Virus record (IMG/VR): IMGVR_UViG_3300029286_000005
Span: 1-40,791 of that record
From: a virus
Length of the DNA stretch: 40,791 nt
Direction: 5' to 3' (one strand)
The position numbers and the translations under genes are program-made. A model generated the notes under the pieces. It made no database searches. It was not told the origin of the DNA and saw only the letters and a program-made list of their open reading frames with translations. Each line of letters starts with the position of its first letter. The first letter of the stretch is position 1. Below, one piece after another: positions 1 to 40,791 of this stretch.

Positions 1-127
1 GTTATATTATGAATAGAGAAGATTTATTTAAATTCTTTTTTGACGAGGTTTTAAAATAAAATGGCTATGTTTGATTTTGGAAAAAGGCAGAAGTTACATA
101 CTCAACTAATAGGTTCAACAACAGGCA
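1..127. repeat. Terminal redundancy of a circular contig (copy 1)
   Basis: Bases 1-127 are identical to 40665-40791. An exact repeat of this length at both ends is the usual trace of a circular molecule assembled with a fixed word length, so it most likely marks circularity and not a biological terminal repeat. Bases 1-59 are the last 19 codons plus stop of the gene that is complete at 40517-40723, and 61-127 are the start of the gene at 61-342. Confidence 0.93.
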
Positions 128-342
128 ACGAATTATTTAAAGTAGATGAATATAATACGAGGAGAAAAACAACATTTTTAACAGGCTTTATTTGTGTTTG
201 TATTTTTTTAATTGAATATTGGTATATAACTTTAATTCCTATCAAGTGGAATATTTTACTTTTTATGGCTTTTATTGGATCTGCTTATTTTTGTTATTCT
301 AATTTTATACAACAAAAAAGATTAAGGGAGAAGTTATATTAA
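61..342 (+). CDS. Small membrane protein, two predicted TM helices
   Basis: A 93-aa protein of unknown function. A soluble basic N-terminus (about residues 1-40, with KRQK and RRK clusters) is followed by two hydrophobic helices at about 41-60 and 62-80, then a short basic tail ending in KRLREKLY. The start follows the upstream stop by one base (TAAAATG), a junction that recurs in this element. It is first in a run of tightly packed small genes (61-1359). The gene at 994 has a similar plan (charged N-terminus, two helices, basic tail), but I see no convincing residue match. Confidence 0.75.
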   Translation: MAMFDFGKRQKLHTQLIGSTTGNELFKVDEYNTRRKTTFLTGFICVCIFLIEYWYITLIPIKWNILLFMAFIGSAYFCYSNFIQQKRLREKLY

Positions 343-343
343 A

Positions 344-688
344 ATGGAAAGCGAATTTATTTTAGAGAATGAAGAAATTGTTGGTGTATACAATGAAAAA
401 ACAATTGTAGAACATTCTTTTAATTCTAATATGGGTTTTATAAAAGTTTTAATTACACAAGAAAAGAATAAGGAAGATAATTATTTTAATGTTTATATAA
501 TCGACGACCATTTTAAAAGAGAACCTATAAACTGTTTAAGAATGCAAGAACCCAAAACAGTAATTTTAAAAAAGTTTAAAAATCCTTTAAAATATTTTGA
601 TGAAAAGAAATGTGAGATTATAGCATTAGAACATTATTTATGGTATAAATATAATTCTAGTTTTTATATCCAAGAGGAAGAACTTTAA
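344..688 (+). CDS. Hypothetical soluble acidic protein
   Basis: A 114-aa soluble protein that I do not recognise. It is rich in Glu, Lys, Tyr and Phe, with no TM segment or cysteine motif. It is joined to the preceding gene by TAAAATG. Its first six residues (MESEFI) and the DNA encoding them recur at the start of the next small gene (691), which suggests a partial local duplication around the start site. Confidence 0.7.
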   Translation: MESEFILENEEIVGVYNEKTIVEHSFNSNMGFIKVLITQEKNKEDNYFNVYIIDDHFKREPINCLRMQEPKTVILKKFKNPLKYFDEKKCEIIALEHYLWYKYNSSFYIQEEEL

Positions 689-690
689 AA

Positions 691-828
691 ATGGAAAGTG
701 AATTTATTATATTGTTGGACTGTATTTTTGATATTAAAGATAAGGGTACTTTAAAAGATAAAGAGAGATTGAGAAATATTTTAAAAAGGGAGCTTGATTT
801 AATTTTAATTGAGGAGTCTAAGAAATGA
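691..828 (+). CDS. Hypothetical 45-aa protein
   Basis: A 45-aa ORF with an acidic N-terminus (MESEFIILLDC) and a helical, charged remainder (KDKERLRNILKREL). It starts two bases after the preceding stop, and its TGA overlaps the ATG of the next gene (ATGA), so it sits in a translationally coupled run. Its opening codons copy those of the gene at 344. Function unknown. Confidence 0.6.
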   Translation: MESEFIILLDCIFDIKDKGTLKDKERLRNILKRELDLILIEESKK

Positions 829-992
829 ACGAAATAAAGAAACTACAAAAAGAGTCAGATAAACATTATAAATATATAACTAATTTTGTTAATGACTATT
901 GTAAATCCGACGGAGATAAAGTAGATTTTTTTGACCATTTAAATTTATACTTAGAAGCAGAAATAGAATTAGAAAAATGGTGCAATATTTAA
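825..992 (+). CDS. Hypothetical 55-aa protein
   Basis: A 55-aa soluble acidic protein (residues 6-29 carry HYKYITNF and DYC; the C-terminus is Glu-rich). It overlaps the preceding stop by four bases (ATGA) and is followed by TAAAATG into the next gene. No recognisable family. Coupling on both sides is the main support for translation. Confidence 0.6.
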   Translation: MNEIKKLQKESDKHYKYITNFVNDYCKSDGDKVDFFDHLNLYLEAEIELEKWCNI

Positions 993-993
993 A

Positions 994-1359
994 ATGAAAA
1001 AGCCTAAAAAATTATCAGAAGAACATATTAAAGAAAAATGTCAAAGTAGTATTTTTAAAAATATATTTCAAGAAGATGATAAACAAGAAGAACTTAATAA
1101 AAGAAATCATAATATTAGATTTATGAAAGAATTAGAAAAAATAGGCAAAGAAAGAAGATCACAACAAAAAATATTCGACCTTTTACTTTATTGTGGTTGG
1201 ATTTGTTTATTTTTGGAACTTATTTGTTTTAGTATTAATTTTATTTTTATTGGACAATCATTTTTTATTCTTGCTCTGTGTTTTTTAATTTCAGGAATGT
1301 TTAAGAATTATATTTTTCACGAGAGAATTAAGAAGAAATTAAATAAATTAAAACATTAA
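994..1359 (+). CDS. Membrane protein with charged N-terminus, two TM helices
   Basis: A 121-aa protein. The first 65 residues are strongly charged and likely helical (KKPKKLSEEH, KQEELNKR), followed by hydrophobic stretches at about 66-85 and 88-108 and a basic tail (RIKKKLNKLKH). It is the last gene of the 61-1359 run and starts one base after the previous stop. Function unknown; the layout suggests a membrane-anchored cytoplasmic domain. Confidence 0.72.
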   Translation: MKKPKKLSEEHIKEKCQSSIFKNIFQEDDKQEELNKRNHNIRFMKELEKIGKERRSQQKIFDLLLYCGWICLFLELICFSINFIFIGQSFFILALCFLISGMFKNYIFHERIKKKLNKLKH

Positions 1360-1366
1360 TTAATAG

Positions 1367-1500
1367 TTTATAGTCTCGTAAGTTTTGTTTTGGGCTGGGA
1401 CAGACGAGGAAGTGTTTTCCTCTTTTCAAACCCCAATAACATGGGAGAGGGTGCCTAACCTCCCTCTCTCCCTAAATAAATTGTATCTACTGAAATGTGA
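1367..1500 (+). ncRNA. GC-rich structured stretch, candidate small RNA or cis element
   Basis: This gap is clearly richer in G and C than its surroundings. A TATA-like TTTATA at 1367-1372 lies about 25 nt before GGG at 1392. Two hairpins are visible: GAGGAA (1406-1411) with TTCCTC (1417-1422), and GAGAGGG (1445-1451) with CCCTCTC (1462-1468). The G-runs at 1392-1399 can also pair with CCCC at 1431-1434. GC islands in AT-rich archaeal elements often mark structured RNA. It could instead be a site bound by the ParB-like protein encoded just downstream. No known RNA family is recognised. Confidence 0.4.
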
Positions 1501-1518
1501 AACATTTACTCCACAAAT

Positions 1519-1526
1519 TTTAAATA
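1519..1526 (+). promoter_or_regulatory. Archaeal TATA box for the ParB-like gene
   Basis: TTTAAATA centred about 26 bases before the ATG at 1548. This spacing predicts transcription starting at or next to the A of the start codon, giving a leaderless mRNA. No ribosome-binding site precedes the start, which agrees. Confidence 0.7.
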
Positions 1527-1547
1527 CTTACTTACTGACTTATTTTT

Positions 1548-2387
1548 ATGATAATACAAGAGTTACCTATTAAGGAAATAAAAGTTAAGGAAAATATTAG
1601 ACAGTTTGATTTAGAACTTAATGAAATTATGAGAAGTATTAAGGATAATGGACTTCTTCAACCAATAGGAGTTAAAGAAGAAAAAATTGGTTATACTATT
1701 ATTTGGGGTAATAGAAGATTACAGGCTTGTAAAAAATTAGGATGGAAAAATGTACCAGCTGTTATATTTATTGGAAAAGATGAAGATATGAGTGAGGAAG
1801 AATTCTTTATTATTAATGCAACCGAAAATATTCAAAGAAAAAATAATAACTTAAAAGAGTTTGGTAGAGTTTGTAAGATACTAAAAAAAACAATGGGTGA
1901 CTCCGAAATTGGAGCAAGACTTGGAGTTCCAACAACAAGAGTTAGAAGTGCTTTAGCCGAAATAGGGAGAGTTCCTGTAAAGTGGCAAGGAAAAGTTAGG
2001 CTTATGAATAGTGAAAGAGAAAAAGAAGGAGATATTCCTTTAGGAACCGCGTCAAGGGTTATGGCTTTCACAGGACTTACTCCAAAGCAAAAAGATGATT
2101 TACTGGAGGATGTAAGTAAGAATGATACCTCTTATGTTTTTACAAGTTATCTAGCAGGATTTTTAAAGAAAGGATATACAATCCAAGAAGCAAGAAAGAA
2201 ATTAGACAATTATAAGCTAATTAATATAAAGTGTCTAGTAAAAAAGAAGAATTTTGAAGAGTTCCTCGAGAAATATAATTCTGCTTCTGATTTTGTTATT
2301 GATACTTTTAATCAAAGAGCAAAGGATGATGAATTTGCTGTAAAGGTTGGGCAGAACTATGAACCAATCAAGAAAAAAGAAAAGTAA
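1548..2387 (+). CDS. ParB/Spo0J-like DNA-binding protein
   Basis: A 279-aa protein. Residues 1-75 form a ParB N-terminal (ParB/Srx) domain with the GERR-type box as GNRRLQA (54-60), followed by TENIQR (92-97), the second conserved ParB box. A helix-turn-helix is expected near 114-143 (MGDSEIGARLGVPTTRV). Family members bind parS-like sites for segregation, or act as regulators or nucleases in mobile elements; which applies here is not visible. No ParA ATPase is present in the element. It has its own leaderless-type promoter, and its 3' end overlaps the cysteine-rich gene at 2359. Confidence 0.88.
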   Translation: MIIQELPIKEIKVKENIRQFDLELNEIMRSIKDNGLLQPIGVKEEKIGYTIIWGNRRLQACKKLGWKNVPAVIFIGKDEDMSEEEFFIINATENIQRKNNNLKEFGRVCKILKKTMGDSEIGARLGVPTTRVRSALAEIGRVPVKWQGKVRLMNSEREKEGDIPLGTASRVMAFTGLTPKQKDDLLEDVSKNDTSYVFTSYLAGFLKKGYTIQEARKKLDNYKLINIKCLVKKKNFEEFLEKYNSASDFVIDTFNQRAKDDEFAVKVGQNYEPIKKKEK

Positions 2388-2832
2388 TTACAGATATGAT
2401 GTTATCTGTGAATACTGTGGGAAATTTATATCCCAAGATAAAATTCATTCTTGTGGCTATGAACTAAGGAAGATTAAAAATAAATTTAGGTGTAATAGCT
2501 GTAAAGAATATAAATTAAAAAAAGATTTTCCAAAAGATAGAACTCATAAATATGGAATATATCATTGCTGTAAAAAATGTAGAAGTGCAAGAGGATGGGG
2601 TAGACCCAACGCTAAAAGAAAAATGATGAATGAAAAACAATTAAAGGAAAGAATGTATAGTTTAGAAAAGGAACTAAGAATAATTAAAGAAATCCTTGAA
2701 ACTAATAATCCTGATGGAATAGGCAGACCAAAAGGTTCTTTAGTATATACTCCTGAACAAGTTAAGTTCCTAAAGGAAAATAAAGAAATGCACATGAAAA
2801 ACTTAATACCATTTTATAATAGAACCTTCTGA
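2359..2832 (+). CDS. Zinc-binding HNH-associated-type protein with in-frame TGA
   Basis: A 157-aa reading from ATG 2359; a TTG at 2347 is a less likely start. Cysteine pairs CEYC and CNSC, and the later HCCKKCRS, form zinc-binding motifs like those of phage HNH-associated proteins. A coiled coil follows (about 95-120), then an AT-hook-like GRPKGS and a C-terminal segment resembling a DNA-binding module. TGA at 2830-2832 is followed in the same frame by 30 sense codons (including KLPDDSRALYNFMCREG) up to TGA 2923-2925. That stretch reads as the natural end of the last domain, so the gene appears cut short by a point change or sequencing error. It overlaps the ParB-like gene by 29 bases. Confidence 0.65.
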   Translation: MNQSRKKKSNYRYDVICEYCGKFISQDKIHSCGYELRKIKNKFRCNSCKEYKLKKDFPKDRTHKYGIYHCCKKCRSARGWGRPNAKRKMMNEKQLKERMYSLEKELRIIKEILETNNPDGIGRPKGSLVYTPEQVKFLKENKEMHMKNLIPFYNRTF

Positions 2833-2906
2833 ACAAAACTTCCTGATGACTCAAGAGCATTATATAATTTTATGTGCAGGGAGGGAATTATTGCTTGGGA
2901 TCCTGA

Positions 2907-3041
2907 ATGGCAAAGAAAAAGATGAAACAAAAATGTCATAGATGCAAACATGAATGGGAATATAAGGGAGTAAAAAATTGTAATAAATATCCACAATTTA
3001 TTTCTTGCCCTAAGTGTAAAACTAGTATTAAACTTAGATAA
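2907..3041 (+). CDS. Small zinc-ribbon protein
   Basis: A 44-aa basic protein with two CxxC knuckles (CHRC at 10-13 and CPKC at 34-37), a minimal zinc ribbon. It may bind nucleic acid or serve as a structural zinc module. It begins inside the read-through extension of the preceding gene, which fits an ancestral overlapping gene pair. Too short for firm family assignment. Confidence 0.65.
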   Translation: MAKKKMKQKCHRCKHEWEYKGVKNCNKYPQFISCPKCKTSIKLR

Positions 3042-3048
3042 AATTAAA

Positions 3049-3336
3049 ATGAGAATTGAGATAAAAAAGATAAAAGTTCGTGGAAAAAACTTCCTAATAG
3101 TATTTTTAATTAATCAAACACCAACACTAGCAAATAAAATGTTAGAGTGGTATTGTGCTTATGTTTATTTGGATAATCCTAAGTTGGAAAACTTAGATAA
3201 CTGCACTCTTCATAATGTAAACACCTATGGGGTTGATACTATTCATTATTTTAATGATGGACAAACCCTAGCGGAGAAAAAGAAAGACGCAGAAAGACAG
3301 ATTAAAGAATTGATAAAATCTTCTTTTAAACACTAG
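3049..3336 (+). CDS. Hypothetical soluble protein
   Basis: A 95-aa protein, probably alpha/beta, with an N-terminal strand-rich half (MRIEIKKIKVRGKNFLIVF), two cysteines and a charged C-terminal helix (LAEKKKDAERQIKELI). No recognised family. It lies between the zinc-ribbon gene and a membrane-protein gene. Confidence 0.65.
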   Translation: MRIEIKKIKVRGKNFLIVFLINQTPTLANKMLEWYCAYVYLDNPKLENLDNCTLHNVNTYGVDTIHYFNDGQTLAEKKKDAERQIKELIKSSFKH

Positions 3337-3348
3337 GGATTTACAAAT

Positions 3349-3600
3349 ATGCAAGTAAATTGGATTAAATTTAAAAACTGGTGGGAAGTAGTAACAAAGA
3401 AGGTTATAATATTCGGAACTGCAATAGGGATAGGCTTATTTTTAACACATCAAGATTATCTTGTTTTTTTTAATCTACTAACTTTATGGATCATGGCTTC
3501 CATTTTAATATTTTTGTTATGTAAAATCAAAACAGAAAAGAAAATCGGCATGCCGAATAACTCTATGATGATTAATCATAATCAAGTTATTGGGTTATGA
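3349..3600 (+). CDS. Small membrane protein, two TM helices
   Basis: An 83-aa protein with a Trp-rich N-terminus (NWIKFKNWWEVV), hydrophobic helices at about 18-34 and 38-58, and a basic C-terminal tail. Function unknown. It ends the 1548-3600 run. A weak hairpin (CTCCT 3626-3630 with AGGAG 3635-3639) and T-rich sequence follow before the next promoter. Confidence 0.65.
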   Translation: MQVNWIKFKNWWEVVTKKVIIFGTAIGIGLFLTHQDYLVFFNLLTLWIMASILIFLLCKIKTEKKIGMPNNSMMINHNQVIGL

Positions 3601-3680
3601 GTACATTAAATTAACATATAATATACTCCTTACTAGGAGAGAAGCTATAATTTTAATATATATTCTACAAAAAACAAGTG

Positions 3681-3707
3681 TTTAAATACATTAAATATAA
3701 TTTGTAT
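3681..3707 (+). promoter_or_regulatory. TATA box plus dyad operator for the SPFH gene
   Basis: TTTAAATA at 3681-3688 lies 27 bases before ATG 3711, the leaderless spacing. Overlapping and following it is a dyad, ATACA (3686-3690), 12 bases, TGTAT (3703-3707). The same arrangement with the same 12-base gap occurs before the recombinase gene (4841-4867), so a shared repressor or activator is likely. Confidence 0.65.
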
Positions 3708-3710
3708 ACT

Positions 3711-4562
3711 ATGAATAAGGAATATGATGATAGATTAAGTCGAGATATTAGGACTGCAAAGGTTATTGTATTCGGAATTATTGCTGGAATTATTTTACTT
3801 ATTATTCTATTTGGAACTTTTTATACAATATCTGCCGGATATAGAGGAGTTATTTTAACATTTGGAAAGCCTAGCGTAACTTCTATGGGTGAAGGATTGC
3901 ATTTTAAGATCCCTTTAGTTCAGAAAGTTGTTAAGATGGACACTAGAACTCAAAAGTATGAAGCGGATTTGACTGCTGCATCTTCAGATTTGCAGGATGT
4001 TAAAACTAAAATTGCTATTAACTATCATCTAAATCCTGAAAGTGTTCCTGAACTTTATAGAACAATTGGAGTAGATTATGCAACGAAGGTTATTTATCCT
4101 TTAGAACAAGAAAGTAATAAGGCTGCAACTGCCCAATTTAGTGCTGTTGAATTAATTACTAAGAGAGAACAGGTTAGAGAAAGCATGAAGACAACTTTAA
4201 GAGATAAACTTTCTGAAAGAGGAATAATTATTGAGGATATTTCTATTGTTGATTTTGCATTTAGCCCTTCATTCTCTCAAGCTATTGAAGCAAAGGTTAC
4301 AGCAGAACAAAATGCGCTTGCAGCTAAAAATAAGCTCGAGCAAGTTAAATATGAAGCTGAACAAAGAGTAACTCAAGCAGAAGGAGAAGCCAAAGCAATT
4401 CAAATTCAAACTTCTGCAATTAATTCTCAAGGAGGAGAAAGTTATGTTCAATTACAAATGATTAAACAATGGAATGGACAATTACCTTATTCAACCGGAG
4501 GAAGTTCAATTTTTGATATGAGAAGCGTTTTAGCATTCGAGAATTCAACAAAAGCAAAATAA
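3711..4562 (+). CDS. SPFH-domain protein (stomatin/prohibitin/HflC-like)
   Basis: A 283-aa membrane-anchored protein. A TM helix at about 17-38 is followed by the SPFH/Band 7 domain, recognisable by the early AGYRGVILTFGKP and the EGLHFKIPLVQKVVKMDTRTQ block, then a helical region with an EAKVTAEQNALAAKNKLEQ-type coiled coil and an AEGEAKA signature. Family members oligomerise in membranes and scaffold proteases or membrane domains. A longer frame opens with GTG at 3678, but that lies upstream of the TATA box, so ATG 3711 is chosen. An SPFH protein on a small mobile element is unusual and may act in membrane remodelling or virion assembly. Confidence 0.9.
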   Translation: MNKEYDDRLSRDIRTAKVIVFGIIAGIILLIILFGTFYTISAGYRGVILTFGKPSVTSMGEGLHFKIPLVQKVVKMDTRTQKYEADLTAASSDLQDVKTKIAINYHLNPESVPELYRTIGVDYATKVIYPLEQESNKAATAQFSAVELITKREQVRESMKTTLRDKLSERGIIIEDISIVDFAFSPSFSQAIEAKVTAEQNALAAKNKLEQVKYEAEQRVTQAEGEAKAIQIQTSAINSQGGESYVQLQMIKQWNGQLPYSTGGSSIFDMRSVLAFENSTKAK

Positions 4563-4563
4563 G

Positions 4564-4812
4564 ATGGATGACAATAAAATAGTTCTTGCAATAATCATTA
4601 TTTCAGTGATACTTGTTCCATGTATATTATCTTTAAATTATCCACCAAATGATAATTTTTGTGGAATGCACAAAGAATATTATAATCTTAATCATGATTA
4701 TTGCAATAAGGAAATTTTAGGACACTGTGAATGTTTAAGTTATAACTTTTCTAAAGATACTTTTGCTATTTGTAACTCCTGTAAATGTTTTGCATTAGTT
4801 AATGATTGTTGA
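4564..4812 (+). CDS. Cysteine-rich membrane-anchored protein
   Basis: An 82-aa protein with an N-terminal hydrophobic helix (about 6-25), then an ectodomain of about 57 residues with nine cysteines, several in CxC or CxxC spacing (CECL, CNSCKC). The odd number of ectodomain cysteines leaves one free or paired with a partner. It starts one base after the SPFH stop (TAAGATG), so it is probably co-translated with it and could be a surface partner. Family unknown. Confidence 0.68.
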   Translation: MDDNKIVLAIIIISVILVPCILSLNYPPNDNFCGMHKEYYNLNHDYCNKEILGHCECLSYNFSKDTFAICNSCKCFALVNDC

Positions 4813-4840
4813 TTAAAGAACATTTTTTAATATACAAATG

Positions 4841-4867
4841 TTTATATACATAAAATATATTTTGTAT
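4841..4867 (+). promoter_or_regulatory. TATA box plus dyad operator for the recombinase gene
   Basis: TTTATATA at 4841-4848 predicts transcription from about 4870, leaving a leader of about 16 bases that contains GAGG (4874-4877), 8 bases before ATG 4886. The dyad ATACA (4846-4850), 12 bases, TGTAT (4863-4867) matches that at 3686-3707, and the surrounding 33 bases are also similar. Confidence 0.65.
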
Positions 4868-4885
4868 AGTAAAGAGGATTACCCA

Positions 4886-5587
4886 ATGTCTAAAAAAATA
4901 GGTGATAAAAGCGATCTCTTGACTAAGCAAGAGATGGATAAATTAATGATTTCTGTTAGCGGAGATATTTATTTTACTACATTCTATAAGGTATTACTAA
5001 ATTCAGGAAGAAGAACTGGAGAAATATATGGAACCTTGAGAGGAAAGGAACTCACTGGAGGAATTAGAGTTAAGGACATTGATTTTGTTAATAAACAAAT
5101 GACTACTAATATTTTAAAGACTAAGAAGAGGAGACTCCAAGTTGAATGCCCTGCATGCAAGGAGAAAGCCACCTACAAGAGCAAATTCTGTCCGAACTGC
5201 GGTTTTACATTACCTGAAATAAATAAGGACGAATTATATTATTCTGCTATGGAAACTAAAATAATTCCTTTGAAAGACGATTTGATTGTTCTCCTGGAAA
5301 ATTATATTAAAAAACAGAAGTTAGGCATGAATGATTATTTGTTTAGAGAGTTTTCATTATCTTATTTGAAGAAAGCAATTAAAACTCATTGCAGAAGAGC
5401 CGGGATTACCAGGAACTTTTCTTTGCATGGGTTCAGAGCTTACTTCATAACCGCTTGTAAGAGGGCAAATTTGTCAAATGAAGAGATCGCCCTATGGACC
5501 GGACACATTTCACCAGTTTCAGTAAATGCCTATAATAGAATGATGCCTAAAGAAATTGAGGGAAAAATCTTGGATGTGGAATTATAA
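4886..5587 (+). CDS. Tyrosine recombinase/integrase with inserted zinc ribbon
   Basis: A 233-aa protein that is essentially only the catalytic domain. The expected active-site set is visible: R43 (SGRRTGE), K80 in the beta-hairpin, H181 and R184 (HGFR), H207 (GHISP) and Y216 (NAYNRM). Between the lysine strand and the rest lies a CxxC...CxxC zinc ribbon (C88, C91, C102, C105). The usual N-terminal core-binding domain is missing, so the ribbon or a partner may provide DNA contacts. The start at 4886 was chosen over ATG 4838 because the latter precedes the TATA box. It could catalyse integration, dimer resolution or inversion; no attachment site was recognised. Confidence 0.9.
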   Translation: MSKKIGDKSDLLTKQEMDKLMISVSGDIYFTTFYKVLLNSGRRTGEIYGTLRGKELTGGIRVKDIDFVNKQMTTNILKTKKRRLQVECPACKEKATYKSKFCPNCGFTLPEINKDELYYSAMETKIIPLKDDLIVLLENYIKKQKLGMNDYLFREFSLSYLKKAIKTHCRRAGITRNFSLHGFRAYFITACKRANLSNEEIALWTGHISPVSVNAYNRMMPKEIEGKILDVEL

Positions 5588-5736
5588 TGGTAATTGATTT
5601 TTCAGGTGAAAAAATTGAATTTGATAAAGTAGACATGAAAGAAGTAGTTAGAAAAATGTCTGCGCAAGAACTCTTAGAAATTCAAGATAAAGATTTGGAG
5701 GACATTTGGAGTGGAATTATCAGAACAAAAAGTTAG
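5587..5736 (+). CDS. Hypothetical 49-aa acidic protein
   Basis: A 49-aa soluble protein (MVIDFSGEKIEFDKV..., then a helical acidic segment). Its ATG overlaps the recombinase stop (TAATG), and its 3' end overlaps the next gene by 26 bases and holds that gene's GGAGG ribosome-binding site. Position suggests co-expression with the recombinase. Function unknown. Confidence 0.6.
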   Translation: MVIDFSGEKIEFDKVDMKEVVRKMSAQELLEIQDKDLEDIWSGIIRTKS

Positions 5737-6283
5737 TGATTTAAGAGAGATTGCATTTCTTTTAAGTGGAATGATATTAGGATTAGCAATTGCTGTGTTA
5801 TTAATACCCATAGCTTCGGCTTACACAACCAACGCAACTCTTGATATTAATGGAACAATAACTAATACAACATTAACTTTTGATATTCCTAATCAAACAA
5901 TCAATCAAACTATAATTCAAAATCATACTACAATTTTAAATAACACAATTTATACAAATCAATCAGTCAATCAATCTTTCTATTACAACTATACAAATAT
6001 AACTTGTCTTAATTGCACTTATGTTTATAATCAAACAGCTTATGAAACTGATTTTTATAGTCGACTATTAAAAGCAGAAACTAGAATTCTCCCTTTAGAA
6101 GAGAGAGTTAATAATTTAATAACACAAGTTAATGGAATAAATCTTACAAGTAATTCAACTGCTTTAAATGAAGTTATGGATGAATGGAGAACCAAAGATA
6201 CTTATTTTGCTATTGCTATTGCTATAGCTTTCTTGTTAGGATTATTTGCATTTTTAATAGTCATGAGGTCTATGAACGAATGA
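5711..6283 (+). CDS. Secreted/anchored Asn-Thr-rich protein with two TM segments
   Basis: A 190-aa protein starting at GTG 5711, placed 9 bases after GGAGG. A hydrophobic segment at about 16-37 ends in IASAYT, which could be a signal or anchor. The ectodomain (38-150) is rich in Asn and Thr with many NxS/T sequons, so it is probably N-glycosylated. A second TM helix lies at about 163-184 with a short cytoplasmic end. It opens an operon of small membrane proteins reaching 8896. Likely an envelope or surface protein; no family recognised. Confidence 0.72.
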   Translation: MELSEQKVSDLREIAFLLSGMILGLAIAVLLIPIASAYTTNATLDINGTITNTTLTFDIPNQTINQTIIQNHTTILNNTIYTNQSVNQSFYYNYTNITCLNCTYVYNQTAYETDFYSRLLKAETRILPLEERVNNLITQVNGINLTSNSTALNEVMDEWRTKDTYFAIAIAIAFLLGLFAFLIVMRSMNE

Positions 6284-6465
6284 ATAAAATAAATTTAATT
6301 AGGATTGGAGAATGGGTTATTAATTTAGACAAAGTCTCACATCTTAGACATAATAATTTTATAGAGGGATGTTGGCTTTATTTGGATGATGGAAATGTTA
6401 TATCCTTAAATGGAAAGGAAAGAGATTTATTATTAAAGAGATTTAAAATTGAGGAAATAAAATAA
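6280..6465 (+). CDS. Hypothetical 61-aa soluble protein
   Basis: Starts at ATG 6280, overlapping the preceding stop (ATGA); the same frame is open further upstream, but only inside the previous gene. It is mostly beta in character (GEWVINLDKVSHLRHNN, GCWLYLDDGNVISLNG), resembling small single-domain phage proteins that read as a short beta-barrel. Function unknown. It is followed by TAATG into the next gene. Confidence 0.62.
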   Translation: MNKINLIRIGEWVINLDKVSHLRHNNFIEGCWLYLDDGNVISLNGKERDLLLKRFKIEEIK

Positions 6466-6767
6466 TGCACTTATACAATTTAATGTCGGCTCAAGGATTT
6501 GAAGGAGGAATGTCTGTTCAGTTCTTTATGGTTTGGATTGGACTTGCTTTACTTGTTATCGTAGGAATGATTGCTAAGAAATGGCTAGGTGAAGAAGAAA
6601 TTGTTGGAATGCCTTATAATTGGCTTGGATCATTATTAGGTGCTCTTGTTTATATTTTAGTTGCTACCTTTACAGGTTCTGCAAAGATTTCTTTAGTTGT
6701 TGGATTGGTTGGAATGCTTATAGGTGGATTTGGTGGTGCAACATTTATGGGAGGAACAGAAGAATGA
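6465..6767 (+). CDS. Membrane protein, three TM helices
   Basis: A 100-aa protein with hydrophobic helices at about 17-36, 52-70 and 74-95, the last rich in glycine (GLVGMLIGGFGGATF). It is coupled to the preceding gene by TAATG and overlaps the next (ATGA). Compact glycine-packed helices suggest an oligomeric membrane protein. No family recognised. Confidence 0.68.
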   Translation: MHLYNLMSAQGFEGGMSVQFFMVWIGLALLVIVGMIAKKWLGEEEIVGMPYNWLGSLLGALVYILVATFTGSAKISLVVGLVGMLIGGFGGATFMGGTEE

Positions 6768-7258
6768 GAGATGAAAAAGGTAGATTTGTAAAGGGAAGTA
6801 ATAATTGGACTGGTAAAAGTCACACAGAAGAAAGCAAGACTAAAATGAGTAATACAAGAAAAAAATTATATAGTGAAGGGAAAACCAAACCAACTAGATT
6901 TTGGAAAGATAAAAAGTTTAGTATAGAACATAAAAATAAAATTAGTAAAAATCATAGAGATTATCAAACAGAAGAAACAAAAGAGAAGTTAAGTATATCT
7001 CATAAAGAGGATAAAAATGGAATGTGGAAAGGAGCTGATGTTAAATATGGAGCTTTGCATGATTGGGTTAGAAGAAGAAAAATAAAACCTGAATTCTGTG
7101 AAAATTGTAAAGAAGGAATACCTTATGACTTAGCAAATATTAGTGGTGAATATAAAAGGGATATAAATGATTTTGAATGGTTATGTAGAAGATGTCACAT
7201 GAATAAAGATAATAGAATATTAAATCTAAAGCAATTTGAAAATGAAATTCTTCAATAA
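6764..7258 (+). CDS. NUMOD3/HNH-type endonuclease-like protein
   Basis: A 164-aa basic protein. Residues 17-75 contain NUMOD3-like repeats (KSHTEESKTKMS, KFSIEHKNKIS) typical of DNA-binding regions of homing endonucleases. The C-terminal part has a CENC...CRRCHMNKD zinc-finger core of the HNH fold with NISGEYKRDINDFEWLC, but the usual HH catalytic pair is replaced, so catalytic activity is uncertain. The start ATG 6764 overlaps the previous stop; the frame upstream of it is only the shadow of the membrane gene. It sits inside a membrane-protein operon, as a mobile intruder would. Confidence 0.8.
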   Translation: MRDEKGRFVKGSNNWTGKSHTEESKTKMSNTRKKLYSEGKTKPTRFWKDKKFSIEHKNKISKNHRDYQTEETKEKLSISHKEDKNGMWKGADVKYGALHDWVRRRKIKPEFCENCKEGIPYDLANISGEYKRDINDFEWLCRRCHMNKDNRILNLKQFENEILQ

Positions 7259-7418
7259 AAAAAAGAAAGACACGCGTTGTAATCATAAGTTTAAAGACTT
7301 TAATGCGATTGTTATTGAAAATCGTATAAGGATGGTATCATGTTGTGAATTATGTGGACTTGCAATACATAGACAAATTTATTCTATGAAGAAAGCTGCG
7401 GAGTTGGAAAATGAGTAA
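7242..7418 (+). CDS. Small zinc-finger-like protein
   Basis: A 58-aa basic protein with a C/H-rich centre (CNHKF, then CCELCGLAIHRQIY), consistent with one zinc knuckle. Start chosen at ATG 7242; a TTG at 7236 is possible. It overlaps the HNH-like gene by 17 bases and the next gene by 8. Likely nucleic-acid or protein binding; no function assigned. Confidence 0.62.
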   Translation: MKFFNKKKKDTRCNHKFKDFNAIVIENRIRMVSCCELCGLAIHRQIYSMKKAAELENE

Positions 7419-7764
7419 GAAAAAGAGACAACAGTATGGGGCTCCACATGATACCCTGTTTCAAGACAGTTCGGTGGACAATTTTACAGAAATAGTTCAT
7501 TTAATATTTTTAATTGTTGGTTCTCTCATAAAAAGTTTTGTTTATACTTTATCACAAATTGTTTGGTTGTTTGCAGGAATATTTATTTTAATTGGTTCTT
7601 TCTTTTGGCTTAATCAACAAGGACTAATGACAACTCAAGTTCAAGACATAAAAGGATTATGGAAACTTATTGATTTATTTAGAAATTACTGGGGATTATT
7701 ATTTGGAATTGTTTGGATATGGGAAGCTAAGGTTAGTGTTAAAGAAATGGATAATGCTAGATAA
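7411..7764 (+). CDS. Membrane protein, about three hydrophobic segments
   Basis: A 117-aa protein with a basic soluble N-terminus (SKKKRQQYGAPHD), helices at about 27-45, 48-67 and possibly 88-105, and a short C-terminal tail. Start ATG 7411 overlaps the previous gene. It belongs to the 5711-8896 membrane operon. No family recognised. Confidence 0.68.
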   Translation: MSKKKRQQYGAPHDTLFQDSSVDNFTEIVHLIFLIVGSLIKSFVYTLSQIVWLFAGIFILIGSFFWLNQQGLMTTQVQDIKGLWKLIDLFRNYWGLLFGIVWIWEAKVSVKEMDNAR

Positions 7765-7783
7765 TCATCAATGGAGAAAAGAA

Positions 7784-8323
7784 ATGGAAAGCCTAAACGA
7801 TTTTGATAAGAGAAGAAAGAGAGGATTAAAAATACTATTAGTCAATGAAGCATTAGCTCTCGCTAGTTTATATTATTATAAACTTGGTGGAGCAGATTGG
7901 ATATTTTATATTTGTATTGGTTATTTTGTTTTCTCAACGCTGTTATTAATGAATAGGATATTTAAAACAAAGCCCAGTGATGATAGTAATTATATATTTG
8001 GGGAGAGACTAGGTGATAAGATGAAGACAACACCGCAGAAATTTATCTACGAAGTGATGATGATGTCTTTATCTTTTATTATTGTTGCTGGAATTGCGAG
8101 TTCTATCTTTTCTGTTTTCTTTACTGAAATTTCTATTGTCTATAAAATTATTATAAGTATTAGTGGAGTATTTGGAGCATTGTTTATGCTTATGATTTTG
8201 ATAACAACATTTCAACAATATAAACAATTAATCGAGGCACAAGATATGCTTAAAGTAATGGAGATAGCTAAATCCAATGTTAATACAAACCCATTTAGAA
8301 AAAATGAAAGGAGGGCTAAATAA
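7784..8323 (+). CDS. Membrane protein, four TM helices
   Basis: A 179-aa protein. After a basic N-terminus (DFDKRRKRGLK) come a first pair of helices (about 14-30 and 35-56), a soluble loop, and a second pair (about 92-115 and 122-145), ending in a charged cytoplasmic helix. ATG 7784 has GGAG seven bases upstream; ATG 7754, overlapping the previous gene, is the alternative. Bitopic pairs with a long loop recall assembly platform proteins, but I see no specific match. Confidence 0.68.
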   Translation: MESLNDFDKRRKRGLKILLVNEALALASLYYYKLGGADWIFYICIGYFVFSTLLLMNRIFKTKPSDDSNYIFGERLGDKMKTTPQKFIYEVMMMSLSFIIVAGIASSIFSVFFTEISIVYKIIISISGVFGALFMLMILITTFQQYKQLIEAQDMLKVMEIAKSNVNTNPFRKNERRAK

Positions 8324-8325
8324 TA

Positions 8326-8634
8326 ATGGCTAAAATTAAAAATGAAGAAGAATTTGAAGACGACTTCCCTGAAGAAGAAGAAGATTTTGAGCAAGAAGAA
8401 GAAGAAATCCCTCAACAAAAAGTAAGGAGGCAACCAGTTCCACCTATTGAAATGAATAGGAGTAACAAGTTTGCACCTAAACCAAAACCAGTTCCTCAAA
8501 ATAGATATGTTGTTTATAATACTCCTGCTGTAAATGGGATTAGAGATACAGCAACAAATACTGTTATAGGAATTGAGGAAGCAATAGCCGAAATGTTAAG
8601 TAGACAAGCCAGGATAGAGGAGAGCTTAGGATAA
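8326..8634 (+). CDS. Acidic and proline-rich protein of the membrane operon
   Basis: A 102-aa soluble protein. Residues 6-29 are almost all Glu and Asp, residues 33-62 are basic and proline-rich, and the end is helical (AIAEMLSRQARIEESLG). A strong GGAGG lies 11 bases before the ATG. The charge-split, disordered look suggests a scaffold or adaptor binding the membrane proteins encoded on either side. Confidence 0.68.
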   Translation: MAKIKNEEEFEDDFPEEEEDFEQEEEEIPQQKVRRQPVPPIEMNRSNKFAPKPKPVPQNRYVVYNTPAVNGIRDTATNTVIGIEEAIAEMLSRQARIEESLG

Positions 8635-8635
8635 A

Positions 8636-8896
8636 ATGGTAAGAAAAATAAAACCAATAGGAGAAATTTCTGATTATCCGAGTTCTTATACTAAACAAAT
8701 TAAAAATTTGTTAACTCCACCTTCAGCAAATGAAAGAAAGAAAACTATAACCTTGTTTATGGTTATTGTGTTCAGTTTGTTAATGGTGATGTCTGCTTAC
8801 ATTCCTAATTGGTTCATACAAGTTTGGTTTCAGGTAATTTTATTTATTGCACAATTAGTGATCCTGAAAGCCTTGCTAGATGATTATTACGGTTAA
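8636..8896 (+). CDS. Small membrane protein, two TM helices
   Basis: An 86-aa protein with a soluble basic N-terminus (1-38), then helices at about 39-56 and 60-79 and a short acidic end (DDYYG). It is joined to the previous gene by TAAAATG. It closes the 5711-8896 membrane operon and is followed by a T-rich termination region. Function unknown. Confidence 0.68.
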   Translation: MVRKIKPIGEISDYPSSYTKQIKNLLTPPSANERKKTITLFMVIVFSLLMVMSAYIPNWFIQVWFQVILFIAQLVILKALLDDYYG

Positions 8897-8897
8897 T

Positions 8898-8919
8898 TAT
8901 TTTTATTATTTTTTTATTT
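8898..8919 (+). terminator. T-rich archaeal-type terminator
   Basis: Directly after the stop at 8896 the plus strand runs through several T-blocks, including TTTTT and TTTTTTT. Archaeal RNA polymerase terminates on such U-tracts without a hairpin. It separates the membrane operon from the HNH-type gene at 8938, which has its own GGGAG ribosome-binding site (8928-8932). Confidence 0.5.
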
Positions 8920-8937
8920 AAATTTAAGGGAGATAAA

Positions 8938-9390
8938 ATGGATAAAGACGAAGAAAAAAGAAAGCAACACAATAAAGATAATCTTGATTGGTATCATAAA
9001 AATAAATCAAGAATATCAATAAGAAGAAAAGAACTTTTAAAAAATCCAAGCAATAAACTAAAAAAAGCTAAGTCATATAGAAAGTCTTATCTAAAAAATA
9101 AAGAGAAAATTGAAAAATACAAAAGAGAGTGGAACAAAAAGAATAGATTAAGATTAAACTGTCAAGCTAAAATAAACTATTGGAAGAATAAAGAGAGTAA
9201 AAATGATGCCTTCTTAAAAATTTATGCTAGGAAAATTGCAAGAAGAATACAGATACCTCCAGGACAATTATGTCAAGACTGCAATATTCGACTTGCTATT
9301 GGAAAACATCATGAGGATTATTTTAAACCTTTGGAAGTTAAATTTTTATGTTTAGATTGCCATAATAAATTAAGGAGAAAATATGATTAA
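8938..9390 (+). CDS. HNH-type endonuclease-like protein
   Basis: A 150-aa, very basic protein. Residues 1-105 are a lysine- and arginine-rich helical region likely to grip DNA. The C-terminal 45 residues hold the zinc-bound HNH-like core: CQDC, then KHHEDYFKPLEVKFLCLDCHNK, with the HH pair and D in the expected places. Phage proteins of this type are freestanding homing or packaging-associated nucleases. GGGAG five bases before the ATG supports the start. It overlaps the next gene by eight bases. Confidence 0.82.
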   Translation: MDKDEEKRKQHNKDNLDWYHKNKSRISIRRKELLKNPSNKLKKAKSYRKSYLKNKEKIEKYKREWNKKNRLRLNCQAKINYWKNKESKNDAFLKIYARKIARRIQIPPGQLCQDCNIRLAIGKHHEDYFKPLEVKFLCLDCHNKLRRKYD

Positions 9391-9691
9391 ACTAATTTTT
9401 CGTAAAGATAGAGAAATTTTGAATTTTGCGGTTATCAACAAAGAAGTATATTATCAAGACCGTGTTTGGGAGAACGGAGTTAGGCTTATTCCAAAAGACG
9501 AGAACATAGTAAAACTTATAGTGATGTCCAGGAATAGGCTTCCTCCAATCATAAAAGCATTATCCCAAGCTATGTCTGAAAAAGATAAAGAAGAATATAA
9601 TGCTTGTAAAACTGAACAAGACATTGCAGATAAGATTAGATTAGATTGTAAGAAGCAAGGGCTTGTGATGGTTGATATGAAGGTGAATTAA
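9383..9691 (+). CDS. Hypothetical soluble protein
   Basis: A 102-aa alpha/beta protein of unknown family. The N-terminal half reads as strands (MIKLIFRKDREILNFAV, VYYQDRVW), the C-terminal half as charged helices (ALSQAMSEKDKEEYNACK). It overlaps the HNH-type gene, and its stop overlaps the next start (TAATG). Confidence 0.65.
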   Translation: MIKLIFRKDREILNFAVINKEVYYQDRVWENGVRLIPKDENIVKLIVMSRNRLPPIIKALSQAMSEKDKEEYNACKTEQDIADKIRLDCKKQGLVMVDMKVN

Positions 9692-9885
9692 TGGGAAACA
9701 AAGGAAGCATAGTTAGATATTTAGGACGCTGTGAACATATAGAAGTCTGTTGCTTTAATAGCAAAGATTGTTTAACTGAAAAATGTGGATTATATGTTCG
9801 CATAAAAGATATTCCTGAATTGGATAATCCTGTTCGGATTAGACTTTATATAAATGAATATGCTTCAGGAGTAAAATTAAAATGA
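9691..9885 (+). CDS. Cysteine-containing small protein
   Basis: A 64-aa protein with five cysteines in the first half (GRCEHIEVCCFNSKDCLTEKC), probably a metal-binding knot, followed by a strand-rich end. It is coupled to its neighbours by a TAATG overlap at the start and an ATGA overlap at the end. No known function. Confidence 0.62.
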   Translation: MGNKGSIVRYLGRCEHIEVCCFNSKDCLTEKCGLYVRIKDIPELDNPVRIRLYINEYASGVKLK

Positions 9886-10118
9886 CAATATGTAGAAATT
9901 GCGAAAGAGTATTTAGAAAGACTGGCGACGGAGATACTCTTTGCACTTCTTGTTGGATTTCTTCTCGTAAAGGAAGCAAGAAAAAGAAGTGTAGTGCAAT
10001 TTGTAAAGATGGACGCAGATGTCCTCATAAAGCAATTCTTTTAGGTCTTTGTAATTTACATTATACTAAACTTAAATCTAAAAAGAAGAAGAAGAAAAAT
10101 GGCAACATCATTAGATAG
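9882..10118 (+). CDS. Small zinc-finger protein with lysine-rich tail
   Basis: A 78-aa basic protein with two zinc-binding units: CRNC...CTSC (residues 4-24) and CSAICKDGRRCPHKAILLGLC...H (37-60), the second resembling cysteine-rich units seen in phage-encoded small proteins. The tail is nearly all lysine. Probably binds nucleic acid. It overlaps the next gene by 20 bases. Confidence 0.65.
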   Translation: MTICRNCERVFRKTGDGDTLCTSCWISSRKGSKKKKCSAICKDGRRCPHKAILLGLCNLHYTKLKSKKKKKKNGNIIR

Positions 10119-10299
10119 TATTTTAAATACAACAATTCCTATAGGAGTTGTTATAATATTCTTAGGATTAATCTATTGGAAATTAAAAGAACCAATTGAT
10201 ATGATATTAAAAGTAATTTGGAAAGGGATAGTTACTGCTTTTGAAAGTATTGGTTCATCACTTTCAGGTAGTTCAGTAACCGAAGTAACATATAAATAG
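10099..10299 (+). CDS. Small single-TM protein
   Basis: A 66-aa protein: a short polar N-terminus, one TM helix (about 13-30), an amphipathic helix (PIDMILKVIWKGIVTAFESI) and a Ser-rich end. It resembles in size the small minor envelope proteins of membrane-containing viruses, but there is no sequence support for that beyond layout. Confidence 0.62.
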   Translation: MATSLDSILNTTIPIGVVIIFLGLIYWKLKEPIDMILKVIWKGIVTAFESIGSSLSGSSVTEVTYK

Positions 10300-10307
10300 T
10301 CTAGCGG

Positions 10308-10315
10308 TTTTATAT
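10308..10315 (+). promoter_or_regulatory. Probable TATA box for the gene at 10335
   Basis: TTTTATAT centred about 24 bases before ATG 10335. No good ribosome-binding site lies before that ATG, so a leaderless transcript is likely. Confidence 0.5.
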
Positions 10316-10334
10316 TTTAAAAGAGATAAAAGAG

Positions 10335-10571
10335 ATGACAACATATAATCTTGCGCTTACAAAAGTGGAGAAAGAGGTTTTGTATCACAAGTATAAACAA
10401 AGTGGTTTATCGTCGTGGGAAGCGAGCATTAAAGTAAAATCATTTGTGGAATACTTGGACCACTTAGTAAAGAGATTAACTAATGCAAAGAAAGATAAAA
10501 GACAAATTGAGGATAAATTTAAAGAAGAGTTTGAGAAAATGTGCCAAATATTAGAAGCAAAATCAAATTAA
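10335..10571 (+). CDS. Small helical/coiled-coil protein
   Basis: A 78-aa all-helical protein. Residues 8-36 (LTKVEKEVLYHKYKQSG..SWEASIKVKSF) could be a helix-turn-helix and residues 40-76 form a charged coiled coil (KRLTNAKKDKRQIEDKF). It may be a small DNA-binding or dimerising regulator; not recognised. It has its own promoter and is followed 12 bases later by the next gene with a strong GGGAGG. Confidence 0.65.
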   Translation: MTTYNLALTKVEKEVLYHKYKQSGLSSWEASIKVKSFVEYLDHLVKRLTNAKKDKRQIEDKFKEEFEKMCQILEAKSN

Positions 10572-10589
10572 TATAAGGGAGGTATGAAT

Positions 10590-10910
10590 ATGACAAAACT
10601 AACTGACTATGCTAAGGACTTTGAGCCGGCATCAAAAACAAAAAATATCGCAGATTTAAAGGAAGTCTCAACCGATATTGATTTGATTGATGATGAATTT
10701 GAAGTTACTGATAAAATAACTAAGCAAGTGAAAAATGTGAAACAGAAAGTTATAGTTGTGGATGGTGAACAATATAGAGTTCCAAATTCTGTAATAGGAC
10801 AACTTAAAGTTTTATTAGAAGATAATCCAGGACTTAAAAGATTTAAAGTTAAAAAATCAGGAACTACAATGGATGACACAAGGTATCAAGTAATACCTTT
10901 ATTTCCTTAG
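10590..10910 (+). CDS. Conserved-looking small protein, possible DNA-binding role
   Basis: A 106-aa protein from ATG 10590, seven bases after GGGAGG; an in-frame ATG at 10584 is too close to that site. The N-terminal half is acidic. The C-terminal half (GEQYRVPNSVIGQLK..LLEDNPGLKRFKVKKSG...YQVIPL) has the look of small conserved phage and viral proteins encoded near replication genes, some suspected of single-strand DNA binding. I recall the pattern only loosely, so no function is assigned. Confidence 0.66.
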   Translation: MTKLTDYAKDFEPASKTKNIADLKEVSTDIDLIDDEFEVTDKITKQVKNVKQKVIVVDGEQYRVPNSVIGQLKVLLEDNPGLKRFKVKKSGTTMDDTRYQVIPLFP

Positions 10911-10916
10911 TCAAGG

Positions 10917-10924
10917 TTTAAAAA
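10917..10924 (+). promoter_or_regulatory. TATA box before the 10946 hairpin
   Basis: TTTAAAAA centred 25 bases before G10946, the first base of a long hairpin arm. The spacing predicts a transcript that begins exactly at the base of the stem. Confidence 0.5.
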
Positions 10925-10945
10925 TATAAATTTATTATTGTTATT

Positions 10946-11010
10946 GGAGAGGTGTTGAATTCTAGGGCACCAAACATATCTTTTTTAGAACACCTCTCCT
11001 TTCTTTTTTA
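10946..11010 (+). ncRNA. Candidate hairpin RNA or leader with 11-bp stem and T-run
   Basis: GGAGAGGTGTT (10946-10956) is the perfect reverse complement of AACACCTCTCC (10989-10999), closing a 32-base loop, and is followed by a T-rich run (11000-11009). A TATA box is correctly placed for initiation at 10946. Inside, GGTGT can pair instead with GCACC (10968-10972), and TCTA (10961-10964) with TAGA (10986-10989), so two mutually exclusive folds are possible. It could be a roughly 55-65-nt small RNA, an attenuator in the leader of the gene at 11013, or simply a terminator. No box C/D or H/ACA elements are seen. Confidence 0.5.
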
Positions 11011-11012
11011 AA

Positions 11013-11348
11013 ATGAATGAAATTAAAAAAATAGAAATAGAGAAAGACATTGTCTATATGAAAAAAGACTTTACTGGTTGGAGAGTTATCTATCCGATAA
11101 AGAATGAAGATGGAACTTATAATATGAAGAATTTAATTCTCGGCGGAAGCTGGTGGAATTTCTTTAAGGTATTTATTGTGTTCTTATTATTGATAGGTGC
11201 AACTTATATCTATCATTTGGACACACAAACTTGTCGTGAAACATTAACTCATATTGATAGTATTTGTGCTGCATTAAAAATTAATGTTACAAATCCATAT
11301 CTAACTCCAATTAAATCAACTAATTTTACTTTAAATGTCACAAGTTAA
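11013..11348 (+). CDS. Single-TM protein
   Basis: A 111-aa protein: a soluble N-terminus (1-45, IEIEKDIVYMKKDFTGWRVIYPI), one TM helix (about 49-69), then an ectodomain of about 40 residues with two cysteines and sequons (NVT, NFT). It lies right behind the 10946 hairpin, so its expression may depend on read-through of that T-run. It overlaps the next gene by 14 bases. Function unknown. Confidence 0.66.
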   Translation: MNEIKKIEIEKDIVYMKKDFTGWRVIYPIKNEDGTYNMKNLILGGSWWNFFKVFIVFLLLIGATYIYHLDTQTCRETLTHIDSICAALKINVTNPYLTPIKSTNFTLNVTS

Positions 11349-11607
11349 TCCACCCTTATTATATTGCTACATCTATCGCAATTTAAAGAATGGTTGTAAT
11401 TCAGAAGTAATAGTTCAAACTAACTCTCTTATTCCTCTAATGAGGAAAGTTGTTCATACCTGTCCTAAAATAATTCAAACTGAAATATTTAAAGAAATGG
11501 AAGGTATGGGTCTTCTTCGTATGATTGGTTCTGATAGATGTATTATATTAAAAAATAAAGAGGCTGAAAAGAGATTAAAGGAGTATGCGTTTCCGATACA
11601 CCCTTAA
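11335..11607 (+). CDS. Hypothetical soluble protein, possibly winged-helix
   Basis: A 90-aa protein. Residues 40-75 (TEIFKEMEGMGLLRMIGSDR) read like the recognition end of a winged helix-turn-helix, preceded by a cysteine-bearing N-terminus. It is the last plus-strand gene before the convergent junction at 11608. The regulatory assignment is tentative. Confidence 0.6.
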   Translation: MSQVNPPLLYCYIYRNLKNGCNSEVIVQTNSLIPLMRKVVHTCPKIIQTEIFKEMEGMGLLRMIGSDRCIILKNKEAEKRLKEYAFPIHP

Positions 11608-11611
11608 CTCT

Positions 11612-11719
11612 CTATTTCAAACCTTTTATTTTTGTTTGCCAATACTTCTTTAGCCCTGTTGGCGTTTTTGGGTTAGCTATGATTTTCAATGCTGTCGCTT
11701 TAGTTATTTTTCCTCTCAT
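11612..11719 (-). CDS. Small basic protein (35 aa)
   Basis: A 35-aa, strongly basic ORF (MRGKITKATALKIIANPKT, then GLKKYWQTKIKGLK). Its ATG lies two bases after the stop at 11721, continuing the minus-strand operon. Size and charge resemble other tiny basic ORFs of this block (27507, 17934, 17649), which could be nucleic-acid-binding virion components. It is the final gene of the late block. Confidence 0.5.
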   Translation of the reverse strand: MRGKITKATALKIIANPKTPTGLKKYWQTKIKGLK

Positions 11720-11720
11720 T

Positions 11721-12257
11721 TTAATCTGTTACATCTTTATAGATTGAATACATAATTCCAACTGCTGCTCCAAATAATAATAGAGCCATAAATCCACCTA
11801 GCATATTCATTATTGAACTTCCCCAACTACTGTTTATGTAATTAGGTCCGCAATAATTGTATGTTGCGTAAGTATTGTTATTAGCCATTGGCAGCGTTGC
11901 TACTGCATGAGCACTATTAACTAAAGTGTATGTTCCTGCATTTAAGTCTGCAACATAATCTGTTGTATCTGTAAATGCTACTCCGCTTGAGTTCTTCAAA
12001 GCGAAATTTGTTATAGGACAATCACTTCCGTAAGTTGTTCCTGCATTAGTCAATGTATAAGTTATTGTTGGATTAATATCTGTAGTATTTCTTCCAGTTG
12101 CATAAGTCGGTAATACATTATGAACTTCAGAAGTTGCTGTAGATTTTATTGTTGTTCCATAGCTTGCATCTGCAACTACTCCAACAATTACTGCTCCAAA
12201 TAACATTAACACTGCTGCTAGAATTATCTTACCTAATAATCCGGTATTTTCTTTCAT
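11721..12257 (-). CDS. Two-helix membrane protein with inserted ectodomain (MCP paralogue)
   Basis: A 178-aa protein with an N-terminal hydrophobic helix (about 8-28), a Thr/Asn-rich ectodomain (30-140) with two cysteines and sequons, and a C-terminal helix. The last 36 residues align with the 76-aa protein at 29875-30105: SSWG, then a GGF or PGF turn, then GIMYSIYKD against GLYTVFRQA. The two therefore look like relatives, this one carrying an extra loop domain. GGAGG lies about 11 bases before the ATG. In spindle-shaped archaeal viruses the coat is built from such two-helix proteins, and this could be a minor coat or spike-base version. Confidence 0.75.
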   Translation of the reverse strand: MKENTGLLGKIILAAVLMLFGAVIVGVVADASYGTTIKSTATSEVHNVLPTYATGRNTTDINPTITYTLTNAGTTYGSDCPITNFALKNSSGVAFTDTTDYVADLNAGTYTLVNSAHAVATLPMANNNTYATYNYCGPNYINSSWGSSIMNMLGGFMALLLFGAAVGIMYSIYKDVTD

Positions 12258-12284
12258 CTTAATTTAACCTCCTTTCAGTTATAG

Positions 12285-13091
12285 TTACCATAATCCAAAT
12301 CCACCCACATTAGGTCTTTGCTTCATAACTTGTTTTCCACTAAAGAAGTCGGGTTCAGAATAATAAGAAGTATGTTGATTTCCGACTGGTCTTTGAGCAT
12401 TTGATATTGGATCAACAGGAGCAGCTGCTTGCCCATTATTTGCATTCATATTTGAAAAAGGACTTTTAATTCTAAGTAATCCCCATCCATCATCAAATTG
12501 TTGTGATTGTTGGAATTGTTGAGGTTGTTGCTGAATTTGGGCTTGTTGTAGAGGCTGCTGTTGAATTATTTGTTGTGGTTGTGATATTTGTATTGGCTGG
12601 TTTTGGGTCTGTTGAATAGGAATTCTTCTTGCTTGCTGTATTGCTTCATTATAATTTAATCCTGGATTTTGCGCCTGCATTTTTGCTGCAAGAAGTCTTT
12701 GCTGACTCCTTAACCATTTTCTATGGGTAAATACATCAACTGGTCCAACTCCCGGAATAGTATATTTATAGAAAGATCCTTTAGGTCTACCTCTTGAAGC
12801 ATAACCTTTTCCTCCAGCATAAGGCGCACTTGTTCCTGAAATAAATCTAGTAACTTTTCCAACACTCTCTTGTCTAATCATCTGTTGTCCTGGAACTCTC
12901 CTTTTTTGGATAGGCATTCTTCTTGTCATTGTAGTTACAACTCTATTAGCTTTAGAATTTTGTAATTTCTTAGTTGTATCTTGATAATATTCATATCCAC
13001 TTCTTTGAATTCTATATTTTCCTGTTTTTTTGCTAGTATTGTCAATTAAATCTTGTGCTGATTTTCTTATTGGAACTTTTACTATTACCAT
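12285..13091 (-). CDS. Basic, glutamine-rich protein with AT-hook-like motif
   Basis: A 268-aa soluble protein. Residues 1-100 are very basic (TTMTRRMPIQKRRVPGQQ), followed by RGRPKGSFYKYTIPGVGPV (an AT-hook-like RGRPKG then a compact motif), a helical HRKWLRSQQRLLAAKM, a long Gln-rich run (about 160-200) and a Gly/Asn-rich end. The composition suits a DNA-condensing or internal virion protein. It is embedded in the late block between membrane proteins. No enzymatic motif is seen. Confidence 0.7.
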   Translation of the reverse strand: MVIVKVPIRKSAQDLIDNTSKKTGKYRIQRSGYEYYQDTTKKLQNSKANRVVTTMTRRMPIQKRRVPGQQMIRQESVGKVTRFISGTSAPYAGGKGYASRGRPKGSFYKYTIPGVGPVDVFTHRKWLRSQQRLLAAKMQAQNPGLNYNEAIQQARRIPIQQTQNQPIQISQPQQIIQQQPLQQAQIQQQPQQFQQSQQFDDGWGLLRIKSPFSNMNANNGQAAAPVDPISNAQRPVGNQHTSYYSEPDFFSGKQVMKQRPNVGGFGLW

Positions 13092-13093
13092 TG

Positions 13094-13270
13094 TTAGAAT
13101 TTAAAAGGGAAATCATTATTTACTTTCTTGTTAGCATTTCTAAATGCAATCATAGTTCTATCTTGATGAGTTATAAAACTATCATCATCTAAATTATTCT
13201 CCGGATTACTTCCCTGTGCGAGATTTCTCTTTACCCAAAATTCAGATATATCTTGATTATTATTTACCAT
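13094..13270 (-). CDS. Hypothetical 58-aa protein
   Basis: A 58-aa soluble ORF (MVNNNQDISEFWVKRNLAQG, then an acidic DDDS stretch and a basic end). It fills the gap between 13303 and 13091, with the next gene beginning two bases after its stop. No family recognised; tight packing in the operon is the main evidence. Confidence 0.6.
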   Translation of the reverse strand: MVNNNQDISEFWVKRNLAQGSNPENNLDDDSFITHQDRTMIAFRNANKKVNNDFPFKF

Positions 13271-13302
13271 GTTATTAATAGTTGTTCTCCATTTTTAAAA
13301 TC

Positions 13303-13563
13303 CTATCCTGATGTTGTATTTCTAAACTCCAAGTATAGCCATACTAAAAGTCCAAAACCAATTATGATAGAGAATAATTTATATCCAAATCCAGTTAACA
13401 TAGCCATTAAGAATACTGCTTCATAATATATTACAGACATCCTTGACATCTTTCCAAGCCAGCCCATTATAAAAAATATTAATGCAGCTAATACTAATAC
13501 GGTTAATATAAAACTCCCAACGAGCTGTTCAACAAGAATGCCCCAAAGGTCAAAACTTAACAT
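13303..13563 (-). CDS. Membrane protein, two to three TM helices
   Basis: An 86-aa, almost entirely hydrophobic protein: helices at about 12-34, 43-58 and 62-79, a basic loop (GKMSRMS) and a short polar end. AGGAG precedes the ATG by eight bases. It follows the 14028 membrane protein in the operon, and the pair probably forms part of the envelope or a membrane assembly complex. Confidence 0.68.
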   Translation of the reverse strand: MLSFDLWGILVEQLVGSFILTVLVLAALIFFIMGWLGKMSRMSVIYYEAVFLMAMLTGFGYKLFSIIIGFGLLVWLYLEFRNTTSG

Positions 13564-13572
13564 TTGTTACTC

Positions 13573-14028
13573 CTATGAGATGTCACTTGCAGACCTCCAC
13601 CAATTTAATATTGTGATTATTGATAATATAGCTAATGGTGAAACAGCTACAGAAGCTATCCAAATATTGCTACACATACTAAATGGATTTGAAATAGAAC
13701 CCACTGTAACACAACTACTTCCAAAGTATCCAACTTCACTTTTAATTGTATTCCATAATGTGAATATTGGAACACAACACCCTATCAAGAATGCAACAGC
13801 GCTTGCGAATATGGCTGTATCATTCTTTCCAAAAACTAATGAACCAACAATAACTGCAGCAGTTACTATTCCAGCAGTTCCCAAAAAGAAATTTATAAAT
13901 CCAAGTCCAGTCCAGTCTACAGGATTAGTTACAAATAATATTAATGGTGTACTCTCTATTCCTATTCCAAACATCATCAATGTAAATTGAAGTGCTACCA
14001 TAATCATTAATAGTGTTGATAATTTCAT
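13573..14028 (-). CDS. Membrane protein, four TM helices
   Basis: A 151-aa protein from ATG 14028, which follows the LamG gene stop as TAAAATG; an in-frame ATG at 14049 is possible but overlaps that gene. Helices lie at about 5-25, 43-65, 72-92 and 125-145, with a loop holding cysteines (SSCVTVG, FSMCSN) that probably form an extracellular disulphide. Encoded directly after the large spike, it may be its membrane partner. Confidence 0.7.
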   Translation of the reverse strand: MKLSTLLMIMVALQFTLMMFGIGIESTPLILFVTNPVDWTGLGFINFFLGTAGIVTAAVIVGSLVFGKNDTAIFASAVAFLIGCCVPIFTLWNTIKSEVGYFGSSCVTVGSISNPFSMCSNIWIASVAVSPLAILSIITILNWWRSASDIS

Positions 14029-14029
14029 T

Positions 14030-17000
14030 TTATGAACCAGTTCTCCCACTTCTTAAAGTTATTATTCCCATTATTATCCATGAATATAAAGCAACTACAT
14101 ACTGGTCGAAGAAAGGCAAGAATGTTGCTCCTTGAACTGTTAGTAATCCTGTTATACTAATTATTGTTAATAGGAATGGTAATATCCAAACAAAGTATCC
14201 TGGATTATATAAATCATATTGGAAGCCAACATTTGTTGCTGCGCCAAATATTGCTATAGATAAGAATACTATAACTATAATTGAGAACTCCCATCTTCTT
14301 GCATCATCACTTGGTCCCCAAAAGCAAACAGTAGAAGCTGCCGGATCATCTGTTCCTGCACCATTTGCTTCACAAGCTACTTGTGTTGTTAAGTCTTCAC
14401 AAGATTTATCTCCATTATAAATTGTTCTGTGACAAGAATTATTCCCACTGCTATCAACTCCCCAAGAACTTCTATCTCCTAATAGATTTAAGAAACTAAG
14501 TAAACTTCCTTGACTTCCATTTACAGATATTGCTCTCCAATTTCCATCACTCTCTAATAATTGATAACCACTTCCCATATCAACATAATATCTTCCAAAC
14601 AAAACTTCTCCTGACTTTACTAAATAAAGAATACTTAGATTAGCACTTGAAGTACAAGCAGAACTAGCAGTTTGTAAAACAGAACCACTAGAGTTTGTTA
14701 ATTCAAATTTGCAATTAACCATATTTCCTTTTGTAGAAGTTACATTGAAAGTAAATAATGTGCTTATTGGATTAATAACTCCTGAAGATGGAGTTTTTAT
14801 ATATGAAACTCCCTCGATAGGACTTACAAAAGTTGCATTGCCTGTTTGAGAACTCATAATAATTGTATAGATAGACTGTGTTGGTCTAATTGTTACTGTT
14901 TGAGTAACATATCCTGCCTTAGTTGTTGTGTATCTATGGTCATAATTTGGATTAAGCCAAAATGTAGATAGTCCTGAACTATCAGTTGTTCCCTGTTCTA
15001 CAACAGTCCAATTTCCATTGAATTGTCTTTCAACTAAAATCTCAACACCTGAAATTGCATTTCCAGTATTAGTTGCTGTCTGTATACTTGAATAAATTCC
15101 CGTTGCTGTTGATAACAAATATAAAACTTGATTTTTAGTTGTATTTGTTAATGTTTCACTTGCATAATAATGTCTTTGAGGATAATTTGTATAAGAGTAT
15201 TGAAGATATTTTGCTTCTGTAACAACACTTTTATCTGCTGGAGAAAAACAAAAAGCATAACTTGGATTTGCAGTTGTATTTGTAAATAGATATTGTTTAG
15301 AAGCTGAAGTTACAAGTCCATAATTCTGTGTAAGTAAATCTATTGAAGCATTCATTGCAAGTCCTGTTGCCTCGTCTTTGAATGTATAATTAATGTAAGG
15401 AGTTCTTCCAGGATTTACAGAATAATAATCCCAAGTAAATATTTGATTATCTTCTTCTGTTCCACCATTTATTCCTTTTATAATATTAAAATAAGGCGTT
15501 GAGATTGGTGTTGTTAAACTAGTATTCCCTGCAAGGTTCATTGAAGCTCCACCTTTATCTGCAACAATTCTATATGATGTTCCTGCAACTAAACTATAAT
15601 TTATTTGGGCTACATTACCAACGAAATTAGCAGTAACTAAATCTGAAGTTCCATCTGCAGTTTGAAGATATGCAACTGTTGCATCACTAGCACTATTTTT
15701 AGTTACAGTTCCCAATGTAAAATTATTCTTTACAGTTATTTTTGTTCCATATTTAGCCGCGTTAGGAGAACCAATTGCTCCAATAGAATATCCATCATCA
15801 ACATCTAAAATAACTGGACATAAACCAAACATTATTGGATTAACTATTTGGCTATAATCACTTGAATTATATTCTGTTGTTCCATAATAAATTTGCCAAT
15901 GAAATGTTTTGTTTACTGCTGATGATGCACTCGGCATAGTTATTGTTTTATTAAAGATTGCATTTGTATTATCTCCAGTATTAGTTGCAGCATAAGATGT
16001 TCCATCATAAATTAAATTTGCAGTCAAAGCACTTCCTGCACCAGTAACATTTAAAGTAAATGTTTCTGACATTGTTTCATAAGTGTTAATATTATAGGTT
16101 GCAGAATTTATTTTTACATCTTGAGCAAGAATCCTATTTATATTAGAATCTACACAATTACCTAATGAATCGCAATACTTGACATACCAATTATAAATTC
16201 CAACTCCTAAACTAGAAAAATTGTGATTGAATATTGTTTCATTAGAAACTCCTGAAATTAATTTTGTTTCATTATAGCAATTACAATTATAATTAAATTC
16301 TAAATCAAAACTTCCTCCTAAAATATTATTAATAAAAATTGTTGCATTAACTAAACTATTTGGACTTGATGCAGTTGTATTGAATGTTACATTTTCATTT
16401 ATTAAAAATAGTGAATTATTGCTTGGTGAGTTTGAAGATACATATAAACTTCCAAAAGTAATTCCATTTCCATTATTATAAAGTTTTGTTACTTCGCTAG
16501 AGTTTAATGTTCTATTCCAAATAGCTACTTCATCCATACCTCCATTCCATAAATAGTTTTCTGTATTAAAATATCCTGCTCCAAGTATAGGTAAATAATC
16601 ATTTGATATAACTGGATTAGCTCCAACTGAATTTTTTACTGCTACTGAACCCAAACTTCCATTTTGATAAAAAATCCATCCACTATTATATAATCCTCCA
16701 GTATAAACAAAAACAACATGAACCCACTGATTGTAAATTATTGGTGCAGAAGTAGTTTTCATAGCTCTTATGTTACTACCTGTTTCCTGAAAATACATAT
16801 TAAAATTATTTGCGTCAAGTGTATCTATAGCAAAGAAAGTTGCAGCACCACTAGCAAGTCCTTTACCAATAATTCCTTCTTCATAATCTTGTGCATCTGC
16901 AACATGATATATCCACATACTAATTGTAAAGTTTTGGTCACCTTTGAATAAATAATCAAAGTTTGCTTCATTAGTTATATTTAACATATTTAAATTTACA

Positions 17001-17260
17001 GAACTAAGATTAACTGCATTGTTTACTTTTCCTGAATAGAATTTTGGAGGTGGAGTTCCTGATTGTGTTGCATTATTTATTCCTAATGAATCATAAACCA
17101 ATGTTGAACTATTTGTATTCATAGAATAATAAGAAACAAGTCCATTGCTTAGTTCTGCATCCCAAGCATAAGCACTGACACTTGCAACTAAGAACATACT
17201 TACAAATAATATTAATAGTAACTTCTTCATTTGATTACTTCTATGTTTGCCTTTCGCCAT
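14030..17260 (-). CDS. Large LamG-domain spike/adhesin with C-terminal TM helices
   Basis: A 1076-aa protein. A signal peptide (about 11-30, KKLLLILFVSMFLVASVSA) is followed by a LamG/concanavalin-type domain (about 31-270: LVSYYSMN...VYDSLG, then ISMWIYH, NQWVHVVFVY and DEVAIWNRTL are typical), then several Ig-like or beta-sandwich segments rich in Asn, Thr and Ser (270-900), a carboxypeptidase-regulatory-like stretch (SGVEILVERQFNG...), a cysteine-bearing segment (about 960-1000) and three TM helices at the end. Such proteins bind glycans on cell surfaces, so a virion spike or adhesin is the best reading. ATG 17260 has AGAGG close upstream; the in-frame ATG at 17230 is the alternative. Confidence 0.88.
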   Translation of the reverse strand: MAKGKHRSNQMKKLLLILFVSMFLVASVSAYAWDAELSNGLVSYYSMNTNSSTLVYDSLGINNATQSGTPPPKFYSGKVNNAVNLSSVNLNMLNITNEANFDYLFKGDQNFTISMWIYHVADAQDYEEGIIGKGLASGAATFFAIDTLDANNFNMYFQETGSNIRAMKTTSAPIIYNQWVHVVFVYTGGLYNSGWIFYQNGSLGSVAVKNSVGANPVISNDYLPILGAGYFNTENYLWNGGMDEVAIWNRTLNSSEVTKLYNNGNGITFGSLYVSSNSPSNNSLFLINENVTFNTTASSPNSLVNATIFINNILGGSFDLEFNYNCNCYNETKLISGVSNETIFNHNFSSLGVGIYNWYVKYCDSLGNCVDSNINRILAQDVKINSATYNINTYETMSETFTLNVTGAGSALTANLIYDGTSYAATNTGDNTNAIFNKTITMPSASSAVNKTFHWQIYYGTTEYNSSDYSQIVNPIMFGLCPVILDVDDGYSIGAIGSPNAAKYGTKITVKNNFTLGTVTKNSASDATVAYLQTADGTSDLVTANFVGNVAQINYSLVAGTSYRIVADKGGASMNLAGNTSLTTPISTPYFNIIKGINGGTEEDNQIFTWDYYSVNPGRTPYINYTFKDEATGLAMNASIDLLTQNYGLVTSASKQYLFTNTTANPSYAFCFSPADKSVVTEAKYLQYSYTNYPQRHYYASETLTNTTKNQVLYLLSTATGIYSSIQTATNTGNAISGVEILVERQFNGNWTVVEQGTTDSSGLSTFWLNPNYDHRYTTTKAGYVTQTVTIRPTQSIYTIIMSSQTGNATFVSPIEGVSYIKTPSSGVINPISTLFTFNVTSTKGNMVNCKFELTNSSGSVLQTASSACTSSANLSILYLVKSGEVLFGRYYVDMGSGYQLLESDGNWRAISVNGSQGSLLSFLNLLGDRSSWGVDSSGNNSCHRTIYNGDKSCEDLTTQVACEANGAGTDDPAASTVCFWGPSDDARRWEFSIIVIVFLSIAIFGAATNVGFQYDLYNPGYFVWILPFLLTIISITGLLTVQGATFLPFFDQYVVALYSWIIMGIITLRSGRTGS

Positions 17261-17281
17261 ATTCCTCTTGAGAGTTAATTA

Positions 17282-17662
17282 CTAACCTCCGTAATATGGC
17301 TGTGACTGTTGACTTTTCCCATAAAGAATATACATGATTACTCCTAACAATACTGCTAAAACTAGATAAGGTAGATATAACTTAATACCTAGACAGCCAA
17401 TTGTAGATTTTGTTCCTATTGTTGCATTGTAACTTAATACATTAGTTGGATCTCCATTGTAAGAATAACCCTTACAATTAAGTCCTTCACTATTTTGTGC
17501 AACATCTAATATCTCTACAAATCCTGGAATTAACGATACTAACATTGCCACTGCCATAAATCCCATGATAAGTGCAATCATAAGGTGAGCCATATCCATT
17601 TGTGCCTTTTTTTGTTTAGGCATTAATAATGGTGATAACCAACTTCTTTTAATCTCTTTCAT
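17282..17662 (-). CDS. Two-helix protein with pilin-like signal
   Basis: A 126-aa protein; an in-frame ATG at 17686 would add eight residues. After a basic N-terminus comes KKAQMDMAHLMIALIMGF, which resembles the class III (type IV pilin-like) signal of archaea, leading into a hydrophobic helix. An ectodomain of about 45 residues with two cysteines follows, then a second TM helix and a Gln/Tyr/Gly tail. The two-helix plan resembles the coat-like proteins of this element, but residue similarity is weak. It sits just before the LamG spike gene in the operon. Confidence 0.72.
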   Translation of the reverse strand: MKEIKRSWLSPLLMPKQKKAQMDMAHLMIALIMGFMAVAMLVSLIPGFVEILDVAQNSEGLNCKGYSYNGDPTNVLSYNATIGTKSTIGCLGIKLYLPYLVLAVLLGVIMYILYGKSQQSQPYYGG

Positions 17663-17828
17663 GATAAACCCTATGACATTTTCCACCTATGAAAATCTTT
17701 TGATTTCCAGGTGTGGCTTTAAACATATTTGTTCTACCAACTTTCAAACCAGTTTTAGTATTCATATGCCCATATGCAGTCCATTTTCTGTATGCTTCTT
17801 TACTTGCGAAATGTTTAACTCCTTTCAT
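17649..17828 (-). CDS. Small basic protein (59 aa)
   Basis: A 59-aa basic protein (VKHFASKEAYRKWTAYGHMN, TKTGLKVGRT, then a strand-like GNQKIFIGGKCHRVYH). The KxFxSKEAYRKWxAYGH pattern recurs in small phage and archaeal virus proteins as I remember them, with no known function. GGGAGG (17836-17841) is seven bases before the ATG. It overlaps the pilin-like gene by 14 bases. Confidence 0.66.
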   Translation of the reverse strand: MKGVKHFASKEAYRKWTAYGHMNTKTGLKVGRTNMFKATPGNQKIFIGGKCHRVYHERD

Positions 17829-17851
17829 TTTGGAACCTCCCTTTCATTAAT

Positions 17852-17890
17852 TGATTATAAAACAGGGTAGAAATTGTGAAAACTACCCTG
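17852..17890 (-). terminator. Hairpin terminator and promoter junction in the late block
   Basis: On the minus strand CAGGGTAG (17890-17883) and CTACCCTG (17870-17863) form a perfect 8-bp stem with a 12-base loop, followed at once by TTTTATAATC. This resembles a terminator for the transcript carrying the 1123-aa protein, and the trailing TTTATAAT could serve as a TATA box for the gene starting at 17828. Confidence 0.5.
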
Positions 17891-17933
17891 CTCTCAACGA
17901 AATCTTGATTACCCAGACGATTTTCATAGAGTG

Positions 17934-18101
17934 TTACCATTTACCTTTCTCCCTGTATTCTTTCTTAATACAATTCTTAGGAACTTTAATTTGAATATTA
18001 GCTGGAACTTTGATAAACATCCTCTTAGGAATATTAACTGAAGTCTGTCCGTTTCTATGATTAGTAAATACTTTTAGATTAATCTTAAATGGGTTTTTCA
18101 T
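17934..18101 (-). CDS. Small basic protein (55 aa)
   Basis: A 55-aa strongly basic protein (NPFKINLKVFTNHRNGQ, then VNIPKRMFIKVPANIQIKVPKN and a KKEYREKGKW end), strand-rich with one cysteine. Its ATG overlaps the stop of the 1123-aa gene (ATGA), so it is translationally coupled to it. Function unknown. Confidence 0.62.
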   Translation of the reverse strand: MKNPFKINLKVFTNHRNGQTSVNIPKRMFIKVPANIQIKVPKNCIKKEYREKGKW

Positions 18102-21100
18102 AATCTTAATCCTCCCTGATTAAATACTTTATATGATTTTCTTGATTGAATAATATTTTTTCTTTCTGCAATACTAGATAATCTTCTAGGCGCTTTCTGA
18201 ACCAATATACCGCTTCCTTTTCCTAATCTAAACTCTTCGCTTGGTGCAAGAGGAATAAATCCACCCTTGCCTGTCTTAATCCTAAATGAAGCACCTAGAG
18301 TTTGTCTTGCAGCCTGTTTACCTATAATAATTCCTTGAGAGACATTTGTAACCTTTGCTATTGGCATAAATTTACCTCTACGCCTGAATTCAACTGTTAA
18401 TGCAGTTGAACGAGTTTTTGGAACTACCTTTGCTTGTCTCAATGGATTTTTATTATTGTCTGAAATAGTTACAGGAATTTCAAATCTAGGTGTTCTAGGA
18501 ATATTAAAAGAAGATTGTGCATATCTACCTCTATATCCTTGATTTACTTTCATATCAACTTTTCCAATAAGATTTTGAACTAATTGAGTATTCAATTTTG
18601 ATTGGGACTTAGTTTCTATCAATGATACTTCGACAGGTTTCAATACTTGGCTTTCTTTTGTAACTCCACCTAATCCTAATTTAGTTTCTGTCTTTGTAAT
18701 TAAACCTGTAGTTAAGTATTGATTTTGTTTTGTTTCAGATTTAGTTTGTTCTTTTGTAGATGGTAAAGCATTAACTCCTGAAACTTTAGCTAACACAACC
18801 GAAGTAGTTCCTAAACTTACTTTAGCTGGAACATTTTGCATAAACATTTTTGTATCAACTTTGGGAATAGTTGAGATAGTTGAAACCTTTGTTGGAGTTA
18901 TTCGGCTAACCGAAGGACTTATTTGTTTTAAATCTTGTTTAGCTGCTTGAGTTAACTGTTTAGTAATCTGCAATGCTTCTTGCTTTTGAGCCTGTCCTGG
19001 TTTAAATACTCCTCCACCATAGGTCTCTTTAACTTTAATTTTAAAAGGATCTTCAAACTTTTCAGTAGCTATTCTCTTAAACTTTCCAGGATAAGCAATA
19101 TTCTTTGCCGGAGTCATTTCAAATGATTTTGCTGTTCTTAATCTCCCAACAGTTCCACTTGTTTCAAATGTATCAAATATTAATCCAGGAGTGGTTCTAG
19201 CTCCTATTGTCTTTGTTTCTATATTCCCTAATCCCTTTTGATATTTTAAAGTTCTAATAATTCCTGTTTCAGGAACTTGGAAATTTGTTATTCTCTTTAC
19301 TGAAAAACTCTCTAATCTTTTAGGCATTTCAAATATTTGTCTTGATAATGTATTTACATTAGTCAATGTTCTTCTTCCTTGTATACTTACTTTTGGAGGA
19401 ACCATATCAACTCTAATTACTCCGGGTTTTCTATTTGTTAAAAATACTTTAGGAGGTTCAACTTTAACACTTGATTTTAATCTAACATCTTTTCCAACTG
19501 CTCGCTGTCCATAAAAGCTAGATTTTAAATCTGCATCAATAAAATCCTGTGCTGTCTTTGGAATTCTTGTTACTCTTTGTTTTCCCTCTATCCCTATTCC
19601 TTTTCCTATACCTTCATATTTTGTCTGTTCACTTATTGTTTTAAATCCTCTTGTTCTAACTCCAGGAATTCTAGCAGAAGAAATATCTACATTAGCATTC
19701 ATTTCTAATTTTATTCCTCTTTGCCCAATAGTTGCTGTCTTTGTTCCAAATATAGTATATTCGGGAATTTTAGGCGCAGAAAATCTTAATGTTTGTCCTA
19801 TTTCTTTCTTACCCATTCCTGTTCCCTGCAATAATTCTATGGCTGCTTTTCTTGCGCCAGCAGTCCCATACTTTGTTTCAGCATAAACTATCTTGGGAGT
19901 TGCACCAAAGAACTTTGCTACTGGAGAAGGAGTTCTTGATATTTCAAAACCTCTACCTACTTGAATTGTTCTAGGAAGTAGTCCTGCTTCTCCTGTTTCT
20001 AAAATACTTTGAGTTGTTGGATAACCTTTAAACTTTCCAAAAATTTCATAAGTTAATCTTGTTTCAGAACCAGCTCCAGTTTCTATTCTTTGAATTGTTT
20101 TTGGAACTTGATTTACTCTTGGAGTAACGGTCTTCTCAAAATAATTTATCTCTTTAATTTGTGCAGAACCTAAGAATGGTTTTGCAACGATTGGAGTAAC
20201 TAAAGGCAAAGCAGTTATCCCTGTCATTATTCCTCTATTAATTCTCTCTTGAGCCGATAGTTCTCTTGGTGTTAATGTTGAAGCTACTCCAGCAGAAAGT
20301 AATCCAACTGGTCCTAATAATAATTCTCCTGCAGTTAATCCTGCACCATATCCAACAAACTCTCCAACAGTTCTTCCAAGTTCTTCACTACTTCCTTGGC
20401 TTATTGTAGCCGGACCCATTATTCCTGGAATACCTTGGGTAGTTGTTGTTTTAGTTGGAACAGTCTGTAATCTATCTAATTGACCTCCAACATATCCTCC
20501 GACAGCTCCTCCAACTCCTCCTGAAATTGAAGGTAAATCTACAAATAAAGTTTCTCCAACATCTCCAGCAAACCTTGCTTGTTCTTGTAATTGTCTAGCG
20601 CTAGGAATATTTAATCCAACAGGACTTGGAAGACTAAATCCAATTCCAGGAACAACATCATAGGCAGAAACTCCCTGTTTACTTCTTAATATATCTCTAT
20701 AGACTTCTTGATAACTTGGAATAAGGATACCACTCTTTCCTCCACCACTTGTGCCTCTTTTTATAGTAGCTTGTAATTGTTCAAAAGGTGTTGCTACTTC
20801 TAAAGAAGAACCTGAATATCTAGGAATAGGAATAGGTTTATTAGACTGATAAAGAATTCCAGTATTTACTAACTTCTGAATATTTTCAGGTGAATAATAT
20901 TTATTAACAACATTACCTAATTTATCAACTGTGTAACTCATTCCAACATTAGCGTCTTGAAAACCAGTAACTTGTCCATTATTTATTATAGGAGTTAATC
21001 CCACATTAAGTAACTCCTGTTGAGTAACTTCTCTTGCTGCAGGTGGTGTTACATAACTTCCACCTCCTCCTCCAATTAAAGTAGTTCCAGCTGGTGCTGT

Positions 21101-21469
21101 TGGAGTAGAGTATTTATTTCCTGAAGAGTCTGTATAGGTTCCTGTTGAACTATCATAGGTTGGTGTTTGAAATCTATCTACTGGTGGTGTGAATGGATTT
21201 GATCCTCCGCTTGAACCTCCTGAACTTCCACCTCCTCCTCCACCTGAAGGAGTTGTTGGTTTTGTAAATGGGTTTGTTGGTGGTGTGAATGGATTTGAAG
21301 AAGTATTTGTTGATGATGATGTTTGTTGAGGTGGTTGAGACTGAGGTTGAGAACCAATTCTATTCTGTGATATGGGTGTAGCTGACACTGTTGGTCTAGG
21401 TCCAACCATTCCCGCTACAGCCTGCCCAGCTGATTTTCCAGCATTAATAGCAGAAGAAATTATATTCAT
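18098..21469 (-). CDS. Giant Gly/Pro/Ser-rich virion-type protein
   Basis: A 1123-aa protein, the largest in the element. Residues 30-140 are low complexity (Pro, Ser, Gly, with NPFTPP repeats and Gly6 and Gly5 runs). About 310-335 is a glycine zipper (SGGVGGAVGGYVGGQ), and about 370-435 holds long hydrophobic or amphipathic segments (GYGAGLTAGELLLGPVG), which could insert in membranes. The remaining 650 residues are basic, strand-rich and repetitive in feel (many KT, TR and IPxT stretches). Nothing enzymatic is seen. Length, position and membrane-active centre suggest a minor virion protein acting in entry or as an internal matrix, but this is inference. Confidence 0.72.
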   Translation of the reverse strand: MNIISSAINAGKSAGQAVAGMVGPRPTVSATPISQNRIGSQPQSQPPQQTSSSTNTSSNPFTPPTNPFTKPTTPSGGGGGGSSGGSSGGSNPFTPPVDRFQTPTYDSSTGTYTDSSGNKYSTPTAPAGTTLIGGGGGSYVTPPAAREVTQQELLNVGLTPIINNGQVTGFQDANVGMSYTVDKLGNVVNKYYSPENIQKLVNTGILYQSNKPIPIPRYSGSSLEVATPFEQLQATIKRGTSGGGKSGILIPSYQEVYRDILRSKQGVSAYDVVPGIGFSLPSPVGLNIPSARQLQEQARFAGDVGETLFVDLPSISGGVGGAVGGYVGGQLDRLQTVPTKTTTTQGIPGIMGPATISQGSSEELGRTVGEFVGYGAGLTAGELLLGPVGLLSAGVASTLTPRELSAQERINRGIMTGITALPLVTPIVAKPFLGSAQIKEINYFEKTVTPRVNQVPKTIQRIETGAGSETRLTYEIFGKFKGYPTTQSILETGEAGLLPRTIQVGRGFEISRTPSPVAKFFGATPKIVYAETKYGTAGARKAAIELLQGTGMGKKEIGQTLRFSAPKIPEYTIFGTKTATIGQRGIKLEMNANVDISSARIPGVRTRGFKTISEQTKYEGIGKGIGIEGKQRVTRIPKTAQDFIDADLKSSFYGQRAVGKDVRLKSSVKVEPPKVFLTNRKPGVIRVDMVPPKVSIQGRRTLTNVNTLSRQIFEMPKRLESFSVKRITNFQVPETGIIRTLKYQKGLGNIETKTIGARTTPGLIFDTFETSGTVGRLRTAKSFEMTPAKNIAYPGKFKRIATEKFEDPFKIKVKETYGGGVFKPGQAQKQEALQITKQLTQAAKQDLKQISPSVSRITPTKVSTISTIPKVDTKMFMQNVPAKVSLGTTSVVLAKVSGVNALPSTKEQTKSETKQNQYLTTGLITKTETKLGLGGVTKESQVLKPVEVSLIETKSQSKLNTQLVQNLIGKVDMKVNQGYRGRYAQSSFNIPRTPRFEIPVTISDNNKNPLRQAKVVPKTRSTALTVEFRRRGKFMPIAKVTNVSQGIIIGKQAARQTLGASFRIKTGKGGFIPLAPSEEFRLGKGSGILVQKAPRRLSSIAERKNIIQSRKSYKVFNQGGLRL

Positions 21470-21672
21470 TTATTTAACCTCATTAGTTTTTTCTCCATTG
21501 GCAATAATCCTTTAGAATAATAACAAGGAAATTCATGGATATGATTTAAAGCAATCTTACGCGCCATTTGTTTTTGAATAGGTTTAGGAAATAAGCCCTT
21601 ATGTTCCATTTCTATTTTTGTTCCTATTCTAATCTCTCTATTAAAACTACAATTAGATTTAGTTAATTTCAT
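21466..21672 (-). CDS. DUF5661-like small protein
   Basis: A 68-aa protein with the IGTKIEMEHKG...ARKIALNHIHEFPCYY..LLPMEKKL pattern, close in spacing to small DUF5661-type proteins of mobile elements (conserved EMEH, ALxHLxE, PxYY, ME). Molecular role unknown. The start is supported by a leaderless-type promoter, and its stop overlaps the start of the 1123-aa gene (ATGA), so it leads that transcript. Confidence 0.72.
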   Translation of the reverse strand: MKLTKSNCSFNREIRIGTKIEMEHKGLFPKPIQKQMARKIALNHIHEFPCYYSKGLLPMEKKLMRLNK

Positions 21673-21693
21673 TATAGTGTAATGAATTATGTG

Positions 21694-21718
21694 TTTATAA
21701 AATCCTATTACGCGTAAT
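21694..21718 (-). promoter_or_regulatory. Internal late promoter with 12-bp palindromic operator
   Basis: On the minus strand TTTATAAA (21701-21694) is centred 25 bases before ATG 21672, the leaderless arrangement. Just upstream of it, at 21707-21718, is the perfect palindrome ATTACGCGTAAT. Its position next to the upstream side of the TATA/BRE region suits a repressor or activator site. It would control the transcript for the 1123-aa protein and what follows. Confidence 0.65.
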
Positions 21719-21746
21719 CACTTTACCAATTATATAAAATAATATC

Positions 21747-22255
21747 TTAAAGCCCTAATATAATTTCAGAAATGTAATCCATTAAAACTATTATTAGTAT
21801 AATCGCAACTAAATATAAAACAAAAGCTGTTATAACTTTTTGAATAGTAAATTCATTAATATTCAATTTTATTATAAAATAAAGTATTCCTGTAGCAATT
21901 ACAATTAAAATTAAAGCTAAGAATCCAACAATAATATTAAGTATGTTTTTTGTTAAAGTATTGTTAGGTCTTATTAAACCTATTAAATCTTCATCAGTAT
22001 AATATCCATTTGAAGATGAAAATGTAATTGTTTTTGTAAAAGGTGAATCAAAGGTTTCACGAAGATTAACAAAACTTATTGAATCTGTGTCTACAATATA
22101 ACTATCACAATAAAAAGTTCCAGTAATATTTACAATAATATTATTGCCTGTTGTCTCAAGGACTGTATTGGTTATAGTTACGGCAGATAATAGAGGTAAT
22201 AAAAATAAAGTTATAACTAATAAAATACTAACTGAAAGTTTTTTTTTTGAATCAT
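21747..22255 (-). pseudogene. Signal-peptide and two-TM protein gene with one-base frameshift in an A10 run
   Basis: From ATG 22255 the frame stops after 12 codons, but the frame one base away is open for about 165 codons to TAA at 21747. The switch point is a run of ten A directly after MIQ. With one more A the product is a coherent 169-aa protein: signal peptide (KKLSVSILLVITLFLLPLLSA), an ectodomain with sequons (NITG, NNT), and two or three C-terminal hydrophobic helices. The ATG stands in the recurrent TAAAATG junction, so it is the natural start. Either the run is miscounted or mutated, or slippage on the A-run makes the full protein. Confidence 0.7.
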
Positions 22256-22256
22256 T

Positions 22257-22982
22257 TTAAGCACAAGCTGTTGCTTTCCTGAATAATTTACCATTAGCAT
22301 CTATACAAGCAAAGGCATCTCCACTTCCTGCAAGAGGAGTTACTGTAACATTATCGGCTAAGGTTAAATCGCTTGAACCAAGAACAGATAATTGAATCGC
22401 TGAACTAGAATTACTTACTTGTAAAGCATAAGAAGATTGGGAATTTGGATAAATTTCCAATGTAGTCTTTGGAGTAAACTTAGTCTTTCCTGATATATTA
22501 ACATACATATAATCATTAACGCTAAAATCAGAAGTATAAACTGTTGTTACAGATTTAGTATTACTTGCTCCATAAGTTATTGCAAATTTAGTATTTATAG
22601 AGGGAGTTCCTGTTGAGTTATCCAATGTTTCAAAAGCAAGATGGGAATGTTTATCAGAATTTGTTGAAGAATTAAAATGTGTTACTATCCAAGAAGAGAC
22701 TCTATTTTTGTTTGTATCTGAATCATAAGAATACCACCAAATACCTTCTTTTCCTTCAGGAACAGTTTGATTAAAATATATTCCTCCCGAGCTAGGTGTG
22801 CCACCTAATAATGAATTTACTCCATTAAATCCAACTATAGTATCCGAAGTAGAAAATAATAAATCAGAAGATATTGCTGGTGTTGATATTCCTAAATCAG
22901 TTACAGTTGTTGTAGCATAAACTAAGGCGGACATTAATAAAATTCCAGTTAGAATCCAAAGTGTATTTCTAAATTTATTCAT
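22257..22982 (-). CDS. Secreted fibre-like protein
   Basis: A 241-aa protein with a signal peptide (about 1-24, ending SALVYA), followed by a Ser/Thr/Asn-rich beta-type body with phage-fibre features (GGIYFNQTVPEGKEGIWWYS, HSHLAFETLDN, TLEIYPNSQSSYALQVSN). The end, ACIDANGKLFRKATAC, is a short two-cysteine hairpin common at the C-terminus of secreted fibre-like proteins of archaeal and candidate-phylum genomes as I remember them. A leaderless-type promoter precedes it. Probably a surface or virion fibre. Confidence 0.75.
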   Translation of the reverse strand: MNKFRNTLWILTGILLMSALVYATTTVTDLGISTPAISSDLLFSTSDTIVGFNGVNSLLGGTPSSGGIYFNQTVPEGKEGIWWYSYDSDTNKNRVSSWIVTHFNSSTNSDKHSHLAFETLDNSTGTPSINTKFAITYGASNTKSVTTVYTSDFSVNDYMYVNISGKTKFTPKTTLEIYPNSQSSYALQVSNSSSAIQLSVLGSSDLTLADNVTVTPLAGSGDAFACIDANGKLFRKATACA

Positions 22983-23004
22983 TAAATAAACTAAGCTATG
23001 TTTA

Positions 23005-23012
23005 TTTTTAAA
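23005..23012 (-). promoter_or_regulatory. TATA box for the fibre-like gene at 22982
   Basis: TTTAAAAA on the minus strand is centred 26 bases before ATG 22982, giving a leaderless transcript. No ribosome-binding site is present, which agrees. Confidence 0.6.
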
Positions 23013-23016
23013 TACC

Positions 23017-23229
23017 TTACTTTGTTAAGAAGGGAAAAAAGCTATCATCTTTATTATTCTTCATAAGTTTCATAGCTTTTTCTATAGGTGCATTATACAT
23101 TTGTATTAAATCATTTAAGACAAGAGAAAGCATATTAGGGTCTGATAGATTAACTTCATTTTTATATTCATATCCTCCATCACCTCTAATTCCCTTTTCT
23201 CTAACTCTAATAATTAATTGCTTACCCAT
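23017..23229 (-). CDS. Hypothetical 70-aa protein
   Basis: A 70-aa soluble protein (GKQLIIRVREKGIRGDGGYEYKN, then helical SLVLNDLIQMYNAPIEKAMKLM). ATG 23229 has GGAGG placed eight bases upstream inside the end of the preceding gene; the frame open beyond it is only overlap. No recognised family. Confidence 0.65.
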   Translation of the reverse strand: MGKQLIIRVREKGIRGDGGYEYKNEVNLSDPNMLSLVLNDLIQMYNAPIEKAMKLMKNNKDDSFFPFLTK

Positions 23230-23230
23230 T

Positions 23231-23830
23231 CTATCCTCCTTTAAAAAACAAAAAGAAACCAATTGCGGCTGCAATTAATATTGCAATAACAATTATTACT
23301 CCCTTGTTCATTTGTTGTTTAGCTTTTTCCATTACAGCTTTTGTAACCATCTTAACTAATATCTCGTCGCTGTCTGTACTGTCTCCTCTTGCTTTGACTT
23401 CATCCCAATCTAAATTAGAAACTGGGCGTCTATCAATTTCTCTTATGATAACACATTTGATTATCTTCTTTCCAAGACGAGTAGTCCAACAAGCTCTAGG
23501 GTCGAACTCATAAGCCTTATGCTTCCAAATAATTATGTTCCCGGAATATAGTGGAACTAATCTTGGCGGTTCAATTTCTCCCTTGATATTAAGATACAAC
23601 ATTAGAACTTTATCTTCTGATGCTTTTGCATTAGTAGATTTCTTCATAGCACCTTTCCATTTGTAAGGATACTTGAATGGCTTTTCTTTTTCTTCAGTAT
23701 CTACTTTTAACTTCCCTAGTCTTAAACCCTCTTCAACTTGTCTCAATCTATCGTTGATGTTAGTTTTAGTTTCTAACTTGCTTGAGGTTGCTCGGGTTGT
23801 TGTGAATTGTCCTTTCCGAATATTCTCCAT
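23231..23830 (-). CDS. Tail-anchored soluble protein
   Basis: A 199-aa protein with a 170-residue cytoplasmic part (basic N-terminus; strand-rich KVLMLYLNIKGEIEPPRLVPL, IIWKHKAYEFDPRACWTTRLGKK, KCVIIREIDRRPVSNLDWDE) and a single C-terminal TM helix (about 176-197). Tail-anchored topology places it on the inner face of a membrane, in a virion between envelope and genome. It overlaps the preceding gene by 58 bases, the longest overlap in the block. Family not recognised. Confidence 0.72.
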   Translation of the reverse strand: MENIRKGQFTTTRATSSKLETKTNINDRLRQVEEGLRLGKLKVDTEEKEKPFKYPYKWKGAMKKSTNAKASEDKVLMLYLNIKGEIEPPRLVPLYSGNIIIWKHKAYEFDPRACWTTRLGKKIIKCVIIREIDRRPVSNLDWDEVKARGDSTDSDEILVKMVTKAVMEKAKQQMNKGVIIVIAILIAAAIGFFLFFKGG

Positions 23831-24267
23831 TTTGGTTTTGCCGGGTTTAGATTATTAACCAATGAACCGCGATAAGCAGCTTTCTTGGAAGTAACAAAGA
23901 GTTCTACAAACCATCCTTTCTTACCCATACTTGTTGCGAGAGTTATTTCTCCTGTGCCTGTAAAGTAATCTGCAAAAATATCATGATGAAATAGTTTTCC
24001 TAAAAGAGCAATCCTTTGACAATCTCTAACAGAAATTCCTAAATCTCCAAGTTCTCTTCCATCAAGATTAGCAACTTTGCTAGAGTCCTTTGCTCTCCAA
24101 ACATCTTTAAATAACGAGAATAAACTTTCAGGCTTTCTTGCACCAGGTAAGTTTGAACCAGTTTGTTCTTCCCATACTTCCCTTTGCTCGTCGAAGTAAT
24201 TATCTTTTAATTCATCTTCTTCAGTATAGGGAGTATCCTCTACTTTAGTATCGTCTGGGTAATCCAT
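23773..24267 (-). CDS. Soluble helical protein
   Basis: A 164-aa protein: an acidic N-terminus (1-40, many Asp and Glu), a helical central domain (FSLFKDVWRAKDSSKVANLDGRELG...SVRDCQRIALLGKLF) and a Gln/Pro-rich end. The central pattern resembles uncharacterised proteins of mobile elements, but I cannot name the family. It may pair with the tail-anchored protein whose gene overlaps its end. Its GGAGG lies an unusual 25 bases or so upstream of the ATG. Confidence 0.68.
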   Translation of the reverse strand: MDYPDDTKVEDTPYTEEDELKDNYFDEQREVWEEQTGSNLPGARKPESLFSLFKDVWRAKDSSKVANLDGRELGDLGISVRDCQRIALLGKLFHHDIFADYFTGTGEITLATSMGKKGWFVELFVTSKKAAYRGSLVNNLNPAKPKWRIFGKDNSQQPEQPQAS

Positions 24268-24307
24268 TGAATATTAATTCTAAACCTTTAATCCTCCTTT
24301 CATTTTT

Positions 24308-24925
24308 CTAATCATCACTTCCTCCCCCCATAATTCCTAAATCAGTATAGAACATTTCTACTATTGCTATGAAGCAAACCGAGAGTCCAATCCCTAAAGT
24401 AATAAATGAAATTGCTCTTGTATAATCATCTGCAAAACTTCCAAGTCCATAGATCATCATATAGATACCAGCAACAATAAATAGCATTCCTGAAAACAAT
24501 CCTATATATTCATTCTTTAAATAAGAAGCAAAACCAAATATAATAAATGCACCAAGAAGTAAAAAGAGAGGTAGAGTATTCCCATTGTCTCTTCCAGTAG
24601 TTGTAATTGTAAAATCATAAACCCAATTTGTTTTTATTCCATCTTCGTCACATTGTCCGTAAACATAATAAGGACCTAGTTCTTTTGTATTAGAAAAAGT
24701 ATAATCATAATCATCTCCATTCTTAGTCATTGCTGTTTGTGTGTTAAGCGCAAACGAACCATTTGGATAAGTTACTCTAGTTATGTTTGCATAAGTTGAG
24801 TTAACACAATTCTGTATTAAGTTAACTGACTTTCCTTGTTGCTTTTCCCCAAGAGAAGTTATTTGACTTGCACTTACTAAACCTAAACATAAAACTATAG
24901 TCAACACAAATAATATCTGTTTCAT
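24308..24925 (-). CDS. Signal peptide, beta-domain and four-TM membrane protein
   Basis: A 205-aa protein: a signal peptide (1-19, ending GLVSA), a beta-sandwich-like ectodomain (20-115: QGKSVNLIQNCVNSTYANITRVTYPNGS..., two cysteines) and four TM helices (about 117-133, 138-157, 165-185 and 178-200, the last two closely packed). The VNLxQxCxNxTYxNITxxxYPNG opening recurs in virus- and phage-linked metagenomic proteins as I remember them. Probably an envelope protein. A leaderless-type promoter precedes it. Confidence 0.75.
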   Translation of the reverse strand: MKQILFVLTIVLCLGLVSASQITSLGEKQQGKSVNLIQNCVNSTYANITRVTYPNGSFALNTQTAMTKNGDDYDYTFSNTKELGPYYVYGQCDEDGIKTNWVYDFTITTTGRDNGNTLPLFLLLGAFIIFGFASYLKNEYIGLFSGMLFIVAGIYMMIYGLGSFADDYTRAISFITLGIGLSVCFIAIVEMFYTDLGIMGGGSDD

Positions 24926-24946
24926 TTTAAAAACAATACTCCTCTA

Positions 24947-24954
24947 TATTTAAA
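24947..24954 (-). promoter_or_regulatory. TATA box for the gene at 24925
   Basis: TTTAAATA on the minus strand is centred 25 bases before ATG 24925. The GGAG in between would lie upstream of the transcript start, so a leaderless mRNA is the simplest reading. Confidence 0.62.
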
Positions 24955-24964
24955 TTCCTAAGTT

Positions 24965-25171
24965 TCATACCCAAATATCCTCCAACCTTTCTGCAACAAC
25001 TTCAACTAATCTTCTAGGAGAATGAGTTTGAAAGTTAGCACATTCTCCTTCATAAGCTCCACTACATTTATTTCTACAGAAAGCAAAGTTCACTTCAGGG
25101 TGAATAGTTCTGACATATTCTCCTTCAGGACTTTCAGACAAAGCAACTCTCCTCCAATAACAATTATTCAT
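24965..25171 (-). CDS. Cysteine-containing small protein
   Basis: A 68-aa protein from ATG 25171; the frame is open further upstream but overlaps the preceding gene. Cysteines at 4 and in FAFCRNKCSGAYEGECANF may bind a metal, followed by a helical, basic then acidic end (SPRRLVEVVAERLEDIW). Function unknown. It overlaps the 41-aa gene by eight bases. Confidence 0.62.
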   Translation of the reverse strand: MNNCYWRRVALSESPEGEYVRTIHPEVNFAFCRNKCSGAYEGECANFQTHSPRRLVEVVAERLEDIWV

Positions 25172-25289
25172 TTTTAAACTTCCTATACTTTCCACAGTAA
25201 TGAACTCCATTTTCTTTTAATCCGTCGTGGCTACAAGTATTTTGATACTCATAATAATATTCACAATCATCTTTAAATTCACATTCCAT
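25164..25289 (-). CDS. Small cysteine-rich protein (41 aa)
   Basis: A 41-aa ORF with four cysteines (CEFKDDCEYYY, then C...YC) and an acidic Tyr-rich middle. Its ATG overlaps the stop of the beta-helix gene (TAATG) and its end overlaps the next gene. It is probably a zinc-binding or disulphide-linked mini-protein. Translational coupling on both sides is the evidence. Confidence 0.58.
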   Translation of the reverse strand: MECEFKDDCEYYYEYQNTCSHDGLKENGVHYCGKYRKFKNE

Positions 25290-27505
25290 TATGCTCCCAC
25301 CTGCCCTCTCGGGATATAATATAAACATCCTCTTGGAATATATAAAACTGAACCTCTACCTGTTCCTGTTCTAGTCCAACAATAAGCAGTTCCTGTTGTT
25401 CCCCATATACCAAAAGGTGAACCATCCCAAGCAGATACATTAAATCTTCTTGGAGTTCCTATATCTAAACTTGTTAGTGCAATACATTTTGGATTTGTTG
25501 TTGAATCACAAATAGGAAGTAATGTTGAATTAATATATCCTGTTCCTGAATTATATTCAGGTAAGTTGTATAAAGATATATTTGCAGAAACATTTAATCC
25601 TGATACACTTGCATTTACATAAATAGAATTATTATTAATTTGAATTTGCTTTGACATATTTGTTCCATTATTTCCCATGACATGTATTGCTGATAAGAAA
25701 TCTATTCTTCCATAATCAGTATCTTCAATGCTTAATCTATAATTAGTATAATAACTATTTATCTTTTGATTTTTTAAAAGTAAACCAATAGGATTATTGG
25801 TGCATCTATCTCCTAAATCTACTTTAGAAGAATTTCCCTTTATTATTGTATTATTTATAAAAGTATAAGTTCCAATAGCTGTTGCACAATTTCCTCTAAA
25901 TCCAATTATATACCAAACATCTGAATTAGTAACATTAAAAATATTATTCTCAATAGTATTATATGCACTGTTTGAAGAAAAATAACCATAGTTACTTCCA
26001 CTAGTATTATTTAAAGTGGTTATTCTATTATCATGGATAGAAGAATTAATTGCATAAGTAATTCCATGTGCTGTTAAACCTTCGGTAGTTATGTTATTAT
26101 TAGAAAATTCTGCATAAGCTATAGATACTCCTAATGCACCTAATTTTCTAGTATAGATTGTATTGTTTTTTATTATACAAGAAAAATTAGAAGGTCCACA
26201 ATTTAAACTTAATGCTGTCCCAACATAATTTGCTGTTGTCTTTTGAGTTGCATTGTTATTAGTAATTGTATGATTTATACCATTGTTTATTAGTCCTATT
26301 GCACTATAATGGAAATCAAAAGTATTATTATTAATTAAACTATTAGTTACATTATTAAAGAATATTGCATACTCTTGATTTCCAAAAGTTGATGTATTTA
26401 TTCTAAGATTTATTATAGATATATTTCTTATGTTTGTTGCTGAAATTCCATAACATCCTGCACAAGAAGTTGTTCCATAAGTAAGATTATATCCGTTTCC
26501 GTCAATAGTATTATTAAAACCTGTTACAGTTAAACAAGTCCCTGTAGAAGTTATAGATTGATTTAATTGGTAGTAAGTATTATTTAAAGCAAGAGTTCCA
26601 CATGCAGAAACATTTGTTATTGTTGGGTCAATATATTTATCCGAAGTAAAATAAACATTATTACTATCCCATTTACAATTTGCATAAGATTTAGAACAAA
26701 TATCTCTAAAATTATATTCTTGTCTTTCTTCTTTCCATTCTCCAGTTTTTTGATAAGTATAAAATAAAGGATAAGTATAGATTAAAGTTCCATTTTCATA
26801 AACAGGGTTTTCAATTAAAACTAAATCACTATTTGTTTCAATGGTATAAGAATAATTTGAAAGTTCATTTTCATTCATTGAATTATCTATTGCTCCAAAG
26901 CAAAGTCCTGATTTATTTAAACCTGAACATTCAGTTTCATTTTTAATCCAAATATCTTTTGGTTCAACATTATAAGCTGTTCCGTTCCATTTCTTTAATA
27001 TTAAAGTTGTTGTAATATTATCATCTGTATATTCAATTAGAGAATACTCTTGATAAATAAACACTGTAGAATTATCTCCTATTTGAATATAAGTTTCATC
27101 AACTACTTGATAACAATCTGCCCAAGAACCATTTACTTTTTGCTGTGTAATTGTTTTCTTAATTGACTTATCTTTTTTAGTATAAACATTTCTACTAGGT
27201 AAATCATTTTTGTTTTTAGCATTAGGATAAATTTCACAAAGCAAAGTATTCTTAGAATGTTTATCTTCAATATAAGCAACTGTTCCTAATTCAGATTTTT
27301 CTATATTCCATCCTTTAGATTTTATTTTTAGATTACCAATCTCCATCTTTTGATTTAATTCTAAACCTTGTGCATTAACTCCATTAGTTTTAAATGGATT
27401 AATTAATTCCTGTTGCATTTTATTTTGTCCTCCTAAATAATAATATCCCGCTACTGCTAGGATTGATATTGCTAAAACTATAATTATTGTTTTTTTCCAT
27501 TTCAT
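25289..27505 (-). CDS. Right-handed beta-helix (NosD/pectate-lyase-like) surface protein
   Basis: A 738-aa protein with an N-terminal anchor helix (about 4-25) and an N-terminal domain of about 270 residues. Residues about 300-560 form a parallel beta-helix, visible in the Asn-rich rungs NNTIDGNGYNL, NISIINLRIN, SLINNNTFDF, HTITNNNATQ, CIIKNNTIYT and NSSIHDNRI, the pattern of NosD-type repeats. A C-terminal beta domain ends in a Trp/Tyr/Gly-rich tail. Such folds serve as glycan-binding or depolymerising spikes on virions. No catalytic site can be named from the sequence. It is coupled to its neighbours within a few bases. Confidence 0.85.
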   Translation of the reverse strand: MKWKKTIIIVLAISILAVAGYYYLGGQNKMQQELINPFKTNGVNAQGLELNQKMEIGNLKIKSKGWNIEKSELGTVAYIEDKHSKNTLLCEIYPNAKNKNDLPSRNVYTKKDKSIKKTITQQKVNGSWADCYQVVDETYIQIGDNSTVFIYQEYSLIEYTDDNITTTLILKKWNGTAYNVEPKDIWIKNETECSGLNKSGLCFGAIDNSMNENELSNYSYTIETNSDLVLIENPVYENGTLIYTYPLFYTYQKTGEWKEERQEYNFRDICSKSYANCKWDSNNVYFTSDKYIDPTITNVSACGTLALNNTYYQLNQSITSTGTCLTVTGFNNTIDGNGYNLTYGTTSCAGCYGISATNIRNISIINLRINTSTFGNQEYAIFFNNVTNSLINNNTFDFHYSAIGLINNGINHTITNNNATQKTTANYVGTALSLNCGPSNFSCIIKNNTIYTRKLGALGVSIAYAEFSNNNITTEGLTAHGITYAINSSIHDNRITTLNNTSGSNYGYFSSNSAYNTIENNIFNVTNSDVWYIIGFRGNCATAIGTYTFINNTIIKGNSSKVDLGDRCTNNPIGLLLKNQKINSYYTNYRLSIEDTDYGRIDFLSAIHVMGNNGTNMSKQIQINNNSIYVNASVSGLNVSANISLYNLPEYNSGTGYINSTLLPICDSTTNPKCIALTSLDIGTPRRFNVSAWDGSPFGIWGTTGTAYCWTRTGTGRGSVLYIPRGCLYYIPRGQVGA

Positions 27506-27506
27506 A

Positions 27507-27617
27507 TTAGTGTCTTTTATAACTATCTCCGTCAGCAGTTTCTTTATTACAAAAAGTATTCTTTCTATTCTTCATCATTAACTTTCCTTTTTTCTTTTGT
27601 TTTTTTGATTCTCTCAT
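27507..27617 (-). CDS. Small basic protein (36 aa)
   Basis: A 36-aa, lysine-rich ORF (RESKKQKKKGKLMMKNRKN, then CNKETADGD). It fits exactly between the fibre stop (27622) and the beta-helix start (27505). It could be a nucleic-acid-binding peptide or simply a coupling ORF. Translation is plausible, function unknown. Confidence 0.5.
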   Translation of the reverse strand: MRESKKQKKKGKLMMKNRKNTFCNKETADGDSYKRH

Positions 27618-27621
27618 TTTA

Positions 27622-29814
27622 TTATCCTGTTAAATATAGACCACTGGAATTTGCACAAATGCTATGATTTATTGTTAAGTCACAAGCTCCACTGATTTCA
27701 TTCATTATTTGAAGAGAAACATTTGTAATATTATTAGTTCCCATATTTAAATTACCATTCATGCTTCTTGTTCCATCTGTAAGTAAATATTGAGTATGGT
27801 CATCATCTAAAAGTCCAGTTAATACTCCATGGTCTGTAGCAACATAAGTTCCACTTGGAAGATTTGAAACAGAACGCAAATCCTGAACATCTGAAACAGT
27901 TGGAGCAGATACTCCATTTCTTCTCATAATAACTCTATAAAGCAATTTATATTCAGGAATGTCTAAAGTTCCTAAACTCATACTCTCCCATTTATTATTT
28001 AACTGTGCATTTGCAAGAGTAACATCTGTTCTTTGTCCCATGATTAAATAAGTTGGAACATCTCTATCTACAGATTCTATAACCCAATAAGCAACATACT
28101 GATTATTTGTTACATCCGCAGTACCAGTAAGAGTGTCATATTGAATTACATCTGAAATATTATAATACAAATCTTTTGTGTAATTTTGGAAATTATATCT
28201 TCCTGTTGCAGTATGGAAAAATATCCTAGAAGCATTTTGAATTGGATTAGTATCTATATTATCTTCATCTGCAATAGTTCCACTTGTCATGTTCCAGTTC
28301 TTAGGGTCACTAAATAATCCTGTAAAACCACTTACATATCTAGTTCCAACAGTTGAATGTAAATAATAATGAGTTGCACTATCCATAGTTACTCCATGTC
28401 TTTCTTTTCCAATTATTCCCATTGAACCATTCCAAAATACAGTTGCTACCTGAATAACATTTTCAAAATCATTACCCCATGGAGTTTGGCTTGTTGTTAA
28501 TACATCTCCACTTAAAGCATTAAAATAAATATAATTAGTATAACCTGCATCATTAGGAATTATAACTGAATCAGAAGTTGTTTTATGAATCTTTCTTCCT
28601 TTAAAATAAATATAATAATCTCCACTTATTGTAAAGTTTCTAAGAGAGTTATCAAAAGAAAGAACTGAATTGAATGTACTTTGTTGTGAAAATCCTGTTG
28701 GTTCTTTTGTTGCATTGTAAATATCATCAGTCCAGTTTGCTCCTGAACCATAATAATAATATGCTGTTACATTTTGAGGAGTATTAATATTATTATCAAC
28801 TGTTAAAGTTCCATGAAGAATCGAGTTACCAGTTAATTCTAAAGCATAAGTAACTCCTGATAAAATAACTTCTGTTACTCCATTAGTAAAATATCCTGCT
28901 TGTTGCCCAATAGCATTTCCTATTATTCCATAATAACCATAACCAAATATTCCTATTCCTTCTGCATCTACATTTCCTGTAGTGTTAAAATCTCCTGAAC
29001 CATTAAAATTATTATTAGTAAAATTATATTGAGCATAAGATTGACAGTTACTTCCATTTTGTAAACAAACATCTGTAAGAGTTGAACCATTCCCAACAAA
29101 TCTTGTAGCAATTACATTTCCATTATTAAATAAAGCATTTCCTCCTGCCGAATATATTTGGTAATTATTTGAAGAACCTGCTGTTAAATCTTCCAAATAT
29201 ATTCCATACATATTTGTTATCCCTGAACCTTGAGGTTTAGCAAGATAAATATCATACATATTAGAAATAGCTCCACTGTTTATTGTAGCTCTTTGATATT
29301 CTCCATAAAAATTAGACATTGTTCCTGAACTAGAATATATTGGAGCTATCTGAACACCTGAATAATGATTATAATTATTTGTTCCAGTAAATTCAACTCT
29401 ACTATCAAAAGAATTATAAGCTATCCCACCACTTCTTGTTATTATGGAATCATCTGCAAAACCATGTCCGTTTCCACTTACATCATCATTAACACTTCTT
29501 GCAAGTAATATTTTGCTATCTCCACTATAATCAGGGTTACTTCCAACTTTTATATATCCTGTTGTTGTTAAATTAAAAGAACCTGCTTTATTTCCTGTAA
29601 GTCCTGTTTGGTCTTCATATGCTTTCCAAAAGTCAGTGGGAACATATCCCTGAAAATAATAAGTGTCATTTGCAGAAGTTCCGTTTGGAATTATTGGAGA
29701 AGAAAGAGCTGAAGTGTCTTTTCTTACTAAAGGAATATTTGGATTGTCAATTAGTGGAGCCGATATTAAACCAACTCCTAAGATGATTATAAAAAAAAGA
29801 ATAGGGAGTTTCAT
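27622..29814 (-). CDS. Phage-tail-fibre-like protein with signal peptide
   Basis: A 730-aa protein: a signal peptide (1-19, ending GLISA), then repeated beta-rich fibre segments (NSGAISNMYDIYLAKPQ...ITNMYGIYLEDLTAG, GNALFNNGNVIATRFVGNG), a middle with NNINTPQNVTAYYYYG, and a C-terminal DHGVLTGLLDDDHTQYLLTD, the DHTQY motif widespread in tailed-phage fibres, followed by NLNMGTNNITNV repeats. A phage-type fibre carrying a Sec signal is unusual and implies membrane insertion before assembly. GGGAGGAG (29822-29829) is seven bases before the ATG. Confidence 0.85.
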   Translation of the reverse strand: MKLPILFFIIILGVGLISAPLIDNPNIPLVRKDTSALSSPIIPNGTSANDTYYFQGYVPTDFWKAYEDQTGLTGNKAGSFNLTTTGYIKVGSNPDYSGDSKILLARSVNDDVSGNGHGFADDSIITRSGGIAYNSFDSRVEFTGTNNYNHYSGVQIAPIYSSSGTMSNFYGEYQRATINSGAISNMYDIYLAKPQGSGITNMYGIYLEDLTAGSSNNYQIYSAGGNALFNNGNVIATRFVGNGSTLTDVCLQNGSNCQSYAQYNFTNNNFNGSGDFNTTGNVDAEGIGIFGYGYYGIIGNAIGQQAGYFTNGVTEVILSGVTYALELTGNSILHGTLTVDNNINTPQNVTAYYYYGSGANWTDDIYNATKEPTGFSQQSTFNSVLSFDNSLRNFTISGDYYIYFKGRKIHKTTSDSVIIPNDAGYTNYIYFNALSGDVLTTSQTPWGNDFENVIQVATVFWNGSMGIIGKERHGVTMDSATHYYLHSTVGTRYVSGFTGLFSDPKNWNMTSGTIADEDNIDTNPIQNASRIFFHTATGRYNFQNYTKDLYYNISDVIQYDTLTGTADVTNNQYVAYWVIESVDRDVPTYLIMGQRTDVTLANAQLNNKWESMSLGTLDIPEYKLLYRVIMRRNGVSAPTVSDVQDLRSVSNLPSGTYVATDHGVLTGLLDDDHTQYLLTDGTRSMNGNLNMGTNNITNVSLQIMNEISGACDLTINHSICANSSGLYLTG

Positions 29815-29835
29815 CTAGTTACTCCTCCCGATTTA

Positions 29836-29850
29836 AATAAAAAATATTTT
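29836..29850 (-). terminator. T-rich terminator behind the small two-helix gene
   Basis: On the minus strand the spacer after the 76-aa gene carries ATATTTTTTATTT, a U-tract able to terminate archaeal transcription partially. This would let the small coat-like gene be expressed more strongly than the fibre genes that follow. Confidence 0.42.
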
Positions 29851-29874
29851 ATCAATTTGTGTTCCTATGAAGAA

Positions 29875-30105
29875 CTAAACTATTCCTGCTTGTCTAAATA
29901 CAGTGTATAATCCAGCTACAACAGTTCCTAAGATTATTAACGAGAAAAATCCGGGAACTAATTTAAGCACAGTTGCACCCCAACTAGAAGCGTTTGCTAA
30001 CGAACCTCCAGTAGCAGCTGCAGTATTAACTTGGTCTGCGATAGGACCAATTAATGATACACCAACTAGAACAGCAACGAAAATTGTAATGAATACAGCT
30101 ATCAT
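29875..30105 (-). CDS. Two-helix small membrane protein, candidate major capsid protein
   Basis: A 76-aa protein made of two hydrophobic helices (about 1-22 and 47-70) joined by an Ala/Ser/Gly-rich loop (NTAAATGGSLANASSWG). Size, topology and composition match the major coat proteins of spindle-shaped archaeal viruses (SSV1 VP1-type, two hydrophobic helices), though those families diverge too fast for a firm call by eye. It resembles the C-terminal end of the 11721-12257 protein and the N-terminal half of the 33646-33993 protein. First gene of the late block, it is preceded by GGAGGAG 25 bases upstream and followed by a T-rich terminator, consistent with high expression. Confidence 0.72.
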   Translation of the reverse strand: MIAVFITIFVAVLVGVSLIGPIADQVNTAAATGGSLANASSWGATVLKLVPGFFSLIILGTVVAGLYTVFRQAGIV

Positions 30106-30160
30106 TGTTATTTAACTAATAAAGTTTAATCTCCTCCATTCTCTGATTAAGCGTAGCGCA

Positions 30161-30168
30161 TTTAAAAA
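30161..30168 (-). promoter_or_regulatory. Probable late promoter TATA box
   Basis: On the minus strand TTTTTAAA would start transcription near 30140, leaving a leader of about 35 bases that contains GGAGGAG (30137-30131). This leader form differs from the leaderless promoters elsewhere. Divergent from the early promoter at 30206 within a 129-bp gap. Confidence 0.5.
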
Positions 30169-30205
30169 TACCTATGTTTCTAAACTCTAAAGTAACAAGA
30201 CAATA

Positions 30206-30213
30206 TTTATAAA
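30206..30213 (+). promoter_or_regulatory. TATA box for the LSm-like gene
   Basis: TTTATAAA centred 25-26 bases before ATG 30235, giving a leaderless mRNA. It fixes that ATG as the start, since a TTG at 30217 and an out-of-frame ATG at 30230 lie upstream of the predicted first base. Confidence 0.65.
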
Positions 30214-30234
30214 GAATTGATTTGTAAAAATGAA

Positions 30235-30453
30235 ATGGAAGAGGAAATGAATAATGAATATATGAAAGCCAAAGTTTTCTTTGAAAGAAAAATTCCTATT
30301 CATATAGTTCTAAAGAGCGGCGCATTTTATAATGGATTAGTAACAGAAATTACAAATGATTTCTTTTTTATAGATGATAGAGAAGATGGAAAGAAGATTG
30401 TGTTCTTTGTTGAATTAGCTAAACCCATTGAAGAGTTTAGGGAGAGAGTGTAA
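30235..30453 (+). CDS. LSm/Hfq-like small protein
   Basis: A 72-aa protein whose core reads as an Sm fold: IPIHIVLKSGAFYNGLVTEI, with the Sm1-type G after a strand and a following GxV strand, then NDFFFIDDRE and IVFFVELAKPIEEF as the last strands. Sm/LSm rings bind U-rich RNA. Small proteins of this shape recur in archaeal elements as I remember them. It leads the replication operon and its stop overlaps the next ATG (TAATG), so it may regulate translation of that operon or of T-rich-terminated messages. The Sm assignment is by pattern only. Confidence 0.65.
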   Translation: MEEEMNNEYMKAKVFFERKIPIHIVLKSGAFYNGLVTEITNDFFFIDDREDGKKIVFFVELAKPIEEFRERV

Positions 30454-31493
30454 TGTTCTTCGCTATAAATTCAAATACTGGCGAAAAAGTCAATTCTTTA
30501 ACTATTGAAACAAACCCATCTTATAAATTTATAGAAGAAGAGGTTTGGTATGCCGACCCTGATGAAATTGAAAGTTCTCCAAAAGAAATAGATATAAATA
30601 AAATTGAGGTTCAATTTAGAAAAGGACATCAAGATATAATTAACTTTCTTGGAACAAAATATGATTCCTCTCCACATTTTTTTATTCCTAACAAACACAA
30701 GTTAGGGATTAATGTTATCCCTGAAAGTATAGAACACAAACTAGCAAAAAATTGGATTTACAATAGATTACAAACTTCTAATCTAATTATTTCTTATTGT
30801 CAAGTTAATAAACCCTATAAGTATACAGAAGATATTAATCTATTTGATTTAGAATTAGATAAAGAGAAAATAGGGATTGAAGTATCATCTTCTACTTTTG
30901 GAAATAGAACTTATAGGAGAGCTGATGTAATTTGCCCTTTTAAAGTTAAACATGAAGTTCTTGGAAAAGGAATTGTTTTTGAAATACAATTTGGAAATCA
31001 ATATGAAAAAACAAAAATATCAAGAGAACTTGATTGGGCAATTAGAGGATTTAGTATTGCTTGGTTACATAAAGACAATTTTAATTTTATTTCTGATACT
31101 ATTATTGATTTAAAAAAAGATAAAGTCAATGTTGATAGCTTTGCAAATCTTATAAAACAGAATAATAAATCTTTTGTTAGGGAATTAAAATTGGTTGTTC
31201 AAGATTGTTGTAGAGATTTTGATAATAAAAAATTAGAAATAGAAACAGATATTTTTAATTTATTAGAAAAAGTTAAGCAAGAAATATCAAAAGAAAAAGC
31301 AAAACAAGTCCAATTCAGTATTAGAGATTTAAAAGATATAGTAGCTAATGAATTTCAATCTTTAAAAGGAACTATTCAACCTATTTGTCCAAAATGTAAA
31401 ACACAAATGCTTCTTAAAAAATGGAATGGAGGTATGTTTTGGGGATGTGCAAATTATCCTGATTGTAAATGCACTTCAACTTATGATGAATAA
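30453..31493 (+). CDS. CoiA-like nuclease with C-terminal zinc ribbon
   Basis: A 346-aa protein. The middle carries the CoiA-like nuclease signature: ESIEHKLAKNWI (about 91-102), RRADV (155-159), FEIQF (176-180) and SIAWL (201-205), matching the H, D, ExQ core of that PD-(D/E)XK-type family. A helical region follows (230-300), then a topoisomerase-type C4 zinc ribbon at the end (CPKC about 312-315, then C332 and C338 in CANYPDCKC). CoiA proteins act in DNA uptake or recombination. Here it is coupled to the LSm-like and helicase genes, so a replication or repair role is likely. Confidence 0.82.
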   Translation: MFFAINSNTGEKVNSLTIETNPSYKFIEEEVWYADPDEIESSPKEIDINKIEVQFRKGHQDIINFLGTKYDSSPHFFIPNKHKLGINVIPESIEHKLAKNWIYNRLQTSNLIISYCQVNKPYKYTEDINLFDLELDKEKIGIEVSSSTFGNRTYRRADVICPFKVKHEVLGKGIVFEIQFGNQYEKTKISRELDWAIRGFSIAWLHKDNFNFISDTIIDLKKDKVNVDSFANLIKQNNKSFVRELKLVVQDCCRDFDNKKLEIETDIFNLLEKVKQEISKEKAKQVQFSIRDLKDIVANEFQSLKGTIQPICPKCKTQMLLKKWNGGMFWGCANYPDCKCTSTYDE

Positions 31494-33211
31494 TGAAAAA
31501 ATTGAGGTGGTTAAAAGAATGGCAAGATAGGAAAGTTGGTGATATTTCTAATGCGGGAGAAAAATCTGCTTCAAATTTTGTTAGTCAAGGATTTGCTGAA
31601 TATGTTGAAGAAACTCCTTTAACTTATTCACCATCAAAAACATATCATGTTGGAAAGGATAATATTGCTATTCCTATTGAAGAAAAAGCTAGAAAAGAAT
31701 TAGCCCGTTATCTTTCTGATGTAGCAACTTTAGAAAATAATCATGTTGATTTAGCAACTGAACAAGATTTACAATTATTGAATGTTCTTCCTGATAATTA
31801 TTTAAAATGGTATAAGGAAAAAAAGTTATTAGAAAAGATTACTCCTATTGAGGTTGTTGAAGATGAAGATAACATAAGACAAGCTATTCTAAGACTATTT
31901 GGTAAGCAAAGTTTTGGCAAAGCATCGGAAGTGATGGTTGATTATATTGAAAGCAAACATTCTATTTATACAACAAGAGAAGATAAAGCAAGTGAAATTT
32001 GGATTTACGAAGATGGAGTTTATATTCCTAATGGTAGAAGTATTATCAAAGAGATCATAAGAATAATAATGCAAGAGTATTCTTCAAGTATGTTTCAAAA
32101 TCAAGTGATAAATAAAATTGAGAATGATACTTATATTAATTCAGAAGACTTTTTTAATAATAACTATGTTTATGAAATTCCTGTTCAGAATGGGATTTTA
32201 AATGTTTTAACAAAAGAACTTGTTAAATTTACTCCAAAGAAAATATTCTTCAATAAACTTCCTGTTACTTATGTTCCTGAAAGTAAATGTCCTATGATAG
32301 ATAAATTTCTTACAGATGTTCTTGCTAGTCCTGACGATAAAAAAGTATTCTATGAAATTGCAGGATTTGGATTAATAAAAGAATACATATTTGAAAAATC
32401 TATTATGATGGTTGGTGATGGAAGAAATGGAAAAGGAAAATCATTAGAGTTATTGAAAAGATTAGTTGGTGCAAAGAATTGTTGTAGCTTAAATTTATCT
32501 TCATTAAAACCGGATAGCTTTGCTCTATCAGAATTGTTTGGAAGATTATTTAATCTAGCTGGAGATTTAAGTTCAACTGATTTAAAAGACACTGGAGTTT
32601 TTAAATCACTAACTGGAAGAGATATTATTTCTGCTTCAAGAAAATTTCTAAAGAATATTTACTTTACAAATTATGCTAAAATGGTTTTTGCTTGTAATGA
32701 ACTTCCAAAAGTCTATGATAGTTCTATGGGTTTTTGGGAGAGATGGATACTCTTAGAATTTCCATATAGGTTTGTTGAAAAGGAAGTTTATAAAGAAGCT
32801 GAAGATAAATCTCTTTTAAAAATAAGAGATGAAAATATAATTGATAAAATAACAACTGAAGAAGAACTCTCCGGATTTTTAAATGAAGCACTTGTTGGAC
32901 TTGAAAGAATATTAAAAAACAGAAGATTTAGTTATTCAAAAGGAACAGAAGAAATAAAGAACACTTGGATAAGAAAATCTGATAGCTTCAAAGCGTTTTG
33001 TTTGGACAACATTGAAGAAGAAGTTGAAAGTAAGATTATGAAAAAAGAAATTAGAAGAGCTTACTCCAAGTATTGCAAGAAACATAAGTTGAGAGGAGTT
33101 TCAGATAAGTCAATCAAGATAACACTTGAAGAACAATATGGAGTAAGTGAAGGTTATGTTAATATGTTTGGTAATCAAGAACACTGCTGGGAAGGTATAA
33201 AATGGACATAA
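31493..33211 (+). CDS. SF3/D5-type replicative helicase (P4 family), without visible primase
   Basis: A 572-aa protein. Walker A is GDGRNGKGKS at 308-317, Walker B lies near 355-362 (LFNLAGDLSS), and FACNELPKVYDSSMGFWERW is the sensor/motif C region typical of phage/plasmid D5-like helicases. A D5 N-terminal-type domain precedes it (about 190-300). No primase motifs are seen in the first 190 residues. A winged-helix end (about 500-572) is expected. This is the best candidate for the element's replication initiator helicase. Its ATG overlaps the CoiA-like stop. Confidence 0.9.
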   Translation: MKKLRWLKEWQDRKVGDISNAGEKSASNFVSQGFAEYVEETPLTYSPSKTYHVGKDNIAIPIEEKARKELARYLSDVATLENNHVDLATEQDLQLLNVLPDNYLKWYKEKKLLEKITPIEVVEDEDNIRQAILRLFGKQSFGKASEVMVDYIESKHSIYTTREDKASEIWIYEDGVYIPNGRSIIKEIIRIIMQEYSSSMFQNQVINKIENDTYINSEDFFNNNYVYEIPVQNGILNVLTKELVKFTPKKIFFNKLPVTYVPESKCPMIDKFLTDVLASPDDKKVFYEIAGFGLIKEYIFEKSIMMVGDGRNGKGKSLELLKRLVGAKNCCSLNLSSLKPDSFALSELFGRLFNLAGDLSSTDLKDTGVFKSLTGRDIISASRKFLKNIYFTNYAKMVFACNELPKVYDSSMGFWERWILLEFPYRFVEKEVYKEAEDKSLLKIRDENIIDKITTEEELSGFLNEALVGLERILKNRRFSYSKGTEEIKNTWIRKSDSFKAFCLDNIEEEVESKIMKKEIRRAYSKYCKKHKLRGVSDKSIKITLEEQYGVSEGYVNMFGNQEHCWEGIKWT

Positions 33212-33373
33212 TAATATTTAATACAGTATATTCAGGGTATGCAGGGTTTTTGGTATAGTTAAAATACATTATTATAATGCTTTTAAACAATGTCAAAAAA
33301 GGTGCATACCCTGCATAGCTATATTAAAAGATTATATTAAAAGATTAAAGATATTAAAAGAGTATATTAAAAG
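33212..33373. repeat. Repeat-bearing gap: 11-bp inverted repeat and four ATATTAAAAG copies
   Basis: Between helicase and resolvase genes lie a 12-mer ATTTAATACAGT (33216-33227) shared with the large non-coding gap, an inverted repeat CAGGGTATGCA (33233-33243) / TGCATACCCTG (33303-33313), and four direct copies of ATATTAAAAG at 33321, 33334, 33351 and 33364, spaced 13, 17 and 13. The last copy abuts ATG 33374. Iteron-like arrays next to a helicase suggest an origin or a regulatory array. Confidence 0.6.
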
Positions 33374-33652
33374 ATGACAAATTATATAAACGGAAGAGCA
33401 AGAGAATATCGTATCATGAATAAACTTAAAGAAAAGGGTTGGGTAGTTTGTCGTACAGCTGGAAGCCATTCACCAATTGATCTCATAGCAATCAATCCAA
33501 AAGATATTAAAATTATTTTTATACAGTGCAAACCTAAGTCCATGTCAAACAAAGCAAAGGAGAGATTAGAGAAAGAGCATGCTTGGCTTAATAATGAATT
33601 CATTTGTAACTTTAAAGTTGTATCACTTGAGAAGGAGTTAGGTTTATGTTAG
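33374..33652 (+). CDS. Archaeal Holliday junction resolvase-like protein (Hjc-type)
   Basis: A 92-aa protein, shorter than typical Hjc (about 120-140 aa), but with the active-site set in order: E11 (GRAREYRIMNKL), R27 and S31 (CRTAGSHS), D36 (SPIDLIA), and Q51/K53 (FIQCKPK). Family members cut four-way DNA junctions. Here it would resolve replication or recombination intermediates, next to helicase and CoiA-like genes. It is followed by an overlapping gene (ATG 33646 inside its end). Confidence 0.85.
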   Translation: MTNYINGRAREYRIMNKLKEKGWVVCRTAGSHSPIDLIAINPKDIKIIFIQCKPKSMSNKAKERLEKEHAWLNNEFICNFKVVSLEKELGLC

Positions 33653-33993
33653 CACAGATAATGAGCGCATTTGTAATGATTATTGTTGCAGTTAGTTTAT
33701 ATCCTTTAATAGTTGAACAAGTTCAATCAGTTGCAGTTCAACAGAATGCAACTTCTACTTCATCAGAATTTGCAACAATGGCATTATCCACTTTTCCCTT
33801 ATTTTTTGCAATAGCTATGGGCGTTGCAATACTTGGAGTTGTTATAACAACTCTAAAAGGATTTTCAGATTATTCAGAAGATTATGAAGAAGAGAATGAA
33901 GATATTCCTGCGGAAGAGAAACCACACAAGCAAACTTATTTAGAATATGTCAAGGAGAGAATAGCGGCGCAAAAGCTAATTCATAATTCATAA
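33646..33993 (+). CDS. Two-helix membrane protein, MCP-like paralogue with acidic tail
   Basis: A 115-aa protein: hydrophobic helices at about 4-24 and 48-68, a polar Ser/Thr loop between them (QQNATSTSSEF), and an acidic then basic cytoplasmic tail (75-115). The segment VSLYPLIVEQVQSV closely follows VSLIGPIADQVNTA of the 76-aa coat-like protein at 29875-30105, at the same place after the first helix. It is therefore a likely relative placed in the replication arm, perhaps a membrane anchor for the replication or packaging machinery. GGAG lies eight bases before the ATG. Confidence 0.75.
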   Translation: MLAQIMSAFVMIIVAVSLYPLIVEQVQSVAVQQNATSTSSEFATMALSTFPLFFAIAMGVAILGVVITTLKGFSDYSEDYEEENEDIPAEEKPHKQTYLEYVKERIAAQKLIHNS

Positions 33994-34184
33994 TGGAAGA
34001 CATAAAAAATAGCAAAAGAGTAATTGAAAAAACAATAAGTTATATTTTTACTTTTGTTGGAATATTTAGTGCTGGATTTATTTTAGGAAATGTTGGAAAA
34101 TCTGGATTATTAGCAAGTGGTTTTCTAACTTTATGTTCATTAACTATATTTGGATTGGAGGAAACAAAACATGGAACAAACTAA
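33993..34184 (+). CDS. Small membrane protein, two TM helices
   Basis: A 63-aa protein with a short charged N-terminus (DIKNSKRVIEK) and hydrophobic helices at about 15-32 and 36-53, with a charged end. The start overlaps the preceding stop (TAATG) and its end overlaps the next gene, so it is co-translated. Function unknown. Confidence 0.65.
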   Translation: MEDIKNSKRVIEKTISYIFTFVGIFSAGFILGNVGKSGLLASGFLTLCSLTIFGLEETKHGTN

Positions 34185-34317
34185 AAATAGCTTTTGCGAA
34201 CCTTTTTATTATACAAGAAAAGCAAATATAGAAATTGAAAAGACTAGAAAAGAAGTTGAAAAAATAGAACAAGAAATAATAGATATTCAATTTAAAATGT
34301 TGAGGTGTATAAGATGA
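34171..34317 (+). CDS. Short coiled-coil protein (48 aa)
   Basis: A 48-aa ORF: an N-terminal polar part with one cysteine, then a charged coiled coil (NIEIEKTRKEVEKIEQEI). GGAGG (34157-34161) is nine bases upstream of the ATG. It may oligomerise with the neighbouring membrane protein. Unrecognised. Confidence 0.58.
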   Translation: MEQTKNSFCEPFYYTRKANIEIEKTRKEVEKIEQEIIDIQFKMLRCIR

Positions 34318-34409
34318 AGTGCAGAATTGACATCAAAAAAGAATAACTAAAACTTTACTTAAACAAACTTAAACTTACTATAAACAAAAGACATCAAAGA
34401 AGGAATAAA

Positions 34410-35162
34410 ATGAAAGAACAAATTAGAATGAATGAAATTTTAAACACATTAAAAGGAATGGAAGCAAGAATGAACAATATTCAAACTACAATAAATAATC
34501 AAACAGAAGCGATTAAAATATTTAGAGAATTAATTAATAGTCCACAAGTCACCAATAATAAAGGAGTATCGGTGGTGTCTGCTCCCTTGTCGGACACTTT
34601 CGCAGAGTCAACCAAAGAGGAACTCATAAATGAAACCTTGAGGAGAATAACTGATAAAGATATTAGGGATATGACAAGAATAAGATTAAGAGGTATAATA
34701 GGAAAAGCGTTAGATTTAAAACAAGAAAATAAATCTAAAGGATGTTATAAGACATTTAGATATAAACATGGAACAAAGGAAATGTGGGTTCATTGTGGAG
34801 ATATAGTAACAAATCCTATTAAACTTGTTTTATGTCCAGATTGCAAAGATTTTGAAGAACACAAGAAACATTGTGGATGTTGTGATGAAATAAAGAAAGG
34901 ATGTGGAAATAAAGTTTATGATAGAGATGGACATTCTTATTTTACTTGTGGAAAAATGGATGATGCTTTTATTCCTTCAATAAAATTATGTGATAAATGC
35001 ACAAAACAAGACAAAAGTGTACTATTTAATGATACAGTAAATGATACAGTAAAAAAAGATAATTCAATTAAACAACTTTTAGATAGAGATTATATTTCTG
35101 ATAAGGATATGTGTAATTTTATGGATAAAGTTAAAGATTCGCAAAAGGGAAGGTGTAAGTAA
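34410..35162 (+). CDS. Coiled-coil and cysteine-rich zinc-binding protein
   Basis: A 250-aa protein. Residues 1-50 form a coiled coil (MNEILNTLKGMEARMNN), then a helical linker (51-108). The C-terminal half (about 115-205) has many Cys/His zinc ligands (CYKTF, VHCGD, CPDC, HKKHCGCC, CGNKVYDRDGH..FTCGK, CDKC), arranged like two rubredoxin- or treble-clef-like ribbons. Dimeric zinc proteins of this type may bind nucleic acid. The end SQKGRCK, with the DNA following it, is repeated in the next gene. AAGGA precedes the ATG. Confidence 0.7.
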   Translation: MKEQIRMNEILNTLKGMEARMNNIQTTINNQTEAIKIFRELINSPQVTNNKGVSVVSAPLSDTFAESTKEELINETLRRITDKDIRDMTRIRLRGIIGKALDLKQENKSKGCYKTFRYKHGTKEMWVHCGDIVTNPIKLVLCPDCKDFEEHKKHCGCCDEIKKGCGNKVYDRDGHSYFTCGKMDDAFIPSIKLCDKCTKQDKSVLFNDTVNDTVKKDNSIKQLLDRDYISDKDMCNFMDKVKDSQKGRCK

Positions 35163-35163
35163 A

Positions 35164-35367
35164 ATGCCTAAGAAACTATATATTTGTGAGATATGTGGAA
35201 AGAGAAATGATAAGACACAAATTGTTTGTTGTAAATGTGTTGAGAGAGATTTATTGGCTTTAAATAATAAAATTAAAGTATTAGAAAGAAAGATAAGTAT
35301 TTTAGAAGACCCACTAAATGAAATTTTTGTAGATAAACAGACATCGCAAAAGGGAAGGAGTATGTAA
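35164..35367 (+). CDS. Small zinc-ribbon coiled-coil protein
   Basis: A 67-aa protein with CEIC and CCKC pairs (residues 8-26) followed by a coiled coil (LLALNNKIKVLERKISIL) and a tail ending SQKGRSM. It looks like a shortened echo of the preceding gene, joining a zinc unit to a coiled coil, and shares the same final DNA module. It is joined by TAAAATG on both sides. Confidence 0.66.
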   Translation: MPKKLYICEICGKRNDKTQIVCCKCVERDLLALNNKIKVLERKISILEDPLNEIFVDKQTSQKGRSM

Positions 35368-35368
35368 A

Positions 35369-35527
35369 ATGAATAAAGAATTAATAAATAGATTTTTAGT
35401 AGAAAGATATTTCATAGAAATAAATCCATTATTAAGACCTATTCATAGAATAATTAAAAGAAAAAGTAGTGTTTTAACAAAAAGAGAAATGTTAGAGTAT
35501 TTAAATGAAAATAGGTTTAGTGAATGA
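35369..35527 (+). CDS. Small basic protein (52 aa)
   Basis: A 52-aa basic helical ORF (NKELINRFLVERYFIEIN, then PIHRIIKRKSSVLTKREMLEYL). It is preceded by AAGGAG and TAAAATG and overlaps the methyltransferase start (ATGA). Function unknown; the basic character and helices suggest nucleic-acid binding. Confidence 0.6.
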   Translation: MNKELINRFLVERYFIEINPLLRPIHRIIKRKSSVLTKREMLEYLNENRFSE

Positions 35528-36144
35528 TAGTCTTAGAATTATTCTCTGGAACTGCAAGTTTTAGTAAGGTAGCAAGAGAAAGGAATCATAAGACTTTTAC
35601 TATTGATTTTGATAAACAATTTAATCCAGATTTATGTATTGATATTTTAGATTTTAATATTAATATGCTTCCAGAAGAATTTAAACATCCAGATATTATT
35701 TGGGCAAGTCCACCATGCACAACTTTTAGTGTTGCAAGTATATCTACTCATTGGAAAGGTGGGAAAAATGCTTATATTCCAAAAAGCAAAGAGTCTGAAG
35801 TAGGACTAAAAATATTGGAAAAAACAAAAGAAATCATTAAAGAGTTAGAACCTAAGTTTTATGTTATAGAAAATCCTAGAGGAGTTATGAGAAAGTTTAT
35901 GCCAGAAGTGAATAGACAAACAGTTACTTATTGTCAATATGGGGATCAGAGAATGAAACCAACAGATATTTGGACTAACATAAACTTTATAGGAAGAAGA
36001 TGTAAGAATAATTCTAAATGTCATGTATCTGCTCCAAGAGGTTCAAGAACAGGAACACAGGGCTTAAAGGGAGCAAAAGAAAGAAGTGTTATTCCACCTA
36101 TGCTTTGTAAAGAAATATTAAATAGCTGTTCGCAAAAGGAGTAA
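35524..36144 (+). CDS. C5 cytosine-specific DNA methyltransferase (short phage type)
   Basis: A 206-aa enzyme. Motif I is LELFSGTASFSKVA (4-17), which binds S-adenosylmethionine. Motif IV is SPPCTTFS (62-69) with catalytic C65. ENP (116-118) stands where C5 enzymes usually have ENV, as in short phage versions. TYCQYGDQRMKPTDIWTN fits the later region. The short length means a minimal target-recognition part. No restriction enzyme is encoded nearby, so it probably marks or protects the element's own DNA. It ends with the SQK tail module shared with neighbouring genes. Confidence 0.9.
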   Translation: MIVLELFSGTASFSKVARERNHKTFTIDFDKQFNPDLCIDILDFNINMLPEEFKHPDIIWASPPCTTFSVASISTHWKGGKNAYIPKSKESEVGLKILEKTKEIIKELEPKFYVIENPRGVMRKFMPEVNRQTVTYCQYGDQRMKPTDIWTNINFIGRRCKNNSKCHVSAPRGSRTGTQGLKGAKERSVIPPMLCKEILNSCSQKE

Positions 36145-36147
36145 AAT

Positions 36148-36345
36148 ATGAAAGAGATAATAATTCACATAAGAGAAGTCAATGGAAAAATTGGACATAG
36201 AGTAGCTAAAAACTTTCCTGAAGACGCAAAGAGTATTGCAGACTTCATTGGGCGCTTAGAAATAATCAAACATGAGGAGTTAGAAAAACTTATAAACAAT
36301 GAACAAGTTGAAAATAAGAAAGAAGATGGTGAAGAAAGAAGTTAA
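36148..36345 (+). CDS. Hypothetical 65-aa protein
   Basis: A 65-aa protein: a beta-type N-terminus (MKEIIIHIREVNGKIGHRV) and a charged helical remainder (DFIGRLEIIKHEELEKLI). AAGGAG lies nine bases before the ATG. Unknown function. It overlaps the next gene by 20 bases. Confidence 0.62.
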   Translation: MKEIIIHIREVNGKIGHRVAKNFPEDAKSIADFIGRLEIIKHEELEKLINNEQVENKKEDGEERS

Positions 36346-36574
36346 TTTTGAAAAAGTTGTTAAGTGGGAAGGAAAGTATGATTACATTAATGCTTATTGT
36401 GTTTTATTAATTTTTAATATTATCTTTTGTCTTATTGCAATTACTTTATCCTGGAACCATTGGAGTTGCTTATGTTTTATTTTTTGGTTAGCGGTTAATA
36501 TTTTTACAGCATTGATAGGATTTTTAGATTTAGAAAGAAAAGTATATTGGAGAAGAGTAAATGGGAAAGTTTGA
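36326..36574 (+). CDS. Membrane protein, two TM helices
   Basis: An 82-aa protein from ATG 36326; an in-frame ATG at 36299 is possible but overlaps more of the previous gene. Helices lie at about 22-40 and 45-65, with a charged N-terminus and basic C-terminal end (ERKVYWRRVNGKV). It overlaps the next gene by 14 bases. Function unknown. Confidence 0.64.
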   Translation: MVKKEVNFEKVVKWEGKYDYINAYCVLLIFNIIFCLIAITLSWNHWSCLCFIFWLAVNIFTALIGFLDLERKVYWRRVNGKV

Positions 36575-37004
36575 TTTTAAAAGTGGGGACCCACTTGACG
36601 CTTCACTTGGATTAATAATGAGGCTGAACAAGTTATGGTTTGAAGCTGATGATTATGCTAAGCAAGGTAACTTTAAAGATTGGAATGTTATCCTTGATTG
36701 TATTTTCAGAAATCTTTTATATAAAGAACAGCTTGATATTGAGTTCGGAGAGAATGATGAAGTATTGAAAGTAAAGTTAAACAAGTTCGACCAAAATTTA
36801 TATAACTGGCTTAACAAAGAAGTTAAACTTGCTTCAAAGGAATTTAAGAACATAAAATCTAAAGCACATTATGAAGATTCAAAAGAGAAGTTGTATAATG
36901 CACTGCAACTTAAAGACATTGGACTTAGAAAATTTATGTTTGAATTAAAATTATACTTAAAGACAGGCGATAGAAATCCAGCTAACGCAATGTGGGGTGG
37001 ATGA
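36561..37004 (+). CDS. Conserved-looking helical protein
   Basis: A 147-aa soluble, all-helical protein. The opening DPLDASLGLIMRLNKLWFEADDYA and the middle FRNLLYKEQLDIEF are of the kind found in small phage and viral proteins encoded beside packaging ATPases as I remember them, function unknown. It overlaps both neighbours by a few bases. No cysteine motifs and no TM. Confidence 0.68.
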   Translation: MGKFDFKSGDPLDASLGLIMRLNKLWFEADDYAKQGNFKDWNVILDCIFRNLLYKEQLDIEFGENDEVLKVKLNKFDQNLYNWLNKEVKLASKEFKNIKSKAHYEDSKEKLYNALQLKDIGLRKFMFELKLYLKTGDRNPANAMWGG

Positions 37005-37222
37005 TGCCCACAAAAGTTTATACTTCTGAAATAAGATTAAAATTAACACCTGAACAAAAGAAAAGAATATTAGATCAAGCACAAGTTAAATCTATTCAGA
37101 AGAACAGATTTATTTCTGGAACCGAATTTACAAGGATTGTTGTTATGAAGTATGTGAAAGAGATGGAGGACAAAGCAAATGCTAACATTCGAACAAGCAC
37201 TAAAGAAAATTTGGAAGAATAA
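37001..37222 (+). CDS. Ribbon-helix-helix-like DNA-binding protein
   Basis: A 73-aa protein. Residues 4-15 form a strand (TKVYTSEIRLKL), followed by two helices (TPEQKKRILDQAQVKS and SGTEFTRIVVMKYVKEME), the Arc/MetJ ribbon-helix-helix plan. It may repress one of the paired promoters of this element. ATG 37001 overlaps the preceding stop (ATGA). Assigned by layout only. Confidence 0.6.
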   Translation: MMPTKVYTSEIRLKLTPEQKKRILDQAQVKSIQKNRFISGTEFTRIVVMKYVKEMEDKANANIRTSTKENLEE

Positions 37223-37400
37223 TAACATTGAGTTAGTTGGATTAGGAATGATTATTCTTTCAGGTATGAATTTTCTAAATAGTCGTTGGAGTTTATTAAC
37301 ATTCGTAGAATTTGCAGCAGTTTGTTGGGGAACTTCTTATCTAATCAGTAAACCAAAAGAAAAAAAGAGGAAATATGTCACTGCATGTAACAAACATTAA
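37179..37400 (+). CDS. Small membrane protein, one to two TM helices
   Basis: A 73-aa protein: an amphipathic N-terminus, hydrophobic helices at about 17-31 and 38-56, and a basic end (KPKEKKRKYV). GGAGG lies nine bases before the ATG. It overlaps the ATPase gene by 26 bases, so the two are co-translated, and it may tether the ATPase to the membrane. Confidence 0.63.
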   Translation: MLTFEQALKKIWKNNNIELVGLGMIILSGMNFLNSRWSLLTFVEFAAVCWGTSYLISKPKEKKRKYVTACNKH

Positions 37401-38394
37401 GGGAACCTTTGATGATGGGAGAGAAGCAACTGGATTTTATATAGATGGATATTTATGTCATAACCTTTTAGGGATTACTGCTTACTTAAAAAAGAAATGG
37501 GATGTAGTTGCTATTGTTTCAGGACATGGAAAGGTTAGAGTTGGAAAATCTACGCTTGCTTTTCAAGTTGCTTCACTGATTGCTTGGATTAATGCTGGCG
37601 GAAGAATAGATATGGAGTTAGTTAAGAACACTCAAGGCAAAACAGGTTGGAAAGTTAACAAAGTTAAGAACCCAACCGAACCAATCAAGTTCTCTCTTGA
37701 AGAAAATGTTGTATTCAGTGCAATGGACTTAAAGAACACTGCAACGAAGCTGCATGAGAAGTATGGAAAGAACCAAATCATCATTTATGATGAAGGAAGA
37801 GAGGGTCTTGAAGGAGCACGAGCTATGGAAAACTTAAATAAAGTTATGCAAGACTTTTTCCAGGAGTGCGGTTACATGGGACACATAATTTTGATTGTTC
37901 TTCCAAACTATTTTAAACTTCATGAGGACTATTCGGTTAGCCGATCATTATTTTTGATAGATGCGTTCCATGACAAGCATAAGAAGAGAGGTTACTTCAA
38001 TTTTTACAATGAAACAGATAAAGAATGGTTATATTTTCTTGGAAAGAAAAGAATTGGGATAACTCAGAAGTATAAATCCCATAGAGAAACCTTTTGGGGA
38101 CGATTTACAAGCTGGTTTCCGTTTGATAGAGTGGAATATGAAAGATTAAAGGGTGAAGCATTAAAGAACAGGGCTAAAAGCAGGAGAGAAGTTCAATACA
38201 AGTTACATAGAGATGCTTTAGTGTATGCTATGCACTCAGAAATAGGAAAAATTCCCTGGACTGCTAAGAAAATTGCAGAAGTAATTGAAAAAATCTCCAA
38301 GCAACCTATTTCTGTGGACACAGTAGAAAAAATTAGTGAGATTATGCACAAAAAGGTTCAAGAAGAGACTGAGAACGAGGCAGAAACAACCTAA
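37375..38394 (+). CDS. P-loop ATPase, viral morphogenesis/packaging type
   Basis: A 339-aa protein. Walker A is GKVRVGKST (52-60) and Walker B is IIIYDE (135-140), followed by GREGLEGARAMENLNKVMQDFF and ILIVLPNYFKLHEDYSVSRS, with sensor-like polar residues. The pattern belongs to the Zot/FtsK-HerA-like group of ATPases found in phages and archaeal viruses that move DNA or assemble particles at membranes. The C-terminal 110 residues are basic and helical. No TM segment is visible, but the neighbouring small membrane protein could supply one. It is the strongest candidate for the genome-translocating motor. Confidence 0.82.
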   Translation: MSLHVTNIKGTFDDGREATGFYIDGYLCHNLLGITAYLKKKWDVVAIVSGHGKVRVGKSTLAFQVASLIAWINAGGRIDMELVKNTQGKTGWKVNKVKNPTEPIKFSLEENVVFSAMDLKNTATKLHEKYGKNQIIIYDEGREGLEGARAMENLNKVMQDFFQECGYMGHIILIVLPNYFKLHEDYSVSRSLFLIDAFHDKHKKRGYFNFYNETDKEWLYFLGKKRIGITQKYKSHRETFWGRFTSWFPFDRVEYERLKGEALKNRAKSRREVQYKLHRDALVYAMHSEIGKIPWTAKKIAEVIEKISKQPISVDTVEKISEIMHKKVQEETENEAETT

Positions 38395-38965
38395 AACACC
38401 GTGAAAACGCCCAAAACACCGTAATTATCGAGAAAAAGTCTTTAGTATAACCTTTATAATCAGATTATTATGGGAAAAATTCTCCATAGAGTGTGTTATT
38501 CTATCAAAATACCTTGAAAAGGTTCGCACAATCATTAATTGATAGGGCAGTTTAATAAAATCGACCTGTGGATCCTTTAATTAATAGCCCTACAGCCCAT
38601 AGGAAGCCCGTAGCGATTAAGTTGTCAGGACAGTTTAATAAATTAGAGCTGGCTGTCAAACAATGGCTGTAGCGGGTTTAATTGACATACCAAATAGGGC
38701 TTCAATTTAATTCAATTTAATACAGTCCGATCCTCTTAATCCATAACTATATATACATTAAATAACTATTTAATACAGTGCTACAGCTTGAGGGATAGCC
38801 TAAACGAATAAGGATCTATTCAAAAACCTTTAAATAAATATCCCTAAAACTTTTAATACATAAAGGGTTTAGGGTACTTATGTTTTAAGGTAGATTAAAA
38901 GACTATATTAAAAGTATATACTAAATAACAACAATCTTTATAAACCATGTTTAAGTGGTAACACT
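38395..38965. other. 571-bp non-coding repeat-rich region, candidate replication origin
   Basis: No plausible gene. It holds AAAACACCGT twice (38393-38402, 38413-38422), a direct repeat of about 24 bases around CAGTTTAATAAA (38548-38559 and 38631-38642), ATTTAATACAGT twice (38715, 38768) with a third copy at 33216, CTACAGC/GCTGTAG copies at 38590, 38666 and 38781 including an inverted pair (38590-38600 with 38663-38672), an imperfect CCCTAAAAC/GTTTAGGG hairpin (38842-38874), and ATATTAAAAG (38905). Several segments are GC-richer than the genes. This mix suits an origin with iterons, or a long structured RNA. Confidence 0.6.
38937..38944 (+). promoter_or_regulatory. TATA box for the gene at 38966
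   Basis: TTTATAAA centred 25 bases before ATG 38966, the leaderless spacing; there is no ribosome-binding site before the ATG. It would start the run of small genes that crosses the circle junction. Confidence 0.68.
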
Positions 38966-39163
38966 ATGAAAGAATTAAACACAAGTAGCGCAAGGCAGTA
39001 TACTAACTTTCTCTTAGAGAAGATCGAAGAAGGATATTATAGTTATGAGACTATCTTAAAAGAGATGTTATGTTTTTATAGTGAAGATCAGATAAAAGAC
39101 TTCTGTTTAAACTCATTCGGGAATGAAGGGATCGTAGACAATGACGAGGATGTGGAAGAATGA
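38966..39163 (+). CDS. Small acidic helical protein
   Basis: A 65-aa protein, mostly helical (SARQYTNFLLEKIEEGYYSYETILKEML), with an acidic end (DNDEDVEE). First gene after the candidate origin, with its own leaderless promoter. Similar small acidic proteins are common as early genes of archaeal and bacterial viruses and often act as inhibitors or adaptors, but nothing specific is seen. Confidence 0.65.
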   Translation: MKELNTSSARQYTNFLLEKIEEGYYSYETILKEMLCFYSEDQIKDFCLNSFGNEGIVDNDEDVEE

Positions 39164-39330
39164 TATTTAAACAACTTTTAATTAAGCTAAGGATTATAAA
39201 ACAAGATCCCGTGCTAGTGGAACTTTATAAACCTTATAAGAGTTACGCGTTTACTGATTGTAATAACAATTGGAGATTAAGAACCGTTAAGATAGATCCC
39301 AAAAATAAACATTATCAAGAGGGTTACTAA
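39160..39330 (+). CDS. Small basic protein (56 aa)
   Basis: A 56-aa ORF overlapping the preceding stop (ATGA). Helical start (FKQLLIKLRIIKQD), then a strand-rich part with Tyr and Trp (LYKPYKSYAFTDCNNNWRLRTV). Translational coupling is the support. Function unknown. Confidence 0.58.
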   Translation: MIFKQLLIKLRIIKQDPVLVELYKPYKSYAFTDCNNNWRLRTVKIDPKNKHYQEGY

Positions 39331-39452
39331 TGGTATACAAAAAGTATTTAATATATGTAAACAGTTGTTTTTTAACATCTACAGATAAAAATAAACCCAC
39401 AAATACCCTTAATACTATATTAAAGAGTATTTTAATATACAAGGAGAATTAA
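39330..39452 (+). CDS. Possible 40-aa protein
   Basis: An ORF beginning on the last base of the preceding stop (TAATG), with a hydrophobic start (KKYLIYVNSCFL) and a polar end. It overlaps T/A-rich sequence that includes an AATACT/AGTATT dyad (39411-39431) and the ribosome-binding site of the next gene, so it may be non-coding leader instead. Confidence 0.35.
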   Translation: MVYKKYLIYVNSCFLTSTDKNKPTNTLNTILKSILIYKEN

Positions 39453-39457
39453 TAAAA

Positions 39458-39991
39458 ATGGGATATGCAATATTTATTGACTGGGGAGAAGAACAACGGA
39501 AAGATAACTATTTTGATAAATGGATTAATCACGGCAGAAATGTTTTAGAACAATCTTGTTCGCATCATGAAGAAGGAGAAGAAGAAACAAACATAAGGTA
39601 TAAAGGCTATTGTGACGAGTGCGGAGTAAGTGAAGACAGTCAACAGCCAATGATGAATTACTTATATCCTTTAGAATGTGATAAATTTAGTGAGGATAAA
39701 ATATTAAAAGTAGTCAACGAGACAAATTGTACAGTGATAGAAAATGCAGAAACAGGAGAATACTTTTTGACTTTATGCGGTGGCGGGATGGATTTAAGCC
39801 AAGATATAGCACTGGCTTATTTAATATTAGAAAAGTGGATCCCGTTTGATTTAATGCGAAGCGTTATAAGTCAAAAAGACTTTTCAATATCTAAAGAGAA
39901 TTATAAGATTTTAAAAAAAGCTATTCTTGAACAGGCAAGAGATAATAAAAATTTTATGGACGCTGTTATAACTAAATGGAGTATTAAATAA
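39458..39991 (+). CDS. Conserved-looking soluble protein with His/Cys cluster
   Basis: A 177-aa acidic protein. Residues 33-56 hold a metal-site-like cluster (SCSHHEEGEE, then YCDECGVSED). The middle LTLCGGGMDLSQDIALAYLILEKWIPFDL is a pattern seen in uncharacterised phage proteins as I remember them. Helical end. AAGGAG lies 11 bases upstream of the ATG. Function unknown. Confidence 0.68.
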   Translation: MGYAIFIDWGEEQRKDNYFDKWINHGRNVLEQSCSHHEEGEEETNIRYKGYCDECGVSEDSQQPMMNYLYPLECDKFSEDKILKVVNETNCTVIENAETGEYFLTLCGGGMDLSQDIALAYLILEKWIPFDLMRSVISQKDFSISKENYKILKKAILEQARDNKNFMDAVITKWSIK

Positions 39992-39994
39992 AAA

Positions 39995-40168
39995 ATGGAT
40001 AGAAAGACTTTAGATTGGATAAAGAAAAAAATTAAAGATAAAGAGAGAGCAAGTATTTATTCAAGTTCAAGAATGAAAGCATATACAGTTTTAAAAAACA
40101 GACATAAAGAAGAATATAAAACAATTTTAAAGAAATTATTAAAGAAAAAATTTAACTCTATAAAATGA
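39995..40168 (+). CDS. Small lysine-rich helical protein (57 aa)
   Basis: A 57-aa ORF dominated by Lys and Arg helices (DRKTLDWIKKKIKDKERAS, then YKTILKKLLKKKFNSIK). It follows the previous stop by three bases and overlaps the next ATG (ATGA). Probably nucleic-acid binding. Function unknown. Confidence 0.58.
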   Translation: MDRKTLDWIKKKIKDKERASIYSSSRMKAYTVLKNRHKEEYKTILKKLLKKKFNSIK

Positions 40169-40305
40169 AAAATCCCAAACACTACTGTAATAAATGTAAC
40201 AAGTATATTAATGAATTAAATGATTTAGAGGAAGAAGAACTCCTCCATGAAAATAGTTTTGTTTGCTCTACCTGTATAAATGATGAAATGGAGAACTTAA
40301 TTTAA
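40165..40305 (+). CDS. Small zinc-ribbon protein (46 aa)
   Basis: A 46-aa protein with CNKC (8-11) and CSTC (34-37) separated by an acidic Glu-rich helix, a minimal zinc ribbon. It overlaps the preceding gene (ATGA) and leads to the next by TAAAATG. One of several such mini zinc proteins in this arm (2907, 7242, 35164). Confidence 0.62.
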   Translation: MKNPKHYCNKCNKYINELNDLEEEELLHENSFVCSTCINDEMENLI

Positions 40306-40306
40306 A

Positions 40307-40510
40307 ATGACTTGGGAACAATTAGGGATCAAAGAAGTTAAGCCAATAATAACAGATAGGGACAGGGAAGTAAAACTCCCAAAACTTACAATTAAAGGAA
40401 GGCACGATTTAAGCGAAGTAGATACAACAACTTACAAGAAGAAAAATAAAAAGATTTTGCGGGATGATTTGCCTTTAAATTTAAATGATGGAAAATTCTA
40501 TAAGACTTAA
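40307..40510 (+). CDS. Hypothetical 67-aa protein
   Basis: A 67-aa polar, basic protein (KPIITDRDREVKLPKLTIKGRHD, then KKKNKKILRDDLPLNLNDG). No TM or cysteine motif; probably partly disordered. Joined by TAAAATG to the preceding gene. Confidence 0.6.
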   Translation: MTWEQLGIKEVKPIITDRDREVKLPKLTIKGRHDLSEVDTTTYKKKNKKILRDDLPLNLNDGKFYKT

Positions 40511-40516
40511 TTTAAA

Positions 40517-40723
40517 ATGATAGGCAGAAATACTTTAAAAAAATATGAATTGAGAACTATCGAGGGATATTTTGATTTAATTATTGACAGTAAGATAAAC
40601 GGGAATTCTGATTATAAAGACTATATTAAAAAATTGAATAGAAAACAAAAACGATTATTTTTACGTTATATTATGAATAGAGAAGATTTATTTAAATTCT
40701 TTTTTGACGAGGTTTTAAAATAA
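40517..40723 (+). CDS. Hypothetical 68-aa helical protein
   Basis: A 68-aa basic, helical protein (NTLKKYELRTIEGYFDLI, then DYKDYIKKLNRKQKRLFLRYIMNREDLF). Its last 19 codons and stop recur at bases 1-59 because of the circular overlap, so the gene is complete and continuous with the gene at 61. Function unknown. Confidence 0.62.
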   Translation: MIGRNTLKKYELRTIEGYFDLIIDSKINGNSDYKDYIKKLNRKQKRLFLRYIMNREDLFKFFFDEVLK

Positions 40724-40791
40724 AATGGCTATGTTTGATTTTGGAAAAAGGCAGAAGTTACATACTCAACTAATAGGTTCAACAACAGGCA
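40665..40791. repeat. Terminal redundancy of a circular contig (copy 2)
   Basis: Exact second copy of bases 1-127. It carries the 3' end of the gene at 40517-40723 and the first 67 bases of the gene that begins at 61, so no gene is really broken by the window ends. The unit length after removing one copy is 40,664 bp. Confidence 0.93.

Follow-up and report, generated by a model that had tools for sequence, protein, structure and literature searches.

A fusellovirus VP1/VP3-type coat protein and two paralogues in a 40.7-kb virus probably of DPANN archaea

In the Sulfolobus spindle-shaped virus SSV1, the capsid consists mainly of VP1, which is essential, while VP3 is a minor, dispensable component whose loss gives particles of aberrant shape, and the virions seem to bud through the membrane (PMC5748691, PMC9608457); both proteins are glycosylated at N-X-S/T sequons (PMC9608457). 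The spindle-shaped viruses of Thermococcales, PAV1, TPV1 and candidate families, share a core that includes hydrophobic hairpin coats and concanavalin-like lectin proteins with transmembrane (TM) helices (PMC12934983). Three further families known from metagenomes, Huangdiviridae (Bathyarchaeia), Nipumfusiviridae (Nitrosopumilaceae) and Eurekaviridae (Methanosarcina), were recognised by their hairpin coats, with VP1 and VP3 in a huangdivirus and two coat copies in the Methanosarcina virus; going by the published descriptions, on which our likening of these families rests, their hosts differ from those of the virus group treated here. We analysed a virus record of 40,791 nt (IMGVR_UViG_3300029286_000005), the whole of which is called the window below, and compared its small hairpin proteins with those of the described systems.

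The 76-aa coat protein and its fusellovirus relatives

An earlier note on this DNA had proposed that the gene at 29875-30105 encodes a spindle-virus-type coat protein with two paralogues, one at 11721-12257 and one at 33646-33993. The positions given for all three proteins were correct, with the 76-aa and 178-aa proteins on the minus strand and the 115-aa protein on the plus strand, and the proposal of a spindle-virus-type coat was borne out for the type represented by SSV VP1 and VP3. Two PHROGs annotated as virion structural protein, 11172 (E 8.6e-6) and 5402 (E 2.4e-5), match the 76-aa protein, and the same two match all 11 members of its coat family (best E 1.3e-6 and 1.7e-11), one of which also matches Pfam VP1_VP3 (E 5.6e-4). 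Searched by tblastn at a permissive limit against 50,697 phage records, the protein matched 55, all but one of them (54/55) Sulfolobales spindle viruses, and the matches fell at VP1 wherever the gene was named (best E 6e-4). The sole credible match of the coat profile among 177,635 distinct PDB sequences was 7xdi (E 1.8e-5), which is SSV19 VP1 (PMC10866085), and hhalign aligned the coat family with fusellovirus VP1/VP3 over 71 of 76 columns at 97.3% (E 2.4e-11). These sequence and profile matches place the 76-aa protein in the VP1/VP3 coat family of Sulfolobus spindle-shaped viruses. The earlier note had named His1 among the coats for comparison as well, and here the comparison failed: VP21 of His1 (Halspiviridae), a 73-aa coat with two TM segments and, like the window coat, SSW near the loop, was rejected as a relative at the level of significance, its 5.2 bits being reached by 194 of 2,000 shuffles and hhalign giving 70%. 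A 354-aa match in a further genome (G062) was discarded as a false positive, a multi-TM enzyme-like protein.

Homologues 58-68% identical to the 76-aa protein occur in six other contigs, four from IMG/VR (L002/G001, L003/G002, L007/G003 and L008/G005) and two from binned genomes (L024/G006, Pacearchaeota archaeon, and L025/G007, Mycoplasmatota), and a more distant homologue of 72 aa (36 bits) lies in G268, which belongs to the phylum of G006, 1.5 kb from the gene of the group's ATPase. In pairwise comparisons dN stays far lower than dS (window versus L003, dN 0.27 and dS 1.50), and the codon comparisons mark the 76-aa reading frame as a real gene under purifying selection. Hydropathy gives two hydrophobic segments, residues 1-26 and 41-71, and the AlphaFold2 model is a helical hairpin with helices at 2-31 and 41-73 (pLDDT 80), the short polar turn of which holds an N-X-S/T sequon, N38 (NAS). 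Foldseek searches of this model against PDB and BFVD gave no significant match, 7xdi included; a two-helix fold is too simple for an informative search of this kind, and the null was counted neither for nor against.

The likeness to fusellovirus VP1/VP3 (SSV1, SSV19, SSV22, SMF1; PF06281, PHROG 5402/11172) extends from the two hydrophobic helices to the common segments GV.L..(I)..(Q/E)V and AT(L/V)L.LVP.F, the sequon at the turn and the confinement of length variation to the loop, although identity is mostly 34-38%. Unlike SSV1 VP1, the window coat has no cleaved N-terminal prosegment and starts about where mature VP1 starts, positions 69-131 of PHROG 11172 aligning to its residues 2-64; a long prosegment is absent also from SSV1 VP3 and from SMF1 VP1 as annotated, and is therefore not diagnostic for the family. 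Bacilliform particles too are built of hydrophobic alpha-hairpin coats, a spindle-type coat having matched both SSV19 VP1 and the APBV1 coat (PMC10866085), and predicted bacilliform viruses of Thermococcales have the same fold (PMC12934983), so that a coat of this family might also form a rod, bacilliform or pleomorphic virion. We consider this unlikely, as the similarity found here is specific to fusellovirus VP1/VP3, whose virions are spindles, and a spindle is the shape that we favour.

The gene directly downstream of the coat gene (27622-29814, minus strand) encodes a 730-aa fibre-like protein with a signal-like N-terminus; it had no Pfam match and has the motif DDDHTQYLL in common with a 1035-aa protein of L003. 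In four relatives, as in the window, the coat gene or genes are followed by a large fibre-like gene. The coat genes themselves stand in tandem in L002 (76 and 94 aa), in L007 (76 and 76 aa) and in L025, which holds two full copies plus the last part of another, an arrangement that resembles VP1-VP3 of Fuselloviridae. The two copies of L002 differ at 8 synonymous and 2 amino-acid-changing codons among 63 helix codons, while their loops are largely different, one being 18 residues longer and carrying two cysteines. Codon differences of this kind indicate constraint on the coat helices and freedom in the turn, a pattern also seen between SSV VP1 and VP3.

A paralogue with a domain inserted between the helices

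The minus-strand gene at 11721-12257 encodes a 178-aa protein in which a domain of about 100 aa, predicted to be beta-rich and N-glycosylatable, lies between helix 1 and helix 2 of a coat-like hairpin. The earlier note had described an inserted glycosylatable ectodomain and a segment shared with the 76-aa protein, and both descriptions hold: four N-X-S/T sequons (57, 89, 127 and 142) lie between the helices, and BLASTP aligns residues 40-72 of the 76-aa protein (SSWGATVLKLVPGFFSLIILGTVVAGLYTVFRQ) to residues 143-175 of the longer one (E 5e-8 in a single comparison). Neither the 178-aa nor the 115-aa protein, used alone as query, matched anything in the viral contigs; it was the coat profile that retrieved the relatives' copies of the 178-aa form. 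Orthologues of 170-187 aa, 29-36% identical to the window copy, are present in G001, G002, G006 and G007, that is, in all four relatives in which the relevant region is sequenced, always well away from the coat gene. The duplication is probably older than the virus group, given that the form is carried by the window virus and by all four of these relatives. The window, G001 and G007 also agree in gene order here: the 178-aa form is preceded by a large surface protein, a multi-TM protein of about 150 aa, a protein of about 90 aa and a basic protein, with one extra gene in between in G007.

In the window that late block includes a 1076-aa surface glycoprotein (14030-17260, minus strand) with a concanavalin-A-like Laminin_G_3 domain (PF13385, E 5e-17) and hydrophobic C-terminal segments, which parallels, by published description, the lectin proteins of the Thermococcales viruses (PMC12934983). 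A conserved late module of 205-, 164- and 199-aa proteins (23231-24925, minus strand) is likewise common to the relatives. At 18098-21469 (minus strand) lies a 1123-aa protein with a Gly/Pro/Ser-rich, low-complexity N-terminus and no Pfam match; the relatives have comparable large proteins at its place.

How much of the 178-aa protein derives from the coat can be judged from its two halves. Both halves of the coat are found in the expected order in all five members of the family; the second is matched in all five, and in G007 the final 40 residues match the end of the coat with 40 bits, whereas the first is significant alone only in G001. There, model positions 4-32 fall at residues 8-36 and positions 39-64 at residues 144-169, and each half scores alone. 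Full-length scores against the coat profile reach 25-46 bits in four of the five members, two of which independently match PHROG 5402 (best E 4.6e-5); without the coat family as an intermediate, hhalign of the 178-aa family against fusellovirus VP1/VP3 is weak (31%). An unrelated secreted membrane protein that gained helix 2 of the coat through recombination, or grew similar to it, would fit the facts that hhalign of the family covers only the C-terminal 36-39 columns and that helix 1 of the window copy alone scores a non-significant 1.6-2.2 bits against the coat profile. Such an origin is improbable in our judgement, because helix 1 alone does match the coat profile in G001 (E 8.7e-4 among 2,203 ORFs) and more weakly in G006 (E 0.029), in the expected order, and because of the full-length scores of the four members. 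The interpretation that we prefer on this sequence evidence is that the 178-aa protein is a duplicate of the hairpin coat with a domain inserted between the helices.

The fold of the inserted region is predicted at low confidence (model pLDDT 63). Foldseek returned weak matches only, the best being the phage tail proteins 8vhx (E 0.026) and 6xgr (E 0.057), and two members of the family match PHROG 807, 'major tail protein with Ig-like domain' (best E 2e-4); taken together, these matches give a hint that the modelled ectodomain may be Ig-like. The 178-aa form is the extreme of the loop-variation trend seen among the coat genes, and it is an extra of the window virus with respect to Fuselloviridae. 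We know of no earlier description, among spindle viruses, of a coat paralogue whose exposed turn carries an added domain; the new element here is the conserved coat paralogue that carries an inserted ectodomain.

Further hairpin proteins and controls for membrane composition

The second paralogue, of 115 aa (33646-33993, plus strand), can be aligned to the coat over both helices and, as the earlier note had it, carries an acidic stretch after helix 2 as a C-terminal tail. The similarity to the 76-aa protein that had been noticed at its start was recovered by BLASTP over residues 1-66 and 1-70 (VSLIGPIADQV and VSLYPLIVEQV; E 2e-8). This protein was found in the window virus only. Its gene begins within the 3' end of a Hjc-like resolvase gene (PF01870, above the gathering score), and it belongs to a plus-strand replication cluster with a D5-type helicase and the ATPase. 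In L024, two small proteins with two TM segments are encoded among apparent early genes (3892-4116 and 4155-4400); the first is similar to that genome's coat (E 2.5e-6), its C-terminal helix being near to that of the coat, and the second is similar to the first (E 1.8e-6). Given these proteins of L024, diverged coat copies among early genes may recur.

A possible fourth hairpin member is a 134-aa protein with two TM segments (17282-17686, minus strand), which is conserved in the group, has two conserved cysteines in the loop and, in most orthologues, a prepilin-like motif of the KKAQ/KKGQ/NRGQ type before helix 1. Its score against the coat HMM is borderline (10 bits, reached by 6 of 2,000 shuffles) and hhalign against the coat family gives 57% (E 1.1e-4) over both helices; it is put forward as a putative coat paralogue, a candidate only.

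The position of the 115-aa copy and of the two coat-like proteins of L024 among early genes would suit a non-structural function, for instance as holins or superinfection-exclusion proteins; small proteins with two TM segments are common, and a holin PHROG is matched by two of the 11 coat family members (best E 0.01). For the hairpin proteins as a set we regard this as very improbable, in that the structural PHROGs match all members at far better E-values, the known members of the family are proven virion proteins, and the 76-aa gene lies beside the fibre-like gene in the late block.

That the two proteins are paralogues of the 76-aa coat is supported by profile searches with controls suited to short membrane proteins. 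Against all ORFs of the window, a coat HMM placed the 76-aa protein at the top, followed in order by the 115-aa protein (34.5 bits, E 1.6e-10, over both helices), the 178-aa protein (26.0 bits, E 7.5e-8) and the 134-aa protein. With the window protein left out of the HMM, and with 2,203 ORFs searched, 251 of which carry two or more TM-like segments, the scores were 32.2 and 24.7 bits, within the range of fusellovirus VP1 and VP3. As a control, each protein was shuffled locally 2,000 times with its hydrophobic segments kept roughly in place; with the first coat HMM, not one shuffle reached the real score of the 115-aa or of the 178-aa protein (0/2,000 each), and the real scores of SSV22 VP1, SMF1 VP1 and SSV1 VP3 were likewise never reached, while reversed sequences scored low. 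The earlier note had allowed that the HMM alignments might prove no better than between random TM proteins, and they proved far better: hhalign of the coat family gave 97.0% with the 115-aa protein and 97.4% with the 178-aa family, compared with 0.1-0.3% for three unrelated TM families of the same viruses. Convergence from hydrophobic composition, a fair concern for short TM proteins as a class prone to inflated E-values, is left with a negligible probability by the shuffles, the low scores of reversed sequences and the control families, and the similarity among the three proteins, as judged from their sequences, exceeds what chance or shared membrane composition would produce.

The virus group, its hosts and the proposed roles of the coat copies

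The window begins and ends with a perfect direct terminal repeat of 127 nt (1-127 identical to 40665-40791), and because of it the record most likely represents the whole of a circular genome, 40,664 bp (about 40.7 kb) in length. Fuselloviridae are defined by a small circular genome and a fusellovirus core gene set; the fuselloviruses matched by tblastn have genomes of 11-19 kb, and the ATPase, the 178-aa protein and the 115-aa protein found no match in the phage records, which leaves the coat as the sole fusellovirus link among the genes tested. Neither the size of the genome nor the genes tested agree with Fuselloviridae, and we keep the virus out of that family; its gene content indicates that it is no fusellovirus. 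Two other genes were noted in passing. One (3678-4562, plus strand) encodes an SPFH/Band 7 (stomatin-like) membrane protein (Pfam E 2e-35), an unusual cargo for a virus, and the other (4838-5587, plus strand) a tyrosine recombinase in which residues 100-126 form an internal segment like a zinc ribbon.

Fuselloviruses have hosts among Sulfolobales. Relatives of the window virus were found in the Pacearchaeota MAG and in genomes of the same phylum. The marker used for related viruses and proviruses was the P-loop ATPase of the group (37375-38394, plus strand), which is present in five of 371 genomes of that phylum; in G019 its gene lies on a 218-kb contig beside resolvase-like and helicase-like genes, with an arginyl-tRNA-synthetase-like gene near (names given by eye from sequence). 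The ATPase homologue of G268 (L040:14353-16521, minus strand), at 722 aa, is roughly double the normal size and contains, behind the P-loop region, an insert that resembles an intein. For L024, whose known part is viral-looking throughout, the binning as Pacearchaeota is the sole link to a host. L025 (JAUVLT010000015.1) is a contig with an archaeal-virus gene set binned to a Mycoplasmatota MAG; because it carries the same virus gene set, misbinning is likely and the label was rejected as host evidence. One of the IMG/VR contigs, IMGVR_UViG_3300020045_008360, encodes bacteriophage-like proteins at one end (L019; G003:1-8700) and may be chimeric. DNA searches of the 371 genomes for host signals returned mainly short AT-rich noise plus the viral helicase. 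The binning of L024 and the ATPase genes of the phylum suggest that the hosts of the group are probably DPANN archaea, which are tiny symbionts, the host of the window virus itself being inferred from its relatives. We found no described spindle virus of DPANN archaea in the literature searched, which was limited to open-access papers.

We hold it to be highly likely that the 76-aa protein is the major coat of a shell of the SSV VP1/VP3 type, the 178-aa protein an ancient duplicate and the 115-aa protein a diverged one. Spindle shape, virion incorporation, glycosylation, budding and the roles of both paralogues are what we infer from the sequences by analogy with SSV1, and the following pathway can be envisioned. 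The 76-aa hairpin would be inserted in the membrane and packed in many copies into the virion wall, with its turn exposed and, by homology with SSV1, N-glycosylated at N38. Assembly of the wall would probably coincide with budding of the particle across the host membrane, as in SSV1, and since the 76-aa protein starts about where mature VP1 starts, it would need no cleavage of a prosegment. The 178-aa protein, having kept the hairpin, would sit in the same wall or membrane and display its glycosylated beta-rich domain outside, at the turn; it would most likely be a minor surface or receptor-contact subunit, host-cell contact being the best guess because the glycosylated turn of known family members faces outward. 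The 115-aa protein may have a part in tuning assembly, or a function inside the infected cell.

A broader reading, which we offer as speculative and rather doubtful, is that an undescribed family of DPANN spindle viruses has made a toolkit of the coat hairpin, with a shell form in one to three tandem copies, an Ig-like receptor spike, an early acidic-tailed form and a prepilin-like form with cysteines in the loop. If it were true, the virus would make spikes from its own lattice subunit. The findings extend the SSV-type coat to viruses of roughly 37-46 kb, probably of DPANN archaea, and make two questions testable, that of receptor-binding features on spindle shells and that of the reach of the fusellovirus coat lineage across archaea. 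They also illustrate a way in which the shell subunit of a spindle virus could be turned into features of the virion surface.
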